From Lysinibacillus sp. JNUCC-52 (GTDB lineage: Bacteria; Bacillota; Bacilli; Bacillales_A; Planococcaceae): a DNA stretch of 64,000 nt. Of the stretch, positions 1 through 64,000 are shown piece by piece (within the stretch, counting starts at the first letter, position 1; each line of letters opens with the position of its first letter). Under the pieces are notes generated by a model. That model saw only the letters and a list, made by a program, of their open reading frames with translations, was not told where the DNA came from and searched no databases. Both the position numbers and the translations under genes were made by a program. The stretch is taken from positions 2,037,501 through 2,101,500 of the forward strand of contig NZ_CP065546.1 of the NCBI RefSeq assembly GCF_015999545.1. Direction: 5' to 3'.

Positions 1-324
1 AAGTCCTGCACCTTCACGCTCACGGAATTTACGGTTTACTTTTGTTTTATGCTTGCGAATTTGTCGCTCTAATTTATCAACAATTAAGTCGATTGCAGCA
101 TACATATCATTATGACGTTCTTCTGCACGAAGTGTTAAGTTCTTCATTGGAATCGTAACTTCCACTTTTGTTTGCTTGTCATTATAAACCTTTAAATTTA
201 CGTTAGCATTGGCGTTAACATCTTCGTTAAAATAACGTTCAACTTTTTCGATTTTATTTTCAACATACTCTCGAATAGCTGGCGTTACCTCAATATTTTC
301 ACCACGAATGTTAAAGTTTAACAT
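1..324 (-). CDS. hpf: Ribosome hibernation promoting factor HPF, N-terminal part
   Basis: The gene runs off the left edge, so only about 108 N-terminal residues are present. They translate as a HPF/YfiA domain, beginning [16 protein letters not shown] and including the [17 protein letters not shown] segment typical of the ribosome-binding face. Long HPF of Firmicutes dimerises 70S ribosomes into inactive 100S particles in stationary phase. The ATG at 322-324 is preceded by a strong AAAGGAGGAG ribosome binding site. The gene corresponds to yvyD of B. subtilis, which also lies downstream of the fliD-fliS-fliT cluster. A SigH-like promoter lies directly upstream. The C-terminal dimerisation domain cannot be seen here. 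Confidence 0.93.
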
Positions 325-356
325 GTAAACTCCTCCTTTATGACTGCTATACTTCT

Positions 357-386
357 TATTTCTACACAAGTGTGTGAAATTCCTCT
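357..386 (-). promoter_or_regulatory. Putative SigH-type promoter of hpf
   Basis: On the minus strand AGAGGAATT (378-386) is followed after 12 bases by GTAGAAATA (357-365). This fits the SigH consensus RNAGGAWWW-N11/12-RNNGAATWW with one mismatch. B. subtilis yvyD is known to be transcribed by SigH and SigB, so the match is biologically sensible. It is 32 bases upstream of the hpf start codon. Inference from consensus only. Confidence 0.5.
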
Positions 387-414
387 AAAATAATTCTTTT
401 TTTCACAATAAATT

Positions 415-798
415 TTAAGAATTAATTTTTTTAGCTTTTGCTTCTGCCGCTTCTTTTTTACGACGCAATTTCAGCTCGTCAACAATCAAATCCTCAATAG
501 CGCCTTGATTATTGAAAAATACACCGTATTGTTTCCCATTCCCATAAGGACGGCTCCAAATAACTTCACCATATACTCGAATTTCTCTTGTATCTAGAAC
601 AAATCGCAAATCAAGAGGAGAAGGACGTAAACCTAAATCGACCTCAGTAAACATCTTTAAACCCCTTGGACTGATATCCAATAAATCCGCCATTGCAGTT
701 TGCGCATGATTCACTTTTCCATTCTCATATATCGCAAAAGTCATATTAACAGGCTCGTCAAATTTAAAACGAAAGCCTTCTTGACGCTTAAATATCAT
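415..798 (-). CDS. PilZ-like domain protein in the flagellar cluster
   Basis: A protein of about 127 residues resembling a PilZ c-di-GMP receptor domain. The second PilZ motif is present as DISPRG (D-x-S-x-x-G), but the first is KRQEGFRF, in which the first arginine of the canonical RxxxR appears replaced by glutamine, so ligand binding may be altered. The C-terminus is a charged helix (LRRKKEAAEAKAKK). I chose the ATG at 796-798, which follows GGGGTGGGG; an in-frame TTG at 820-822 has no ribosome binding site. It sits between fliS and hpf on the same strand, where B. subtilis has no such gene. A role in c-di-GMP control of motility is inferred from position. Confidence 0.6.
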   Translation of the reverse strand: MIFKRQEGFRFKFDEPVNMTFAIYENGKVNHAQTAMADLLDISPRGLKMFTEVDLGLRPSPLDLRFVLDTREIRVYGEVIWSRPYGNGKQYGVFFNNQGAIEDLIVDELKLRRKKEAAEAKAKKINS

Positions 799-994
799 TT
801 TCCCCACCCCAATACTTTTCAAACATATAGTTAGCTTGATTATGACATGAATACATGATTTTCATCTAGAGGGAATTAGTAACATATTTTACCGTTAAAT
901 CACCTAATTTATGACTATATGTAAAGTTCCTCTTGTCGATTTTTGTATAATCTTAATAACTTTTTCGTTTTTTTATTTGCATAATTTGTCTAAT

Positions 995-1028
995 AAACAA
1001 AAGAGACCATCATCAAGCGATGGTCTCT
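995..1028 (-). terminator. Rho-independent terminator after fliS
   Basis: A 10-bp perfect stem, AGAGACCATC pairing with GATGGTCTCT, with a 7-base loop, followed on the minus strand by TTTTGTTT. It ends the flaG-fliD-fliT-fliS transcript. Confidence 0.85.
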
Positions 1029-1037
1029 AATTTTTTA

Positions 1038-1448
1038 TTAAACTTGTCCGTTATTCCCATTACCGAATTGTTGTTGTCGATTAATGCGAATAACTTCTTT
1101 CCAAGTATCCCTAAATTCCGTCACTAAGCCTTCAACCTCTTCAATAATGCTAATATCATTTTGGATATTTGCTTCTACTAACCGACGATTCATATATTCA
1201 TAGAGTGCTAACATATTTTTCGACACTTCAATATCCATATTAAGCGTCGCCATAAGCTCACTAATGATTGTTTGAGCTTTTATCAAATTTGTATTTTTGT
1301 CTTGAATATTTTTATCTTGAATCGCAAGTTTAGCTTTATTTAAAAACTTTAAGCATCCATTATAAAGCATTAATGTTAGCTCACCAGGTGAAGCAGTTGT
1401 GACACTATTTTGCTTATACGCGTTTTGTGCTGTTAAATTTGCTGCCAA
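1038..1448 (-). CDS. fliS: Flagellar export chaperone FliS
   Basis: 136 residues with the FliS signature near the N-terminus (NAYKQNSVTTASPGEL, then LMLYNGCLKFL) and an all-helical pattern. FliS binds the C-terminal helix of flagellin in the cytoplasm, prevents premature polymerisation and hands it to the export gate; in B. subtilis it also sequesters FliW. Normal length for the family. It is the last gene of the flaG-fliD-fliT-fliS transcript and is followed by a strong terminator. Here the fliT-like gene comes before fliS, the reverse of the B. subtilis order fliD-fliS-fliT. Confidence 0.95.
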   Translation of the reverse strand: MAANLTAQNAYKQNSVTTASPGELTLMLYNGCLKFLNKAKLAIQDKNIQDKNTNLIKAQTIISELMATLNMDIEVSKNMLALYEYMNRRLVEANIQNDISIIEEVEGLVTEFRDTWKEVIRINRQQQFGNGNNGQV

Positions 1449-1522
1449 TAAAGGACAACTCCTTTTAGATGTTACTTATTTACTATTTTAAACCATTAAA
1501 CAAAGAAAAGCTAATAGAGAAA

Positions 1523-1882
1523 TTAATTTTTCTTATCGTAATACATACCGTCCATCACACGGACATTACCATAAGGATTAAAATATTGCACTTCACTTTT
1601 TTTCGTTTTTTGAAGGTTTGCCATATCCTGCTTTACTGCGCTCATTACAGCAGCCAATCGTTCTTTAATGCCATTATCTAATTCAAGCAAAGTACGATGA
1701 ACGCGATCCTGTTCATCATAATGAAAACCTTCTTGTTTCAATCCATTGATAATCGTTCCACGCTTGTCCAACATATTATTAATAGTATCCACATAGTCAT
1801 CACGATCTTCGCCATTTGGAATGTCACCTAATAATTTATATAGATTTGCAGACGCCTGTAATAGTTGATTGGTTAGTTGCAT
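1523..1882 (-). CDS. fliT: FliT-like flagellar chaperone
   Basis: 119 residues, helical, ending in YFNPYGNVRVMDGMYYDKKN. An NPY...DG..(F/Y)DKK tail is what I recall from Bacillus-type FliT. FliT chaperones the cap protein FliD for export. The gene lies directly downstream of fliD (34 bp gap) and upstream of fliS, so it is probably co-transcribed and translated in proportion to FliD. Identification rests on size, position and C-terminal pattern rather than on strong overall identity, as FliT sequences diverge quickly. Confidence 0.75.
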   Translation of the reverse strand: MQLTNQLLQASANLYKLLGDIPNGEDRDDYVDTINNMLDKRGTIINGLKQEGFHYDEQDRVHRTLLELDNGIKERLAAVMSAVKQDMANLQKTKKSEVQYFNPYGNVRVMDGMYYDKKN

Positions 1883-1916
1883 AAATTTCTCCTACCTTGC
1901 TTCATTAAAAACTTCA

Positions 1917-4412
1917 TCAACCTTGAGCGAACAAGCTTGATTGTGAATTGGCTTTATTAATCGCTGACTCCATAGCTGTGAATTGCTTCCAATAGCGAGC
2001 TTCGATATCTTCTAGTTTTCGCTTCCAAGTACTAATTCGACTTTCTGTATCCACTAAATTTTTCCCAATCGAATATTGAGCGTCTGTCATTGTTGAGCGG
2101 CCAGCTTTTTTCTCGATAGTAATTTCGAAAGATTTCATCGACTCCCGTAGCTTCTCTAAATAACCACGTGAATCTACTGTTTTACCATCTATTACATCCT
2201 CTTTTTTACCTTCACTATTTTTAAAAAGCTTTTCAACCGCATCTGGATCTTCTTCTAAAGCTTTTCGTAATTTTGCTTCATCAATTTCTAATGTGCCACC
2301 ATCATTATAATTTTTAGAAGTAGAAATCCCAATATTATAAAGCGTATTATACTTAGAATCAATAGATGGATTAGATTGATACACTAATGAACGCATATTT
2401 GAAATTCCTTCACGAATAAGAGTGTCTCCTCGAAGTAAGCCACTCTTCGCTTTTTCTTCCCAAAGCTTAATTTCACTTTCCGACATTTCTTCTCTTTGAT
2501 CACTAGTTAATGGCGTATAATCACGATATTTCGTTTCTTTCGTTTGATCATTTAAATCTTTTATAAAACCATTATAAGTAGTGACAAATTCTTTAATTTT
2601 AGCCATAATGTCGTCAACATTTGTTGTTGATGTCATCGTCACTGCTTGTGCTTTTGGTGCGGCATTTACGATTGTATCATCTACACTGCCATCTGGTTTT
2701 AAAATACCAGCTGCATCAGCATCTGCTTTGGCCGCATTTTGCGTACTAGTAGCTTCATTTAAGCGTGTAACAGCAGCTTTTTCTTCAGCATCTGCAGTTA
2801 AATATTCGTTTCGCAGAATATTTTGATCCGCAAGTGCGTAAAATTTATTTTTTTGATCAGCTGATAAGTCATTCCAAATCTTTTTTTGGTCATCTGTTAA
2901 ATTCTCTTCTTTTACAGTACCATTTTGTAAACCTTTTAATACAGCATCGCCAAATTGACTATACTTTAGTTTTAAATCATCTCCTTGCGCTTTTTCCGCA
3001 TACGTTTTTAACGTTGCTGAATCTGTTGCAATTAAATTAGTTAAATCATCTTTACTTAATGATTTTAATGCATCTTTTACTTCTTGTGAAAATTCCGTAT
3101 TATCGTCAATATCTTTATGAATTTTATCAATAGAATCATTAGCATTATACGGGAAGCGTTTTAGTGCATCAATGGCATTTTGATCAAAGTCTTTTAATAT
3201 TATCCCATACTGTTCGTAATCAGCTTGAGTTTTAAATGCTTTTAGTTGCGTTGTATCAAGAGAAGATAAAGCTTGTAATTCACCATCCGTTAAAGATTGG
3301 AATTTTTCTATCTTCTCTGGACTCATACCACTTTCATCTATTGCCTTCCTTATATCCTCGACCGATTGACCTGCAGATAATTTATCATTAATAAAACTAG
3401 CTTCATCGTTTGCTAAGCCTTTCCAAAAATCGCTTCCTAGTTTATTATATTGCACTTGTTGTGAAAAAGTTAAAGAACCACCAAAAGCATCTGTATAAGC
3501 CTGGTTGTGTGCTGTTGTGTAATTATTAATATCGCTCGCACCATAGGCTCCTTTTTTAGTTGCAAGGTTTGCTTGTTTATTTGCTAAATTAGTTGTAGCA
3601 TTTTTAAATTCTTCCACAGCAGCCTTATATTTATCTGCTATTGTTTGAACACCGTTGAACGTTTCTTTTAACGTAACATTATAACCCGAAATATTAAACG
3701 TATTAGTTGTTCGTTCTGTTGCTATACCATTCACTGTAAAAATAGCATTTTTTCCTTCTGTAGTTTGGACTTTACTAGGGTCAGCAAATCCTAACTTATT
3801 GAAAATATCTACTCCACCTGTAACTTTAATTTCCTCATCGCCTTTAACATCACCAGTGTTCTTGGCAGTAAATGAGAATCGGCCGTTTTCAAATACAGCA
3901 CTAATCCCTGCATTGCTATTATTCACTTTATTAATAAACTGATTTACAGTCATATCAGAAGTGATTTCAATTTTTGTTGCTTCACTAGCTAATTGACCAT
4001 TGTTTTGAATAGCTTTAAATTCAATCGTTCCTGTTGCTCCTAAATCAGCCATTTTTGTTGAACCTACAGCACTTACTTGATCACCGACTTTCCGACCTGC
4101 TGTAGCTAATTGTGATACCCCTTCAATGGAAAGTGATCCTGCAGCACTTCCCGTTGCAATAGCAGAGACTAAATTAGAATTTGAACTTGCTGCAGTTTTA
4201 GAAATGAGGCTCTTTAATATTAGATTATCTGAAATGTAAGTATCGAATGTTTTAAGCTTAGTATTTACGCTACGATACGCATCACGTTGCCACTCATATG
4301 TTTGTTTCTTTTGATATAACTTATTTAACGGTGCTTTCTCAGCACTCATTAATTTTTTTACTATCGAGTCTATATCCATTCCGGATGCTAATCCACCGAT
4401 TCTATTTACCAT
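1917..4412 (-). CDS. fliD: Flagellar hook-associated protein 2 (filament cap) FliD, enlarged
   Basis: 831 residues, against roughly 500 in B. subtilis. Residues 1-100 are a standard FliD N-terminus (IGGLASGMDIDSIVKKLMSAEK) and residues 590-831 a standard C-terminus, starting TMTSTTNVDDIMAKIKEFV and ending in the long helix that reaches the hook junction. Between about residues 255 and 588 lies an extra helical, Ala/Lys/Asp-rich segment that interrupts the usual D2/D3 region. FliD forms the cap that folds flagellin at the growing tip. The ATG at 4410-4412 follows AGGAGG. It is co-transcribed with flaG upstream (22 bp gap). The extra segment would be exposed at the filament tip and may be an adhesion or variable domain (inference). 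Confidence 0.95.
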   Translation of the reverse strand: MVNRIGGLASGMDIDSIVKKLMSAEKAPLNKLYQKKQTYEWQRDAYRSVNTKLKTFDTYISDNLILKSLISKTAASSNSNLVSAIATGSAAGSLSIEGVSQLATAGRKVGDQVSAVGSTKMADLGATGTIEFKAIQNNGQLASEATKIEITSDMTVNQFINKVNNSNAGISAVFENGRFSFTAKNTGDVKGDEEIKVTGGVDIFNKLGFADPSKVQTTEGKNAIFTVNGIATERTTNTFNISGYNVTLKETFNGVQTIADKYKAAVEEFKNATTNLANKQANLATKKGAYGASDINNYTTAHNQAYTDAFGGSLTFSQQVQYNKLGSDFWKGLANDEASFINDKLSAGQSVEDIRKAIDESGMSPEKIEKFQSLTDGELQALSSLDTTQLKAFKTQADYEQYGIILKDFDQNAIDALKRFPYNANDSIDKIHKDIDDNTEFSQEVKDALKSLSKDDLTNLIATDSATLKTYAEKAQGDDLKLKYSQFGDAVLKGLQNGTVKEENLTDDQKKIWNDLSADQKNKFYALADQNILRNEYLTADAEEKAAVTRLNEATSTQNAAKADADAAGILKPDGSVDDTIVNAAPKAQAVTMTSTTNVDDIMAKIKEFVTTYNGFIKDLNDQTKETKYRDYTPLTSDQREEMSESEIKLWEEKAKSGLLRGDTLIREGISNMRSLVYQSNPSIDSKYNTLYNIGISTSKNYNDGGTLEIDEAKLRKALEEDPDAVEKLFKNSEGKKEDVIDGKTVDSRGYLEKLRESMKSFEITIEKKAGRSTMTDAQYSIGKNLVDTESRISTWKRKLEDIEARYWKQFTAMESAINKANSQSSLFAQG

Positions 4413-4434
4413 AATATTTTCCTCCTAGATGTAC

Positions 4435-4818
4435 TTATATTTTTTCGTCTACAATCATTCCTAATAACTTTTGCATCTCATAAAACGCATCTAAAAGTTT
4501 TTTTGGCGGAATTTCTTTTACAACTTCTTCTGTTTGGGTATTAACAACCTGTACGAAATAACGATCTAAACCGTCATGTAACACAAACTTAGAAGCATTA
4601 TGATTTACTTGTAAAAACTCATTTACAGTATCTACCGCATTTTGCAGCTTGTCTTTTGATATTTCTTGGTCTTCGGCAGTTGGTAGTTCTCTTGATTGCA
4701 CTACCGACTGCGATTTAACAGTTGTCATCGGGAGTTCCTCTGAACCAACTTTTTTAGAAAATGTTGATGAAGTTGCAGTTCCTACATCTGTAGATTGTCC
4801 TTGAGCTGCAATACGCAT
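4435..4818 (-). CDS. flaG: FlaG family flagellar protein
   Basis: 127 residues from the ATG at 4816-4818. The N-terminal half is low-complexity; the C-terminal half is the FlaG domain (AVDTVNEFL, KFVLHDGLDRYFVQVVNTQT, EVVKEIPPKKLLD). An earlier in-frame ATG at 4837-4839 overlaps the AGGAGG ribosome binding site and is unlikely. FlaG influences filament length in several bacteria; the B. subtilis counterpart is yvyC, also immediately upstream of fliD. It is the first gene of the flaG-fliD-fliT-fliS operon, which has its own SigD-like promoter. Confidence 0.9.
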   Translation of the reverse strand: MRIAAQGQSTDVGTATSSTFSKKVGSEELPMTTVKSQSVVQSRELPTAEDQEISKDKLQNAVDTVNEFLQVNHNASKFVLHDGLDRYFVQVVNTQTEEVVKEIPPKKLLDAFYEMQKLLGMIVDEKI

Positions 4819-4857
4819 AATATGTAACCTCCTAAACATTTCTTATTCTTATATTTA

Positions 4858-4884
4858 GTATCGGAAGTTTTTTGGAATGTTTCA
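4858..4884 (-). promoter_or_regulatory. SigD-like promoter of flaG-fliD-fliT-fliS
   Basis: Minus strand: TGAA (4881-4884), 15 bases, then TCCGATAC (4858-4865), against the SigD consensus TAAA-N15-GCCGATAT (6 of 8 in the -10). It starts about 40 bases before the flaG start codon and downstream of the preceding operon's terminator. Confidence 0.55.
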
Positions 4885-4925
4885 CCTTTTTACTGTAAAC
4901 TACTTTTCATGATATTTTTTTCGAG

Positions 4926-4967
4926 AAAAAAAGCCTCTAGTTCAAAAAATATCAAACTAGAAGCTTT
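4926..4967 (-). terminator. Terminator between the modification island and flaG
   Basis: A 13-bp stem with one mismatch (4930-4942 with 4955-4967; AAAGCTTCTAGTT arm on the minus strand) followed by TTTTTTTCTCG. It closes the minus-strand transcript that ends with the fliB-like gene and separates it from flaG. Confidence 0.8.
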
Positions 4968-5093
4968 GTATATTATTAAAATATTTTTTTAAGTGAACAA
5001 TTAATAATCAAATCTTATTAGAAACTCCCTTATTTTAAATCTTTTATAGTAATTCTATCTAAGACATGCTGAACATTACATAATGTACTGCAG

Positions 5094-6317
5094 TTAATTA
5101 CTGATCATTACAAACATATGGCCCATTGTAGTGTATCCAGAATCTTCCATTCCTTTACGAACACCTTGTAAATATGAAGAGTGATGTTCAATGGTTTTTA
5201 CTAATTGCTGTATACATTCAATTACCATGTCTTGAGTTAATTTTTGCTGTTTTGCTGCAATACCAACAATATGTAATTTAATGAGTGTAAAGTGAATAAT
5301 AAGCATCATATAGCTCTCGAACATTGTATTATAATCAAATGGAAAAAGATTTTTAAATATATAGTTAACAACATAATTTTCAAGTATATGGCCTTGCTTT
5401 TTCATAAATGGTTCATACAATTCTTGATAGCTATGTTGATATTTTGCAATCGATTGACCCATGTCCTGAACTTCGTTATTGTTGTCTTCGTCTAATAATA
5501 GTCCATCTAATAGTTGATGTAAAATAGCTAAATATTTTTCCGATGACACTCCTCCTGCAGACATGCGATAACGTATTAAGTCTCTAGCTAAATTCAGCTG
5601 AAAATTCAAGTTCCCTTCGACGTTCTTCAAGGATTCAATAAATTCTACGTTATCTAAGCGATTTAAATAGTCTGCCATAATTTTAGGTAGTTGTTGTTCT
5701 AAGTCGTTTTGTTTTAACTGCTCAATTTTTTGAATAAATAGACCCAAAATGATTAATCGAATTTCAATAGGTTGTGTACGGTTTTGCATCAGCTCAATAG
5801 TAAAAACTCTTATATCCCAAAAATGTGGATATTTATTTAAATTTAGTTCATGACCAATCAAACCACGTGTATCTTTAGGCTCCTCAGTCTCAATAAAACC
5901 TAAACCTTCCTCACGCAAAAGTACGACTCTAGCTGCCTCGGGGCAAGATAAGGTTAAACTTTTTTCGACAAAGGAACCTACTTTTGTAAATTGTCTTGGA
6001 TAAGTAGCGCAAGTATTACATAAAAATTGTTCTCCCAATTCTTTATGAATACCACATAGCCCATCCTCTAACATCATATGACAATTCTTATTTTCGTCTA
6101 ATAGTAATTTTGCATAACTCGAATCATCCTGCTGTTTTCTATTCCGCTTCACATACCGTTCTAGCTTCTCACTAATTTCAGGATGCTTTACTTTACGATA
6201 ATTTTGATATGTCTTTTTATCTACTGTAATATTCCATCCAGCACAACAAGTATCTTCACAAGCTCCACCAATACAACTAAAATCTTCTAAATACTCAGGA
6301 ACCAAAATAGGTCTCAT
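5094..6317 (-). CDS. fliB: FliB-type flagellin lysine N-methylase
   Basis: 407 residues with the FliB cysteine pattern: CIGGACEDTCCAGW near the N-terminus (about residues 15-28) and CGIHKELGEQFLCNTCATYPR around residues 88-108, suggesting an iron-sulfur or metal centre. FliB, first studied in Salmonella, is needed for N-methylation of flagellin lysines using S-adenosylmethionine. Cytoplasmic. It lies at the end of the legionaminic acid gene cluster and upstream of flaG, so both sugar and methyl modification of flagellin may be encoded in one transcript. The gap to the upstream SDR gene is 64 bp. Proteins of this family are often annotated only as YkgJ-like cysteine cluster or hypothetical. 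Confidence 0.8.
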   Translation of the reverse strand: MRPILVPEYLEDFSCIGGACEDTCCAGWNITVDKKTYQNYRKVKHPEISEKLERYVKRNRKQQDDSSYAKLLLDENKNCHMMLEDGLCGIHKELGEQFLCNTCATYPRQFTKVGSFVEKSLTLSCPEAARVVLLREEGLGFIETEEPKDTRGLIGHELNLNKYPHFWDIRVFTIELMQNRTQPIEIRLIILGLFIQKIEQLKQNDLEQQLPKIMADYLNRLDNVEFIESLKNVEGNLNFQLNLARDLIRYRMSAGGVSSEKYLAILHQLLDGLLLDEDNNNEVQDMGQSIAKYQHSYQELYEPFMKKQGHILENYVVNYIFKNLFPFDYNTMFESYMMLIIHFTLIKLHIVGIAAKQQKLTQDMVIECIQQLVKTIEHHSSYLQGVRKGMEDSGYTTMGHMFVMISN

Positions 6318-6381
6318 ATTTGCACCTCCTGCTTTAAATTTAATTAAACTTACTGATTTTACAAACGCTACAACCTCTTGA

Positions 6382-7206
6382 TTACCAAGAGCTTAATCCA
6401 CCATCAATCATAATGTTTTGTCCTGTTACATAACTTGAAGCATCTGAAGCTAAATAAATTAACGCTCCAACCATTTCGTCGGCTTGAGCCATTCGACCTA
6501 ACGGAATACGATTTGAATAATTTTGTTTGAATATTTCATTTTGTCCACTTTCCACTCCACCAGGGGTGATTGTATTTACACGTATTTTATCTTTCGCCCA
6601 ATAGGTGGAAAGATATTTAGTTAATGCAACTACGCCTCCTTTGGATGCTGAATAAATTGCTGGTGTATTAATTTGACGATCTAAATAAAAAGAACCTTCA
6701 TAAATACGATTATCTGGAGCAAGTACACCATAAATAGAAGCAGTTTGAATGATAGAACCACCATTTTTTTGTTGTTTCATTACTTTTCCTACATATTTAG
6801 CTACAAGGAACATCCCATCTAAATTCGTGCTCATAATTTCTTTCCATTGGTTCAATTCATATTCTTCAAATGGGGCAAAAAAGGCTTCTAAGTTACTAGA
6901 TTTTCCAGCTGCATTATTATGAAGAATATCGATTGTCTTAAACTCCGATACGACACTATCAACCATTTCTTTTACTGATTGTTCAGATGTCAAATCGCAA
7001 TAAACCGCTAGTGTTTTTACTCCATAATCTTTTTCAATTGTACGTGCAAGTTCATTCGCCTTTTCAATATTAATATCAACTACTGCTACATTAGCACCTG
7101 CATCAGCCAATCCCATACAAAAATGGCTACCTAAAATGCCTGCACCGCCTGTTACAATAGCAGTTTTTCCACTTAAATCAAATAATTTTATAAATTGCTT
7201 TTTCAT
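6382..7206 (-). CDS. SDR-family oxidoreductase, PtmA-like
   Basis: 274 residues: NAD(P)-binding GGAGILGSHF (residues 21-30), HNNAAG, catalytic YSASKGG and a C-terminal TGQNIMIDGG, so a complete classical short-chain dehydrogenase. Closest in kind to the PtmA oxidoreductases found in flagellin-glycan loci making CMP-legionaminic acid. The exact substrate cannot be read from sequence. Directly downstream (the stop-start junction is contiguous) of the Gfo/Idh gene, so the two are likely translated together and may act in sequence on the same sugar. Confidence 0.75.
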   Translation of the reverse strand: MKKQFIKLFDLSGKTAIVTGGAGILGSHFCMGLADAGANVAVVDINIEKANELARTIEKDYGVKTLAVYCDLTSEQSVKEMVDSVVSEFKTIDILHNNAAGKSSNLEAFFAPFEEYELNQWKEIMSTNLDGMFLVAKYVGKVMKQQKNGGSIIQTASIYGVLAPDNRIYEGSFYLDRQINTPAIYSASKGGVVALTKYLSTYWAKDKIRVNTITPGGVESGQNEIFKQNYSNRIPLGRMAQADEMVGALIYLASDASSYVTGQNIMIDGGLSSW

Positions 7207-8148
7207 TTAATAACCTTCTATTCCTAAATGTTTATACAAATCATCCAAAACTATTTTTTTATTCTCTTCTTTCGACATTTTCCCAGCTATCAGTAGAATA
7301 ATTGAAATAAGTGTATTTTCGGGATTATAAAGAATCTCATTTGTTTCTACCAACTTAGTAAATCTAAATAACATACGTCTAAACATTGAAAAATTATCTT
7401 CTACTTCAATATTTGCTCTTTTCGATTCTCCCCAAATCTGTATATTAAACGTTTTAGGTGCATTTCCAAGAATATTAATAGTCCAAACCAAGCCACTTTC
7501 AAAGCTTACGACATACATTTCAGTACTACTATTAATATATTGAATAGATTTAGGTTTTTGATTTAATAATCCTAATACTCCATCAATTATATGTATACCG
7601 TATTTTTCCCAATCGTTAATTACTGTTGACTGAATAAATTTTAATTCTCCGAATGATTTTATATTAGCCTTAGTTTCATCTAATTCGATTGCAAATCGCA
7701 ATCCTGCTACAGACATTAACTGACCTTTATAAAGATATTCTTTAAAATATAATAAATCTGATAATTCCATTGTAAGTGGTTTATCTATTAAAACTTTTAT
7801 CCCAGCTTCTAAGAAAGGCTTTGCCATTTCTAAATGATGCTCATAATCATCCCTTGCAATAATTACCGCATCAACTTCTCCAATCATCTCTTTATAATTT
7901 TCTATTACCTTTTCTGCACAAATCGCTTGTTTTAAATTTTCACTTAAATATTTGTCCTGAGTCCAAACATGTGTAACTTTAATATTATTAAACTTGAATT
8001 CAGAAATATCTCTTTTCTTAATATAATTATAAATTACATCCCAATTTGCATTTTTAAATGCTGATTCATCGTATCCATTAAGAATAGCACCCCAAGAATA
8101 AGGATGACCATTACCTTCTGTTAAGCCTAGCAAACCTATCTTTTTCAT
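7207..8148 (-). CDS. Gfo/Idh/MocA-type sugar oxidoreductase
   Basis: 313 residues. The N-terminus is a Rossmann fold, with KKIGLLGLTEGNGHPYSW at the start and a Gfo/Idh central motif VLIDKPLT around residues 118-125, including the lysine of the conserved EKP-like motif (here DKP). The domain that follows has the Gfo/Idh alpha/beta layout. The family oxidises or reduces hexose and inositol rings with NAD(P). It overlaps the upstream SDR by 4 bp and abuts the downstream SDR. The glycine-rich loop is atypical (GLTEGNGH), so cofactor use is uncertain. A role in tailoring the flagellin sugar is inferred from context. Confidence 0.7.
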   Translation of the reverse strand: MKKIGLLGLTEGNGHPYSWGAILNGYDESAFKNANWDVIYNYIKKRDISEFKFNNIKVTHVWTQDKYLSENLKQAICAEKVIENYKEMIGEVDAVIIARDDYEHHLEMAKPFLEAGIKVLIDKPLTMELSDLLYFKEYLYKGQLMSVAGLRFAIELDETKANIKSFGELKFIQSTVINDWEKYGIHIIDGVLGLLNQKPKSIQYINSSTEMYVVSFESGLVWTINILGNAPKTFNIQIWGESKRANIEVEDNFSMFRRMLFRFTKLVETNEILYNPENTLISIILLIAGKMSKEENKKIVLDDLYKHLGIEGY

Positions 8149-8870
8149 AATATTTTTTTATACCTTTCATCTGCAGTACCTTTTAACCACTCAATTCCAC
8201 TAAGTTCAGGTTTAAGTGGAATTTGATATCCTAACCAATATAATCCTTCTGTTATCGTTTGTTCATCTAAATTAAGTAAATAATCTACAGTTGGATGACA
8301 TACTGACGGATCCATTACACCATTAGGCGCCATTTTAGTTTTACAAGGTCCTGGACTCATCAAATTAATTTTAATATTATAATCCTTGTACTCCTTTGAA
8401 GCAGTTTCAGTAATTGCATTTAACGCTGCTTTTGAAGCACTATAGGCTGCAAAGCCTTCCATACAATTTAAAGGTGCACCTGAAGTAAGATTAATAATTC
8501 TTCCATAATTGTTTAACTTCATTAATGGCAAAAGTTTATTCATTATTTGAAGTGGGGCATATGCATTTACTTTAATAGAATACTCTAAATCCGTAAGACT
8601 TAAATTTTCAATTTTAGATTGATGCATAATACCGGCATTATTAATTAAATAAGGTATATACCCTTGCTCTTCAACTATTTGGTCTAATAGATTGTCTAAT
8701 TCTTTTTCTTCTATTAAATCCACTTTATATTTAAAAACATTATCTTTCTCTATAATCTCTTCAGTATTTCTAGCTAAAGCTATAACATCATATCTTTCTG
8801 ATAAGAATGAGACTAAGGATGCTCCAACACCACTGTTAGCCCCAGTAATTAAAATTTTATTTTTCCCCAT
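8145..8870 (-). CDS. SDR-family oxidoreductase
   Basis: 241 residues: GANSGVGASL cofactor loop (residues 10-19), NNAG, active-site Y-S-A-S-K, then a PG segment (LMSPGPCKTKM). A complete short-chain dehydrogenase of the ketoacyl-reductase type. It overlaps legF by 14 bp upstream and the Gfo/Idh gene by 4 bp downstream, so it belongs to the same polycistronic message. Substrate unknown; with the two neighbouring oxidoreductases it could modify legionaminic acid or a precursor. Confidence 0.7.
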   Translation of the reverse strand: MGKNKILITGANSGVGASLVSFLSERYDVIALARNTEEIIEKDNVFKYKVDLIEEKELDNLLDQIVEEQGYIPYLINNAGIMHQSKIENLSLTDLEYSIKVNAYAPLQIMNKLLPLMKLNNYGRIINLTSGAPLNCMEGFAAYSASKAALNAITETASKEYKDYNIKINLMSPGPCKTKMAPNGVMDPSVCHPTVDYLLNLDEQTITEGLYWLGYQIPLKPELSGIEWLKGTADERYKKIL

Positions 8871-9555
8871 TTATTACTACCTCCGCTACAAGTAAATCTA
8901 TTGGATGATCGATATCAATAGAACGCTCTTTCGGCATAACAATTGCCCCTATGCTTCCATTCATTAAACCAACAGTATTTTCATCAATTATTCCTACTTT
9001 TGTAAGATAAATTGCTCCATTTAATTGATAAGACTTCGGTAATTCCTGTCTTGGTAACCACGGATTTACACCGTCTATAAAACTCATTGGTTTATTATCA
9101 GCGATTTTCCAAGCTCTATGAGGATTTAACTCCGCCTCTTTATATGTAGCAACTGAATCTAACTGTTCCGTTTCAATTAGGTTTATACAGGATCTTATAT
9201 CTTGGTCAGAACGTAAAGGGCATGTTGGTTCTAATAGCAACAAATAATCGTCATCATTTAAATCATTTTCCATATTACTTAGGACATATCGAACTGTATC
9301 AATTACTAAAGAGCTATCGCTTGCTAATTCACTCGGTCTTTCTTGTACCTTTGCACCAAAATTATTTGCAACCTCTGCTATTTCTTTGCAGTCTGTAGAG
9401 ACTAATATTTCATCTATAAAATCAATTGATTTAGCTACTTCGATTGACCAGGCAATTAATGGTTTACCACCTAACAATGCTATATTTTTTTTTGGTATTG
9501 ATTTGCTTCCACCTCTTGCTGGAATTAAAGCAATTATTTTTTTTCCATTTATCAC
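8857..9555 (-). CDS. legF: CMP-legionaminic acid synthetase (acylneuraminate cytidylyltransferase family)
   Basis: 232 residues beginning with the CMP-sialate synthetase signature IALIPARGGSKSIPKKN (residues 8-24), followed by the sugar-pocket segments PLIAWSIEVA and LLLEPTCPLRSDQD. The enzyme activates a nonulosonic acid with CTP to give the CMP-sugar used by the flagellin transferase. It overlaps ptmE by 4 bp and the downstream SDR by 14 bp. With LegB, LegC, LegG and LegI in the same operon, legionaminate is the likely substrate; pseudaminate is less likely because LegG is the hydrolysing-epimerase type rather than PseG. Confidence 0.85.
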   Translation of the reverse strand: MINGKKIIALIPARGGSKSIPKKNIALLGGKPLIAWSIEVAKSIDFIDEILVSTDCKEIAEVANNFGAKVQERPSELASDSSLVIDTVRYVLSNMENDLNDDDYLLLLEPTCPLRSDQDIRSCINLIETEQLDSVATYKEAELNPHRAWKIADNKPMSFIDGVNPWLPRQELPKSYQLNGAIYLTKVGIIDENTVGLMNGSIGAIVMPKERSIDIDHPIDLLVAEVVINGEK

Positions 9556-10598
9556 TTAGAGATTCCTCCTATTTCATTATTCGCTCTTTCAAAATCGCCT
9601 ATTTGTCCAATATCTAACCAATATTCATGGATTGGAAAAACCGTTGTTTTCATCCCTTCTTCTACCAATCGCTGAAACAATGTAGGCATATCAAAAAATT
9701 CATCATTTGGTATGTAACTAAAAACATCCGGGCTTAATACATAAATACCAGCATTAACAAAGCTACGATGAATAGGTTTCTCCTTTATAGTCACTAAATC
9801 TGTTCCAACTGTTTCAATAACACCATAAGGAATTTGATATTCATATTCTCTTACACACATCGTGGCAACAGAATCTTGTTCTATATGAAATTGCATAAGT
9901 TGATCAAAATTAATCTGTGTTAATAAGTCACCATTCATCACGAAGAATGGTTTTTCCGGTCTATTTTTCAGTAACGAAAGTGCTCCAGCAGTTCCCATTT
10001 TCTTGTCTTCCTCGATATATTCAATCGTTACATCAAATGCTTCACCATTTTGAAAATAGTCCTGAATTATCTCTTTTTTATAATTGACTGAAAAAATAAA
10101 ATTAGTATAGCCATATTGCTTAAAACCTTCTATAATTGTTTCTAAAATTGGCTTATTACCAACTCTAAGCATTGGTTTTGGTGTATCATTTGTTAATGGT
10201 CTCAGCCTTGTACCTAACCCGCCTAGCATTAATACAACTGTGTTCTTATTTAATGAAGTTTCAATATTATCCGCAAAAAGTATATTTATAATTTTATTAT
10301 TATCATCTACTATAGGTAACTGCTTAAGCATTTTCGATTTCATTAGTTGCTTATATTTGTGATATTTTTGACCACTTCCTGCGCTTATTGGATTTGGGTT
10401 CATAATGGATGTAATTTTCACATCCAGTCCCTCACCTCGTAAAATACCTCGGCGTATGTCTCCATCTGTAACAGTCCCAAGCAAATGTTGTTCTTCATCT
10501 ACAACTACTGCAAATTGCAAAGAGGAATTATCAATAATTTTCATTGTATCTAGTAAAGTATGATTTTGATTAACTAATGTTTTTTGCCAATGTTTCAT
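9552..10598 (-). CDS. ptmE: PtmE-like nucleotidyltransferase with CBS pair
   Basis: 348 residues from the ATG at 10596-10598, which follows AAGGAAG; a TTG-initiated upstream extension inside legH is rejected. Residues 1-115 hold two CBS domains (VTDGDIRRGIL in the first), and residues 118-348 an NTP-transferase domain with GGLGTRLRPLT, PKPMLRVGNKPILE and the metal-binding NGD. The architecture matches C. jejuni PtmE, which makes GDP-GlcN or GDP-GlcNAc at the start of legionaminic acid synthesis. Its presence argues that this pathway uses GDP- rather than UDP-linked intermediates. The stop codon of legH lies immediately before its start. Confidence 0.85.
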   Translation of the reverse strand: MKHWQKTLVNQNHTLLDTMKIIDNSSLQFAVVVDEEQHLLGTVTDGDIRRGILRGEGLDVKITSIMNPNPISAGSGQKYHKYKQLMKSKMLKQLPIVDDNNKIINILFADNIETSLNKNTVVLMLGGLGTRLRPLTNDTPKPMLRVGNKPILETIIEGFKQYGYTNFIFSVNYKKEIIQDYFQNGEAFDVTIEYIEEDKKMGTAGALSLLKNRPEKPFFVMNGDLLTQINFDQLMQFHIEQDSVATMCVREYEYQIPYGVIETVGTDLVTIKEKPIHRSFVNAGIYVLSPDVFSYIPNDEFFDMPTLFQRLVEEGMKTTVFPIHEYWLDIGQIGDFERANNEIGGISK

Positions 10599-10602
10599 AG
10601 CA

Positions 10603-11226
10603 TTACACTTCCTTTGCAGGTACGCCAACTGCTTTTATGCCATTTGCAATATTATTAACCACAACAGCTCCTGCACCAATTAAACAATTTGATCCTATAT
10701 GAATGCCTTGGATAATTGTTGCACCTGTTCCGACATGTGTGCCTTTTTCTATATGAACACTACCCGATATTTTAGTGCCCGGTGCAATATGTATATGGGA
10801 ACCTATTTGACAATCATGATCAATCAGCGCACCAGTGTTTATAATACTATTATCGGCAACTGTTGTATTCGTTTGAATAATAGTTCCAGCCATTATTTGT
10901 ACTCCTTGTCCGAAATGAACGGAAGGCGCAATAATGGCTGAAGGATGGATTACAGATTTAAAATGATACTTCTTTCGTGTAAATGTATTAAAAATTTTTT
11001 CTCGTAATGGTGACGGTTTAATTGTCCCTATAGCGAGTACTAGTTCAATGTCAGATGGATTATAGTCTTCTATTACATCATCAGATCCTAAATAAGATAA
11101 ACCAAATGCATTCTCTTCTAAAGTAGGTGCAGTAAATCCGGTAATCATTTCCTTCTGTGCTAATAAAATTTCAGTTAATACGGAGGCATGCCCTCCATTC
11201 CCAATCATAATAATCGGCTTATTCAT
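10603..11226 (-). CDS. legH: NeuD/PglD-family acyltransferase, probable LegH
   Basis: 207 residues. The N-terminal third is a sugar-binding fold (IIMIGNGGHASVL); residues 85-205 form a left-handed beta helix with hexapeptide repeats (for example GTKISGSVHIEKGTHVGTGA) ending in GVPAK. Members acetylate amino groups of nucleotide sugars (PglD, LegH) or O-acetylate sialic acid (NeuD). The pathway needs a C4 N-acetyltransferase after LegC, so LegH is the best reading. It overlaps legI by 8 bp. Confidence 0.8.
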   Translation of the reverse strand: MNKPIIMIGNGGHASVLTEILLAQKEMITGFTAPTLEENAFGLSYLGSDDVIEDYNPSDIELVLAIGTIKPSPLREKIFNTFTRKKYHFKSVIHPSAIIAPSVHFGQGVQIMAGTIIQTNTTVADNSIINTGALIDHDCQIGSHIHIAPGTKISGSVHIEKGTHVGTGATIIQGIHIGSNCLIGAGAVVVNNIANGIKAVGVPAKEV

Positions 11227-12292
11227 CGATTAACTCATCCTCTTCGTATGATTTTGAAGCAATTTTACCGATGAGAGACCAGTATTTAGAAGGTTGCATA
11301 CCATCTCCAGGTCTTTTTACAGTTAAATTATCAGTAGTAAATACCTCACCTACATTTATAGGAGTTTTAGCAACAAGGCTTTTTCTGACAGGAATCCGAT
11401 TTTTAATCTCTACTGAGTTAGGTTTTTTAATTCCATCCCCCAGTGCCAGCTCTACATCTCTAATTCCTTTTATCATGGACTTTAACTCTGTTGGATTTAA
11501 GGAGGCAATATGATCAGGACCTTCTAGTGTTTTATCCAAAGTAAAGTGCTTTTCTACCACTTTTGCTCCAAAGCTAACAGCTGCAACGGGTATATTGATA
11601 CCTTCTGAGTGGTCTGATAAACCAATCGATAAGTGGAAGCTCTTCTGCATTTCAGTCATTGCATTTAAATTAATAGAGTCCATAGGTGCTGGATACTGCG
11701 TTGTACAATGTAACAAGGTTACATACTTTTTTAACACTTCTTTCGCTTCTTCAGTAGCATAAAAATTATTTACGCGCTCTATCGTAACAGGTTCCTTCGA
11801 TTTTACTAAACCATAAGCTATAAATGCTAATGCCTCATGTATTTCCTCAACTGTTGCCATTCCAGTAGATAAAATCATTGGTTTTTGTTTTGTTGCAATA
11901 TAATGAATAAATGGAGCATTTGTTAATTCTCCAGAAGGAATTTTAGCTATCGATATGTTCAATTTATCTAGCAAAAAATCGACACTTTCAAAGTCAAAAG
12001 GTGTCGATAGAAATTCTATTTGCTCTAAATGACAAAATGATTGCAATTCAATAAATTCCTCATAAGTTAATTCTAGCTTTTTCAACATCGCAAATTGAGA
12101 TGAAGCCTCACCTAAATTTTCAACTTGATAAGCTGCTTGCTGTGCTTGCTTTGTCACTAAATTTTCCGCTTTAAATGTTTGAAATTTTACCGCGTCAGCT
12201 CCAGCTTCTTTCGCAACTTGGACAAGTTCTTTTGCCATTTCTAATGATCCATTATGATTAACGCCTGCTTCAGCTATAATGTAAGTTTTCAT
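11219..12292 (-). CDS. legI: N,N'-diacetyllegionaminate synthase (NeuB family)
   Basis: 357 residues: NeuB domain in residues 1-280 (EAGVNHNGSLEMAKELV, DAVKFQTFKAE, LHCTTQYPAP, GLSDHSEG, VEKHFTLDK) followed by a C-terminal SAF/antifreeze-like domain (RKSLVAKTPINVGEVFT, KRPGDGMQP). It condenses the LegG product with phosphoenolpyruvate to form the nonulosonic acid. Overlaps both neighbours (legH by 8 bp, the PIG-L gene by 4 bp), consistent with tight translational coupling. Confidence 0.88.
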   Translation of the reverse strand: MKTYIIAEAGVNHNGSLEMAKELVQVAKEAGADAVKFQTFKAENLVTKQAQQAAYQVENLGEASSQFAMLKKLELTYEEFIELQSFCHLEQIEFLSTPFDFESVDFLLDKLNISIAKIPSGELTNAPFIHYIATKQKPMILSTGMATVEEIHEALAFIAYGLVKSKEPVTIERVNNFYATEEAKEVLKKYVTLLHCTTQYPAPMDSINLNAMTEMQKSFHLSIGLSDHSEGINIPVAAVSFGAKVVEKHFTLDKTLEGPDHIASLNPTELKSMIKGIRDVELALGDGIKKPNSVEIKNRIPVRKSLVAKTPINVGEVFTTDNLTVKRPGDGMQPSKYWSLIGKIASKSYEEDELIDE

Positions 12293-12957
12293 AAAACTCG
12301 CTCCTTCAATAGCATAAATGCTTCTGCTGCTTCAAAACCACTTGCAGTCCCACGAATATAAGCTAAAGATTGAATAGCCTTTTCACTTCGTGGAAATGGA
12401 AATGCACTTATTTCTGATTCATAAATTTTCATAATTTCAATTTTCTTGCCAAGAAAGGACTCGATATTTACAAATACATTTGGTCTAAAGCCATTTGCAT
12501 CGGGATTCATTATAAAATCTGTTTCCGATAAAGTTTCATAACCTAACACTTTTTCTACAGATGGGTATCTAAACCATTTTGTACAGGCCATTGTTCCGTC
12601 AAATACTGCTTTATGATCTGAATGTATATCACCTGGATAAGGTACATATATGATATTTGGCAATATTTCTTGAAAAACTTTACCTATTTCTCCGATTAAA
12701 TCCCCGTCCGGGACTTGATCTAATGTTGCTGCCTCAAAGCCAAGTTCGAATGTTTTTTCAAATTGATAACTTGTAGCTACATTTTTGATTTCTTTAGCTC
12801 TTTTGATCTTGATATCACGCTCAAAATTATTTCCCATTGACGTAACAATTAGCCAATATACCTTATCTCCTTGACTAATATGCTTTAATAACGTTCCACC
12901 ACATCCTAGTGTTTCATCATCAGGATGGGGAGTTAAAATAACCACATTTTTACTCAT
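12289..12957 (-). CDS. PIG-L family N-deacetylase
   Basis: 222 residues with the zinc-binding motif TPHPDDETLGCGG (residues 9-21) and the later HSDHKAVF motif, the two hallmarks of PIG-L/LmbE deacetylases such as N-acetylglucosaminyl-PI deacetylase and BshB. It is embedded with 4-bp overlaps between legI and the formyltransferase gene. Standard legionaminic acid synthesis does not need a deacetylase. Together with the formyltransferase it suggests that an N-acetyl on the sugar is removed and replaced by N-formyl. Function is inferred from family and context. Confidence 0.8.
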   Translation of the reverse strand: MSKNVVILTPHPDDETLGCGGTLLKHISQGDKVYWLIVTSMGNNFERDIKIKRAKEIKNVATSYQFEKTFELGFEAATLDQVPDGDLIGEIGKVFQEILPNIIYVPYPGDIHSDHKAVFDGTMACTKWFRYPSVEKVLGYETLSETDFIMNPDANGFRPNVFVNIESFLGKKIEIMKIYESEISAFPFPRSEKAIQSLAYIRGTASGFEAAEAFMLLKERVL

Positions 12958-13835
12958 AAATATTCCCCCTCTTTTGGTATAAAATCACCTTCATATTCTA
13001 ATATTTGCAGCAATTTATCCGATGTTTTAACAATAAAAGAATTTTCATATACATTTACTATTTTTCCGGGTTCTATATTTTCCATATCTTTACTTTCTAA
13101 TATTCTTGCTCGCCAAATAATAATATCCTTATTATTATATTGGAAATGAGCACCCACATAAGGCTTCGTTAACGCTCTTATTAACTGTAGAATTGATTTA
13201 GCATTCATCCGCCAATCTATCTCTCCATCTATTTTACTTCTTTTTCTCCAATAGGATGCTTGTTTATCATCTTGAGTTATTGGAATGATGGTTTGATTTA
13301 TGATACTATTTGTCATTTCAACTACTTGTTGTTCGCCAACAAGTAATAGTTTTTCATATAATGAATTGGCATCTTCAGAATCACCTAGAATAATTTTTTT
13401 TTGACTTAAAATATCTCCAGCATCAGGAATATCCGTTAAGTAAAAAAATGTAGATCCAGTTTCTTTAAGTCCTAATACCAATGTCCATATTATAGGGTGT
13501 CTTCCACGATTTTTTGGTAGTAATGTTGGATGATAACCTATCGCACCTAAAGGTGGTAATGAATAAATCTCTTTTGGTAATAAATATGACCACCCAAAGC
13601 AATAGATGATATCCGGATTTTTTTGTTTTACCCAGTTTAATAGTTGTTCATTATTTTTATAATTCAACCATTCGATATTTTTCTTTTCACAAAACCCATC
13701 TAAAGATACGTGGTCTGCATTATAATTAGATTCAATTTTAGTTACAACACCAATTATTTCAGCAGTCGTTTTATGGTAGATTGCTTTTAAAAAGCGTTCG
13801 CTGGATTTTACACATCCAATAAATAATATTTTCAT
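12954..13835 (-). CDS. Formyltransferase-family protein of the legionaminate operon
   Basis: 293 residues. The N-terminal formyltransferase fold carries YHPTLLPKNRGRHPI (residues 101-115) and DIPDAGDIL (135-143); residues 205-293 resemble the C-terminal domain of Met-tRNA formyltransferase. H102 and D138 match the catalytic His and Asp of the family, but the Asn that normally sits two residues before the His is Gly100. Sugar N-formyltransferases using 10-formyltetrahydrofolate act on amino-sugar nucleotides. It lies between legG and the PIG-L gene with a 2-bp gap and a 4-bp overlap. A real tRNA formyltransferase would not be expected here. Confidence 0.78.
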   Translation of the reverse strand: MKILFIGCVKSSERFLKAIYHKTTAEIIGVVTKIESNYNADHVSLDGFCEKKNIEWLNYKNNEQLLNWVKQKNPDIIYCFGWSYLLPKEIYSLPPLGAIGYHPTLLPKNRGRHPIIWTLVLGLKETGSTFFYLTDIPDAGDILSQKKIILGDSEDANSLYEKLLLVGEQQVVEMTNSIINQTIIPITQDDKQASYWRKRSKIDGEIDWRMNAKSILQLIRALTKPYVGAHFQYNNKDIIIWRARILESKDMENIEPGKIVNVYENSFIVKTSDKLLQILEYEGDFIPKEGEYL

Positions 13836-13837
13836 AC

Positions 13838-14998
13838 TTACCTCTTCAAATCGTAAAATCTCTTTATAATAATATTTTCAAGATTTTTAGTTTTTAATAT
13901 TTCTACAATTTGCTCTGATGTATTTCCCTCTCCATATACCATTGGGATTGTCTTTATTTTTTCTTTAAAGGTTGTTGACAACCCATTTTTTATTGCATTT
14001 ATTATTTGATTTTCATCAAATGAACAATCTATTACTGATCCAGCCTTTAGACGACCCCTTTGACGTAAACCTATATTAACAGTAGGTTTCCTAAAAAACG
14101 GTACTTCTAGTAATCCACTAGAGGAATTGCCGATTACAAGTTGACAATGTTTAATTGCACTTAAATATCTCAATTGTCCAAGAGAATCATACACACATGC
14201 TCGATGTGAATTTTTTTTCACATATTCTTCTATGTAATGATTTATAATACGACCGTCTGTGTCAGCATTTGTCTTGGTAAATATAATTTGATATTGAGGA
14301 AATTTATCTAGAGAATTTAATAAAGTTTGAATTTGGATTTCCGCTGTACTATCTTGTAAAGTCGTAGGATGAAGAGTAACAAGGAAAAATTTATCCAAAT
14401 CCAGGTGAACACTTTCAGAAAGTTCCTTTTTACTAAGGCATTCTATTTTTTTTATCCCTTCTATTCCTAGTGTTCCTACGTTAAAAACAGTGTCAGGTTG
14501 TTCCCCCATTTGAATAACACGATTTCTATATTCATTACTTGCTGTAAAATGAAGGTGAGCCATTTTTGTAATAGAATGTCGTATTGGATCGTCAATCAAT
14601 CCTTCGGTTAGCTCGCCACCATGAATATGAGCAATAGGTATCCTCATAATCATCGCAGCTTGAGTTGCAGCGAAAATTTCAAATCTATCACCTAAAATAA
14701 CTAATACATCAGGCTTCAATCTTGCGAATGTATCTGCAAAAGATATAGCTCCTAAACCAATAGATTTTGTAATAGCTGTTGTAGTGTCGCTCGAGAGTAA
14801 CATTTCAACCTTTTCATTAATAACAAATCCATCTTTTTCTATTTGTTCAAATGTTAAACCAAATTCAGGAGAAAGATGCATGCCAGTCGCTACTATTTGT
14901 AATTCTAGATTTGAGTCACTTGCAATGCGTTTCATTAACCAAATTAAAAGACCGTACTCCGCTCTAGTACCAGTCACAATACAAATTTTTCGTTTCAT
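13838..14998 (-). CDS. legG: Hydrolysing NDP-diacetylbacillosamine 2-epimerase LegG
   Basis: 386 residues: family start KICIVTGTRAEYGLLIWL, then LVILGDRFEIFAATQAA, IAHIHGGELTEG, DDPIRHSITKMAHLHF, and a C-terminal IGNSSSGLLEVP loop. This is the NeuC/LegG type of UDP-GlcNAc 2-epimerase, which both inverts C2 and releases the nucleotide to give 2,4-diacetamido-2,4,6-trideoxymannose. Between legC upstream (2 bp gap) and the formyltransferase downstream. Confidence 0.87.
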   Translation of the reverse strand: MKRKICIVTGTRAEYGLLIWLMKRIASDSNLELQIVATGMHLSPEFGLTFEQIEKDGFVINEKVEMLLSSDTTTAITKSIGLGAISFADTFARLKPDVLVILGDRFEIFAATQAAMIMRIPIAHIHGGELTEGLIDDPIRHSITKMAHLHFTASNEYRNRVIQMGEQPDTVFNVGTLGIEGIKKIECLSKKELSESVHLDLDKFFLVTLHPTTLQDSTAEIQIQTLLNSLDKFPQYQIIFTKTNADTDGRIINHYIEEYVKKNSHRACVYDSLGQLRYLSAIKHCQLVIGNSSSGLLEVPFFRKPTVNIGLRQRGRLKAGSVIDCSFDENQIINAIKNGLSTTFKEKIKTIPMVYGEGNTSEQIVEILKTKNLENIIIKRFYDLKR

Positions 14999-15000
14999 CG

Positions 15001-16155
15001 TTATCCCTCACTTAATGGTGTACTAGGTATATTGACAACTATTCTATTCAACTGTTCTGTTACACTTAAATCTGATTTCGGACAGTTTTGATAGATTGCT
15101 AGGTGGTGCATTGGCGTCCAAATTGGGCGGCTCATTACACCTTGCTCATTTAAAAAGCTTAATACTTCATCACGATTAAACTGCTCATCTAGTAAAATAG
15201 TTTGTAGCCAATAATTACTTCTAGTATTTGCAGGCTCTTTAAATAAATGGACGCCATCTAAATTACCTAACCATTGCTCATAGTGCTTCATTAAATCGCG
15301 TTTTTGTTGAATAAACGTGGGCATTTTTTCTAATTGCGCACAACCTAACGCTGCATTTATATTCGGCATGCGGTAGTTAAATCCGATTTCATCGTGCTCA
15401 TAAGCCCAACGATGTGGAATTTTAGCAGTCGTTGTTAAATGTTTTGCATAATCCGCTATTGCATCATCATTTGTTACAATCGCGCCGCCACCGCCTGTTG
15501 TCATTATTTTATTACCATTAAAGCTTAACGCACTTACTTTTCCAAAGCTGCCTGTATGTTTGCCTTTATAATAAGTACCTAATGATTCTGCTGCATCTTC
15601 TATAAGAGTCAAATTATACATTTCACATACTTTAAGTAAACCTTCCACATCAACTGCATGACCAAAGGTATGCATCGGTACAAGTGCTGAAATACGTCTT
15701 CCCGTTTCTCTATTATAAAGCTGATTATTTTGTATTTTTCCAATTTTCTCTATATAGATTTGTAATTTATCTGCATCTACACCTAAAGTATTAAGTGAAA
15801 CATCTATAAAATGTGGAACAGCGCCTAAATATGACACAGCATTGGCTGTTGCAATAAAAGTAAGTGACGGCATCAACACTTCATCTTCAGCTTTTACGCC
15901 TGCAACTTTTAATGCTATATGCAGTGCAGCTGTACCATTTACAACAGCAACCGCTCGCTTTACACCGACAAATTTAGCTAAATCCTCCTCAAAACGATTA
16001 ACATAAGCGCCAACTGAAGAAACCCAACCTGTTTTGACACAATCCGTAACATATTCAACTTCTTTTTCATTGAATGTAGGCTCATGTAAAGGCACAAAAT
16101 CTTTTCCGTAAAACTGTTTTACATTATTCGCAAATTCCACCCATTGAGTATTCAT
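15001..16155 (-). CDS. legC: LegC-family PLP aminotransferase
   Basis: 384 residues of the DegT/DnrJ/EryC1 fold: GWVSSVGAYVNRFE, VNGTAALHIAL, EDAAESLGTYYKG, and the PLP-binding lysine in SFNGNKIMTTGGGG. It transfers an amino group from glutamate to the C4 keto of the LegB product. It overlaps legB by 4 bp. The LegC subtype is assigned from gene order; PseC-like activity cannot be excluded from sequence alone. Confidence 0.85.
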   Translation of the reverse strand: MNTQWVEFANNVKQFYGKDFVPLHEPTFNEKEVEYVTDCVKTGWVSSVGAYVNRFEEDLAKFVGVKRAVAVVNGTAALHIALKVAGVKAEDEVLMPSLTFIATANAVSYLGAVPHFIDVSLNTLGVDADKLQIYIEKIGKIQNNQLYNRETGRRISALVPMHTFGHAVDVEGLLKVCEMYNLTLIEDAAESLGTYYKGKHTGSFGKVSALSFNGNKIMTTGGGGAIVTNDDAIADYAKHLTTTAKIPHRWAYEHDEIGFNYRMPNINAALGCAQLEKMPTFIQQKRDLMKHYEQWLGNLDGVHLFKEPANTRSNYWLQTILLDEQFNRDEVLSFLNEQGVMSRPIWTPMHHLAIYQNCPKSDLSVTEQLNRIVVNIPSTPLSEG

Positions 16156-17147
16156 ATATTATAAACATCTGCCTTATATTGAGATAAGTTCTTAGGATTT
16201 GTAAACCATTCTATTGTTTCTTCAAGACCTCTACGGAAGCCATCTTTGCCACCATATTGTGGCTCCCAACCAAGTAGTTCCTTCGCCTTTTTATTCTCAG
16301 CCCAAAGACGTTCGACTTCACTTTTTTCAGGACGTAGGCGTTGTTCATCCGTTTCGATTGTTAAATCTACACCCATAATATCAGCAATCATTTCTGCAGT
16401 TTCACCAATAGAAACCTCATAATTTGATCCGATATTAATGACTTCACCGATTGAATTAGTTGAATTCATTACAGATATAAAACCGTTAACTGTATCTTTT
16501 ACATAGTTAAAATCACGTGTAGGGCTTATAGCTCCAAGCTTTATATTCGTTTTGCCGCTTGCCAGTTGGCTAATAATCGTCGGTATAACCGCGCGTGCAG
16601 ATTGGCGTGGTCCATATGTATTAAACGGACGAATAATAGATACAGGTGTATCAAATGAGCGATAAAATGACAAAGCCATTTGATCAGCGCCTATTTTTGA
16701 TGCTGAGTATGGCGATTGTCCTTGTAATGGATGCTCTTCATCAATTGGCACATATAACGCTGTTCCATATACTTCACTTGTAGAAGTATGAACTACTTTT
16801 TCTACATCTAACTCTTTCGCTGCTTGTACAACATTTAACGTCCCTGTCACATTTGTATCTACATAAGTTGCAGGAGAATGATAGGAATAAGGAATTGCAA
16901 TTAGCGCTGCTAAATTAAGGACATGCGTACACCCCTTCATAGCTTCTTTCACACCATACGGATCACGAATATCCCCTGAAAACACATCCAATGAAGATTT
17001 AATTTCCGATGATGATTGGTCTAACCAGCCCCATGAATTAAATGAATTATAATAAACAAATGCACGAACATCAAAACCTTGTCGTATCAATGTTTCTGTT
17101 AAATGCGAGCCAATGAAACCATCAGCACCCGTAATTAATATTTTCAT
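16152..17147 (-). CDS. legB: NAD-dependent 4,6-dehydratase LegB
   Basis: 331 residues: GADGFIGSHL cofactor loop (residues 7-16), HTSTSEVYG, active-site YSASK and RPFNTYGPRQSARAVIPT, all typical of extended SDR NDP-sugar 4,6-dehydratases. It is the first committed enzyme of the pathway and the first gene of a run of eleven close or overlapping minus-strand genes ending with the second SDR at 6382, probably extending to fliB. The ATG follows AAGGGG. A possible -10 (TATAAT at 17199-17204) lies upstream, just after the terminator of the maf operon. Confidence 0.87.
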   Translation of the reverse strand: MKILITGADGFIGSHLTETLIRQGFDVRAFVYYNSFNSWGWLDQSSSEIKSSLDVFSGDIRDPYGVKEAMKGCTHVLNLAALIAIPYSYHSPATYVDTNVTGTLNVVQAAKELDVEKVVHTSTSEVYGTALYVPIDEEHPLQGQSPYSASKIGADQMALSFYRSFDTPVSIIRPFNTYGPRQSARAVIPTIISQLASGKTNIKLGAISPTRDFNYVKDTVNGFISVMNSTNSIGEVINIGSNYEVSIGETAEMIADIMGVDLTIETDEQRLRPEKSEVERLWAENKKAKELLGWEPQYGGKDGFRRGLEETIEWFTNPKNLSQYKADVYNI

Positions 17148-17198
17148 AAAAAAACCCCTTCTAAAATGCTATCTAATTTATATTACCATAACTAGTTA

Positions 17199-17204
17199 AT
17201 TATA
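17199..17204 (-). promoter_or_regulatory. Possible -10 box of the legB operon
   Basis: TATAAT on the minus strand, 52 bases before the legB start. The matching -35 (TTTAAA, 17 bases further up) is poor and overlaps the U-tract of the preceding terminator. A nearby GTCGATAG also resembles a SigD -10. Which sigma factor is used cannot be decided by eye. Confidence 0.3.
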
Positions 17205-17220
17205 TTTACTATCGACATTT

Positions 17221-17260
17221 TTTTAAAAAAATCAACCAATCGCTTTTGGATTGGTTGATT
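17221..17260 (-). terminator. Terminator of the maf operon
   Basis: A 12-bp perfect stem (AATCAACCAATC with GATTGGTTGATT) with a 7-base loop and a run of seven Ts on the minus strand. Confidence 0.88.
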
Positions 17261-17361
17261 AAATCTAAGTTTATTTATACCCATAAAAGGAATTAAAGAC
17301 CATTTCAAATTATTAACATAACTTTAACGTTATTAATTCTTTAATATTCTATTAAAACCAA

Positions 17362-17706
17362 TTATTGGATAGTACCTGTCGCTACTTGTACATCTTCAAA
17401 AAAAGGTGCAATTTCATATTCAAATAAGTCGGCGACTAATGCATAGTCTTGACGTTCTAAACCTTCATTAATCTCAGATAAAAACTCACGAATTTTATTA
17501 ATTGCTAAGGGAGCTTCACCTTTATTTTCAATTATTAATTCGCTAGCATGAGTTAGCCACATGACCCCTTCAGAGAAATTTTTAATACTTTCTAACGCTT
17601 CTCCAATTTGGTTATCACGTAAATAATTAGCTATAGACATGGTTCCCTTAGGAATTTTATTAATATATTCATTATAACTCTCGATTACTTCCATTAATTC
17701 TAGCAT
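17362..17706 (-). CDS. Small protein coupled to the Maf transferase
   Basis: 114 residues, acidic and predicted helical, with no motif I recognise. The ATG at 17704-17706 lies inside the 3' end of the maf gene (35-bp overlap, different frame) and follows AGGGGAT, which implies translational coupling. No membrane segment or signal peptide. FliS-like or FliT-like chaperones are of this size, and a helper for Maf or for flagellin presentation is a plausible guess, but nothing in the sequence proves it. It is the last gene before the terminator. Confidence 0.7.
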   Translation of the reverse strand: MLELMEVIESYNEYINKIPKGTMSIANYLRDNQIGEALESIKNFSEGVMWLTHASELIIENKGEAPLAINKIREFLSEINEGLERQDYALVADLFEYEIAPFFEDVQVATGTIQ

Positions 17707-19375
17707 TTAATTCATCCCCTAACTTGATTGCTTCTTCAGTATAAGTTTTAGTTTTCGATACAGCCTCTTGTAAACGGCAATATAATTCTAAATTTTGATT
17801 AAAAACTCTGTCAAATTTCTCTTCATCATTTTCACTTTTTTTGCCTTTATAATTTCTCAGAACATCTGCTATTAAAGGATCCGCTATCCTATCAAACATC
17901 AAATAATCTAGCTTTTCACTTAGGAATTTATCCATATTATCAAGTAATTTAATTGTTTGTGTAGAAAAGAACTTTTTCAATCGATCTTGTTTTAATTTTA
18001 ATATTATATCTTTCAACCTTTGATCAATTGACTTATATACTCGTATTTCTTCTTCTAACCCAAGATGAATAATATCCCATTTTTTACCGATTGTATTTAG
18101 CTGTTTTATTATCACTTTTGGATTTTTGGCATATGCTTCACAAAATTCTTTGAACTCAATTTGTTCGAATCCCTTTATTTTCACTCCACCTTCTGTACAG
18201 TTAAAAATAGTAGAGCTATTTGGTAAAAACTTTATTAAGTCCTCAAAAGCTAATTTCATCGAATGCAGGGGATAATCCGTCATTACTTTATCCTCATAAT
18301 AACCTTCCGTTTCAAAGGCATCTCGATTTTTTAAAAATGCGTCATCGATTTCCATAGCAAACTTATTACCACTAGCATGAGTTTGTAAATTAGTATATGC
18401 TAAATCTTGCCCAATTAATGCAATCGGACCAGATGACAATTTTCTAGCCACAGTTAAAGTAAAATTGGCAACAGAACCTCCGCCAGCTATTAATGGTAAT
18501 TCGACTCCATACTTATCTTCTATAATTTTTTGAACTTTCACATCTCCAGTCGTTAAAAAAGCATATCTCTCGTTTGTCCATTCATATTGAATTTTATAAT
18601 TACTTGATAGTCCATAAATTAATTTTGCGTTTTTTATAGAAATATTCTCAAAATGATGATAGTTTGCTTCACTACCATCTATCGTTACTACATAGTCAGG
18701 TTCTATATTATGCTCAAGTAAAGAATTGATCGTAGACCCTGCTGCTACTAAAATAATATTATTCCGAATACTTTGTAGCAGAGGAAGCTGTTTAATTAAT
18801 GAAGGTCCTCCTGATGCTATAACTACAGGTGTATCTTTTAATTTTTCAATATGCGTAAGAGGGCAATCCTTCATTAATAAAGGTAAATTTTTCACGTAGT
18901 TTTCTTGCCAACTTTCGCTACCTAAACGAATCGTATTTTCATCTACTTGATTTGATCGCTGAACATCTTTTACACATTGTAATACCTCTTTATAAAATTC
19001 AGGGGCGATTTTCTCGTAATTTAAACTACAAATCACTTTAATTTCTCTACTTAAATTTTCTAAACTAGAAGATAATTGGGTTTGAAATTCTTCTATCTGG
19101 TCTATTCCATAAATTGTATCACCATTTAAATTTAACTCTTCCTTAAATGGATCAATTACTATAATTACTTCATCATCTATCAATTTTTTTAATTCATCAA
19201 CTAAGTAGCCGCAGCCATAACCAAAAACGATATGTAGGAAATTTTCTGTGTATTCCTTTTCGGCAATTCTTTGTGCCTCTTTTATAGGATCGTATTTACT
19301 ATGTAATAAGTAACTATCAAATTCTATTGTCTTTTTTCCCGTTTTCGTATCAATATATTTAATTTCATGAGTCAA
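17672..19375 (-). CDS. maf: Motility-associated factor (Maf) glycosyltransferase
   Basis: About 567 residues. The central part (around 185-340) is the DUF115/MptE-like domain with PVVIASGGPSLIKQLPLL, TIDGSEANYHHF, AGGGSVANFTL and ALIGQDLAYT; the N-terminal part is the Maf_N type (VFGYGCGYLVDEL). Maf proteins transfer nonulosonic acids such as pseudaminic or legionaminic acid to flagellin Ser/Thr in the cytoplasm. I prefer the TTG start at 19373-19375, preceded by GAGGTGA; a GTG three codons earlier overlaps that site. It lies between hag and the CMP-legionaminate genes, which identifies donor and acceptor. It has its own SigD-like promoter just past the hag terminator. Confidence 0.9.
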   Translation of the reverse strand: MTHEIKYIDTKTGKKTIEFDSYLLHSKYDPIKEAQRIAEKEYTENFLHIVFGYGCGYLVDELKKLIDDEVIIVIDPFKEELNLNGDTIYGIDQIEEFQTQLSSSLENLSREIKVICSLNYEKIAPEFYKEVLQCVKDVQRSNQVDENTIRLGSESWQENYVKNLPLLMKDCPLTHIEKLKDTPVVIASGGPSLIKQLPLLQSIRNNIILVAAGSTINSLLEHNIEPDYVVTIDGSEANYHHFENISIKNAKLIYGLSSNYKIQYEWTNERYAFLTTGDVKVQKIIEDKYGVELPLIAGGGSVANFTLTVARKLSSGPIALIGQDLAYTNLQTHASGNKFAMEIDDAFLKNRDAFETEGYYEDKVMTDYPLHSMKLAFEDLIKFLPNSSTIFNCTEGGVKIKGFEQIEFKEFCEAYAKNPKVIIKQLNTIGKKWDIIHLGLEEEIRVYKSIDQRLKDIILKLKQDRLKKFFSTQTIKLLDNMDKFLSEKLDYLMFDRIADPLIADVLRNYKGKKSENDEEKFDRVFNQNLELYCRLQEAVSKTKTYTEEAIKLGDELNARINGSNREL

Positions 19376-19394
19376 CTCTATCACCTCAATAGAA

Positions 19395-19421
19395 TTATCG
19401 GCTAAAGTTTATAAAAATGAA
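19395..19421 (-). promoter_or_regulatory. SigD-like promoter of maf
   Basis: The minus strand has GCCGATAA at 19395-19402, seven of eight matches to the SigD -10, with TTCA 15 bases upstream in the -35 position. It lies between the hag terminator and the maf start. Confidence 0.5.
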
Positions 19422-19423
19422 AT

Positions 19424-19452
19424 AAGACTTTCCTCTATTTGAGGAAAGTCTT
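19424..19452 (-). terminator. Terminator of hag
   Basis: A 12-bp perfect stem (AAGACTTTCCTC with GAGGAAAGTCTT), 5-base loop, followed by ATTTCATTTTT on the minus strand. Confidence 0.88.
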
Positions 19453-19472
19453 AAAATTTCTCTAATTATTAA

Positions 19473-20285
19473 TTATTGTAATAATTGAAGAACGCCTTGT
19501 GGTTGTTGGTTAGCTTGAGCTAACATAGATTGAGCAGCTTGCATTAAGATATTGTTCTTAGTGAAGCCCATCATTTCTTTCGCCATATCTGTGTCACGGA
19601 TACGTGATTCAGCAGCTGTTAAGTTTTCAGAAGTAGCACCTAAGTTGTTGATTGTGTGCTCTAGACGATTTTGAACAGCACCTAGTTTAGAACGCTCTGT
19701 TGATACTTTTTCTAGTGCATCATTAACTGTTTTAATTGATTTATTAGCTAAAGATTGTTTATCGATTTTAATACCTGACAAGCCTAATGATTTAGAACCC
19801 ATATTTCCGATAGTTAACTTTAAGTTTTGGTTAGAGTTAGCACCGATATGGAATACTTTTGATTTAAATGAACCATTTAATAGTTTTTGCGTGTTGAACT
19901 CAGTATCAGTAGAAATACGGTCGATTTCTGATACAAGTGCATCTACTTCTTTTTGTAGAGCTCCACGGTCTGCATCAACGTTTGTATCATTCGCAGATTG
20001 TACTGCTAATTCACGCATACGTTGTAGGATAGAGTGAGTTTCGTTAAGTGCACCCTCAGCAGTTTGGATTAAAGAAATTGAGTCTTGAGCGTTTTTAGTA
20101 GCCATATCAAGACCACGGATTTGTCCGCGCATTTTTTCAGAGATTGCTAAACCTGCAGCGTCATCGCCAGCACGGTTTACTTTGTAACCAGAAGATAATT
20201 TCTCAAGGTTTTTTGAAGCTTCAGTGTTGTTGAAAGTAAGGTTACGGTGTGTGTTTAAAGCTGAAATGTTGTGTTGAATTCTCAT
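19473..20285 (-). CDS. hag: Flagellin
   Basis: 270 residues, a short flagellin. The N-terminal D0/D1 (MRIQHNISALNTHRNL, SSGYKVNRAGDDAAGLAIS) and C-terminal D1/D0 (ESRIRDTDMAKEMM, ending in ANQQPQGVLQLLQ) are fully conserved, with only a small central region (about residues 140-185) where glycosylation sites would be exposed. It is the main filament subunit, exported through the flagellar type III system. Monocistronic: it has its own SigD promoter, a long structured leader with a CsrA hairpin and a terminator. The maf gene follows directly. Confidence 0.97.
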   Translation of the reverse strand: MRIQHNISALNTHRNLTFNNTEASKNLEKLSSGYKVNRAGDDAAGLAISEKMRGQIRGLDMATKNAQDSISLIQTAEGALNETHSILQRMRELAVQSANDTNVDADRGALQKEVDALVSEIDRISTDTEFNTQKLLNGSFKSKVFHIGANSNQNLKLTIGNMGSKSLGLSGIKIDKQSLANKSIKTVNDALEKVSTERSKLGAVQNRLEHTINNLGATSENLTAAESRIRDTDMAKEMMGFTKNNILMQAAQSMLAQANQQPQGVLQLLQ

Positions 20286-20315
20286 TTGGAATTCCTCCTT
20301 GAATGTTTGTTTTGT

Positions 20316-20337
20316 TATTCCACATCCGTGTGGAATA
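20316..20337 (-). promoter_or_regulatory. CsrA-binding hairpin in the hag leader
   Basis: The minus-strand leader contains a perfect 9-bp stem (TATTCCACA with TGTGGAATA) whose four-base loop is CGGA, giving ACACGGATGT, close to the CsrA high-affinity consensus with GGA in a hairpin loop. The ribosome binding site AAGGAGGAA, 31 bases before the ATG-proximal end of the leader, offers a second GGA site. In B. subtilis CsrA represses hag through two such sites and FliW relieves it. csrA and fliW are the next two genes upstream. Confidence 0.75.
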
Positions 20338-20385
20338 TTGTCGGTTTAGGTTGTATGTATGTACTTCCCTTACCCTACAATCTAT

Positions 20386-20411
20386 ATATCGTTAGTAGTT
20401 GGAAAAGTTTA
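20386..20411 (-). promoter_or_regulatory. SigD promoter of hag
   Basis: Minus strand TAAA (20408-20411), 14 bases, AACGATAT (20386-20393); the SigD consensus is TAAA-N15-GCCGATAT. The resulting leader is about 95 nt and includes the CsrA hairpin. Confidence 0.75.
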
Positions 20412-20471
20412 ATAGTTTTTTAAAAGTTTTTTTATTTTTTTATGTAATAGATTTGAAGCTTCAGAAGACTA

Positions 20472-20690
20472 CTATTTTTTCTTCAGCTGATTTAAAAAAG
20501 TCGAAGATGAAGCAAGTGCTTCTTTATTTTGCGCTTGAATAGCTTCGAAAACTTCCGAACGATGTACTTTTACTTTTTTAGGCGCAACTATTCCAAGTTT
20601 AATTTGGTCACCTTCGACAGCTAATATTTTTATTTCGATTTGATCGCCTATCATAATAGACTCATCTTTTTTTCGAGAAAGTACTAGCAT
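20472..20690 (-). CDS. csrA: Carbon storage regulator CsrA
   Basis: 72 residues: [20 protein letters not shown], then KLGIVAPKKVKVHRSEV, which includes the RNA-binding strand and the VHR motif. It is a dimeric RNA-binding protein that represses translation of hag by occluding its ribosome binding site. The start codon overlaps the stop of fliW by one base, so the protein antagonist pair is translated together. The final 15 or so residues form a Ser/Lys-rich tail as in other Bacillus CsrA. Confidence 0.95.
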   Translation of the reverse strand: MLVLSRKKDESIMIGDQIEIKILAVEGDQIKLGIVAPKKVKVHRSEVFEAIQAQNKEALASSSTFLNQLKKK

Positions 20691-21133
20691 TATTTCGCAC
20701 TTCCTTCCAATGGCAGCATCGGATAGCGTAATGGATATGCTTTATTGTCTTGGAGAACGATTTGTTTCCCACGTTTTTTATTTATATTTAAAATAACTGG
20801 TGCTAATAAGTTTATTGTAGACTCTTGGAATGTTTCTTTCATTGTGACAATGGCATATGGAAGAACATCTTCTTGTTTATCAATTTGTAATTGCTCGCGA
20901 TCCTCTTCGCTAATGTCAAAGCTATAATCTTTTTTGAATGCAAATGGATAGGCAACGACAAAGCCGATTTCTACATGTTGAATAGATTGAAGTAATGCAA
21001 GGGGCAAGTCTGCATCAATTGGAAGCAATACGAACTCTTTTTCTTCTTCTAATCCTAATAAGCCATGTTCAAATGTCAGGATATCTTGTTCAACGATTTC
21101 GACTTCTCCTAAAAATTTAGTAGCAATTTTCAT
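20690..21133 (-). CDS. fliW: Flagellar assembly factor FliW
   Basis: 147 residues with the FliW pattern: [20 protein letters not shown], a central FVVAYPFAF and C-terminal [25 protein letters not shown]. FliW binds either flagellin or CsrA: when flagellin is exported, freed FliW removes CsrA from hag mRNA. Placed immediately upstream of csrA as in B. subtilis, in the flgM-to-csrA transcript. Confidence 0.95.
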
Positions 21134-21151
21134 ATTTTCGGGTGCACTCCT

Positions 21152-21715
21152 TTAAACGATGACATCAATGTCAACGTCTGGTCTTTGTATCATTGTACCA
21201 GTTACTTTACCTGGTGTGTATTCATGGATCGGTTTGTTCACTTGGGCGTCAATTATTGGTTCTCTACGCTGAATATTGACGTCGGTTGTGCCTGGTGTAT
21301 AGTCAATTTTCACAGATCCAACAGACGGTACAAATTTTACATTGAATTGAACGCGATGGGGGCCGTGGTTTTGCTTGGCGATATTTTGAATCGTTGCCCT
21401 ACCTTGATCTTTGCCAGCGCCCTCCATCATTTGCCGACCTTCCCTTGCTCTTCGTGCCATGCCCTTCATTGCCTCTTGTTTCCCTTTTTGCGCATAATTT
21501 GCACTTGATTCTAATGGTCCAATTAAGCCTAAGTCACGTCTTGCTTGAGATGAATCAATTTTCAGCACACTGCGTGTTGTATTAATCTCGAGTATTGCAG
21601 CAGGCTGTTCAATATGCTGCGTAGCACTTGGTTGTTTAATGTATTGCTGTGGCTTAGCAATATTAAGGTCAATTTGTGCGTCCGTTGTACGAATTTGGAT
21701 TTGTGGGAGTCTCAT
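21152..21715 (-). CDS. yviE: YviE-like protein (DUF6470 family)
   Basis: 187 residues from the ATG at 21713-21715, which follows AAAGGAGA; a TTG six codons earlier spans the ribosome binding site. The protein starts RLPQIQIRTTDAQIDLNI and ends PDVDIDVIV, with beta-rich ends and a helical middle (QKGKQEAMKGMARRAREG). B. subtilis yviE occupies the same place between flgL and fliW. Molecular role unknown. No signal peptide or membrane segment. Confidence 0.85.
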   Translation of the reverse strand: MRLPQIQIRTTDAQIDLNIAKPQQYIKQPSATQHIEQPAAILEINTTRSVLKIDSSQARRDLGLIGPLESSANYAQKGKQEAMKGMARRAREGRQMMEGAGKDQGRATIQNIAKQNHGPHRVQFNVKFVPSVGSVKIDYTPGTTDVNIQRREPIIDAQVNKPIHEYTPGKVTGTMIQRPDVDIDVIV

Positions 21716-21795
21716 GTACACTTCTCCTTTCAAGAAAAGCGTCTGAACAAAATGTTCAAACGCTTGGTTTTATTTAGTAGGAAAATCAATTGTAT

Positions 21796-22710
21796 TTATC
21801 TAATAAAATCAACTAAAGATTGTTGAATAATTTTAGCGCCGACAGACAATGCTGCCTGATGAATCGATTCTGACGTTACCATTTCTGTAATAGCTTTTGA
21901 ATAATCAACGTCCTCGTTATTCGACAATTGCTTCGTTACGCTGATTTCTCGGATTGATAAGCGGTTTTCCATTAATTCCACACGGTTTTGACGCGCACCA
22001 ACATCTGCCTGTGCTTCGAGAATTTTATTGTGCATTGTTGTAATATCATCAGTTGTACTATTACTTGTAACGCCACCTAATGTAGAGCTGATTTCTTCAC
22101 TTGTTGCAAGAGGAATTCGATTTGGATCTAACAAACCTGAAATTTTGCTCATCATGTCATCAACACTTTTAAATAAATCCACACCAGCAGTATTGACTTT
22201 CATTTCAATACCCTCATATACTTCAATCTTAACATCTTCGGAATTGACATTCGCATTGTTAAGTGTGCCATTTATGAATAATGGTTGTCCTGTTTTTGTA
22301 CCACTGAATATATAGCGGTCTCCAATTTTCGTATTGGCCACATCCTGAAGCTGTTTTTGAATTTGGTCAATCTCAGATTTAATCTTTGCTCGTTCATCTG
22401 GTGTATTTGTATCGTTCGCTGCTTGAATAACAAGTTCACGGACTTTCTTCATTTGTTCGCCCACTTGATTTAATGATTCATCCGATGTATCCAGCCAATT
22501 ATTAACCTCATTCATATTACGTGAATACTGTTCTACTTTACCTAAATCACGTCGGTAGCCCATCCCTTTTACTGCTACAACAGGGTCGTCTGAAGGTCTT
22601 GTGATTTTAGAGCCTGAAGTGATTTGGTCTTGTAGCTTGGACATTTTTCCGTAGCTATTATTTAAGTTTAGAAGCATGTTATTCGATAACATGGATTGTG
22701 TTACGCGCAT
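21796..22710 (-). CDS. flgL: Flagellar hook-associated protein 3 FlgL
   Basis: 304 residues: MRVTQSMLSNNMLLNLNNS and the flagellin-like SGSKITRPSDDP at the N-terminus, and a C-terminal helix with EMVTSESIHQAALSVGAKI. FlgL is the filament-side hook-filament junction protein. It follows flgK by 45 bp in the flgM-flgN-flgK-flgL-yviE-fliW-csrA transcript. Usual length for the family. Confidence 0.95.
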   Translation of the reverse strand: MRVTQSMLSNNMLLNLNNSYGKMSKLQDQITSGSKITRPSDDPVVAVKGMGYRRDLGKVEQYSRNMNEVNNWLDTSDESLNQVGEQMKKVRELVIQAANDTNTPDERAKIKSEIDQIQKQLQDVANTKIGDRYIFSGTKTGQPLFINGTLNNANVNSEDVKIEVYEGIEMKVNTAGVDLFKSVDDMMSKISGLLDPNRIPLATSEEISSTLGGVTSNSTTDDITTMHNKILEAQADVGARQNRVELMENRLSIREISVTKQLSNNEDVDYSKAITEMVTSESIHQAALSVGAKIIQQSLVDFIR

Positions 22711-22755
22711 GTTTGTAAAAGCTCCTTCCTTTAGTCGTACTCATTTATTTTTTAG

Positions 22756-24306
22756 TTAAATTCCTACTCGGCCCATGCCGTTAATGATTTTGTCTAATGT
22801 TTCATCGATAACAGTAATCATACGAGCATTTGCGTTATACGCTTGTTGGAATGTAATCATATTCGTCATTTCTTCATCAAGCGATACCGAAGTGATGGAA
22901 GCACGGCTGTTGCTGATTGTCACAAGTAGTGTTTCAGAAGTGGCGTTTAGGCGCGCTGCTTCTTCTCCATCGACACCGAGCTTACCAATGATTCCTTGAT
23001 AGAATGTATTAAATGTTGCGCCGTCTAAATTTGCTTGAACTTTTGATTGGATATTTGAAAGCTCAAGTGCCCATTTACCGTTCCCTTCTTCATTTGGTTT
23101 GCTAGATGCAGCCAATTTTGAAGGATCTTTTAAAAGGTCAGCATTCACTTTAATATTTCCTGCAGACATCGGTTTTGTATTATCAATTGGTTCAAAGAAA
23201 TCGATTGTACTTTGAGCACCTGTTAAATCATACCCTTGCTTATGCATCGCATTAAAGACATTTGCAAATTCTGAAGCAAGTTTGTCGAGGCTAGCCATCG
23301 TTTCTGGATAATAGCCTTTAACATTTGCTCCATCTTGATATCCATAAGAGTTGATCAATGATAATAATTTACCTTTGCCAGGCTCTAACTGGTCATATGT
23401 AATCGTGCCTGAGTCAGCTGTACCTGTGCCAACTACATTGATGCTCGTAAATACTTTTGATAAATCCGTTCCATCAATTTGTGTAGTTCCACTATTTACT
23501 TCAATGCTAGCAGCATCTTTACCATTCACTAATTTAATAGCTGTGTTTGTGCCATATGGTTTAAATGTAATAGTTACACTGCCTTCAGCTACACTTGAAG
23601 CAAGTCCACCCGAAGGAACGCGTTCAATTGAGACTGGGATGTAACTATTTAATTCATCAATTAACACATCGCGAGCATCATATAAATCATTTGGAACATG
23701 ACCATTTGGCTCAACCTCTTGCACTTGCTTATTAATAGAAGCAATTTGCTTTAGTAAGGAATTGATGCGGTTTGTCGAAACACTAATTTCGTTACCTAAG
23801 TTACCTTGAATTGTTTTTAATTGCGTATCGATATAGTTAAATGATTCGGCTAAATGGTTGGCACGTTCGATAGCTACTTTACGTGATGCCGCATTTTCTG
23901 GACCTGTACTAACATCTTGTAGACCTTTCCAGAACTGTTCTAATGCTGCGTTTAAACCGTACTGAGAAGGTTCGTCCATAATATCTTCCATTTGAGAAAT
24001 AGCATTTGAACGTGATTCCCAATAACCTAACTTGTTTGTTTCCTGACGATATTGACGGTCAATAAATTCATCGCGAATACGTTGAATAGATCCTGTCTCT
24101 ACCCCTGTTCCCATATGTCCAGGGTAATTAGGCGTGTTTAAACCGGCTGTTGGAAAACCTGGTGTAGCTTGCATGTTTACTCGTTGGCGTGAGTAACCTA
24201 GTGTGTTGGCATTTGAAATATTATGACCTGTTGTATATAAAGCAGATTGTTGTGTAAATAAACCGCTTCTACTAGTTTCTAAGCCCATAAATGTTGAGCG
24301 CATCAT
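22756..24306 (-). CDS. flgK: Flagellar hook-associated protein 1 FlgK
   Basis: 516 residues: MGLETSRSGLFTQQSALY, then HNISNANTLGYSRQRVN, the rod-hook family signature, and a C-terminal FQQAYNANARMITVIDETLD. It forms the hook-side junction. Two adjacent ATG codons follow GGGAGG; the second (24301-24303) has the better spacing. It lies between flgN, its export chaperone, and flgL. Confidence 0.95.
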   Translation of the reverse strand: MMRSTFMGLETSRSGLFTQQSALYTTGHNISNANTLGYSRQRVNMQATPGFPTAGLNTPNYPGHMGTGVETGSIQRIRDEFIDRQYRQETNKLGYWESRSNAISQMEDIMDEPSQYGLNAALEQFWKGLQDVSTGPENAASRKVAIERANHLAESFNYIDTQLKTIQGNLGNEISVSTNRINSLLKQIASINKQVQEVEPNGHVPNDLYDARDVLIDELNSYIPVSIERVPSGGLASSVAEGSVTITFKPYGTNTAIKLVNGKDAASIEVNSGTTQIDGTDLSKVFTSINVVGTGTADSGTITYDQLEPGKGKLLSLINSYGYQDGANVKGYYPETMASLDKLASEFANVFNAMHKQGYDLTGAQSTIDFFEPIDNTKPMSAGNIKVNADLLKDPSKLAASSKPNEEGNGKWALELSNIQSKVQANLDGATFNTFYQGIIGKLGVDGEEAARLNATSETLLVTISNSRASITSVSLDEEMTNMITFQQAYNANARMITVIDETLDKIINGMGRVGI

Positions 24307-24334
24307 TATTCCTCCCTTTAGTAACGATTAAAAA

Positions 24335-24835
24335 TTAAGCTTGTGAATCGAAGTACGATTTTTTGGCTACTGTATTCGTGCCACGCACCTCACGACCAGA
24401 GTAATTTATTTGCTCTGGGCGTGGGCGTAGGGCATCTAATGTTAGATTGACAAATTGTAATGATTGGAATACCATTTTTTGATTGAGTTCGTTTTGTTTT
24501 CGTAAATCATTAATGATGAGCATTAGTCGATTGCGAACAGCTGAAAGTGCTTCTTTTTCAGTTTCTAGTTCAGCAGCATCGATGACATCAGCAACAGACA
24601 TTTTGTCAGTTAAAGCAATTCCTTTTGCTTTAAGGTATTCGGTTACCTGTACCTGACGCTGTTGCTCGAGCTTATCAATGGCCGCTACATGTGCCTGCTC
24701 ATCCTTGAGCATTTGGTCTAGTGCTTCGATATCGCCAGCTTTAATAATTTCTGTTTTTCTAAAGGCTAGTTCGAGTAAGCTTTTATGCATTCTCTCTAAT
24801 ATTGTTAATGTAGAACAAATTGTTTCTACAGTCAT
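24335..24835 (-). CDS. flgN: FlgN family export chaperone
   Basis: 166 residues from the ATG at 24833-24835 (preceded by AAAGGG; the earlier GTG overlaps it). A long helical protein with heptad-like spacing in the N-terminal 120 residues and a C-terminal RPRPEQINYSGR segment. FlgN chaperones FlgK and FlgL in the cytoplasm. B. subtilis yvyG is in the same position between flgM and flgK. Confidence 0.88.
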   Translation of the reverse strand: MTVETICSTLTILERMHKSLLELAFRKTEIIKAGDIEALDQMLKDEQAHVAAIDKLEQQRQVQVTEYLKAKGIALTDKMSVADVIDAAELETEKEALSAVRNRLMLIINDLRKQNELNQKMVFQSLQFVNLTLDALRPRPEQINYSGREVRGTNTVAKKSYFDSQA

Positions 24836-24861
24836 ATTACTAAGCACCCTTTCTGTATTTC

Positions 24862-25122
24862 CTAGAAGCGATAATATTTCAGCATATCTTCAGCAACTTT
24901 ACGAGCATTGACCTTATATTCTCCAGAATCAATATCTGCCTTTAATTGTTGCACGCGTTCAGCTCGTTCAGTGCTGTACGTCGTTACACCTTGCATTTCT
25001 TGAGCTGCTTTTGAAATTTCAATTTTGTCAGCGAATGACGCTTTGTTGTCGCCAGATTTGACATTACGTACTTGATTTTTATATGCGTTTACAGCATTAA
25101 CACCATACGATGTAATTTTCAT
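24862..25122 (-). CDS. flgM: Anti-sigma-D factor FlgM
   Basis: 86 residues from the ATG at 25120-25122, with GGGGG six bases upstream. The N-terminus is unstructured (KITSYGVNAVNAYKNQ) and the C-terminal half carries the SigD-binding helices (DKIEISKAAQEMQ, ERVQQLKADIDSGEYKVNARKVAEDML). FlgM holds SigD until hook completion. First gene of the seven-gene transcript to csrA; a weak SigD-like box upstream would give feedback control. Confidence 0.92.
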   Translation of the reverse strand: MKITSYGVNAVNAYKNQVRNVKSGDNKASFADKIEISKAAQEMQGVTTYSTERAERVQQLKADIDSGEYKVNARKVAEDMLKYYRF

Positions 25123-25158
25123 ATTCATCCCCCTATCTTAAAAGCTTATCTTACTATT

Positions 25159-25185
25159 ATTTCGGATTGTCTCCAACAATGTTAA
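25159..25185 (-). promoter_or_regulatory. Weak SigD-like promoter of flgM
   Basis: TTAA (25182-25185), 15 bases, TCCGAAAT (25159-25166) on the minus strand; five of eight matches to the -10 consensus. It is about 37 bases before the flgM start and after the yvyF terminator. Supported mainly by the known SigD promoter of B. subtilis flgM. Confidence 0.35.
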
Positions 25186-25198
25186 GTTTTCAAATATA

Positions 25199-25236
25199 AA
25201 AAAGTGTGCTAATTTTGTTTAAAATTAACACACTTT
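25199..25236 (-). terminator. Terminator after yvyF
   Basis: AAAGTGTG(T/C)TAATTTT pairing across a four-base loop, about 16 bp, followed by TTTTTTA on the minus strand. It separates the comF-yvyF transcript from flgM. Confidence 0.85.
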
Positions 25237-25383
25237 CGCTTATCAACCATCTTTAAGGTGTATAATTTAACTTCGTCATTTTGAATTTCCTGTTACAATT
25301 TGCATGCTGATTCGCATTAGCATTGAACATATGTAAGTGAAGGAAGCTCAACTCTAGTGTAAAAAACAACACGTTTCATCTTG

Positions 25384-25797
25384 TTATTTTTTACGTTCAG
25401 CATGATATGTTACACGATCATGCTCAGCCACACTTTCACGGAACTCCTTAGCTGCCTCAAATGTACGAAGTTCTGACTTTAATTCGTCTTGGCATTTTGT
25501 ACACAGTTTCCCCGTTGTCGTTAAATGACCGCAGTTATCGCATGGATAGCCTAAGTTCGGAAACATTGCTGGCTGCAAACGCCCTTTACGAACCCATTTA
25601 TATAATAGTTCTTCTTCAGCACCAGTTGCCTCCACAATTCGTTCCACTGTAGCCGCACGATTTTCGCGTTTTCGTAAAAAACGATATACTATTTGATATA
25701 ATTCCTCTTCTGATTGTGCGCATTTATGACATACGTCTCTGACCCCAGTATAATTAAAAAACTCATTACATTTTGGACAATTTCGAACCTCAGCCAT
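25384..25797 (-). CDS. yvyF: YvyF-like flagellar operon zinc-ribbon protein
   Basis: 137 residues from the ATG at 25795-25797, with AGGAGG eight bases upstream; upstream GTG and ATG codons overlap the ribosome binding site. Four CxxC pairs (CPKC, CHKC, CDNC, CTKC) indicate two zinc ribbons, separated by a helix-turn-helix-like segment (VERIVEATGAEEELLYKWVRKG). The B. subtilis counterpart sits between comFC and flgM. Likely regulatory; role not established. Confidence 0.85.
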   Translation of the reverse strand: MAEVRNCPKCNEFFNYTGVRDVCHKCAQSEEELYQIVYRFLRKRENRAATVERIVEATGAEEELLYKWVRKGRLQPAMFPNLGYPCDNCGHLTTTGKLCTKCQDELKSELRTFEAAKEFRESVAEHDRVTYHAERKK

Positions 25798-25881
25798 CTC
25801 TTCTTCCTCCTCTTGCATGATCACTATTTAATTACACGAATCCTAAATTCGTAATCTATTATACATGATGTATTAGCATTT

Positions 25882-26472
25882 TCATCCATTAATTAATGTG
25901 AAGGTTCGAACATTTCGGGCACCTGCTTCTAGTAAAACCTGTTTAGCATGCCGCATTGTTGTCCCTGTAGTTTGTATATCGTCAAAAAGGAGATAATCTT
26001 TATGTTCAACTTGTGCTACAGGATTTAGTCGAAAAAGTGAAGCTGATTTTAGACGTTGCTCCCTATTTTTGGAGCTTTGTGTTTCTACTGTCGTTTTTTC
26101 TAAAAGTTGTGTATAGGGAATATTTGCAGCTTTCAGAAGCTCCTCGGTATGTGAAAAGGTACGCTCTTTTTGTTTAATCGGATGCATTGGAATCGGAATA
26201 ATTGTTGCTGCTTCACATTTAAATTGTGTATGAATCTGCTGTCGAAATACTTTAGCAAGTGCAACGTCTTGAAGAAATTTATATTGATGCAAATACTTCT
26301 TCATTGCATCGTTATATTGATAAAGTGCTGTCGTTGTTGAGGAAAGCTCAAATTTGGAGAAACATTTTTCACAAAGACAAGGTGGGAAGTGTCTTATAAA
26401 AAGTGTTTTCCAGTTAGGAACGATTCGCAAAGGCTGAGCACATAGCAAACAAAACATTTCTACTTTATTCAT
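25882..26472 (-). CDS. comFC: Competence protein ComFC (phosphoribosyltransferase family)
   Basis: 196 residues. N-terminal cysteines (CLLC, CLCEKC) form a zinc finger; the C-terminal part is a PRTase fold with the PRPP loop LLFDDIQTTGTTMRHA (about residues 157-172). ComFC is required for DNA uptake and works with ComFA. Its start overlaps the end of comFA by 4 bp, so no comFB lies between them, unlike B. subtilis. Confidence 0.9.
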   Translation of the reverse strand: MNKVEMFCLLCAQPLRIVPNWKTLFIRHFPPCLCEKCFSKFELSSTTTALYQYNDAMKKYLHQYKFLQDVALAKVFRQQIHTQFKCEAATIIPIPMHPIKQKERTFSHTEELLKAANIPYTQLLEKTTVETQSSKNREQRLKSASLFRLNPVAQVEHKDYLLFDDIQTTGTTMRHAKQVLLEAGARNVRTFTLING

Positions 26473-27830
26473 TGGGAGAACCCTACCTTATTGTTATAAA
26501 TTATTTTCTCGCGCGCTTCATCCATGGCGATTGTGATGCCATGATGAAAAAACACGACATCTCCCTCTGCATATGCTTCATGTCGCCCAACTCGTCCTGC
26601 AATTTGAATCAATGCACTTCCAGTAAAAATAGCCGATTCTGCCCCAACAACAGCGACTTGTACATTTTTTATCGTGATACCTCTTTCTAAAATCGTCGTC
26701 GTTACTAATCCAGGAATTTCTTCATTACGTAGCTGAAGTACTTTTTCTTTTCGTTCTGGGTCGTCAGCATGAACGGCTAAAATATTTGCATGTATCCTTT
26801 GAAAAAGTGGCATGGCAATTTTCAACAATTCAACTTTCGGTAAAAAAATAAGAAATGGTTCTTTTTTAGTTAGCCGCTCCTCTATCCAAACTTTTAGCTT
26901 TCTCGGGAGTCTTCCCCGTTTTAAGCTTTTTTCATATCCCCATAGCGAGCTAAAGCGTGGCACTGGCAAAGGATTATTGTGATATCTTTTTGGAATAGAT
27001 GAGCAATATTTAAACTGATCAATTAATGTCTGTGATGGTGTTGCTGTAATAAAGTAAGTTGAGGCTTGTGCAGTTTTGGCTTTTTTCACGGCTCTTGCTA
27101 ATGTTTCATCGAATGAATAAGGGAATGCATCCGCCTCATCAACAATCATGACATCAAATGCCTGTTCAAAGCGATATAGCTGATGTGTCGTCGCCAGTAT
27201 TAATTGCGCATAACCGTTCTGCTGCGGCGCTCCACTATAATAAGCGTGAATGACGGTTTCAGGAAAAGCCTTTTGAAAGCGTGGCAACAACTCTAGCACA
27301 ACATCTGTTCGTGGCGCTGCAATACAAACGCGCATCCCTTTTTCCAGCGCATACTGTACTGGTTGAAAAAGCAGCTCTGTCTTACCAGCCCCACACACCG
27401 CTGAAATCAAATGACATCGACCTGCTTCAATACTTTCAAGCAACTCATTCGCCGCCTGTTGTTGAAGTTCCGTCAGTTGGCCTTTCCATTTGAGTGGATG
27501 CTGTCTTTTTCTATAAGCTTTCGGCCCTCGCCATATGATCAGTTGCGTGCAGCTACTCACTCTGCCCATACTTAGGCAATGTCTACAATACACACATTGT
27601 TGTTGGCATTTTGAGCAATCAAACATCGTAAAAAACTGAGGCTTATCATTATAGCAACGGTTACATCTTAATCGTGGTCTTGTTTGAATACCTTCTATTA
27701 TATGAAGATACTTTTTATCAATAGCATACTGTATGTCATAATTAGCAAATGGTGAATGTTCCATTAACCATATACGCCCTTCATGAAAATCTCGTAAAGC
27801 AGGAGGCAACAGCCATCCTTTATATTTCAT
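26469..27830 (-). CDS. comFA: Competence helicase ComFA
   Basis: 453 residues. An N-terminal four-cysteine zinc module (CNRC, CSKC, CVYC, about residues 56-88) precedes a DEAD-type ATPase: Walker A SAVCGAGKTE (143-152), DEAD box VDEADAFPYSF, FITATPS motif III, and a helicase C domain with TTTILERGITI and QIAGRVGR. ComFA is the membrane-peripheral motor that drives single-stranded DNA import during transformation. The gene lies downstream of degV with a 21-bp repeat array in the intervening 313 bp. Usual length. Confidence 0.94.
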   Translation of the reverse strand: MKYKGWLLPPALRDFHEGRIWLMEHSPFANYDIQYAIDKKYLHIIEGIQTRPRLRCNRCYNDKPQFFTMFDCSKCQQQCVYCRHCLSMGRVSSCTQLIIWRGPKAYRKRQHPLKWKGQLTELQQQAANELLESIEAGRCHLISAVCGAGKTELLFQPVQYALEKGMRVCIAAPRTDVVLELLPRFQKAFPETVIHAYYSGAPQQNGYAQLILATTHQLYRFEQAFDVMIVDEADAFPYSFDETLARAVKKAKTAQASTYFITATPSQTLIDQFKYCSSIPKRYHNNPLPVPRFSSLWGYEKSLKRGRLPRKLKVWIEERLTKKEPFLIFLPKVELLKIAMPLFQRIHANILAVHADDPERKEKVLQLRNEEIPGLVTTTILERGITIKNVQVAVVGAESAIFTGSALIQIAGRVGRHEAYAEGDVVFFHHGITIAMDEAREKIIYNNKVGFSQ

Positions 27831-27887
27831 TTTAATTTGCTCCTTTCTTTTTGTGATAATGGTTCTAGCAGGGGGTTCTGCAGGGTT

Positions 27888-28086
27888 ATCGGCGATTTAC
27901 TCAGGTTTATCGGCGATTCCTCGTGTTCTATCGGCGATTCGATAGAGTTTATCGGCGATTCACGCGGTTCTATCGGCGATTCCTCGTGTTCTATCGGCGA
28001 TTCGATAGAGTTTATCGGCGTTTCATGCGGTTCTATCTAAGATTTCAACCAGGTTTACTGGCGATTCGCTCACGCTATCAGAGATT
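27888..28086. repeat. Array A of 21-bp phased repeats
   Basis: Ten copies of the core ATCGGCGATT (last three diverged) start at 27888, 27909, 27930, 27951, 27972, 27993, 28014, 28035, 28057 and 28077. The first eight are exactly 21 bp apart. The 11-bp spacers vary, but two adjacent units (about 27930-27971) recur almost unchanged at 27993-28034. Because 21 bp equals seven codons the array stays open in more than one frame (for example IGDSSCS repeats), but no start context supports a gene. It sits between the degV terminator and comFA and occupies most of that gap. Confidence 0.92.
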
Positions 28087-28103
28087 TCTCGCCTACAATA
28101 AAT

Positions 28104-28140
28104 AAAAAAAGCCCCTACAACAAGTTGTAGAGACTTTTTT
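28104..28140 (-). terminator. Terminator of degV
   Basis: AGTCTCTACAAC pairing with GTTGTAGGGGCT with a very short loop, followed by seven Ts on the minus strand. Confidence 0.85.
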
Positions 28141-28143
28141 ATA

Positions 28144-28986
28144 TTATTTTTTTGTCCAGCCTAATCCCATCGCACCTTCACCAAGGTGTGTGCCAATAAC
28201 TGGGCCGAAATAGCTCAATTTAAAGTCTACGTTCGGATAGGTTGCAGCGAGCTGTGCTAACCATTCTTCAGCTTCTTTTTGGCAGTTACCATGTATGACT
28301 ACTGCATCCATCTTGTCATACTTGTTTGCATCTTCTGCTAGTAATTCTTCTGCACGCTTTAGTGCTTTCTTACGTGTACGAATTTTTTCGAAAGGTACAA
28401 TTACCTTATCTACAAAATGCAAAACAGGCTTTACTTGTAATAAACCTCCAATTAAAGCTGCTGCTGAAGATAGACGGCCTCCACGTTGTAAGTGCGCTAA
28501 GTCATCTACAATGAAGTAAGCACGAATAGACTGCTTCATGTCCGCTAATGCTGCTAATATTTCTTGTGCCGTGCAACCTTGCGCCGCCATTTCAGCTGCA
28601 CGTAGCACGTAAAAGCCTTGAACCGCACAAGAAATCTCGCTGTCAAATGCGAATACATCAATACCTTCCACCATTTCTCCTGCTTGAACAGCACCTTGAT
28701 ATGTACCGCTTATACCACTTGATAAATGAATAGAAATTACTTCGTCATAATCATTTGCCAACTCTTCAAAGAGAGCAGCAAACTCACCAATTGGTGGCTG
28801 TGTTGTTTTAGGGAATTCTTTTGCCCCACGTACTTTATTATAAAATTCAGAAGCCGTAATATCTACTTCCTCTGCGAATAATTCACCTGCGATGTTTACA
28901 CTTAACGGAATCATACGAATATTTAAGCGCGCTCGTTCTTCTGGCGTAATGTATGCAGTACTGTCTGTTACGATTGCCGTCCTCAT
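28144..28986 (-). CDS. degV: DegV family fatty-acid-binding protein
   Basis: 280 residues: TAIVTDSTAYITPEE at the N-terminus, SIHLSSGISGTYQGA (the Ser that contacts the fatty-acid carboxylate), RGGRLSSAAALIGGLL, and a C-terminal GPVIGTHLGEGAMGLGW. DegV/FakB proteins present fatty acids to a FakA-type kinase. In B. subtilis this gene (yviA) also lies between degU and comFA. It has its own terminator; the upstream gap contains a large inverted repeat. Confidence 0.92.
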   Translation of the reverse strand: MRTAIVTDSTAYITPEERARLNIRMIPLSVNIAGELFAEEVDITASEFYNKVRGAKEFPKTTQPPIGEFAALFEELANDYDEVISIHLSSGISGTYQGAVQAGEMVEGIDVFAFDSEISCAVQGFYVLRAAEMAAQGCTAQEILAALADMKQSIRAYFIVDDLAHLQRGGRLSSAAALIGGLLQVKPVLHFVDKVIVPFEKIRTRKKALKRAEELLAEDANKYDKMDAVVIHGNCQKEAEEWLAQLAATYPNVDFKLSYFGPVIGTHLGEGAMGLGWTKK

Positions 28987-29025
28987 TCATGTCCACTCTC
29001 CTATGTTCCAAGTTTACCTCAAAAA

Positions 29026-29126
29026 GAAATGAATGTGAATTGAATTACGACCTAACGTAATTACATCCTAATTGAACTACTAGTAAGTACGAGTTCAAAC
29101 GATGATGTCCACTTCACATTCATTTC
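29026..29126 (-). other. Large nested inverted repeat upstream of degV
   Basis: A 14-bp perfect inverted repeat (GAAATGAATGTGAA, 29026-29039 and its complement at 29113-29126) encloses 73 bp with an inner TTGAACT...AGTTCAA pair. On the minus strand it ends in TTTCTTTTTGAG, so it may be an extended terminator of the lipoprotein gene or an attenuator in the degV leader. The degV start is 39 bases further on. Confidence 0.5.
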
Positions 29127-29153
29127 CTATGTATAGTAAGGGAAGAATTTCCC

Positions 29154-29705
29154 TTATTGATTGCCCGTGCTAGATTTTGAATCATCACCAATATAAAAGA
29201 CGCTCGTCACTTTCCAAGCCCCATCCTCTTTTACAAATACCGTAACTTGTCGTCCAGCACTATCGTGTTCGACATTCGTCTCAAGTTGTAAAGAGTGCAT
29301 CGTCATATTAGCAAATACTTGTGCTTCTTCCTGACCATACTTTGCAATCGTTACATTAGTAACATCACGTTTCGTATCAAATTGGTCAAATATTTCTTCT
29401 GCAAATACTTTTTCTTCATCATATTTAAAGCCTTTTGGGTTCTTAGATATCGTTTTCATATAACGATGAATTTCTTCTTCATTTAATGCGGCAATATATT
29501 CTTCAAACGCCGCTAAAATTGCTTCTTCCTCATTAACTGGTACATTCGTCGCTTTTTCGACTTCTCCACCCATCATTTCAAAGCCTACTGTACCATCCTC
29601 AATAACCTTTTCTCGCTCTTTTGCAGTTAAGTCTTCATCTTTATTGCCACAGGCAGTTAACACTAATAAGGTTAAAACTGCTAGAATACTTTTCTTTAAC
29701 ATCAT
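29154..29705 (-). CDS. Small lipoprotein of unknown function
   Basis: About 183 residues. The N-terminus MMLKKSILAVLTLLVLTACGNK is a lipoprotein signal peptide with lipobox LTAC (lipidated Cys near residue 19). The mature part has an acidic linker, then an NTF2/DUF4878-like stretch (EEEAILAAFEEYIAALNEEEI, ending DGAWKVTSVFYIGD). Two adjacent ATGs follow GGGAGG; either is possible. It is attached to the outer face of the membrane. It lies between degU and degV, a site where B. subtilis has no such gene. Function not recognised. Confidence 0.78.
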   Translation of the reverse strand: MMLKKSILAVLTLLVLTACGNKDEDLTAKEREKVIEDGTVGFEMMGGEVEKATNVPVNEEEAILAAFEEYIAALNEEEIHRYMKTISKNPKGFKYDEEKVFAEEIFDQFDTKRDVTNVTIAKYGQEEAQVFANMTMHSLQLETNVEHDSAGRQVTVFVKEDGAWKVTSVFYIGDDSKSSTGNQ

Positions 29706-29829
29706 AAAACCTCCCGCGCAATATTGTAGCATATAAATGCATTAGTAGGAATTTTGTTGCGCATTTTCTACATTTAGGTGCTTATATCATTCTTATGACG
29801 TCTTTTAATTTAAAATGTTGCACAACAAA

Positions 29830-29882
29830 AAAAACTGCCTTAAAAGCTACTTTATCTGTTAAAGTAGCTTTTAAAAACAGCC
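29830..29882 (-). terminator. Terminator of degS-degU
   Basis: TTAAAAGCTACTTT pairs with AAAGTAGCTTTTAA, extended by CTG/CAG, and is followed by eight Ts on the minus strand. Confidence 0.88.
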
Positions 29883-29902
29883 TTTAATACTATACTATGC
29901 AG

Positions 29903-30577
29903 TTATCGTACTTCAACCCAACCATTTTTAATGGCAGTTACTACGGCTTGTGTACGGTCGTTTACATTCATTTTTTGTAAAATGCTTGAAACGTGGTTTT
30001 TAACCGTTTTTTCAGAAATAAACAGTGTCTCACCGATTGTACGGTTAGATTGACCGTCTGTTAGTAATTGTAAAACTTCACATTCACGTTTTGTTAGTAA
30101 ATGGAATGGACGACGAATTTCCGTTTGATGGAAGTTACCTTTGTTTTCATGTTCAGAAAGGCGACGGAATTCTGCTACTAAATTTTTTGTTACTTTTGGA
30201 TGTAAATAAGAGCCGCCATTTGCCACTACTTTAATCGCTTCTACGATTTCATCAGCATCCATCTCTTTTAGCATATAGCCAAGTGCACCTGATTTTAATG
30301 CATGTGTTACATATGTTTCATCATCATGGATAGATAGCATGATGACTTTTGCATCTGGAAATTCTGCAATTAAATCAGCTGTTGCCTCTACACCATTTTT
30401 TCCTGGCATATTGATGTCCATTAAAACAACATCCGGTTGATTTTCCGCATATAAGTTTACAACATCTGTGCCATCGTCACCTTCTGCAATTACATCAAAC
30501 GTATCTTCAAAATCTAAGATACGTTTAACCCCTTCTCGGAATAGCTGGTGATCATCTACAATAATTATCTTCGTCAT
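29903..30577 (-). CDS. degU: Response regulator DegU
   Basis: 224 residues: receiver domain with D8/D9 acid pair (IIVDDH), phospho-acceptor D54 in [11 protein letters not shown], and K in the ML KEMDADE region; LuxR-type HTH at about 155-220 ([31 protein letters not shown]). DegU controls exoenzymes, competence and motility. It follows degS by 35 bp and is near the comF and fla genes it regulates in B. subtilis. Confidence 0.96.
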
Positions 30578-30612
30578 AAGTCTTTACCCCCTAAAATTCT
30601 GCAACACATTCT

Positions 30613-31761
30613 TTAATCTACTTCTAACGGAATTTTAAATAGTACCGTTGTACCTCTATTAATCTCGCTTTCAATTGAGATTGTACCATTTAATATTTCA
30701 ATTCGTTCTCGCATTCCTAAAATACCAAAGGAATGATCTTTTACAACTTTTTGATCGAATCCAACGCCATCATCTTTCACGACAATATTTACCGCGTTAT
30801 TCAACCATTCAAGCTTTACCCAAATATCCTTACATTTCCCGTGTTTCATAGCATTTGTTACACATTCCTGAACTAAACGGAAAATGGATACTTCATAGTT
30901 TGATGGAATACGTTGTTCTGTACTCCTTGACTGAAAATGGATTTCAACTCCCGGATTATATTCGGTCACAGTCGACAAATATTTCTTTAATGTCGGTACA
31001 ATACCTAAATCATCGAGTGCCATAGGACGTAAATCATAAATAATACGTCGCACTTCTGATAGCGCATTGCGCACTGTTTTTTTCAAATCAGCAATTTCAG
31101 CCAAAGCATATTCAATGCCCTTTTCACGATACGTTCTTTCAATTAAGTCCGTACGCATTAAGACATTGGCCAACATTTGCGCAGGTCCATCATGAATTTC
31201 TCTTGATAAACGTTTTCGCTCTTCTTCTTGCGCTGCGATTATTCGTATACCAAAATCTTGCTTCATTTTCGCTTGTTCAAGCGCTAACCCAACATTTTTT
31301 AAATCAGACGTTAAATAATTTAAAATAACATTTACTTGATTAACAATATGATCAGCACGTTCAATTGTATCGAGTAATCCTCTTAGACGTCGCTCTAAAT
31401 CATCTCTTTTGTCGCGCAGTTGCTTTTCTTGTGTTTTAATGACGGAGAGCTTCAATTGAAAATCATGGGCCGTTTCATATGCATCTCTAACTTGTTCTTC
31501 GGTATAATTATCAAAAGCTTTACTCACTAACACAAGTCTTTGCTTAGCAAGTTGCGTGCTTTTTTCTAAAGCATCGCCTTCATCGATGACAGTTGAAATC
31601 TGTTTTCGAACAATTTCTAGCTCTCGTTGCATATCTTCAAAGCTTCTACGGCTTTGTTCACTTATAATGAAAATATCGTCTTTAGAGCTCATTATTGTTT
31701 CTAACATTCGATTGAATACGTCATCAAGCGACTTTAAATCGAAGGTATCATTTGAAAACAT
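30613..31761 (-). CDS. degS: Sensor histidine kinase DegS
   Basis: 382 residues, cytoplasmic with no membrane segment. A long N-terminal coiled coil (residues 20-170), HisKA_3 domain with H190 in RLSREIHDGPAQ, and a C-terminal HATPase with the N box (ECVTNAMKHGKC), G1 (VKDDGVGFD) and G2 (FGILGMRERI). Partner of DegU. Divergent from yvyE, with a 156-bp shared upstream region. Confidence 0.96.
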   Translation of the reverse strand: MFSNDTFDLKSLDDVFNRMLETIMSSKDDIFIISEQSRRSFEDMQRELEIVRKQISTVIDEGDALEKSTQLAKQRLVLVSKAFDNYTEEQVRDAYETAHDFQLKLSVIKTQEKQLRDKRDDLERRLRGLLDTIERADHIVNQVNVILNYLTSDLKNVGLALEQAKMKQDFGIRIIAAQEEERKRLSREIHDGPAQMLANVLMRTDLIERTYREKGIEYALAEIADLKKTVRNALSEVRRIIYDLRPMALDDLGIVPTLKKYLSTVTEYNPGVEIHFQSRSTEQRIPSNYEVSIFRLVQECVTNAMKHGKCKDIWVKLEWLNNAVNIVVKDDGVGFDQKVVKDHSFGILGMRERIEILNGTISIESEINRGTTVLFKIPLEVD

Positions 31762-31926
31762 AGTGTACTCCCCAGTCTAATGTCCTTATTACCACATAGT
31801 ATTTTGAAAGACCAATTTCATAGAATCTAAGTCTAAACCTATTATAGCATCACAATGATAAAAATTAATGCTTTTTCTTTATGAAATTTATAGCATACAA
31901 CCCTACTTTAAAGGAGAATGACACAT

Positions 31927-32562
31927 ATGAGAGATAACTATTTAACTGTAAAAGGCTATGGAGAAAGTGAAATCATAATATCTAAATCTCGCTTTCTCAC
32001 TTATATAGAACGCGCTGAAAGCGAAGAGGATGCAATGTTGTTTATTGAGCGCATAAAAAAAATGCATCATAATGCGACACATAATTGCTCTGCTTATATA
32101 ATTGGGGAGCATGATTATATCCAAAAGGCAAATGATGATGGGGAACCTAGTGGCACGGCAGGCGTCCCTATGTTAGAGGTTTTAAAAAAACAAGGCTTAA
32201 AAGATACGGTCGTTGTCGTCACACGCTACTTTGGTGGCATAAAATTGGGCGGCGGCGGTCTTATTCGTGCTTACGGTAAAGCAACAACAGAAGGATTACT
32301 CGCTGCACAAGTTGTCGAACGCAAGCTACACCACCTAATGAAAATTGTCATCGACTACACTTGGCTTGGAAAAGTAGAAAATGAGATTCGCAACTCCGCA
32401 TACTCATTAGAGGAAATTCGCTACTTAGAAGGTGTCGAAATCATTGTTTCCGTGTTGAAAGAGGAAGAAAATCAGTTTACCAATTGGATTACAGAACTTA
32501 CAAATGGACAAGCTTCTGTCTCATTCGAGAGTGCGCAATTTATCGAATTTATTGTGAAATAA
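31927..32562 (+). CDS. yvyE: YvyE/YigZ IMPACT-family protein
   Basis: 211 residues from the ATG at 31927, which has AAAGGAG upstream; an ATG three codons earlier overlaps that site. N-terminal UPF0029/IMPACT domain (KSRFLTYIERAESEEDA, KANDDGEPSGTAGVPMLEVL, VVVTRYFGGIKLGGGGLIRAYG) and a C-terminal DUF1949 domain. Conserved protein with proposed translational or proteolytic regulatory roles, no defined activity. Same neighbourhood (degS, tagO) as in B. subtilis. Confidence 0.92.
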   Translation: MRDNYLTVKGYGESEIIISKSRFLTYIERAESEEDAMLFIERIKKMHHNATHNCSAYIIGEHDYIQKANDDGEPSGTAGVPMLEVLKKQGLKDTVVVVTRYFGGIKLGGGGLIRAYGKATTEGLLAAQVVERKLHHLMKIVIDYTWLGKVENEIRNSAYSLEEIRYLEGVEIIVSVLKEEENQFTNWITELTNGQASVSFESAQFIEFIVK

Positions 32563-32707
32563 ATAGTTTTAATTGTCTAATGCTGAAGGTCCATAGTATA
32601 ATTTTAATATTGAGCTAACTTACTCAGTTACGCCTCTGTGCTATTATGAATAAAATTTAGTTCAATCGCGTAATTATTCCCAAAATCAAGAGGAGAATAT
32701 ACCAGAT

Positions 32708-33766
32708 ATGAAAAGAACAAATGTAAAAAGGAAAAAGAGGTCTTCTAAAGCGTCTTTCATTATAAAAGTAGCATTACTACTTGTTGCTAGTTTCCTAATT
32801 TGCGTTACGGCCTACGGAGTATATATTACAAAGCAAGCCGAGCACGCTGCAAACTCAGCACATGAAGAATTAGAAGGTCGCGATGTTTCTACACTAAGAG
32901 AAGAAAAAGTAGAACCAGTTCATGATAATGTTTCGATTTTATTTGTAGGTGTTGATGATAGCGAAAATCGTGGACAAGGTTCTGATCACTCACGCTCAGA
33001 CGCTCTGATTTTAGCGACTTTAAACAACAACACAAAAACGATTAAAATGTTAAGTATCCCTCGTGATTCTTACGTTTATATTCCTTCAGTAGGTTATAAA
33101 GATAAAATTACCCATGCACATGCTTTAGGCGGTACACTAGCAACAATTGAAACAGTTGAAGGACTTCTAGATATACCAATTGACTACTACGTGCGCATGA
33201 ACTTTAATGCATTTATTGATGTTGTCGACGCATTAGGCGGCATCGAAGCAGAAGTGCCATATGCATTACACGAAAAAGATGAATTTGATCGTAATACAAT
33301 TAATTTAAAACCAGGTTTACAGCATTTAAGTGGTAGTCAAGCACTTGCACTTGCCCGTACTCGTAAACAAGATAATGATATTCAACGTGGTATTCGCCAA
33401 CAAGAAATTTTAACAGCTATTACAAATAAAGTAGCTTCAGTCGGTTCTATTACAAAGTATGATGATGTCATTAAAGCAATTGGTGATAATATGAAAACAA
33501 ATATGACATTTAGTGAAATGAAATCATTCCTGTCATATTTAAAACAAGGTAAACCACGCATCGATTCGTTAACTTTAGAAGGTAACGATGATATGTCTAC
33601 AGGTGTTTACTATTATCAACTAGATCAGCAATCAGTTGATGACGTATCACAAATTCTTAAAAATCATTTAGCTTTAAAATCTTCATCTTCAACGTTAACA
33701 AATAATAATACAGATAAAGATAATGCAGCTGGCGAAGACAGTTCGACTAACGAGTCAGCACAATAG
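32708..33766 (+). CDS. LytR-CpsA-Psr (LCP) wall-polymer ligase
   Basis: 352 residues: short cytoplasmic Lys/Arg N-terminus, one membrane segment (about residues 20-40), extracellular LCP domain with SRSDALILATL, LSIPRDSYVYIP, ALARTRKQDNDIQRGIRQQEI and the conserved arginines for polyprenyl-pyrophosphate binding. A Ser/Thr/Asn-rich tail ends the protein. LCP enzymes transfer teichoic acids or other glycopolymers from a lipid carrier to peptidoglycan. Convergent with tagO, which makes the lipid carrier-linked starter. Preceded by AAGAGGAGAA. Confidence 0.92.
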   Translation: MKRTNVKRKKRSSKASFIIKVALLLVASFLICVTAYGVYITKQAEHAANSAHEELEGRDVSTLREEKVEPVHDNVSILFVGVDDSENRGQGSDHSRSDALILATLNNNTKTIKMLSIPRDSYVYIPSVGYKDKITHAHALGGTLATIETVEGLLDIPIDYYVRMNFNAFIDVVDALGGIEAEVPYALHEKDEFDRNTINLKPGLQHLSGSQALALARTRKQDNDIQRGIRQQEILTAITNKVASVGSITKYDDVIKAIGDNMKTNMTFSEMKSFLSYLKQGKPRIDSLTLEGNDDMSTGVYYYQLDQQSVDDVSQILKNHLALKSSSSTLTNNNTDKDNAAGEDSSTNESAQ

Positions 33767-33777
33767 AGTTTTTGAGA

Positions 33778-33819
33778 AACAGCCAGTTGCGGGTATTTAA
33801 CCTGTGACTGGTTGTTTTT
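33778..33819 (+). terminator. Terminator of the LCP gene
   Basis: AACAGCCAGT pairs with ACTGGTTGTT (one G-U pair) around a 19-base loop, followed by TTTTTC. Confidence 0.65.
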
Positions 33820-33835
33820 CGCTTCCGCTTTGTTA

Positions 33836-33950
33836 TTCCGCGCTTCAAGACCCTTTTTCCGCGATACGGCATCTTTTTTCCGCGTTACATGGGATTATTC
33901 CCGCGCTTTAGACCTATATTTCCGCGAAGCAACAAGGTTTTTCCGCGATA
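33836..33950. repeat. Array B of 21-bp phased repeats
   Basis: Six copies of TTCCGCG (one reads TCCCGCG) start at 33836, 33857, 33878, 33899, 33920 and 33941, each exactly 21 bp apart, with unrelated 11-14 bp spacers that are often T-rich before the core. It fills the space between the convergent terminators of the LCP gene and tagO. Confidence 0.88.
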
Positions 33951-33954
33951 GTAC

Positions 33955-34003
33955 AAAAAAGACAGAAGACAAACTCAAATGCCTTTGAGTTTGTCTTCTG
34001 TCT
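33955..34003 (-). terminator. Terminator of tagO
   Basis: A 20-bp perfect stem (AGACAGAAGACAAACTCAAA arm) with a 4-base loop, followed by TTTTTTG on the minus strand; the stem is unusually long. Confidence 0.9.
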
Positions 34004-34037
34004 GAGCAACTATAGTCCAGTATAGTTGGTTCGAATG

Positions 34038-35081
34038 TTATTTATTAAAAATCCGCATGAAATTTAAGAGCGGTTTATAATTTTTGCCAGCGAGTCCTAT
34101 GATTTCAACAAAAATTTCAATGGCGATTAAAATAACTGTAATAAGCAATATTGCTCCCCATAATTTAGCCATTGAGAAGATAATAGCAGCTAAGCCGAAC
34201 ATCATCGCAATGCCATAAATAATCAGTACAGTTTGACGATGTGTAAAGCCCATATCCAATAATCGATGATGTAAATGCGATTTATCTGGATCCGACCATT
34301 TTTTCTTCATACGTAAGCGACGAACAATTGCAAAGAATGTATCAGAAATCGGTACACCTAGCATAATAACTGGGATAATTAACGAAATGATCGTAAAGTT
34401 TTTATATCCTAATAATGCTAATACTGAAATCATAAATCCTAAAAATAGTGCTCCAGTATCTCCCATGAAGATTTTTGCTGGATGGAAGTTATAAAATAAG
34501 AAACCAATTGTCGCTGCAGCTAAAATTGCTGCAAAGGCTAATACGAACATATCGCCCATTATAAATGCCATACCTGATAATGTGATTAGTGCAATAGAAG
34601 AAACACCTGCAGCTAAACCATCTAAGCCATCAATTAAGTTAATCGCATTCGTAATACCAACAATCCATAGTATAGTAAATGGAATACTTAAGAAACCGAA
34701 ATCTAATTGGCCACCAAATGGCAAGTTAATAAAGTCAATTTGAATTCCGCCAACAAAAATAACGATAAGGGCCGCTACTACTTGCCCAAGCATTTTTGCC
34801 TTTGCGGAAATTTCGCGCATATCATCAATGACACCAGTTGCTACAATAATACAAGCTCCGATAATAATCGCTAAACTATTTTCACCTTGTGGCTGTAAAA
34901 ACGCCACCCCTATTAAAAACGCAAGGAAAATTGCCAGACCACCAAGCCTTGGCATTATGCGTGCATGTACTTTTCGATAGTTTGGCGCGTCAACGGCACC
35001 AATTCTAAACGCTAAACGTTTAACTAGTGGAGTTAACAAAATGGAAGCAACGAATGCTGCTATTAAAGACACGTAAAGCAT
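34038..35081 (-). CDS. tagO: Undecaprenyl-phosphate GlcNAc-1-phosphate transferase TagO
   Basis: 347 residues from the ATG at 35079-35081, preceded by GAGGGGGAG; a TTG five codons earlier overlaps that site. About ten membrane segments, with the MraY/WecA motifs RKVHARIMPRLGGLAIF, NLIDGLDGLAAG and HLHHRLLDMGF. It links GlcNAc-1-phosphate to undecaprenyl phosphate, the first step of wall teichoic acid or secondary wall polymer synthesis. Convergent with the LCP ligase gene. Confidence 0.93.
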   Translation of the reverse strand: MLYVSLIAAFVASILLTPLVKRLAFRIGAVDAPNYRKVHARIMPRLGGLAIFLAFLIGVAFLQPQGENSLAIIIGACIIVATGVIDDMREISAKAKMLGQVVAALIVIFVGGIQIDFINLPFGGQLDFGFLSIPFTILWIVGITNAINLIDGLDGLAAGVSSIALITLSGMAFIMGDMFVLAFAAILAAATIGFLFYNFHPAKIFMGDTGALFLGFMISVLALLGYKNFTIISLIIPVIMLGVPISDTFFAIVRRLRMKKKWSDPDKSHLHHRLLDMGFTHRQTVLIIYGIAMMFGLAAIIFSMAKLWGAILLITVILIAIEIFVEIIGLAGKNYKPLLNFMRIFNK

Positions 35082-35306
35082 GTCTCTCCCCCTCAAAAAA
35101 TTAATCTACATTTGAATCCAATTTGATTATAGCATGAACAAGCTCTGAAATATACTTTTTCTATTCATTTTCCACCATTTCACAATTTACATTTTTCTCT
35201 ATTATTCTACTTGTATTACTTAATGTCAAATGTAGTCATCATTCGTAAAATTTGATAGAATAATGAGGTGTCTAGCATTTAGACAACTTTAAAGGAGCGT
35301 AAATTC

Positions 35307-37670
35307 ATGTTCTCAATTTTTAAACGCAACAACGAGCAAACAAGTGCTCGTCAATTAAAACGCTACTATAAAATAGTAGAGCAAATTAATAATCTAGAAG
35401 AAAACTATGTCAATAAGTCAGATGCTGAATTAAGAGAAATGACTTTTATTTTCAAGGATCGCTTAGAACAAGGCGAACCAATTACATCAATTATCCCAGA
35501 CGCATTTGCAGTTGTACGCGAAGCCTCAAAGCGTGTTTTAGGAATGCGCCATTTTGATGTACAGCTGATTGGTGGACTTGTATTAACAGAAGGCAATATT
35601 GCAGAAATGCCTACAGGTGAAGGGAAAACGCTTGTCGCTTCACTGCCCTCTTATGTACGCGCATTAGAAGGTAAAGGTGTTCATGTCATCACAGTCAATG
35701 ACTACTTAGCTAAACGTGACTTTGAGCTTGTTGGACAAATTCACCGCTTCCTAGGTTTAACAGTTGGATTAAATATTCCAATGATGGAACCTACTGAGAA
35801 AAAAGAAGCGTATAACGCAGATATCACGTACGGTGTAGGTACAGAATTTGGTTTCGACTATTTACGTGACAATATGGCACATAGCTTAGCGGATAAAGTG
35901 CAAAGTGCTTATCATTTCGCCATTATCGATGAAGTCGATAGTGTGCTTATTGACGAAGCAAAAACGCCACTAATTATTGCTGGTAAAATGCCTGCAAATG
36001 ATGAGCTACACCGCATTGCAGCAATGTTAGCTAAACGCTTTAAAGCTGAAGAAGACTATGATTTTGATGATGAAACAAAAGCTACTTCTTTAACAGATAA
36101 AGGCATTGAAAAAGTAGAGGCTGCTTTCAATGTTGATAATTTATATGATTTAGAACATCAAACACTTTATCACTATGTGATCCAAGCTGTTCGTGCCCAT
36201 GTCATGTTCCAGCGTGACGTTGATTATATCGTTAAAGAAGATAAAATCGAGCTTGTAGACATGTTCACAGGTCGTATTTTAGAAGGTCGTTCTCTTTCTG
36301 ATGGCTTACACCAAGCTATCGAAGCAAAAGAAGGCGTAACAATTACAGAAGAAAATAAAGCACAGGCACAAATTACAATTCAAAACTATTTCCGTATGTA
36401 TCCGAAGCTTTCTGGGATGACAGGTACAGCGAAAACACAGGAAAAAGAAATTCGTGAAGTGTATGGCATGGAAGTAATTCAAATTCCAACAAACCGTCCA
36501 CGTCAACGTGTTGATCAACCTGATATGATTTTCAAAACGCAAGCTGCCAAATATAAATTTGTAGCTGCTGAAGCGAAACAACGACATGCTAAAGGACAAC
36601 CAGTGTTAATTGGAACAACATCTATTCTACAATCCGAAATGGTTGCAGATCATTTGAAAAAAGAGGGCCTGAAATTCCAATTGTTAAATGCAAAAACGGT
36701 TGAACAAGAAGTTGAGCTTATTTCTCAAGCAGGTCAAAAAGGACGTATTACCGTTGCTACAAATATGGCTGGTCGTGGTACAGATATCGTGCTAGGCGAC
36801 GATGTCCATGAACTTGGTGGACTGTATGTTATCGGTACCGAAAAGCATGAAAGCCGACGCGTTGATAATCAGCTGCGCGGTCGCTCTGGTCGTCAAGGTG
36901 ACGTAGGTGAAAGTCGCTTCATTCTCTCTATTGAAGATGATATGTTCCGCCGCTATGCAAAAGAAGAAGTTGAAAAATTCTCTGCAAAAATGGTTGTGGA
37001 TGAAAATGAGGTCATTCAAAACAAAGATGTACAAGAGCTAATTAATCGTACACAGCGCATTGTTGAAGGCTCACAATACGGCATGCGTGAGTACAATTTA
37101 AAATTAGACGATGTTATCAATGATCAACGTACTGTTATTTATGGTTTACGTGACAAGATTTTAGCTGGCGAGGATTTAATGGGTGAGTTGAAAAAAATGC
37201 TGAGCGAAACGGTCGATTTTGCAGTGCGAGATGCTGCGCCTGAAGAGCTCCCTTCTGTAGAATGGGCTTATGACCAAATGGAAAATTCACTTAATTCGTT
37301 ATTCATTACTCCAGTCACGATCGATCGTGAAGTAGGTAAAGTGAAGCAAATTTTAGCTGATGTCCAGCCTTCTGAGCAAGAACTCCTTGATCATATGCAA
37401 AAATTTGCAGAAAATGAGCAAGTAATGGCTGTTATTCCACAAGTTATGTTGAGTTATTTAGATAGTGGCTGGGTGAAGCATTTAGAAGCAATGGCTCACT
37501 TAAAAGAAGGTATTGGCTTACGTCATTATCAACAAGAAGATCCAATGCGTATTTATCAACGCGAAGGACTTGAATTATTCGGAAAGAACTTCCAGGAATT
37601 ACGCCGTTCTATTATTATTGAAATTACAGGCTTCATGAAAATGATTGAAGGACAACAGGAGGTACAATAA
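35307..37670 (+). CDS. secA2: Accessory preprotein translocase ATPase SecA2
   Basis: 787 residues, shorter than housekeeping SecA. Walker A MPTGEGKT (101-108), DEVDS (208-212), the preprotein cross-linking region, and motor motifs TNMAGRGTDIVLG and QLRGRSGRQGD are intact. It stops after the helical scaffold (residue 787) and lacks the C-terminal linker and zinc-binding CxCxSGxxxxxCHG tail. This is the form seen in the B. anthracis SecA2 system that exports S-layer proteins. Preceded by AAAGGAG. Its stop codon overlaps the slaP start, so the two are translated together. Confidence 0.9.
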   Translation: MFSIFKRNNEQTSARQLKRYYKIVEQINNLEENYVNKSDAELREMTFIFKDRLEQGEPITSIIPDAFAVVREASKRVLGMRHFDVQLIGGLVLTEGNIAEMPTGEGKTLVASLPSYVRALEGKGVHVITVNDYLAKRDFELVGQIHRFLGLTVGLNIPMMEPTEKKEAYNADITYGVGTEFGFDYLRDNMAHSLADKVQSAYHFAIIDEVDSVLIDEAKTPLIIAGKMPANDELHRIAAMLAKRFKAEEDYDFDDETKATSLTDKGIEKVEAAFNVDNLYDLEHQTLYHYVIQAVRAHVMFQRDVDYIVKEDKIELVDMFTGRILEGRSLSDGLHQAIEAKEGVTITEENKAQAQITIQNYFRMYPKLSGMTGTAKTQEKEIREVYGMEVIQIPTNRPRQRVDQPDMIFKTQAAKYKFVAAEAKQRHAKGQPVLIGTTSILQSEMVADHLKKEGLKFQLLNAKTVEQEVELISQAGQKGRITVATNMAGRGTDIVLGDDVHELGGLYVIGTEKHESRRVDNQLRGRSGRQGDVGESRFILSIEDDMFRRYAKEEVEKFSAKMVVDENEVIQNKDVQELINRTQRIVEGSQYGMREYNLKLDDVINDQRTVIYGLRDKILAGEDLMGELKKMLSETVDFAVRDAAPEELPSVEWAYDQMENSLNSLFITPVTIDREVGKVKQILADVQPSEQELLDHMQKFAENEQVMAVIPQVMLSYLDSGWVKHLEAMAHLKEGIGLRHYQQEDPMRIYQREGLELFGKNFQELRRSIIIEITGFMKMIEGQQEVQ

Positions 37671-38569
37671 TGGGTTTATTTTCATTTTTTAAGAAATCAG
37701 ACAAAATCGTTCAAGAAAACACAATTGATTCTAAAGATTTACTAGGAAAAGTTTCAGCAAATAAAGGTGACAATCGTGACGTTGTAACGAAACTTTCATT
37801 CCATCCTGAATGGGATGTACCTCAGGAACAAAAATACATTTTTAACTTCCTAGCAAATGACCTAGAGCCATTAAAACCAAATCAATTATCACTATCATCT
37901 ATTAGTATTGAAGAGGAGCCACGCACGGGCAAATGGCTTGTACGCGCCTTCTTCCGTTCATCATTAGCAGAAGCAATTGAACTAGGTGAAATTGAATTAT
38001 TCATTATGGATAAAAATGATGAGCTAATAGCTTCTAAAAAATTCGATTTTAAAGCGCTTGGCACAATTCCAGCTGAAAGTGCACGTCCATGGGTATTTGA
38101 ATTTGAAAAATCAACTATTAAAGTTGACGAAGTACCAGAAGACGGCTGGAAAATTGCCTTTAACCTTGTCTCATTACGTGGTCACCAATTAGAGTTAGAC
38201 CCTACATGGGAGAAACAGTTACCAGCTGCACAAAAGGAAGAGCTTGCAAAAATCGTGAGTACATTACCAAAGTTAGGTGAAACGGAAGTTAACTTCACTG
38301 GTCTACAAGCAAAGCTTGCTGATAATGGGAACCTAAATGTATCCATCTTTATCCGTAATGGTCACAACAAAGCGATTAATTTAGAGCAATTACCATTAGA
38401 AATCATCGATGCAACAGGTAAACAAATTGCAAAAGGTTCCTTTACAATGGATCCAATCTTAACTGTCCAACCGAACTCAACAAAACCTTGGACATTCATT
38501 TTCCCAGCTGAACTTGTTGATGCACAACAAGCTGATCTTTCTCGCTGGACAGCACGCGTTACTCAATAA
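37670..38569 (+). CDS. slaP: Accessory Sec system S-layer assembly protein SlaP
   Basis: 299 residues, cytoplasmic with a basic hydrophobic N-terminus (MGLFSFFKKSDK). Two related beta-rich halves, each with a conserved RPW/KPW signature (SARPWVFEFE at about 140, STKPWTFIFP at about 278), make a duplicated SLAP domain. In B. anthracis SlaP works with SecA2 to secrete S-layer proteins Sap and EA1. Overlaps secA2 by one base, and has AGGAGG inside the 3' end of secA2. Confidence 0.88.
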   Translation: MGLFSFFKKSDKIVQENTIDSKDLLGKVSANKGDNRDVVTKLSFHPEWDVPQEQKYIFNFLANDLEPLKPNQLSLSSISIEEEPRTGKWLVRAFFRSSLAEAIELGEIELFIMDKNDELIASKKFDFKALGTIPAESARPWVFEFEKSTIKVDEVPEDGWKIAFNLVSLRGHQLELDPTWEKQLPAAQKEELAKIVSTLPKLGETEVNFTGLQAKLADNGNLNVSIFIRNGHNKAINLEQLPLEIIDATGKQIAKGSFTMDPILTVQPNSTKPWTFIFPAELVDAQQADLSRWTARVTQ

Positions 38570-38577
38570 AAACAGCA

Positions 38578-38613
38578 AAAATCCTTCTTTTTTCGGAAAG
38601 AAGGATTTTTTTA
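38578..38613 (+). terminator. Terminator of secA2-slaP
   Basis: AAAAATCCTTCTTT pairs with AAAGAAGGATTTTT with a short loop, followed by further Ts. Confidence 0.9.
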
Positions 38614-38648
38614 GTGAAAATATGGTGCTCACTTTCTCGCGGAAGTTG

Positions 38649-38780
38649 AACAGCGCTTCACTCCAGTTTACAGCGTTTCATTGACTTCTATCGGCGGTTC
38701 GTCCGAGTTATCGGCGATAAGCACTGTCCTTCTGGCGATTACCGTACTTTACTGGCAATCCGCACGTCCTTCTAGCACAT
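38649..38780. repeat. Array C, degenerate 20-21-bp phased repeats
   Basis: Diverged cores start near 38649 (AACAGCGCTT), 38669 (TACAGCGTTT), 38690 (ATCGGCGGTT), 38710 (ATCGGCGATA), 38731 (TCTGGCGATT), 38751 (ACTGGCAATC) and 38771 (TCTAGCACAT), spaced 20-21 bp. It looks like a decayed member of the array A family and fills the space between two convergent terminators. Confidence 0.7.
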
Positions 38781-38781
38781 A

Positions 38782-38818
38782 AAAAGGCGATATTTGCACA
38801 ATGCAAATATCGCCCTTT
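38782..38818 (-). terminator. Terminator of the LysM-NlpC/P60 gene
   Basis: GGCGATATTTGCA pairs with TGCAAATATCGCC (13 bp, 3-base loop) followed by TTTTTATG on the minus strand. Confidence 0.9.
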
Positions 38819-38820
38819 CC

Positions 38821-39750
38821 TTATTTCACTGTATCGAATCGTTTATAAGCTACTAATCTAGTTGACCAGTAAGAGTACGTAACATCAGAAAGTTCTACAC
38901 CATCCGTACCTGCGTGGATAAATTTATTGTTACCGAGGTAAATACCCATATGAGAAATACCTTCTTTATACGTATTTTCAAAAAATACTAAGTCTCCTGG
39001 TACAGGATTTTTCACTTGCGTTGTACTGTTATTGAAATAGCCTTCGCTGCTATCTCGTCCAATTTTCAAACCGCCTTGATTGAAAGCGTAAAAAATAAAT
39101 CCACTGCAATCAAGACCTTCTGGTGTGTTTCCGCCATAAAGATATGGCGTTCCAATTAGTTTATTAGCCAGTTCCACCGTTTTTTTGTATATAGCCTGTC
39201 CATTCGCTGTCGGATCTTGATTTGTTACTTTTGATGGTGCCCCCGTATCTGAAGTCACATTGTTATGTATTGTATCACCCTCGGGTATTACGGCTACTGG
39301 AGAAATTTTTAACACTTGTCCAATATAAATCGTGTCGTTCTCTATTCCATTCCAATCTTTAAGCTCTTTTAATGTCACATTGTATTGCTTTGCAATTTTC
39401 GAGAGCGTATCGCCTTTAATAACTGTATGAACGGCAGTCGATGGCTTAGAAGGTGTAGTTGTTGTTGGCTTTGACGGTTTAACTGTTTCCGTTGTAGGTT
39501 TTGACGGTTTTACCGTTTCAGCTGTCGCCTGCTTTGTAATCTCTAGTTTTTGGGCTACATAAATCGTATCCTTTGATAAATTGTTCCATTTTTTTATGTC
39601 TTGAATTGTCACTTGGTGGGTTTGGGCGATTTTGGATAACGTATCGCCTTTTTGTACTGTATATGTTGCAGCTTCTGCAGTTTGTATTGCAAAAAATGAA
39701 GTAGCAATAGTGCTTAAAGCGAGAATTCTCCATTTTTGTGATTTTAGCAT
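38821..39750 (-). CDS. Secreted LysM-NlpC/P60 cell wall endopeptidase
   Basis: 309 residues: signal peptide (about 1-27, ending TAEA), LysM at about 29-72 and 107-150, separated by a Thr/Lys/Pro linker with a repeated TVKPSKPTTE unit, then NlpC/P60 at 185-305 with the catalytic Cys in GLDCSGFIFY and His in ISHMGIYLG and KFIHAG. Such enzymes cut D-Glu/diaminopimelate or related stem-peptide bonds and are typically involved in cell separation. Convergent with slaP. Confidence 0.93.
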   Translation of the reverse strand: MLKSQKWRILALSTIATSFFAIQTAEAATYTVQKGDTLSKIAQTHQVTIQDIKKWNNLSKDTIYVAQKLEITKQATAETVKPSKPTTETVKPSKPTTTTPSKPSTAVHTVIKGDTLSKIAKQYNVTLKELKDWNGIENDTIYIGQVLKISPVAVIPEGDTIHNNVTSDTGAPSKVTNQDPTANGQAIYKKTVELANKLIGTPYLYGGNTPEGLDCSGFIFYAFNQGGLKIGRDSSEGYFNNSTTQVKNPVPGDLVFFENTYKEGISHMGIYLGNNKFIHAGTDGVELSDVTYSYWSTRLVAYKRFDTVK

Positions 39751-40000
39751 ATCAAATAGCCTCCGTTCATGGTAGAATATTTCCTTGTGTGTCTATCATA
39801 CTAAAGATATGTCTAAACAAAAATCGGAAAAACTGACTATTTTTCAAACAATTTATGAATCCTATAGAATACTACAGAATCCGACTATCTACTATTAGTA
39901 TAATAATTGCAAGTTTTATAGTCCTATGATAACATACATGTCTGTATTTAAAATTTTTAGAAAGTTTTATTTTTTCAATTATAAAGGAGTTTTAGTATTT

Positions 40001-41323
40001 ATGAGAAACATCTTGATTTTCATCAAAGAGAATTTAGCTGTAGGCTTACTACTTTTTGCCTTGTTCCTAGGGGCGGGCAACATTATCTTTCCACCGTTAC
40101 TAGGCCAACAAGCCGGTGAACATATTACAATTGCTATGATTGGATTTTTAATAACGGGTGTAGGTTTACCATTACTTGCTATTGTCGCTGTTGCAAAAGC
40201 AGGTGGCGACTTACAGCTACTTTCAAGTCGTGTTCACCCTGTTTTCGGAATCATTTTCACTTCAATTGTCTATTTAGCAATCGGGCCATTTTTCGCCGTT
40301 CCGCGTACTGGCTCTGTGTCTTACGAAATCGGCATTGCACCATTTCTTTCAGAGGCAGCACAAGCACATTGGGCTCCTCTATTTATTACATCGATCGTAT
40401 TTTTTGCGTTTATACTTTATTTAGCCTTCAATCCTTCTAAACTAGTAGATCGTGTAGGCAAGATTTTAACCCCTGCACTCTTAATAGTTATTTTACTATT
40501 AGCTGTTAAAAGCTTTATTACACCAATGGGTGAAGCAGGAATGGCTGTTGGGAAATACAATGTTTCGCCATTTTCCGAGGGCTTTGTTCAAGGCTATTTA
40601 ACGATGGATGTTCTCAGTGCACTTGTTTTTGGTATTGTCATTTTACAAGCTTTAAGTGATATGGGAATGAAAGATACTAAAAAGCAAGTTAAAACAACAA
40701 TTTTTGCAGGCATTGTGGCTGCCATTGGTTTAGCCTTCGTATATATTTCACTTGGCTATATCGGCAATACAAGTATAGGAGCAATAGGTACATCTGATAA
40801 TGGTGGCGTCATCATCGCAAAATCTGCAGAATACCTTTTCGGCAGCTTCGGAAGTATTATTTTATCTCTTACTATTTTATTAGCTTGTATTTCTACTGCT
40901 GTCGGCTTATTGACAGCCAATGCACAGTTCTTTAATAAGCTTTTCCCAAAAATTTCATATAAAACGTTCTTAATCGTATTTACATTATTAAGTGTAGCCA
41001 TTACAAATGTTGGATTATCAACAATTATTAATACATCACTACCCGTACTACTAATTATTTATCCACTGGCAATGGTTTTAATGGTGTTATCGCTTGCTGA
41101 TCATTTCTTTAATGGTGGACGAATTGTTTACATTTTAGCGTTAATTCCAACATTCTTTGTTAGTGTTTATGACGGCTTAAAACAAATGGAAATTAAAATT
41201 ACTTCCTATGAAAATATTTTAAAAGCATTACCACTGTACGAGCAAAGTCTTGGTTGGCTTGTCCCTGCAATGATCGGTGCGCTTATCGGCTTCATTATTC
41301 ATAAGCTTTTCAAGAAAAACTAA
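40001..41323 (+). CDS. brnQ: Branched-chain amino acid:cation symporter BrnQ
   Basis: 440 residues from the ATG at 40001, with AAAGGAG upstream; upstream ATGs have no site. About twelve membrane segments; family-typical LFLGAGNIIFPPLLGQQAG and FAVPRTGSVSYEIG. It imports leucine, isoleucine and valine with Na+ or H+. Monocistronic, ended by its own terminator. Confidence 0.93.
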   Translation: MRNILIFIKENLAVGLLLFALFLGAGNIIFPPLLGQQAGEHITIAMIGFLITGVGLPLLAIVAVAKAGGDLQLLSSRVHPVFGIIFTSIVYLAIGPFFAVPRTGSVSYEIGIAPFLSEAAQAHWAPLFITSIVFFAFILYLAFNPSKLVDRVGKILTPALLIVILLLAVKSFITPMGEAGMAVGKYNVSPFSEGFVQGYLTMDVLSALVFGIVILQALSDMGMKDTKKQVKTTIFAGIVAAIGLAFVYISLGYIGNTSIGAIGTSDNGGVIIAKSAEYLFGSFGSIILSLTILLACISTAVGLLTANAQFFNKLFPKISYKTFLIVFTLLSVAITNVGLSTIINTSLPVLLIIYPLAMVLMVLSLADHFFNGGRIVYILALIPTFFVSVYDGLKQMEIKITSYENILKALPLYEQSLGWLVPAMIGALIGFIIHKLFKKN

Positions 41324-41337
41324 ATAGGTAATGCTAG

Positions 41338-41370
41338 CAGACACGTTCTACGATAGACGTGTCTGTTTTT
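41338..41370 (+). terminator. Terminator of brnQ
   Basis: CAGACACGT pairs with ACGTGTCTG, 10-base loop, followed by TTTTTATT. Confidence 0.88.
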
Positions 41371-41433
41371 ATTCGACGTCAATATGGAAATTCATGTATA
41401 ATATATGTAAATAATTCTGAAAAGAGGTGTCTT

Positions 41434-42825
41434 ATGAAAAAAGTATTATGGTCTTTCTTGTTCGTATTGAGCTTTGTCATTTTTCCATTATCAAACGCTT
41501 CTGCTGCAAATAATAATGACCAGCAACTAGTTGAAGAAATAAAAGAAATTATAACAGAAAACTATGTTGGGAAAATTAATGGAGATCTACAAAAGGCAAC
41601 AACCATTTCTGACATTATTAATATGTTAGACCCTTATTCAACATATTTTACTAAACAAGAATTTGAAGAATTTATGAATAGCATCAATCTATCCACAATT
41701 GGTATTGGTGTTGTTATTGAGGAACATGATGATGGAATACACATTTTACAAGTAATCGACGAAGGTGGAGCATCTGATGCAGGTGTCGAGGCTGGAGATA
41801 TCATCATTTCCATTAACGGTCAATCCATAGTAGGTAACTCCATAGAAGAAGCCTCTTCCCTACTAATCGGTAATGAAGGTACACAAGTACAGGTTAAGCT
41901 ATTACACGAGAACGGGTCTACATCCACAAAAACAATTACACGTAAAAAATTCACACTGCCAAACGTAGAATCTGCTTTATTATTTGGTAATGTTGGTTAC
42001 ATAGCAATGTCTTCTTTCTCTGAAGATGGTGCGCAACTAGTAAAAGAGGCACTGATTCAGCTTAAACAGCGTGGCGCTACTTCTTTTATTTTGGATTTAC
42101 AAAATAATGGCGGTGGCTATGTTACAACAGCAGAAGAGCTTACTGGTTTATTTCCTAAAGCAAAAATAGCTTATTTATTGCAAGAAGCACATGCCTCTTA
42201 CGAAGTACGTGCTAAGCAACAAAACGTTAAATTTCCAGCAGATACTCGTATTTTAGTAAATCGATATAGTGCAAGTGCATCTGAAATGCTCTCAGCTTCG
42301 TTACAAGATCAACAATCTGCCATTCTATATGGTGAAACTACTTACGGTAAAGGGGCTATGCAAGGCTTCTATGAATTGCATGACGGTAGTTATTTAAAGC
42401 TTACTGTCGGTAAATTTACTGGTCCTGCAGGTCATACAATTAATGAAGTAGGTGTGAAGCCTAATATACAAACGAAGACTGCTCCAATTTTCCAAGCACA
42501 TTATGATGCTATTAAGGCACAATACAAAGATTATCAAGAACTAACTAGCCTAAAAAATGTACCTACTACTAAAACGTTTACTGTGAAGTTTTCACAGGCA
42601 TTCTCTACACCAATTCCTGAAGGAAGCGTACAGCTAGTTGCTTTAGGTGGAGATGAAGTTCCATTTACAACAAAGGTGGAAAAAGATAATTCCTTAATTA
42701 TTAAACCTGCTGAACCACTTGTTGAAGGGCAAGAATACATGCTGCTTGTGCATCCAACTATTCAAAAATCTTCAGGTGACAAACTACAAAAGGGGATTTA
42801 TCTCCATATAGCAGTAACTAATTAA
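41434..42825 (+). CDS. Secreted S41 (C-terminal processing) peptidase with Ig-like tail
   Basis: 463 residues from the ATG at 41434, preceded by AAGAGGTG. Signal peptide (KKVLWSFLFVLSFVIFPLSNASA), a short N-terminal helical domain, PDZ domain (about residues 80-165), S41 protease core with the Ser in YSASASEMLSA and the Lys in TYGKGAMQG (Ser/Lys dyad intact), and a C-terminal domain of about 85 residues resembling an SbsA-type Ig-like fold (TFTVKFSQAF, KPAEPLVEGQEYMLLV). CtpA-type enzymes lack this tail, which could contact the wall or a substrate. No membrane anchor visible after the signal peptide. Confidence 0.88.
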   Translation: MKKVLWSFLFVLSFVIFPLSNASAANNNDQQLVEEIKEIITENYVGKINGDLQKATTISDIINMLDPYSTYFTKQEFEEFMNSINLSTIGIGVVIEEHDDGIHILQVIDEGGASDAGVEAGDIIISINGQSIVGNSIEEASSLLIGNEGTQVQVKLLHENGSTSTKTITRKKFTLPNVESALLFGNVGYIAMSSFSEDGAQLVKEALIQLKQRGATSFILDLQNNGGGYVTTAEELTGLFPKAKIAYLLQEAHASYEVRAKQQNVKFPADTRILVNRYSASASEMLSASLQDQQSAILYGETTYGKGAMQGFYELHDGSYLKLTVGKFTGPAGHTINEVGVKPNIQTKTAPIFQAHYDAIKAQYKDYQELTSLKNVPTTKTFTVKFSQAFSTPIPEGSVQLVALGGDEVPFTTKVEKDNSLIIKPAEPLVEGQEYMLLVHPTIQKSSGDKLQKGIYLHIAVTN

Positions 42826-42846
42826 AAATAGATTTTTCCATAATAG

Positions 42847-42889
42847 AAAGCGTTTGATAGTCGCGCCAATGCGAAATCAAACGCTTTTC
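42847..42889 (+). terminator. Terminator of the S41 peptidase gene
   Basis: AGCGTTTGAT pairs with ATCAAACGCT around a 17-base loop, followed by TTTTC. Confidence 0.8.
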
Positions 42890-42913
42890 TAATCCATAAA
42901 AACCACTACAAAA

Positions 42914-42947
42914 AAGTGTTAGATTGTCTATAATCAATCTAACACTT
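42914..42947 (-). terminator. Terminator downstream of tetR and the IS-like remnant
   Basis: A 13-bp perfect stem (AAGTGTTAGATTG arm) with an 8-base loop; on the minus strand it is followed by TTTTTTG. Confidence 0.8.
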
Positions 42948-42949
42948 GC

Positions 42950-43140
42950 TGTCGACGTATTGAGACCCTCTCTATTGGTACTTCCACAGGCGTAGCGTAT
43001 GCCTTAGGAATCCTTTCCTTCGTCCCCAATGTTCTTGTGTGCCGTAGTCTTAACGCTCTCTCCAAGCTATGTGGAGATGGGTTTTATACTTCTAATAAGC
43101 TACATCTACATTCCCGACTTATGCGTTTCTCTTAGGAGAA
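42950..43140 (-). pseudogene. Possible remnant of an IS200/IS605-type tnpB 3' end
   Basis: The minus strand here is GC-richer than its surroundings and reads, across one frame, ALRLRHTRTLGTKERI, then KAYATPVEVPIERV, a pattern reminiscent of the variable C-terminus of TnpB proteins, interrupted by stops. It begins inside the last codons of tetR and is followed by a terminator hairpin. No intact transposase, no clear ends and no target duplication could be found by eye. Identification is tentative. Confidence 0.3.
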
Positions 43141-43711
43141 AAAATACATGCACTAAATTGCGTGCAAGTTCACACGGCTTGCTTTTTTGTTCTAGTAAAT
43201 TTGTTAATATTAAACGTTCAAATGAGCCAACTAAACTATCTGCTACTATTTTTATATCTATATTTTGTAATTGAAATAGACGATCACAATCATGACGATA
43301 AACTAGTTCAATAAATTGCTGTGTTAATTGTGTTTTAACGCATGATGATTGTTTAGATTCAAAAAAGCCAATTTTCGTTAGTTTCGGATTCTCAATTATA
43401 TAAAGGAACAACAAATATAGCTTTTGCTCCAACATTTGAATAAAGCCCTCTATCCCTTTTTCCACTTCTTCATTTTGATTGGACATGATTTCATTAAATC
43501 CTTGTTGGAATTTTATATTCAAATCATTATAGAGCGATTCTTTACTTTTAAAATATAAATAAAATGTAGGCTGAGTTACATCTGCCGCTTTCACTATATC
43601 GCTTATTTTTGTAGCATAATATCCCCTTTCAGAGAAAAGCTCCACAGCTTTTTCAAGTAATAATTGTTTACTTCTTTCTCCATTCGAATTAATCTTCCTA
43701 CCTCTTGCCAT
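43106..43711 (-). CDS. TetR family transcriptional regulator
   Basis: 201 residues from the ATG at 43709-43711 (AAGGTG upstream; an earlier GTG overlaps it). N-terminal HTH: KAVELFSERGYYATKISDIVKAADVTQPTFYLYFKSKE, condensed here as FSERGYYATKIS and TQPTFYLYFKSK. The C-terminal ligand domain is normal until about residue 193, after which RETHKSGM may come from an adjoining insertion remnant. A 42-bp palindrome just upstream is the likely operator. No efflux pump adjoins, so the target is unknown. Confidence 0.87.
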   Translation of the reverse strand: MARGRKINSNGERSKQLLLEKAVELFSERGYYATKISDIVKAADVTQPTFYLYFKSKESLYNDLNIKFQQGFNEIMSNQNEEVEKGIEGFIQMLEQKLYLLFLYIIENPKLTKIGFFESKQSSCVKTQLTQQFIELVYRHDCDRLFQLQNIDIKIVADSLVGSFERLILTNLLEQKSKPCELARNLVHVFFLLRETHKSGM

Positions 43712-43752
43712 ACTAGTCACCTTACTCTATTAATAAATATTCGTTTTGTTTT

Positions 43753-43794
43753 GTTTAAATATGGTATTAAAAATATTTAATACCATATTTAAAC
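43753..43794. promoter_or_regulatory. 42-bp palindrome, probable TetR operator
   Basis: GTTTAAATATGGTATTAAA, four bases (AATA), then its exact reverse complement: a 19-bp perfect inverted repeat centred 63 bp upstream of the tetR start. Size and position suit autoregulation by a TetR dimer pair. It lacks a U-tract expected of a terminator. Confidence 0.6.
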
Positions 43795-43991
43795 CCACCA
43801 TTTACCTTTTCACTGCCTGAATAATGTTAATTATAATACAATTCAAAAAATTACACTATGCATTTTTAACAATAATATGATACATGATACTTTTCTTGCC
43901 TCTTACAAACTACTACCATCAAAAAAAGAGACTACCCCACTCTTCATCACAACCCTTTACAAATGCCCTTTCACTAGCTTTAGATACAATA
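43795..43991. other. Intergenic stretch without a recognised feature
   Basis: About 200 bases between the tetR palindrome and the murJ terminator. AT-rich, with no credible start codon plus ribosome binding site on either strand. I see nothing in it. Confidence 0.5.
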
Positions 43992-44027
43992 TAAAAAGCA
44001 TGTCGGAAGTACTCCCGACATGCTTTG
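43992..44027 (-). terminator. Terminator of csaB-GT4-murJ
   Basis: AAAGCATGTCGG pairs with CCGACATGCTTT, followed by TTATATTG on the minus strand. A second smaller hairpin (GTGACTGT/ACAGTCAG) lies between it and the murJ stop. Confidence 0.8.
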
Positions 44028-44115
44028 ATAAAGATAATCTGTCTAAAATAAGCATATTTTTAACAAAGAAGAAAACGTTGATTTTTTAGCTGACTGTTTA
44101 TACAGTCACTCATTT

Positions 44116-45648
44116 TTATTGTTTTAACAGCTTCTTTTTCAGCTTATCATAATATTCTTTTACTTCATTAATGCCAAATACTAAGTATGATCCAACAAAG
44201 ACAGCGATAAAAATAGCTAGACCTACAATGAATGTTAACCACTTGTATTCAAACACTAAATAATGGCTTGAGAAATACATGACAATCGTAATGATAATCA
44301 TTGGCGGCATCGCTCTGAAAAAATGTAACTCTTTGCTGAAGATGCCCATTTTCAAGTCATACTTCGGTATTGCATAAGCGACTAGCATAATAAAGTTTGT
44401 AATAGAACTAATTAATGTACCCCAAGCAATTGCTTCAGCACCGTAATTATCCACCATCAGCATAATAACCGCAATATTGACACCAAAGACATTAATTAAG
44501 CTAAAAATAACAGGTGCCATCGAGTCGCCTTTTGCATAGTAAAAGCGTGTAATGTACGTATTCGCAGCTAAGAAATACATGGATAATACGAATATTGCTA
44601 AGACAGGTGCTGTAATGGCAGTCGAATCAGCATCGAATTTACCATATTGGAATATAACTTGTATAAGGTTTTCTGAGTAGAAGTAAGAATATATTGTTAC
44701 TGGTATAAGTAGCAACAATAGATAATGTAAACCTTTTGAATACAGGCTCTTAATAGAAGCAAGATCATTGTTAGCTTCTTTTTGGCTCAGAATTGGATAA
44801 ATGACCGTTGTCACAGCTGTAATTAAAATCGCTTGCGGGAATTGCATTAGCTTAGAAGAATAGTTCACAGCTGCAACTGCCCCTTCTGAAAGCATTCCAG
44901 CAAATACACGCTGTAATAAGGCATAAAGTTGAATTGTCGCTCCTCCAAGCATAATTGGTAAAACCATTATCCAAAGTTGCTTTGAGGACATATTGTGTTC
45001 AAAAGAAAACCCAACTTTATGGGAATCTAATTTACGATAACCAACTATTAAGAAATAAACCATAATAACCGCACTGGCTAAAGCACTAATACCGTACCCA
45101 ATTGGGCCGATCCAGAGAGATAAGCCAACAGCAATTACTAAGAAAATGGCATTGTAAATTAAAATGGCAAAGCTTGATAAGTGAAATTTTTCATTCACAT
45201 TCAGTAAGCCGCTATACCAAGAAGATAACACAAGTAATATAGATGACGGCATCATCCAAAAGTAAAGATGTTTCAATAAGTCTAAATCACTTTGGGTATA
45301 ATCTTCCGTATTTTTATCTTGGTTAAATATGTCCATAATTGGGTTTGTAAAAGCTAATAAGATGACAGTCATAATGGAAACTGTTAACAATACAATCGTA
45401 AAGGACTGTTTTACAAATAATGCTCGGTCTGTCGTTTCCCGATTATAAATCGAGATAACGGCCGTTGTAAAAGCCCCACCTACTACTAAATATAAAAAAT
45501 TCGGAATGGTATAAGCAGTGAAGATGCTATCTGCAATATGTGTACTACCATATTGGTAACCGATAATCATTTCACGTAAGAAGCCGAAGACACGGGCAAC
45601 GATATTAATAATCGCTACGGCTCCTACAACTTTTATAAATTTATTCAT
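44116..45648 (-). CDS. MurJ-type lipid-linked oligosaccharide flippase
   Basis: 510 residues with about fourteen membrane segments and MVF/MurJ signatures (ARVFGFLREMIIGYQYG near the N-terminus, MPSSILLVLSSWYSGLLN, AGMLSEGAVAAVNYSSKLMQFP). Ends in a basic cytoplasmic tail (KLKKKLLKQ). The genome probably has another MurJ for peptidoglycan. Here the operon context (CsaB and a glycosyltransferase, overlaps of 4 bp) suggests flipping of the secondary cell wall polymer precursor, by analogy with S-layer anchoring systems. Substrate is inferred. Confidence 0.85.
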   Translation of the reverse strand: MNKFIKVVGAVAIINIVARVFGFLREMIIGYQYGSTHIADSIFTAYTIPNFLYLVVGGAFTTAVISIYNRETTDRALFVKQSFTIVLLTVSIMTVILLAFTNPIMDIFNQDKNTEDYTQSDLDLLKHLYFWMMPSSILLVLSSWYSGLLNVNEKFHLSSFAILIYNAIFLVIAVGLSLWIGPIGYGISALASAVIMVYFLIVGYRKLDSHKVGFSFEHNMSSKQLWIMVLPIMLGGATIQLYALLQRVFAGMLSEGAVAAVNYSSKLMQFPQAILITAVTTVIYPILSQKEANNDLASIKSLYSKGLHYLLLLLIPVTIYSYFYSENLIQVIFQYGKFDADSTAITAPVLAIFVLSMYFLAANTYITRFYYAKGDSMAPVIFSLINVFGVNIAVIMLMVDNYGAEAIAWGTLISSITNFIMLVAYAIPKYDLKMGIFSKELHFFRAMPPMIIITIVMYFSSHYLVFEYKWLTFIVGLAIFIAVFVGSYLVFGINEVKEYYDKLKKKLLKQ

Positions 45649-46745
45649 AAGTCATCCCCACCTTTAATGGCCGACTTATAAATGGCAATACATCTTGCAG
45701 TTATATTTTTTTCATCGTGAACGTCTAATACTTCTTCGACCGCTTCACGATTCATATATTGTTCTTTCGGCGTGTTCACGGCACGCAGCATCTCCTCAGA
45801 TAAAGCGATTGCGTCTTCAGGCTCCACTAAATGCCCTGCACCTTCACCAAGTAGTGATACGAGGCCACCAACTTTAGAAGCGATGACAGGTGTGTCTGTC
45901 GCTAATGCCTCTAATGCTACAAGTCCGAATCCTTCTAAATGTGATGGTAATACGAAGACATCGCTTGCCTGGAACCACTTTACAAGTTCCTGTTGTTTTA
46001 GTGGGTCTATAAATTTGACGTCTTCACTGAAGAATGGTTGCAAAGATTGGAAAAATCCCTCATCTCTTCTAGAGCCTACAATAACTAGCTCTATAGGACG
46101 CTCCACTTTCGTCTTTAACATTTGGAATGCTTGCAGTAGCTCTTCAACACCCTTTTGTTTAATAACATTTCCTACGAATAGAAAAACAAAAGGCTCTTTG
46201 GCTAATTGCAATTGTTGTCGTGCTTCTGCTTGTCTACCTTGTGAAAATACTTCACGATTCACGCCCATGCTAACTACTGAGATTTTGTCGGGAGCTATAT
46301 CAAAGTCTTGCTCAATTTGTTGTGCTAACACAGGACCTACTGCAATGACATGCTCACTTTCACGTAAAATACTCGCTGTCCAGTTGCGAATTCTCGCACT
46401 TTTCTTTGCCATACGTTCAATGTCTCCACCATGAGCAGTAACAATGTACGGTATACCAAACATTTTCTTTAAAAGTAGCGATAACATCCCTGAAGGAAAC
46501 ACATAGTGCGCATGTGTAATATCGATTGATTTTCGATTTTTTAACCCCTTCAATAATGTAGAAAATCCCCATTTAGCATATTTTACAATGGTGTTTTTCT
46601 TGCCTGTAGCTGGGTTTGTATTCACTGCTATTTCAACGTCTAGTCCAGCTTTTTCAAGAGCTGTAACTTGATTTTTTACAAAAATACCGAATGATAAATG
46701 ATCAGATGTTGGATACATATTACTAATGACGAGTATTTTTTTCAT
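45645..46745 (-). CDS. GT4-family glycosyltransferase
   Basis: 366 residues, GT-B fold: MKKILVISNMYPTSDHLSFGIFVKNQ, THAHYVFPSG, then the C-terminal donor domain with LFVGNVIKQKGVEELLQAF and SHLEGFGLVALEALA (E-x7-E motif). Cytoplasmic or membrane-peripheral. Four-base overlaps with both csaB and the flippase gene. It probably adds one sugar of the wall polymer repeat; donor and acceptor cannot be read. Confidence 0.88.
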   Translation of the reverse strand: MKKILVISNMYPTSDHLSFGIFVKNQVTALEKAGLDVEIAVNTNPATGKKNTIVKYAKWGFSTLLKGLKNRKSIDITHAHYVFPSGMLSLLLKKMFGIPYIVTAHGGDIERMAKKSARIRNWTASILRESEHVIAVGPVLAQQIEQDFDIAPDKISVVSMGVNREVFSQGRQAEARQQLQLAKEPFVFLFVGNVIKQKGVEELLQAFQMLKTKVERPIELVIVGSRRDEGFFQSLQPFFSEDVKFIDPLKQQELVKWFQASDVFVLPSHLEGFGLVALEALATDTPVIASKVGGLVSLLGEGAGHLVEPEDAIALSEEMLRAVNTPKEQYMNREAVEEVLDVHDEKNITARCIAIYKSAIKGGDDL

Positions 46746-47887
46746 AGACGTGTCACTGCCTTTTTCATTAATTCCTGACCATACATGGCCTCTTTATGAA
46801 TATGTGTAGCAATTTGTTTCGTCTCTGCAATTGACTGTTCCCAATTGCTACTTAGTTTACCAACTAATTTAGAAAGAGCATTCTCATCATCTTCTATATC
46901 CTGCATCTGTAAGCAACGATCTGATGCACCAACAAAGGACATAAAATCTTGCACTTTTGTATGATAGGATACAGCAATAATGGGAGTCTCTGAATTGGTC
47001 GCCAAAATAAGCGAATGTAAACGCGTACCAATTATTATATCTTGTTCGCCCGTAACTTCTAGTAAACGCTCAGGCACAAGATTGCCCTCAATTATTTCTG
47101 TCTGTGCACGATGCTGCATTTTCTTCTGAATATCTTGTGTCACGGTTACATCTTGAGGAAATTTCGTTGCAAAAAATGTGATGTGAGCATTTTGCTCCGA
47201 AATGACTTTATCTAAGTTTTTCGCCATACCTGTTACATATGCATCATATTTTGCTACATTACCTTCTGGCCAATAGTTTGCATTATAATACGGAACGGCA
47301 GATACACCAATTTTTCTTGGCTTTTCAGCATAATCTTTGCGATCGCCTTTTAATGTAAACGCAGGATCACCAATCACTTCTATCGGTTTTTTGACCCCGA
47401 TACTTTGTAATAACTTTTTAGACTGCGGATCACGCACAGAGATATTTGCTGCATAACGGCACATGAATCGGATACTAATTTTACCTGAAAATGTATCTAG
47501 TGGTCCTGCGCCACATCCGTAAATAATGTAGGGAATATTATTTTGTTTTGCCATCATTGCGTATGTTCCATAAAGATGGGCTTCACGTTTATAAAAATCC
47601 ATTAAAATACCACCACCACCAATGATGAGGAGGTCAAAGTTCGATACATATTGTTTGTTATTTTTATACGTATGGATAAACGTTTTATATAGATTGCCCT
47701 TTTTATGATACAACGGATAGCTATGTACCCCATAACGCTCGGATGTTTGTTTTGTGTTATTGCTAAAAACGGTAATGTCGTCACTCGTTACCGAAAATGT
47801 TTGTTTTACTTGTTGAAGAATGCCGTATAATATTGATTCATCACCATTATTATCATTGCCGTAATTCCCCACAATGCCTATTTTCAT
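46742..47887 (-). CDS. csaB: Polysaccharide pyruvyl transferase CsaB
   Basis: 381 residues: KIGIVGNYGNDNNGDESILYG at the N-terminus, LLIIGGGGILMDFYKREA, YGCGAGPLDT, and late IGTRLHSLILAT. CsaB adds ketal-linked pyruvate to the secondary wall polymer, which creates the ligand for SLH domains. First gene of the three-gene operon. Its presence agrees with the five SLH proteins that follow and with the SecA2/SlaP pair. Confidence 0.92.
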   Translation of the reverse strand: MKIGIVGNYGNDNNGDESILYGILQQVKQTFSVTSDDITVFSNNTKQTSERYGVHSYPLYHKKGNLYKTFIHTYKNNKQYVSNFDLLIIGGGGILMDFYKREAHLYGTYAMMAKQNNIPYIIYGCGAGPLDTFSGKISIRFMCRYAANISVRDPQSKKLLQSIGVKKPIEVIGDPAFTLKGDRKDYAEKPRKIGVSAVPYYNANYWPEGNVAKYDAYVTGMAKNLDKVISEQNAHITFFATKFPQDVTVTQDIQKKMQHRAQTEIIEGNLVPERLLEVTGEQDIIIGTRLHSLILATNSETPIIAVSYHTKVQDFMSFVGASDRCLQMQDIEDDENALSKLVGKLSSNWEQSIAETKQIATHIHKEAMYGQELMKKAVTRL

Positions 47888-47965
47888 TAAAAAACATCCT
47901 TTTACTTTTTAATACAGAGATTATACCACAATTGCACTTATTCGTTCTTTTTAAAAATAGTAAAA

Positions 47966-48001
47966 AAAAAGGGAACCTCGAATATCTACGAGATTCCCTC
48001 T
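47966..48001 (-). terminator. Terminator of the SLH phosphodiester glycosidase gene
   Basis: AGGGAATCTCG pairs with CGAGGTTCCCT (one wobble) with an 8-base loop, followed by eight Ts on the minus strand. Confidence 0.88.
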
Positions 48002-48071
48002 ATTTCTACCGTCTTATGGCTACAATTCATAGCTTAAAACAGCAAAAAAGTACTACTTCATTTTTAAGCGA

Positions 48072-50336
48072 TTATTTATTAATCGTTCTGTAAAGGAACA
48101 GACCAAAATGTGCTCGACTGATCGCTTCGTTCGGTTTATAAATGTTACCGTCATAGCCAGTCGTAATGTTGTTTGCTGCTAGTTGTTGTACATATGTGTA
48201 AGCCCAATGATCTTTTGGAACATCCTTAAATGCAATACTACTTGTTCCTTTTAAATTATAGGCAATTGCCACAATTTTCGCCATCTGCGCTCGTGTCAAT
48301 GTTGCATTCGGGTCAAAAGTATTATTTTCACGACCACTCATAATCCCTGCTTCTACAACAGCTGCAATTTCTTTATAGTAAATGTGATTTGCCTGAATAT
48401 CTTTGAAGCTTGGATTTTTCACATTTTTTGTATCTAAATTTAATGCACGGCTAATAATGACTGCTGCATGTGCACGAGTTAGCTTGTCATTCGGTCTAAA
48501 TGTACCATCAGCCTGACCTGTAATGATATTGTGCGTCGTTAAATATTCAATCTCTTTATAGTAGACATAATTATTCGGAATGTCCTTAAACAACGCTGGT
48601 TTCGCTACAGAAACTGTAGCAGCTACATTTTTCGTTCCTAAAGTAGCGATTACCTTACCAGTCGCCCCTGGATTTTGCGCTGTAAACTTACCAGTGCTTG
48701 TAATTGTACCGATGTTACCTTCTACAGACCATTTCACTTGAGAAGGATTATAAACAATAGGCTTACCTGCGTCATCTTTTGCATCAATCGTAAAGTTAAC
48801 AGATTCGCCTGCACCTACCGTTTTAGAGCTTGGTGCAACAGCCATTGTTGTAGGGGCATCTACTACTTTAACTTGATATGATTGCACAGCAGCGCCGTCA
48901 TAGCCGATATAGATTCGGTCATCCCCAGCTTGTGTTGCTGTATAGTTCAAGCCATTAATCTGTAACGTTTGGTTTTGAGATGCTAACGATAAATGACCAT
49001 CTAGAGGTAGTGTCGTATAGTTATCATCTAAAACATATTGAACAGCTACACTTGATGAAGCACCTACTAAAAGTGTTGCGTAGTTTGTACTATTCGTAAA
49101 TTTGATATGTGTTGCCTTGCCAGTTGGCGCTGTACTTACTGCTTGTAGTGTGGCAGATACAAGACGTTGCGTATTACCTGAATTGGATGGCAAATTCGCT
49201 AAGACCACATTATTACTGCCGTAGTTTCGAATACCCATTGTTGTTGAGCCACCGCCATCTAAGTTAATGGCTCTGTCGACACCAAGTGCTACTAAATAAT
49301 TCGCAAGTTGCACCATATTCATGCCCTTACTATGGGTTTGACGCCCGTCTACTGTAATAAAGTGCACTGTTTGTCCATTATTACTTGTAGCTACTACTGT
49401 ACGTGGTGCAACTTCTTTTGCACGTGAGCTTGAAGTGCTCATCATAATATAAGGTTTACCATCCTTTACTAAGTAAGGACCGCTCGCCAATATAAATTGT
49501 GCATTTTGCCAAAGCTGATCAATTGAAAAATTAACACTCATTTCATCGCCAACAGCTACTTGGCTTAACTTATTGTGCCATTCACCGCCCTGTAAAGATA
49601 CAACAAAGCCAGTAGATGGAATCGTTAATTTTTCTTTCGATCCATAAGGCTTAATTTGTGTTACTTTACCAGTTAACGTTTGTCCAAATGTATTTTCTGT
49701 AATCGGTGAACCAGTGTCTACCACTATTTCAAAGCCGTATTCATTAGTATCTGTTGTTTTGCTATAAAACTGTGGTGTGTAAATAATAGCTTCATATATA
49801 TTACGTGTACGATTTAAGCCTGACATCTCGTAATTCGTTCCGTTATGGGATAGTGTCACGTCAAAATCAAAATAATCAATAACACCGCGACCATCAGATG
49901 TCATTCCAAAAGCCGTCGGAACATTCATATATTGGTCGGAACCGCTTGAAACTGTTCCACCGTTCAAAATAACATTATTTTTAGCTAGTAAAAATAATGG
50001 GTAACCTTCTGACATATTATAAAAACTTGCATTAATAGCACCAACTACTCGATTTCCCTCACGAGAAAGACGATTCGCATTTGCTACTGTCGATTCTTTT
50101 CCATTGACTGCTGCGGGCATCCCTAATTGTACTTCTGTCGTCGGATCTCCAACATTAATCGATAAATGATTAATAGAGTTTGTATAGGTATTACTGTATG
50201 TATATTGTTTATACTGTACACCTTTTGAAAGCGGGTAATCCTTCTTTACTGTTTGAAATGCATAGGCATTTAGCGGACTAACAACGATCGACATCATTAC
50301 AACTAAAATCAGTAAAATTTTTGCTATTTTTTTCAT
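48072..50336 (-). CDS. SLH-anchored phosphodiester glycosidase
   Basis: 754 residues: signal peptide (to about residue 27, NAYA), a phosphodiester glycosidase/NAGPA domain (about 75-405) with APRTVVAT, HFITVDGRQ and NLDGGGSTTMGI, an Ig-like bacterial domain (about 490-580) and three C-terminal SLH repeats (FKDIPNNYVYYKEIEYL, FKDIQANHIYYKEI, FKDVPKDHWAYTYV). Proteins of this type are thought to cleave GlcNAc-1-phosphodiester bonds such as those in teichoic acids. Surface attached through SLH. Single gene with own terminator. Confidence 0.9.
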   Translation of the reverse strand: MKKIAKILLILVVMMSIVVSPLNAYAFQTVKKDYPLSKGVQYKQYTYSNTYTNSINHLSINVGDPTTEVQLGMPAAVNGKESTVANANRLSREGNRVVGAINASFYNMSEGYPLFLLAKNNVILNGGTVSSGSDQYMNVPTAFGMTSDGRGVIDYFDFDVTLSHNGTNYEMSGLNRTRNIYEAIIYTPQFYSKTTDTNEYGFEIVVDTGSPITENTFGQTLTGKVTQIKPYGSKEKLTIPSTGFVVSLQGGEWHNKLSQVAVGDEMSVNFSIDQLWQNAQFILASGPYLVKDGKPYIMMSTSSSRAKEVAPRTVVATSNNGQTVHFITVDGRQTHSKGMNMVQLANYLVALGVDRAINLDGGGSTTMGIRNYGSNNVVLANLPSNSGNTQRLVSATLQAVSTAPTGKATHIKFTNSTNYATLLVGASSSVAVQYVLDDNYTTLPLDGHLSLASQNQTLQINGLNYTATQAGDDRIYIGYDGAAVQSYQVKVVDAPTTMAVAPSSKTVGAGESVNFTIDAKDDAGKPIVYNPSQVKWSVEGNIGTITSTGKFTAQNPGATGKVIATLGTKNVAATVSVAKPALFKDIPNNYVYYKEIEYLTTHNIITGQADGTFRPNDKLTRAHAAVIISRALNLDTKNVKNPSFKDIQANHIYYKEIAAVVEAGIMSGRENNTFDPNATLTRAQMAKIVAIAYNLKGTSSIAFKDVPKDHWAYTYVQQLAANNITTGYDGNIYKPNEAISRAHFGLFLYRTINK

Positions 50337-50570
50337 TTTTTCGCGCTCCTCAAGTAATGTAGAGCCCTCACCTTCCCTTCTTTGTTTTACTTCTATAAGA
50401 TTATCAAAAATATGCCAAAATAGCTATGGAACATTTAAGCTATTTTCCAGTTACATATAATTGGTAAAAAAACTATTTATATTGACGCATTTTACAAGAA
50501 TCCATACATTTGACCTTATCTCGACTCTCTAACTTTGGTAAAATGATGTTAAAGTTTAGGAGGGAAAAAT

Positions 50571-52466
50571 ATGAAAAAACTATCAATCATTGCATTGCTT
50601 ATGGCAGTGGTTAGCTTGCTCTTTTGGCAACCCCAAATGGCATCTGCTGATGAACTTTCAGGGCATGCTCATGAAAATGGTCTGCGCTACTTAATTTCGA
50701 AGAACGCTTTAGTAACGGATGCTAATGGCAGTTATCGTCCAAATGACAATGTCACGCGTGGTGAATTTGCTTCTTATTTAGCGAAGGTAATGAATCTTGA
50801 AGCAAATAACGGTATGGCATTTACAGATGTTCCAGATACATATGTGTATGCAAAGGACATTCAATTGGCTGCTACAGCTGGAATTATTACTGGATACACA
50901 GACGGTTCATTTAAACCTGATGCAGCCATTTCAAGACAGCATATGGCAATTATGCTGGAGAGAGCTATTGATTATTTAAAGATTCCTAAGGGTACTTCAT
51001 CCATTACGTTTAAGGATAATGCATCCATTATTAAAGACTATCGCAATGCCGTAGCAATCGGTGCACATTTAGGAATCATTATCGGTTCTGATGGCTACTT
51101 CATGCCAGAAAAAAATGCAACAATTGGACAAGCTGCAACGTTTATTCAACGTTTAATGTTACTTGCAGGTGATGCTGCTGCTGACTTCTCTACTTATGCG
51201 ATTAAAGAAATTTCAAATGGTACACTAGTTGGCAATCAAGGCTTCACAAGCTTTGATGCTGCGGAAAAAGCCTTAACAAAAAATACGCAAGTTATCGTTC
51301 AAAAAGATAAAATTGTAAAAATGACCTCTGGCTATGTTGTAACTAATAAATATGTTGCACTTTATTCAGAAACGATTAAAGATCAAATCGCTGTTGCTGG
51401 TAATACAGAAATGGAATATATCAGCAGTGATGCAGCACAAGTAAAAGTGCGATTAGCTGGTCAAGTAGGCTATTTAAAACAGGCCGATGTAACGCTAATT
51501 CCTTTTTCACTAAGTAAGGGACGTTCTTACTATTCAAACGAAAATGGTGAAATTAAACACACACTATACGATTACGCAACAAATAAATATTCTTCAAGCT
51601 ATGTTTACGGAAAAGCACCTGCCTTCATGAAGCAAGGTGAAAAATACTATAGCTGGAATGGTATTTACTTCACAAATGGTAATGGCTCTTCTAAAGGTGA
51701 CGCTTATAACTATTATCAATTTTTACCTGCTCGTGCAACAACACAATACACAGCAGAAGAAATCGATGCTTACATTATGAACAAGCTTGCGGAAATGGAA
51801 AGTACAGGTATTACACTTTATAAAGATGCCACTACGAAAAGTAAGCTTATCGGGTTAGGCCAAACATTAAAAGAGGTTGAGGCAAACTCGCATATTAACG
51901 CCATGTTAATTTTGGCACTTGCTCAGCATGAAAGTGCTTATGGTATGAGTGATCATGCACAAAACTTAAACAACCTATTTGGTTTATATGTTTATGACAC
52001 GAATCCCCTTAATAAGAAATTTGACAGTGTAGCTGCAAATATTAATGAACTGGTTGATAAGTTCCTACAACCAAACTATATTACACCAGGTGGTGCTCCT
52101 GGGAAAAACTATGCAAACGGGGCAGTAGTCGGTTCAAAAGCACTTGGTTTTAACGTAAAATATGCTTCTGACCCGTACTGGGGAGCTAAAATTGCTGGAC
52201 ACTACTATCGTGCTGAAAAAGCGTTAGGCTTTAAGGATGCAAATAATCCTTATAAAATTGGCTTAACAACAACGACTGGTTTAAATGTACGTGTAGACAC
52301 TTCTACTAGCAATAGCCCGCTCTTCACATATGCTAGAAGTGGGATGCCTGTTATTGTTATCAACACAAACCTTAACGGCTGGTATGAAGTACTATCTGAT
52401 AAGCTCCACACTGGTTCAGCTTACATTAGTAAAGACTATATTCAGTTTATAGATACAGTGAAATAA
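50571..52466 (+). CDS. SLH-anchored endo-beta-N-acetylglucosaminidase
   Basis: 631 residues: signal peptide (ending MASA, about residue 26), three SLH repeats (about 30-205; RPNDNVTRGEFASYLAKVM, FKPDAAISRQHMAIML), a linker domain, then a glucosaminidase domain (about 405-555) with the catalytic Glu in LALAQHESAYGMSDHA and NNLFGLYVYD, and a C-terminal SH3-like domain (about 560-630, LTTTTGLNVRVDTSTSNSP). It hydrolyses GlcNAc-MurNAc bonds in peptidoglycan. Preceded by AGGAGG. Followed by a terminator and array D. Confidence 0.92.
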   Translation: MKKLSIIALLMAVVSLLFWQPQMASADELSGHAHENGLRYLISKNALVTDANGSYRPNDNVTRGEFASYLAKVMNLEANNGMAFTDVPDTYVYAKDIQLAATAGIITGYTDGSFKPDAAISRQHMAIMLERAIDYLKIPKGTSSITFKDNASIIKDYRNAVAIGAHLGIIIGSDGYFMPEKNATIGQAATFIQRLMLLAGDAAADFSTYAIKEISNGTLVGNQGFTSFDAAEKALTKNTQVIVQKDKIVKMTSGYVVTNKYVALYSETIKDQIAVAGNTEMEYISSDAAQVKVRLAGQVGYLKQADVTLIPFSLSKGRSYYSNENGEIKHTLYDYATNKYSSSYVYGKAPAFMKQGEKYYSWNGIYFTNGNGSSKGDAYNYYQFLPARATTQYTAEEIDAYIMNKLAEMESTGITLYKDATTKSKLIGLGQTLKEVEANSHINAMLILALAQHESAYGMSDHAQNLNNLFGLYVYDTNPLNKKFDSVAANINELVDKFLQPNYITPGGAPGKNYANGAVVGSKALGFNVKYASDPYWGAKIAGHYYRAEKALGFKDANNPYKIGLTTTTGLNVRVDTSTSNSPLFTYARSGMPVIVINTNLNGWYEVLSDKLHTGSAYISKDYIQFIDTVK

Positions 52467-52470
52467 AACA

Positions 52471-52508
52471 AAAGCTCCATCCAATAATGCTATTGGATGG
52501 AGCTTTTT
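52471..52508 (+). terminator. Terminator of the SLH glucosaminidase gene
   Basis: AAAGCTCCATCCAATA pairs with TATTGGATGGAGCTTT, 4-base loop, followed by TTT. Confidence 0.92.
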
Positions 52509-52526
52509 TACATGCAATACGGTAGA

Positions 52527-52725
52527 TTCCGCGATATAAGGCTAGGATTCCGCGATTCTACTCCTTTTTTCCGCGGTATGACGCTGGAATTCCGCGGTTC
52601 TGCACCTTTTTTCCGCGGTGTGACGCTGGAATTCCGCGATTCTGCACCTTTTTTCCGCGGTATGACGCTGGAATTCCGCGATTCTGCACCTTTTTTCCGC
52701 GGTATGACGCTGGAATTCCGCGATT
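52527..52725. repeat. Array D of 21-bp phased repeats with 42-bp super-period
   Basis: Ten copies of TTCCGCG start at 52527, 52548, 52569, 52590, 52611, 52632, 52653, 52674, 52695 and 52716, each exactly 21 bp apart. From the third unit on, spacers alternate between a TATGACGCTGGAA type and a TTCTGCACCTTTT type, giving a 42-bp higher-order repeat that is nearly identical over three cycles. Array boundaries are the two convergent terminators. One frame is open (FRGMTLEFRDSAPF repeats) only because 21 is divisible by three. Confidence 0.95.
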
Positions 52726-52747
52726 CACTCCCCCTATGCAGGAATAA

Positions 52748-52780
52748 TAAAAGGGCTGTCCTTAATAGGGCAGCCCTTTA
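52748..52780 (-). terminator. Terminator of the Wzy-like gene
   Basis: AAAGGGCTG pairs with CAGCCCTTT, followed by TATTATTCC on the minus strand. Confidence 0.85.
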
Positions 52781-52783
52781 CTG

Positions 52784-54064
52784 TTAGTATCGAAGTTTTC
52801 TTTGCTCTGTTTTTATAATTGCTGATGCAATTACTACAAAACCTAACATTAATATAAAGATTAAATCAAGTAAGCCTGTGTGCATCGACACTGTAAACAG
52901 TGTAATGACAAATGCGTAGGCTACTGAGTGGAAGCTACGGATGCCACCTTGTTTAACTTTATTATAGATTAATGAAATTAATACACCATATAATAAGAAG
53001 CCAATTGCTACAAGCGCATAGCCACCATCTAGGAATAGTTGTCCGATAAAGGTAGGTGTTGTTGTTCTTGTTGGACGTGTAATATATTTACCTTCTTCCA
53101 CGCTCAATGAGTTCACAACTTCCGTCACCTTCATACGAGGTGAAATTTGCTCACCAGGAAGAATCGTATTAAAGATCCCTTTGTGAATTTCGCCTTTTAA
53201 ATAGCCTTCTTCTTGCGTGTATTCGATAATTTTACTTAAAACGATATGACCTGTCACACTTTCACCATTAATAGAACGCATCCATTTAGGTGTTAAATTT
53301 ACTTTTTGCTCAACAGTTAAAAGCTTTTCTTTTTCTGTTTCTGTCAATTCAACATCTGGTTGATCACGATTATTGAATTCTTTCGTTGTATCTTCTGTTA
53401 CTACTCGTAAGAAACCAAACATCGAGAACGCAACACCGATTACAAATAATGCTGTTAGGAACCAAGTTAATTTTACACGTTTCACAACATAGTGGAAAAT
53501 AATAATTCCAGTAAATAGCATAATAATTAATGGCGTACGATAACCCATTAAAAGGAACAAGAACATTACAACAGCAAAGATCGTGCCGTATACAATTGCT
53601 TTCTTCCATGTCATATGCTTTTCTAAAATCATTTTGTAAGATAATAACAGTAAAATTCCATACCATAATAATTGGCTGAAGAAGTTTAGTTTTGGATCGA
53701 GATTACGACGATTCGATTCATCTGAAATCCCTAAACCTCCACCAAAAATCATCATTAAATAAGAAGCTAAACCGATTATAGTTAGTAATACAACAATGTG
53801 GATAACATATTTACCTAAGAAAGATAGCCCAAATGATGGGATTGTCCATTGTAATTTATCAATAATATAAACACCGATATAATAGCAAACAAGTGCTACT
53901 AGTACCGCTGGCAAAATTGATACACGAACGTTAAATAATTCAAATCGATGGAAATCGAATAGACTTGTAAAGAAATATAGTACTAATATAAAAGGTAAAA
54001 AGAAATACGGTGAAAACGTATCAATCTTATTGACCTTTGCGAAAACTTGCTTCAGTTTATTCAT
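52784..54064 (-). CDS. Wzy-like O-antigen/wall polymer polymerase
   Basis: 426 residues, about eleven membrane segments and one large extracellular loop (about residues 215-330, with RVVTEDTTKEFNNRDQ, TPTFIGQLFLDGGY near its end), the layout of O-antigen polymerases. In Bacillaceae such proteins are candidates for polymerising the secondary cell wall polymer. Near csaB and murJ homologues. No catalytic motif is recognisable in this divergent family, so function rests on topology and context. Start codon follows AGGAGG. Confidence 0.7.
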   Translation of the reverse strand: MNKLKQVFAKVNKIDTFSPYFFLPFILVLYFFTSLFDFHRFELFNVRVSILPAVLVALVCYYIGVYIIDKLQWTIPSFGLSFLGKYVIHIVVLLTIIGLASYLMMIFGGGLGISDESNRRNLDPKLNFFSQLLWYGILLLLSYKMILEKHMTWKKAIVYGTIFAVVMFLFLLMGYRTPLIIMLFTGIIIFHYVVKRVKLTWFLTALFVIGVAFSMFGFLRVVTEDTTKEFNNRDQPDVELTETEKEKLLTVEQKVNLTPKWMRSINGESVTGHIVLSKIIEYTQEEGYLKGEIHKGIFNTILPGEQISPRMKVTEVVNSLSVEEGKYITRPTRTTTPTFIGQLFLDGGYALVAIGFLLYGVLISLIYNKVKQGGIRSFHSVAYAFVITLFTVSMHTGLLDLIFILMLGFVVIASAIIKTEQRKLRY

Positions 54065-54339
54065 ACATGTAATACATCTAAATAGATGTTATTGCCCTCC
54101 TCTATCGTGAATCAATAGTTGTTATTCACTATTATATTCTTTAGTTTTCCCTACAAAAACAAAGGTTATTATATCATAAATACGGATAGACTTATAGAAA
54201 GTATTCTATGGATTTTACATAAAAATGCTCAAATTTTTCATTTTCACCTAAATCTCTACGATTCAGTAATTATTTGGGTGTATGATGAAATGAAGTAATA
54301 CTATTTTTGAGAAAAATACAAAACAAGGATGTGGATTTA

Positions 54340-56265
54340 TTGAAGTTATTTCTTTCATTAATTACAGTCTGCGCTTGTTTGCTTGTTGTATTCCTATTAC
54401 CGACGCAAGCTCAAGCTACAACACAAAAAATTGGCATCGTTTTCTCTGAAAGTAGCGAGAAATATGCCAACGCCACACACCCTGGTGGTACATATGAGGG
54501 ACAAACTGTATCTCCAAAGGTAGATTATAGCTCTACATACAACAAAGAGCTAAAAGCTTTCCTTTTATATCAGCAACAAGGCTTCAATGTAGAGAAAATT
54601 TACGAAAAGGACTTAAATAGCTTAGAAAGTTTAAGCCAATATGATGCAATCGTCTTTCCTTATACGGTCATGATGAACCATCAACAACGCGAAAATGTCA
54701 AAATGTACGTTCGCAACGGTGGCGGTGCCATTTTTGCGTTCCAAACAGCTCGTAACGAGTCTGCCAAATTTCCAAAGGCTGGCCAAATGGACCTCTCTCC
54801 GTTAATCTATGATGTCGACTCATGGGTCATGGAATGGGATAACCTATCAGAAGTTTTCAACTCACGCTTTATCGACGATATCGTGTTGGGTAACGGAACA
54901 ATTAGCAATAACAATTCAGTTCATCCAATTATCCAAAATGCTACTAACGAGCTCGGCAAAAGCCAACTAAGTTTTAAAAAATCTGATCGTGAGTGGGTTG
55001 AAATCATTAAACCATGGCAAGGTGGCTCTGCGTCACCGCTATTATATTTTTCGAATTACGATTATACTGATAAGCCACAAACAATGAAGAAAAATGAGTT
55101 CGGTGCAGCACATGCTATTGAATATGGCAAAGGTAGAGTCGTACAAATCGGATTCAAAATTTATGATTACATTACTATTAATACCAAAGCAGATTGGCAA
55201 GATAACGAAAACGGTGTTGCTTACTCTACAACACAAGGCGACTTAGACGCTCAAGTATTTATGAAGCACGCTTTACGTTGGGTTGTCGAAAATCATGATA
55301 GTGATGTGCCACGTCGCTATAATCTTTCGCTATACTCTGACGGTGTGCAAAGCTATGTAGCGCCATCTGGTAAATTCGTCTTCTACTCTACTGTAACGGT
55401 TAAAAACAATGGCAATGTGCCAGCCCGCGGTACACTAAAAGTAGAAATTCTCGATGCAAACGATCACGTTGTCGGTAAAGGGCATGATCGTTATATACCA
55501 GGCCTTGCTGCAGATGCAACAACTACTAATGCTGACCGCAAAGATATTAGTACCCACTCGGAAAAATATCAAATTTTTATGCCAGGAAATTTAGCCACTG
55601 GAACATATACGATCCGTACTTCCTTCATAGAAGGCCGCGATGATCGTAAAAATGCTGACGAAAAATTTGCAACCATTGCAGAAATTAAAACGCTCACACG
55701 TACAAAAGGTTCCAATAAGGCGTCTATTGAGGTTGCCCCTTTTTTTCCAGATGTATCAACATCAAATGGTGCTTATTATGACATAAAAAACTTACATGCA
55801 TTAGGTATTGTGAAAGGTAGTAATGGTAAATTTAACCCCCAAAGCACACTCACTCGGATACAAGCTACTGACATGATATTACGTGCACTTGGTATCACCC
55901 CTTCAAGCTCAGCAAGCTTGAACGCCAGTGATATAAATGCGGGCGATTATGGCTATGCGGTTTTAGCCACAGGTGCTCGCTATGGGATTCTTTCGTTAGA
56001 AGATGGCAAAATTAACGCCCATCAACCAATGACACGTGCAGCAATGGCACATGCACTTGTAAAGGGCTTTAAGCTACAAGGCTTTACTAAAAATACATTC
56101 ATTGATGTCCCGATATCTCATGTCAATTTTAAAGATATTCAAGCTCTCTTTGCTTTAAATATAACGACAGGCTACGCGGATCAAACTTTTAAACCAAACA
56201 ACACGGTAACACGCCAAAACTTTGCCCAATTTGTAAATCGTACACTTCATGCAAATGCTAAATAA
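54340..56265 (+). CDS. SLH protein with amidotransferase-like fold
   Basis: About 641 residues. No ATG is well placed; I prefer the TTG at 54340, with AAGGATG 9 bases upstream, which begins the signal peptide (KLFLSLITVCACLLVVFLLPTQAQA). The N-terminal half (about 30-330) resembles a class I glutamine amidotransferase-like Rossmann fold (YDAIVFPYTVMMNHQQRENVKMYV, NGGGAIFAFQTA), but the position of the nucleophile Cys holds no cysteine. A beta-sandwich domain follows, then three SLH repeats. Probably a surface carbohydrate-binding or inactive enzyme-like protein; function not known. Confidence 0.78.
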   Translation: MKLFLSLITVCACLLVVFLLPTQAQATTQKIGIVFSESSEKYANATHPGGTYEGQTVSPKVDYSSTYNKELKAFLLYQQQGFNVEKIYEKDLNSLESLSQYDAIVFPYTVMMNHQQRENVKMYVRNGGGAIFAFQTARNESAKFPKAGQMDLSPLIYDVDSWVMEWDNLSEVFNSRFIDDIVLGNGTISNNNSVHPIIQNATNELGKSQLSFKKSDREWVEIIKPWQGGSASPLLYFSNYDYTDKPQTMKKNEFGAAHAIEYGKGRVVQIGFKIYDYITINTKADWQDNENGVAYSTTQGDLDAQVFMKHALRWVVENHDSDVPRRYNLSLYSDGVQSYVAPSGKFVFYSTVTVKNNGNVPARGTLKVEILDANDHVVGKGHDRYIPGLAADATTTNADRKDISTHSEKYQIFMPGNLATGTYTIRTSFIEGRDDRKNADEKFATIAEIKTLTRTKGSNKASIEVAPFFPDVSTSNGAYYDIKNLHALGIVKGSNGKFNPQSTLTRIQATDMILRALGITPSSSASLNASDINAGDYGYAVLATGARYGILSLEDGKINAHQPMTRAAMAHALVKGFKLQGFTKNTFIDVPISHVNFKDIQALFALNITTGYADQTFKPNNTVTRQNFAQFVNRTLHANAK

Positions 56266-56311
56266 CTTGATTGTTAGCGCTGATAGATTGTCTGTAATCT
56301 CCTTCATCCAA

Positions 56312-56360
56312 TAAAAAAAGAGCTACGTCGTTCTAAAATATGAACGATGTAGCTCTTTCG
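56312..56360. terminator. Bidirectional terminator between two SLH genes
   Basis: AAAGAGCTACGTCGTTC pairs with GAACGATGTAGCTCTTT (one mismatch or wobble) with an 8-base loop; both sides have T/A-rich tails. Confidence 0.88.
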
Positions 56361-56362
56361 TT

Positions 56363-58258
56363 TTATTGTTTTGCGTAGTATTGAGAAATACCTTTATAAA
56401 TAGCTTCAGCAAATAACTCGATATATTGATCATCTGTCATTTTGCCACGGTCTTCACCATTTGTAAGGAAACCTAGTTCAACTAGAATCGCAGGAATTAA
56501 TGTATTGCGAATAACATAGTATTGTTGTTCTTTAACTCCACGATTTTTCATGTTTAAGTTATTAACAATTTGGTTATTTACAAAAGTAGCGAGATCAACA
56601 TCTTCTTGATACATATCTCCAGTTGTTACAGCATAATATGTTTCAGTACCTTGTGCAGAGGTGCTAGATGCTGAGTTGACATGTATACTAACGAAGATTT
56701 CGCCAAAGTTTGCATCGGTAAAATCAACACGGTCTTGCAATGAAGGATATGTGTCACCTGTACGAGTCATTAACACTTTCGCTCCAGCTGCTTCAAGTTT
56801 CTGTTTTACTAGTGTACTAACTTTTAATGTAATAGATTTTTCTGAAGTGGAACCTACTACAGCTCCAGGGTCTTTACCACCATGACCAGGGTCAAGGATG
56901 ATAATACGATTTTTCAGTGCATTACCACTTTGGTTTAATAGTTTTAAGTAAGATTTATGCACATAGCCTGTTTGTCCATCAAAAGTAATTTGAGCCCAGT
57001 AGCCACTAATGCTGTTAACATGCACATAGTCGCCTTTACTTAATTTACCTAGTACCGTAGAAGTTGAGTTCGCTTCTTTGCGGACATTTAAACTATCAAC
57101 AGTTGCACGACCTAGTAAGTCTCCTGCCACTGGTGGTGGAGTCGGATCTGGTATAGAAGGTTGTTCTACTTCCACATCCTCTGTACTATTTGCAACAATA
57201 TAACCTGGTAAACCATTTACTACTGTTAAATAGTAGCCATTAACCGTTTTATAGACAGGCAGTTTAACATTACTATTGATTGTTGAAATTGTTTTAGAAG
57301 ATGAAGTAGCCTTCACATAAAGATTGATACCTTGTGTTGTCTTCACTTCTTTTTGGATTTTTCCTAACGCATTACCGTCCGCATCTAAAAATTGTGCGTA
57401 CGTTTTATAAATATAAGCAAATGCACCTTTATATGTTACTTTTAACCAGTCTCCTTCAACTGCATAGACTGATAGTTTTCCACCTTTATCGACTGTACCT
57501 ACAATGTTAGTACTAATTGAAGAGTCTTTTGATTTACGAATATTCAAGCCATCTGTTGTCACTTGAATTAAACCGATAACCTGTGTTGTATCAGGAACAG
57601 TAACACCTTTTACAGGTAACTCTAAACGGTATTTTTCACTTTTAGCACGAGCAACAAATAATGCGAATTGTGCACGTGTTACTTGGCTATTTGGATTATA
57701 GTTTTGACCGCTTCCTTTTGTAATACCATTATAGTAAATCGTATTGATATATTGAACGTAGGGATGTGTAATACCTACATCAACAAAAGGAGAATCAATA
57801 TTTTCGTATTCACTTGCGTCAAGCTTAAATGCCTTTGTTAATACATAACTCATTTCATCGCGAGTTAGAGGCTTGTTTGGTAAAAACTGACCTGTTGTAT
57901 TTGTTTTAAAGTATCCTAGCTGTATAGCACGTTCAACGTAGCCTGAAAGCTCGGTACCAACTGTTACATCTGAAAAATTGGATTTATTGACAACTAATGG
58001 TTTGTTACCAGAAGCAACAACGGCCATTTTTGCAACTTGTCCGCGTGTCACGTTATTATAAGGCTTATAATACGTTTTACCATTTTCCGTGTACCCTTTA
58101 ATAACACCTAAACTAACTAAATAATTGATCTCTTCATAAGCTTCATGCTTTTGGGGTACATCTTCAAAACCACCACTAGCATTTGCACTATGTATCGTAA
58201 ACATAGAAGCTGAAATGAATAAGACGCATAATATAAGACTGATTTTTTTAAAGTACAA
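56363..58258 (-). CDS. SLH-anchored N-acetylmuramoyl-L-alanine amidase
   Basis: About 631 residues from the TTG at 58256-58258, which has AAGGGAGG ten bases upstream; an ATG seven codons earlier overlaps that site and lacks its own. Signal peptide (ending ANA), three SLH repeats (to about residue 205), SH3-type domains at about 230-300, 310-370 and 385-450, then an amidase_3 domain with the zinc ligands in LDPGHGGKDPGA, EKSITLKV and SIHVNSAS and the catalytic Glu in ILVELGFL. It cleaves the MurNAc-L-Ala bond. Convergent with the amidotransferase-fold SLH gene. Confidence 0.92.
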   Translation of the reverse strand: MYFKKISLILCVLFISASMFTIHSANASGGFEDVPQKHEAYEEINYLVSLGVIKGYTENGKTYYKPYNNVTRGQVAKMAVVASGNKPLVVNKSNFSDVTVGTELSGYVERAIQLGYFKTNTTGQFLPNKPLTRDEMSYVLTKAFKLDASEYENIDSPFVDVGITHPYVQYINTIYYNGITKGSGQNYNPNSQVTRAQFALFVARAKSEKYRLELPVKGVTVPDTTQVIGLIQVTTDGLNIRKSKDSSISTNIVGTVDKGGKLSVYAVEGDWLKVTYKGAFAYIYKTYAQFLDADGNALGKIQKEVKTTQGINLYVKATSSSKTISTINSNVKLPVYKTVNGYYLTVVNGLPGYIVANSTEDVEVEQPSIPDPTPPPVAGDLLGRATVDSLNVRKEANSTSTVLGKLSKGDYVHVNSISGYWAQITFDGQTGYVHKSYLKLLNQSGNALKNRIIILDPGHGGKDPGAVVGSTSEKSITLKVSTLVKQKLEAAGAKVLMTRTGDTYPSLQDRVDFTDANFGEIFVSIHVNSASSTSAQGTETYYAVTTGDMYQEDVDLATFVNNQIVNNLNMKNRGVKEQQYYVIRNTLIPAILVELGFLTNGEDRGKMTDDQYIELFAEAIYKGISQYYAKQ

Positions 58259-58385
58259 TGTCTTATTTCCTCCCTTCATGTTCTCGTGTTATTGTGTTCA
58301 TTTTAACAAAAATTCACATACAAAACTATCATAGATTGTAACTATTCGACATTTTTTTATATCACCCCATTTCATATAGATTCAT

Positions 58386-58420
58386 AAAAAGAAGAGAGCC
58401 TGCAAGTGCAAACTCTCCTC
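58386..58420 (-). terminator. Terminator of the NlpC/P60-SLH gene
   Basis: Minus strand GAGAGTTTGCA pairs with TGCAGGCTCTC (with mispairs) followed by TTCTTTTTATG. Weak stem. Confidence 0.5.
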
Positions 58421-58501
58421 CGTTTATACGTTATTTAAAAGAACTTCCATGCATTGCTTCACTTCAAACGTAGCCCTTGTCCGAAGCGAAGTAGAAATTG
58501 A

Positions 58502-59446
58502 TTACTTATTCACTTGCTTAGCGCGCTCGATAAATGTTTCAAGCTGAGAAATTTTTAACATTTCATCATAGCCGAAATTGCCGTTATCTTTACCTGATGT
58601 AATACCGTTTGATGCGATAATTGAAATATATTCTGTTGCCCAATAGTTTTCAGGAACATCAGCAAATGTCACAACATCACCTTTATGCTCAAGACCAAAA
58701 GCAACTACTAAAACTTTTGCAATTTGTGCACGAGTCATTGGAGAAGAAGGATTAAATTTGCCGTGATCATCACCTGTAAAAATTCCTAACTTCGCCACAG
58801 CAGAAATTGCACCAGCATGTGCATAAGTAGGTTTTACGTCTGCAAATGACGTGTTTTTATCAGATGTATCTAAATTTAAAGCTTTTGCAATTTGTACAGC
58901 AACTTCAGCACGTGAAGCATATACTGAAAAGTCAATTGCAGCGTCTTTTACTTCAGCAGTCGCTACTTTTGTCACTTCAGCTTGTTGTTCTGCGTCAAAA
59001 TCTGCTACACGTTTAGCACCAACGTAACGAGAACTCCAATAATATGGATCGTTTACATTAGAATAGCTAACGCCTTTACCTGTTTGAGAGTGAATCATTT
59101 TACCGTCACCTATGTATATCGCTACATGTGAGATACCACTACCACTCGTGTTAAAGAAAAGTAAATCGCCAACTTTTAGATCACTCTTCGCAACCGCTGT
59201 ACCTTGCTGATATTGAGAGCTTGATGTACGGTTTAGTTTAATGCCTAAATCGTTGAAGACTTTAGAAGTAAAGCCAGAGCAATCTAATCCGCTAGTAGTT
59301 GTACCACCATATGCATAAGGAATGCCTAAATATTTCGTCGCTGTTTCAGTAACTTCATTTGCAGTTGCCGCTTCAGCGTTATCTATTTGAATTGTTGAAA
59401 ATAACATAAAAGATGCAAAAATCGGTAATAACCATTTTTTCTTCAT
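58502..59446 (-). CDS. NlpC/P60 endopeptidase with C-terminal SLH repeats
   Basis: 314 residues: signal peptide (ending AEA at about 27), NlpC/P60 domain at about 30-150 with the Cys in GLDCSGFTSKVF, His in ISHVAIYIG and KMIHSQ, then two complete SLH repeats and a partial first one (about 170-310; FADVKPTYAHAGAI, FADVPENYWATEYI). A wall peptide hydrolase held at the surface by SLH. Start codon follows AGAGGGG. Separated from the neighbouring sigO cassette by about 380 bases. Confidence 0.92.
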   Translation of the reverse strand: MKKKWLLPIFASFMLFSTIQIDNAEAATANEVTETATKYLGIPYAYGGTTTSGLDCSGFTSKVFNDLGIKLNRTSSSQYQQGTAVAKSDLKVGDLLFFNTSGSGISHVAIYIGDGKMIHSQTGKGVSYSNVNDPYYWSSRYVGAKRVADFDAEQQAEVTKVATAEVKDAAIDFSVYASRAEVAVQIAKALNLDTSDKNTSFADVKPTYAHAGAISAVAKLGIFTGDDHGKFNPSSPMTRAQIAKVLVVAFGLEHKGDVVTFADVPENYWATEYISIIASNGITSGKDNGNFGYDEMLKISQLETFIERAKQVNK

Positions 59447-59675
59447 AAGTTTGTTATACCCCTCTCAAGGAACTTTTTTGCCTATACATAGACTATCACA
59501 AATGAAGGTATTTTAATTTTTCAATTGTGTAACGGTTTTAAAAGTAAAAAAAAAGCTGATATACCAACACTTTGTGGTTTATCAACGTTAAAATATGGGT
59601 ATTAATTAATGGGTATTGCGGCTTTTTGTAACATTCCTGTAATATTAGCCATGCTTTGTTACAATAGAGTGCCTG

Positions 59676-59715
59676 TTGAAGTGCCAGGCACTCAAACAAC
59701 TCAAATAATTCAAAC
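59676..59715. repeat. Copy 1 of the CAGGCACTCAAACAA repeat
   Basis: GTGCC-A-GGCAC palindrome inside AGTGCCTGttgaAGTGCCAGGCACTCAAACAA. The 15-base CAGGCACTCAAACAA (59685-59699) recurs at 61114-61128 in the same orientation. Palindromes of this kind occur in Bacillus intergenic DNA; here two copies bracket the tRNA-like and sigO region. Confidence 0.7.
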
Positions 59716-59731
59716 AATTTCTAACGACTTT

Positions 59732-59800
59732 AGGTGGCACTCGGATTTGAACCGAGAAAAAGGTTTTACAAACTTTGCCTTACCACTTGGCTATGCCACT
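59732..59800 (-). pseudogene. Degenerate tRNA-Cys-like gene
   Basis: On the minus strand a 69-base cloverleaf-like sequence shows a D-arm GCC/GGC, a T-arm CTCGG-TTCAAAT-CCGAG, and an acceptor stem that ends GTGCCACCT with one 5' mismatch (A1-C72). It most resembles bacterial tRNA-Cys, but the anticodon loop reads TTGTAAA (GTA instead of GCA), the anticodon stem lacks one base and the variable loop is short. No CCA is encoded. Probably a decayed tRNA copy; it could be a functional variant only if the arm refolds. Confidence 0.6.
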
Positions 59801-59830
59801 ACGATTTTATTTATGAAAGATGAAAACAAC

Positions 59831-60073
59831 CTAATTATTTTGTTCATTATATCGTTTCTTCAAATCCCAAAATCCTGGGACGGAATTCACATCATATTTT
59901 CGTATAGTATTGATGAGCTTAATAAGTAAATCCTGACGTAAATCCTCTCTAAAATGCGGATGGGTTTGATAAAGACAATGTTTCACTATAGGCTCAAAAT
60001 AATTAATTACAGTTAATAAAGCTTTATCATCATATTTTGATTTTTTTACTAAGGCAATTAATTCTTGTGACAT
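59831..60073 (-). CDS. rsoA: RsoA-like sigma region-2 subunit
   Basis: 80 residues, the same size as B. subtilis RsoA (79). The core resembles sigma-70 region 2 (YFEPIVKHCLYQT, FREDLRQDLLIKLINTI). RsoA joins SigO to form a two-subunit sigma factor. Third gene of a compact operon after the sigO-like gene and yvrJ. The GGGAG site abuts the ATG (60071-60073) closely, so initiation may be inefficient. No oxalate decarboxylase gene is nearby. Confidence 0.7.
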   Translation of the reverse strand: MSQELIALVKKSKYDDKALLTVINYFEPIVKHCLYQTHPHFREDLRQDLLIKLINTIRKYDVNSVPGFWDLKKRYNEQNN

Positions 60074-60079
60074 CTCCCT

Positions 60080-60241
60080 TCAGTCCTTTCTTACGTTTTT
60101 AATAAGGTCCGATAATTTATTAATGCTTAACTCAAGATTTTCAATTTTTTTTTCGAATCTAATGAAAAGGTAGACTGTTATTGCTATTGGAAAACCAAAA
60201 TTTCCGATTATCATGATCCAATCAGATGGTTCTGTTATCAT
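60080..60241 (-). CDS. yvrJ: YvrJ family small membrane protein
   Basis: 53 residues: MITEPSDWIMIIGNFGFPI, then AITVYLFIRFEKKIENL and a charged helix. The GFPIA(I/V)T(V/L)YL membrane segment with following E-K-K is the YvrJ signature. The ATG overlaps the stop of the sigO-like gene (TGATG), and the stop is six bases before rsoA. In B. subtilis yvrJ lies by sigO-rsoA. Function unknown. Confidence 0.8.
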   Translation of the reverse strand: MITEPSDWIMIIGNFGFPIAITVYLFIRFEKKIENLELSINKLSDLIKNVRKD

Positions 60242-60864
60242 CAGAAATCCCCCTTTTTTTCCCCATGATTTTTAATATACATCATCATATTTTCCAAAGC
60301 TTTTTTATGGGTCTTAGAGACAGCTTGCTGTGATTTATTTAATCTTCGTCCAATTTCCGTATCGCTTAAACCTTCTGCATAAGCTAGACTAATTATCTCC
60401 TTTTGCTTTTTTGTCAGCGAATTTAATGCATCATACAATATCGGGCTTATTACATAATCATCTAAGTTATCCTTTAAGTTGACCTCACTAAAATGGCCTT
60501 CAGCTTGTTCATCAGCTATTAAATCGAGAAATGTTTCTTGTCCTTCATTAGCATTAATCTTGGCGTCTAAAGTAAGAGAAAATCTAGATTGTATAAGTCT
60601 CAATTTTTTGTCGAAATTAATTGAATTAAACTTTAGAGTTGAGGAAATATGAGAAATAAAGCGAATTTTAAAATAAAAATGTTTAAATAACATATCTAAT
60701 TCTTTCATATTCTCCGTAGTTGGGTTTATTATGGTATCCATGTACTTTTCTTTGTTAGTTGGTATTTTCAAAAAGGAAATTACCAACTCGTTATTTATTA
60801 GCTGTTGATTTTCACCTTCAAATTTTTTAATTCTTTCTTCATCATCCCTTTTATTTTCCAACAT
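60241..60864 (-). CDS. sigO: SigO-like sigma factor (region 4 subunit)
   Basis: 207 residues from the ATG at 60862-60864, preceded by AAAGGAG; an in-frame TTG upstream has no site. The C-terminal 60 residues are a sigma-70 region 4 HTH (LTKKQKEIISLAYAEGLSDTEIGRRL, then KSQQAVSKTHKKALENMM). Region 2 is not recognisable, as expected for SigO, which needs RsoA to supply it. First gene of the sigO-yvrJ-rsoA operon. In B. subtilis this pair responds to acid stress and drives oxdC. Confidence 0.75.
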   Translation of the reverse strand: MLENKRDDEERIKKFEGENQQLINNELVISFLKIPTNKEKYMDTIINPTTENMKELDMLFKHFYFKIRFISHISSTLKFNSINFDKKLRLIQSRFSLTLDAKINANEGQETFLDLIADEQAEGHFSEVNLKDNLDDYVISPILYDALNSLTKKQKEIISLAYAEGLSDTEIGRRLNKSQQAVSKTHKKALENMMMYIKNHGEKKGDF

Positions 60865-60909
60865 CCAAAGCACTCCTTTTAAGAAGCATACATTCGCTTC
60901 CAAATTTTA

Positions 60910-60959
60910 AAAAGAGCATATGTTCTTATTTCGAGTAAAAAAAAGAGTGTAAGTTCTTT
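60910..60959. promoter_or_regulatory. Two 19-bp direct repeats upstream of sigO
   Basis: AAAAAGAGCATATGTTCTT (60910-60928) and AAAAAGAGTGTAAGTTCTT (60941-60959) share 16 of 19 bases and are 31 bp apart (about three helical turns). They lie 46-95 bases before the sigO start. Candidate binding sites or autoregulated promoter elements; not matched to a known consensus. Confidence 0.5.
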
Positions 60960-61036
60960 TTCAAAATAAACCATTTGTCCTTAAACCTAGTTTCTCTATC
61001 TTATGATTATTTTAACGATTTTATTATTTTCTTAAA

Positions 61037-61045
61037 ATCACCTCC
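61037..61045 (-). other. Orphan strong ribosome binding site
   Basis: GGAGGTGAT on the minus strand matches the full anti-Shine-Dalgarno core, but no ATG, GTG or TTG follows within 15 bases (TTAAGAAAATAA comes next). It lies in the 365-bp gap between the sigO start and rocB. Perhaps a remnant of a lost gene; otherwise the gap holds only the direct repeats and the CAGGCAC repeat. Confidence 0.45.
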
Positions 61046-61099
61046 TTTTCTTATTGTATATAGAATAAACAATCTAAAATAAAACAACCTTTCAAAAAA

Positions 61100-61135
61100 A
61101 TTTGTTTGAGTGTCAGGCACTCAAACAATTTCCAA
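61100..61135. repeat. Copy 2 of the CAGGCACTCAAACAA repeat
   Basis: TTGTTTGAGTG, loop TCAGG, CACTCAAACAA: an 11-bp stem. The 15-base CAGGCACTCAAACAA at 61114-61128 equals that at 59685-59699, and CAAACAATTT follows within 20 bases in both. Confidence 0.7.
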
Positions 61136-61144
61136 ACAATTTAA

Positions 61145-61188
61145 TAAAACTATAAACAAACTCGAAATTGCTCGAGTTTGTTTATAGT
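61145..61188 (-). terminator. Terminator of the rocB-like gene
   Basis: A 16-bp perfect stem (ACTATAAACAAACTCG arm) with an 8-base loop, followed by TTTTATT on the minus strand. Confidence 0.88.
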
Positions 61189-61229
61189 CTGAAGGCACTT
61201 CTAATGCAGTATCAATGATTATAACTGGC

Positions 61230-62882
61230 TCATGAACCAAGTAGCTTGTCTATTACTAGTTTCGTTAAATTAGGCATGATTTCCATTGTATATTTTAATT
61301 CCGTTCTTTCGTATCTGTTATGTGCATCATAACCATACGGTCCAATATTAATTGCTGGAATATTTAAATCCCTAATGGCCTTATAATCAACAAAATGTTT
61401 TGTCCCCCAACTTGGGTTATTGTTAATAACGGATTGAATGCTATCTTCATCGTCATTAATTGCTACACAGCTCATATCACAAATATAAGGAAAATAATTT
61501 CTTTGGACAATCGGCTTATTATAATGTGGTTGCACTTTTTCGATAGCATAGTCTAAAGCGATTAATAGATTCTTTTCCTTTTGATTTTTACCAGTCACCT
61601 CTACACGTGGTGAATATAGTGACGAATAAAAAAGAATAATAGCAGGGCTTTTATCCTTTGCCCATTTCCAAGTCTCTTCTACAACTCTCGCTGAAAACAT
61701 ACGTACATCTAGTTCTTTATTTGCCAATAAGTTTTCTTTAAATTTCTTCATATGCTCTTTATAACTTTCACCAGCTTGTGAAATAATTGATTGCTCTAGT
61801 TCTTCATAAAATAACACCCTTGTTTCCCAAGGTAATTTTGTATATTCCTGTTCACTAATTTCACAATACCGCTTATAATGATTATTTAAATTTTCCACTA
61901 CATTATTAAAGGCAATTTCTGCTTGGTTTTTCAACTTATCAAGAACATCTTTAGGGGACCATGATTGCACAAAGAAATTATAATATACATAGGAAGCAAG
62001 TGCTGTTTGAACAGTATATGTTTCTTTAAAATCCGTTTGCTTCAGCGATACTGGCGGCATAGGCGTTTCACCTAATGATTTATCGCATAGCTCAGGATTA
62101 TATGCAATTTGTCTAGTTAACTCTGCTGCAATATAGTTAGGATCAAGTCCTTCAAAGCTTGAGCCCACGTGACTTTCAGCTCCAGTTATATAAAATGAAG
62201 GAAGCAGCTTCCCAACACTGCCTTTATAAATATATCTATTTTCATCGCCTTCATATCTAGGCGCTACAAAATCCGAATTTATTAACGCTTCATACTCAAA
62301 TCCATATTCGTCTCTAAGTTGTTTTAAATCATTTAAGCCTGATAATACCCCGTGTGAGCTATCTTCCTCATCACATTCAGCAAAAAATACAATATTTCCT
62401 TTTAATTCTTCTGGGTGCTCTGAGTAATACTTTAAAAGATAAAAATTGCTGGCTACACCGCTTTTCATATCTAGTGTTCCTCTGCCAAATAACCATTCAT
62501 TTGATTCCAAATGCTCTTTAACTAACGGAGGAAGCTTTTCATTTTTTAATGCTTCTTGAAGATTATTAGGAAAACAGGCTTTTTCTTTTAAGCTATTATA
62601 ATCATCTATACCTACCGTATCGGTGTGACCCATTAAGACAACCGTTTTAGCGCTACTTTCTTTTGTCCCCCTTACAAAAGCAAATACGTTATATCTCTCA
62701 ATCTCATCATCTACAGTTTGTGATGTAAACACATAGTCCGAATGTTTTTGAAAGTATGGTAGGTTAGCAATTGTTTTAGCAAGTGTTGTTGATATATCGA
62801 TTTCGCCTTCAGTATTGACGATACTTTCAATATTGACAAGATCATTCGTCACTTTTAATACTTCATCATACGTTTTTAACAT
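61230..62882 (-). CDS. rocB: RocB-like M20-family peptidase
   Basis: 550 residues from the ATG at 62880-62882 with AGGAG nine bases upstream. M20 metal-ligand motifs: LMGHTDTVG, GRGTLDMKSGVASNFYLL, FFAECDEEDSSHGVL, and a late INIGPYGYDAHNRYERTE. Length and features match RocB, an arginine-utilisation protein of B. subtilis with presumed peptidase or deacylase activity. Downstream of an amino-acid ABC transporter (29 bp), which suggests the transporter and peptidase act on the same amino-acid conjugate. Confidence 0.85.
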   Translation of the reverse strand: MLKTYDEVLKVTNDLVNIESIVNTEGEIDISTTLAKTIANLPYFQKHSDYVFTSQTVDDEIERYNVFAFVRGTKESSAKTVVLMGHTDTVGIDDYNSLKEKACFPNNLQEALKNEKLPPLVKEHLESNEWLFGRGTLDMKSGVASNFYLLKYYSEHPEELKGNIVFFAECDEEDSSHGVLSGLNDLKQLRDEYGFEYEALINSDFVAPRYEGDENRYIYKGSVGKLLPSFYITGAESHVGSSFEGLDPNYIAAELTRQIAYNPELCDKSLGETPMPPVSLKQTDFKETYTVQTALASYVYYNFFVQSWSPKDVLDKLKNQAEIAFNNVVENLNNHYKRYCEISEQEYTKLPWETRVLFYEELEQSIISQAGESYKEHMKKFKENLLANKELDVRMFSARVVEETWKWAKDKSPAIILFYSSLYSPRVEVTGKNQKEKNLLIALDYAIEKVQPHYNKPIVQRNYFPYICDMSCVAINDDEDSIQSVINNNPSWGTKHFVDYKAIRDLNIPAINIGPYGYDAHNRYERTELKYTMEIMPNLTKLVIDKLLGS

Positions 62883-62911
62883 TAAACACAACTCCTAACT
62901 TGAAATAATGA

Positions 62912-63634
62912 TTATAAAACCTGTTGTAGAAACTTCGCTGTTCTCTCTTCCTTTGGCGTTTTAAAAAATTCGGTGGGAGGCCCTTCCTCAATTATTTTTC
63001 CATCAGCTAACATAATGACTCTATCCGCAACCTCTCTTGCAAAGCCCATTTCATGCGTTACAATGACCATTGTCATCCCATCCCTAGCTAAACTTTTCAT
63101 TGTTTCTAATACTTCACCAACTAATTCAGGATCTAACGCCGATGTAGGTTCATCAAACAGCATAACGTTTGGGTTCATCGCAAGTGCTCTTGCAATGGCT
63201 ACTCGTTGCTTTTGCCCTCCAGATAATTGTTCAGGATAATAGTTAGCCTTATCAGCAAGCCCAACCCTCGTTAATAGCTCCATTGCTTTTTTGTTTGCTT
63301 CCTCCTTACTTTGCTTTTTCACCTGGATAGGTGCTTCAGTTATATTTTGTAAAACACTTAAATGAGGAAATAAATTAAAGTGTTGAAATACCATACCCAT
63401 ATTTTCTCTAACTTTATTTAAATTCGTTTTTTCTATATCAATCATTTCATCGTTAATGCTGATAGTTCCTTCATCTAAAATCTCTAAAAAATTTATACAA
63501 CGTAACAACGTACTTTTTCCCGAGCCACTTGCTCCAATTAAAACAACTACTTCTGATTTATCGATTTCAAGACTTATATCCTTTAAAACTTTCAATTTAC
63601 CAAATGATTTAGAAAGCGACTTCAACTTTATCAT
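62912..63634 (-). CDS. Polar amino acid ABC transporter ATP-binding protein
   Basis: 240 residues from the ATG at 63632-63634 (AAAGGGG upstream). Walker [22 protein letters not shown]-loop [10 protein letters not shown], signature [16 protein letters not shown], Walker [18 protein letters not shown] and the H-loop VTHEMGFA: the GlnQ/HisP family for polar amino acids. The start overlaps the permease gene by 26 bp. A substrate-binding protein would be expected upstream, outside the window. Confidence 0.93.
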
Positions 63635-64000
63635 GCTTTTTCCCCTTTCCAACATCCATTCGGCTTTCAAGTTTATTGAACAACAGTGTGAATATTAAAA
63701 CTAAAATTAAGTAATATACACCTACTACAAAGTAGGTTTCTAAAGGCATATAATTGTACGCTTGAGCGGATAAGGCATGGTTAAATAATTCTGAAACAGC
63801 AATATAGGCTACTAAAGAAGAGTCTTTTAATCCAATAATGAATTGATTGGCTAATGCTGGTATAGCTCGTTTAAAGCTTTGTGGCAAAATAATTCGTCTC
63901 ATTGTTTTAAAATACGTCATTCCTAAAGAGCGGCCTGCTTCCATTTGTCCCTTATCGATTGATTGAATGGATCCTCGAAAGATTTCAGCAATATAAGCTC
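63609..64000 (-). CDS. Amino acid ABC transporter permease, C-terminal part
   Basis: The open frame reaches the right edge, so only about 130 C-terminal residues are seen. It includes the EAA loop typical of binding-protein-dependent permeases ([21 protein letters not shown], where ILPQS is common in this family) and membrane segments. Pairs with the ATPase that follows. An internal ATG at 63942-63944 is not the real start. Confidence 0.9.

Follow-up and report, generated by a model that had tools for sequence, protein, structure and literature searches.

Plasmid-origin iterons are direct repeats spaced about two helical turns apart, to which a Rep protein binds cooperatively. REP/BIME sequences, characterised by GTAG/CGTC tags and a RAYT transposase, are small palindromic repeats that lie in intergenic regions near gene ends, and we know of no strict 21-bp step in them. 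KOPS and SRS are polar chromosome motifs that occur as single, scattered octamers. STAR elements of Staphylococcus are described as GC-rich short direct repeats in intergenic regions with no known function (PMC3532100). Their core is T(G/A/T)TGTTG(G/T)GGCCC(C/A), with at least 40 bp between cores, and their copy number varies while their position is held within a species and differs between species (PMC3532100).

We analysed a window of 64 kb (G000:C1:2037501-2101500, where G000 is the 4.68-Mb source genome) that contains several intergenic arrays of short direct repeats. These arrays are most like the staphylococcal STAR elements, from which they differ in core, in a near-strict 21-bp step, in cross-species position and in the existence of a second core. 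Like STAR, they are intergenic direct repeats with locus-specific spacers. However, TTCCGCG cores are separated by 14 bp and STAR cores by at least 40 bp, the part of the STAR account used mentions no 21-bp phase, and STAR positions are species-specific whereas several arrays here recur across species (PMC3532100). The STAR core TGTTGNGGCCC had 0 matches in the 64-kb window. Direct repeats at about two helical turns are shared with iterons, but here many arrays are dispersed over the chromosome; among 48 flanking proteins scanned (E 1e-5 or 1e-10; 20 of 28 listed sister-family flanks and 20 of 26 listed G000 flanks taken in), 6 of them without any family match, we found neither a Rep domain nor a common theme. 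The arrays resemble REP/BIME in being small palindromic repeats in intergenic gaps near gene ends. As with KOPS/SRS, arrays of the second core, TATCGGCGATT, follow the local GC skew and probably the replication arm, but they form phased rows, and polarity is absent in the sister family introduced below (10 versus 12). One array compared with plasmid and phage sequences gave no match. Searches of the open-licence literature found nothing on Lysinibacillus or on 21-bp intergenic repeats, nor for an iteron query, and a TTCCGCG query gave no title on such arrays among the best matches listed.

Array D and the other arrays of the window

Array D (52527..52736, plus strand) consists of ten 21-bp units, each beginning with TTCCGCG. 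All ten cores are exact and start between 52527 and 52716 at a constant step of 21 bp, while GTATGACGCTGGAA-like and ATTCTGCACCTTTT-like spacers take turns and thereby create a 42-bp super-repeat (4.8 copies, 93% match, TRF score 337), exactly as an earlier sequence-only reading of this DNA had described it. On one strand of the window TTCCGCG occurs 16 times against 1.95 expected under a first-order Markov model of the window, and pairs of TTCCGCG 21 bp apart occur 12 times against 0.00006 expected under the same model.

The array is located between two convergent genes, one encoding a protein with SLH and glucosaminidase domains (50571..52466, plus strand) and the other a member of the O-antigen polymerase family (52784..54064, minus strand). 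Downstream of the left gene lies a terminator-like inverted repeat (52470..52507), which the scan flagged on the minus strand only and in which a plus-strand T run is also visible by eye. A second inverted repeat, AAAGGGCTG...CAGCCCTTT (52750..52779), was recognised by eye 3' of the right gene and received no flag from the terminator scan.

Three further arrays had been proposed to share the 21-bp period. Array A (27888..28020, plus strand) belongs to the TATCGGCGATT family and contains seven ATCGGCG cores in 21-bp steps, with a 63-bp super-repeat. Array B (33836..33947, plus strand) belongs to the TTCCGCG family, with five exact cores and one mismatched core in 21-bp steps; arrays occupy the same gap in G161 (L165) and G189 (L199). 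For these two the shared period is exact, but array C (about 38650..38760, plus strand) is a degenerate second-core (TATCGGCGATT) or TATCGGCG-like array with steps of 20-21 bp, as judged by eye. Since the core of A is different, the proposed common consensus W-T-C-S-G-C-G-A-T-T merges two families. That three of the four arrays lie between convergent genes was correct: B, C and D occupy convergent gaps, and A lies between two minus-strand genes.

Distribution and placement across genomes

Phased intergenic arrays are a real family that is present in several genera of Bacilli. In the G000 genome, two TTCCGCG cores at 21 bp were matched 70+60 times on the two strands and three cores 40+42 times, with 0+0 matches for the reversed-pattern control in either case. 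Matches were found in 37 of 200 genomes of the family, including 18 of 29 of the genus (G000 among them); the controls were empty except in a few genomes, of which G095 had more control than true matches. With 130 core pairs in the G000 genome versus 0 in the control, the observation holds on a scale larger than had been claimed. A looser core, YCGCGR repeated three times, was matched in 21 of 32 genus genomes, with a control that was non-empty in 4 of the 32 (2-3 matches per strand). Any function of the arrays seems dispensable, since the remaining 11 of 32 genomes had no match even to this looser pattern. Class-wide, three copies of ATTCCGCGR were matched only in G000, G345 and G488 among 398 genomes. 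A wider array search returned at least 80 loci, with Treponema, Streptomyces and others among the matches listed, some of which may be coding.

Several loci outside the source genome have features of their own. In Oceanobacillus rekensis (L050, about 3320-3540), 11 TTCCGCG cores are spaced by 21 and 20 bp in turn. Sporosarcina contigs L056, L074, L078 and L095 carry 21-bp arrays with a different type of spacer that are possibly coding. A Bacillaceae-like array was also seen in L115, a contig labelled Chryseobacterium sp. ISL-80, a record that may be mislabelled.

Arrays of the second core, searched as three copies of TCGGCG, were found in G000 (37+6) and G161 (18+8), where the control was 0 in each case; the remaining 30 of 32 genus genomes gave no match. 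Steps between TATCGGCGATT cores were 21, 42 or 63 bp in 128 of 130 cases (31 arrays), a proportion partly preset by the selection of loci with three cores at 21 bp, and the spacers held little information. Where G000 and G161 have a TATCGGCGATT array (L308/L331), the corresponding gap of G166 carries a TTCCGCG array.

TTCCGCG arrays avoid divergent gaps (4 of 59 array rows versus 54 of 232 control gaps). Their preference for convergent gaps was weaker than first stated: enrichment was evident over all rows (27/59 versus 35/232) but not clear once orthologous loci were collapsed to 30 distinct ones, with gap class assigned by hand (9/30, p = 0.06). For TATCGGCGATT arrays, with orthologous pairs counted among them, 12 of 31 lay in convergent gaps (p = 0.004). 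We rejected replication polarity as a property of TTCCGCG arrays: although the purine-rich strand was the G-rich strand in all 56 of the 59 rows with skew above 0.1, ordinary gaps behave alike (63/67 of the same sign), and the sign alone is thus uninformative. The TATCGGCGATT arrays run opposite to the GC skew in 29 of 31 cases, and in 13 of 13 within convergent or divergent gaps, counts in which several arrays form orthologous pairs and co-directional gaps cannot part polarity from gene direction. Their orientation by local GC skew probably corresponds to the replication arm. In G000, the region from 2.35 to 3.44 Mb (about 1.1 Mb around dnaA at 2.774 Mb) contains zero three-core TTCCGCG arrays, and TATCGGCGATT arrays are present there.

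The positions of the arrays are conserved between species. Eleven of 12 G161 arrays have flanking genes in common with a G000 array, on both sides in 9 cases. The gap 3' of a gene for a NERD-domain protein contains a 21-bp array, of three units upward, in 19 of 19 genus genomes with an ortholog (60-100% identity); the remaining 13 of 32 genus genomes have distant NERD homologs only.

Cores and spacing persist while spacers change

The least constrained view of the spacing comes from the sister family, that is, two genomes of one genus (G345 and G488) from a Bacilli family other than that of Lysinibacillus; the likeness of their arrays to those of L083, L086, L103 and L115 suggests Mesobacillus. 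With spacing left free between 12 and 42 bp, 32 of 50 core pairs fell at 21 bp, 15 at 42 bp and 3 elsewhere (control 0), although some elements are orthologous between the two genomes, so that not all 50 pairs are independent. Inspection by eye showed a damaged core midway in each of the 15 pairs at 42 bp. In this family, which is free of recent duplication, the spacers between paired cores are unrelated to each other. The core-anchored units read TAATTCCGCGAAAW followed by about 7 positions almost without information; in all such unit tables the fixed CGCG and strong core are products of the anchoring, and it is the blank spacers that are evidence. Sixteen of the 22 sister-family entries are 92 bp, or five units, long, and in 12 of the 22 AACTGGA follows soon after the last core, where by eye it frequently forms an arm of an inverted repeat. 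Most of the intergenic elements at loci L275-L295 comprise five ATTCCGCGAAA cores with a 21-bp step, and in many cases an inverted repeat of the AACTGGAA...TTCCAG type comes next.

Seven orthologous pairs of arrays from these two genomes showed identities of 270/282 in cores, 241/302 in spacers and 1969/2253 in flanks, where core identity is favoured by the selection of loci through exact cores in both genomes. After exclusion of the two best cores from every pair, core identity (144/156, 92%) still exceeded that of spacers (80%, p = 0.0004) but did not indicate clearly slower change than in the flanks (87%, p = 0.08, 7 pairs). Spacer gaps occurred in 2 of the 7 pairs.

In Lysinibacillus, identity within the middle unit was higher in core than in spacer columns for G000 (0.87-0.99 versus 0.68, 107 triplets) and G161 (0.92-1.00 versus 0.73, 170 triplets). 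In the homogenised arrays of other genus members there was nearly no difference (0.96-1.00 versus 0.94, 206 triplets), and a mixed set of Sporosarcina and Bacillaceae showed none (0.72-1.00 versus 0.80, 32 triplets). This contrast indicates that long arrays undergo slippage and homogenisation, whereas in old ones it is chiefly the cores and the spacing that are retained. The long arrays of Lysinibacillus are clearly subject to slippage, with rows that grow and shrink by duplication of units, and orthologs differ in length by about one whole unit. The ortholog of array D in G161 is likewise of the 42-bp type and differs in length, with multiples of 21 kept.

The step itself was 21 bp in 719 of 794 short spacings, counted without one nested duplicate (L202) that is included among the 59 TTCCGCG rows. 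The 75 others include 57 at 19-20 bp, only 4 at 22-23 bp and 9 at 25-28 bp, the last of these repeated within a few arrays. Steps of 19-20 and 25-28 bp show that the 21-bp rule is soft in Lysinibacillus, and the fact that steps shorten far more often than they lengthen looks like deletion bias rather than phase correction. These off-step spacings count against a strict form of the proposal that all cores face one side of the helix.

Rows of putative protein sites and competing explanations

Because cores and their 21-bp step outlast the spacers in G000, G161 and the sister family, and because the same gaps recur across species, the best reading of the arrays, to which we give about an even chance, is that of maintained DNA-level rows of putative protein sites. 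Cores and spacing that outlive the spacers would characterise sites recognised by a protein able to sense the spacing as well. Each array may then be a chromosomal row of binding sites for one sequence-specific protein, probably a dimer, since the cores form short inverted repeats (TTC-CGC-GAA or TTCCGCGGAA; ATCG-G-CGAT). At two helical turns apart, adjacent dimers would sit on one face of the DNA and touch, so that the row would be bound cooperatively. Of the cooperatively binding protein suggested by the sequence-only reading, phased sites at the DNA level are thus the part best supported by these comparisons, but the off-step spacings speak against a strict helical rule. The rows would probably act on chromosome structure and not on single genes, since the flanking genes examined lack a common theme; most rows are found close to gene ends and few in divergent gaps.

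The arrays could instead be neutral minisatellites, in which a 21-bp unit is duplicated by replication slippage wherever it is harmless and likeness among cores reflects ancestry and homogenisation. We consider this possible, though on the unlikely side. Higher-order repeats of 42 and 63 bp, very homogeneous arrays in several species, changes of about one whole unit between orthologous arrays and the depletion from divergent gaps are all in its favour. Such repeats should diverge alike in core and spacer, as was the case in the homogenised arrays and the outgroup but not in G000, G161 and G345/G488, where cores changed more slowly than spacers; unrelated spacers between fixed cores at fixed 21-bp spacing would also be left unaccounted for. 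Replication slippage, named from the start as a main alternative, is at work in the long arrays, but alone it fits less well than rows of protein sites.

It is improbable that the arrays are selfish or nuclease-driven repeats, in which an enzyme reads the core and drives its copying. The NERD-domain protein is a lead here, as its gene borders an array in each of the 19 Lysinibacillus genomes with an ortholog and at one gap in both sister-family genomes. The NERD-domain genes of L040 (3902-4882) and L277 (9180-10184) are homologous (about 31% identity) and adjoin arrays in both families, and by eye their products contain CxxC-like motifs, with a zinc-ribbon-like CxxC pair. However, G093 has core triplets on four contigs and no close NERD ortholog, which is why we retain the protein only as a lead; some NERD homolog is present in 32 of 32 genus genomes, the association may only mark a clade, and most G161 arrays have stayed in a gap that also holds a G000 array instead of moving.

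Even less probable is an RNA element, in which the arrays would be transcribed and work at the RNA level, as 3' regulatory or structured elements. On either strand, the predicted fold of array D is better than that of shuffled sequences (z -2.6 and -2.75), and in several species the array begins a short way past a stop codon, with no terminator visible by eye. Yet any palindromic repeat is expected to self-pair, D lies between two terminator-like inverted repeats (one flagged), the sense of the arrays relative to genes varies, and Rfam gave no match at the gathering score, three sister-family loci included. A seven-codon coding repeat is hardly credible. In its favour, the 21-bp step is divisible by 3, an open frame of 96 codons covers D, and the spacings in D and in its G161 ortholog remain multiples of 21 (with open frames in the G161 gap of up to 172 codons without Met, and of 137 and 111 with Met). 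However, any repeat of this kind is expected to contain open frames, which therefore cannot serve as a test, the D frame has its ATG inside the terminator-like repeat, and steps of 19, 20 and 40 bp in sister arrays disrupt the frame.

Rows of protein sites might extend to a system of chromosome-wide addressing in Bacilli, with several orthogonal pairs of a dimeric protein and its 21-bp array at fixed gene-end addresses, oriented by replication arm in Lysinibacillus. We regard this extension as speculative and unlikely; the swapped core in the gap shared by G166 with G000 and G161 looks as if site and protein were exchangeable while the address is kept.

If the arrays are not bound, they represent a minisatellite whose core is kept by something besides ancestry, which would likewise be unexplained. 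With these arrays, the puzzle posed by STAR elements, namely why short GC-rich intergenic repeats persist, becomes directly testable. If they are bound as proposed, the arrays would provide a natural series for asking why bacteria keep phased repeats, and would reveal a level of chromosome organisation not described before, whose code, a core plus a 21-bp step, is simple to read.
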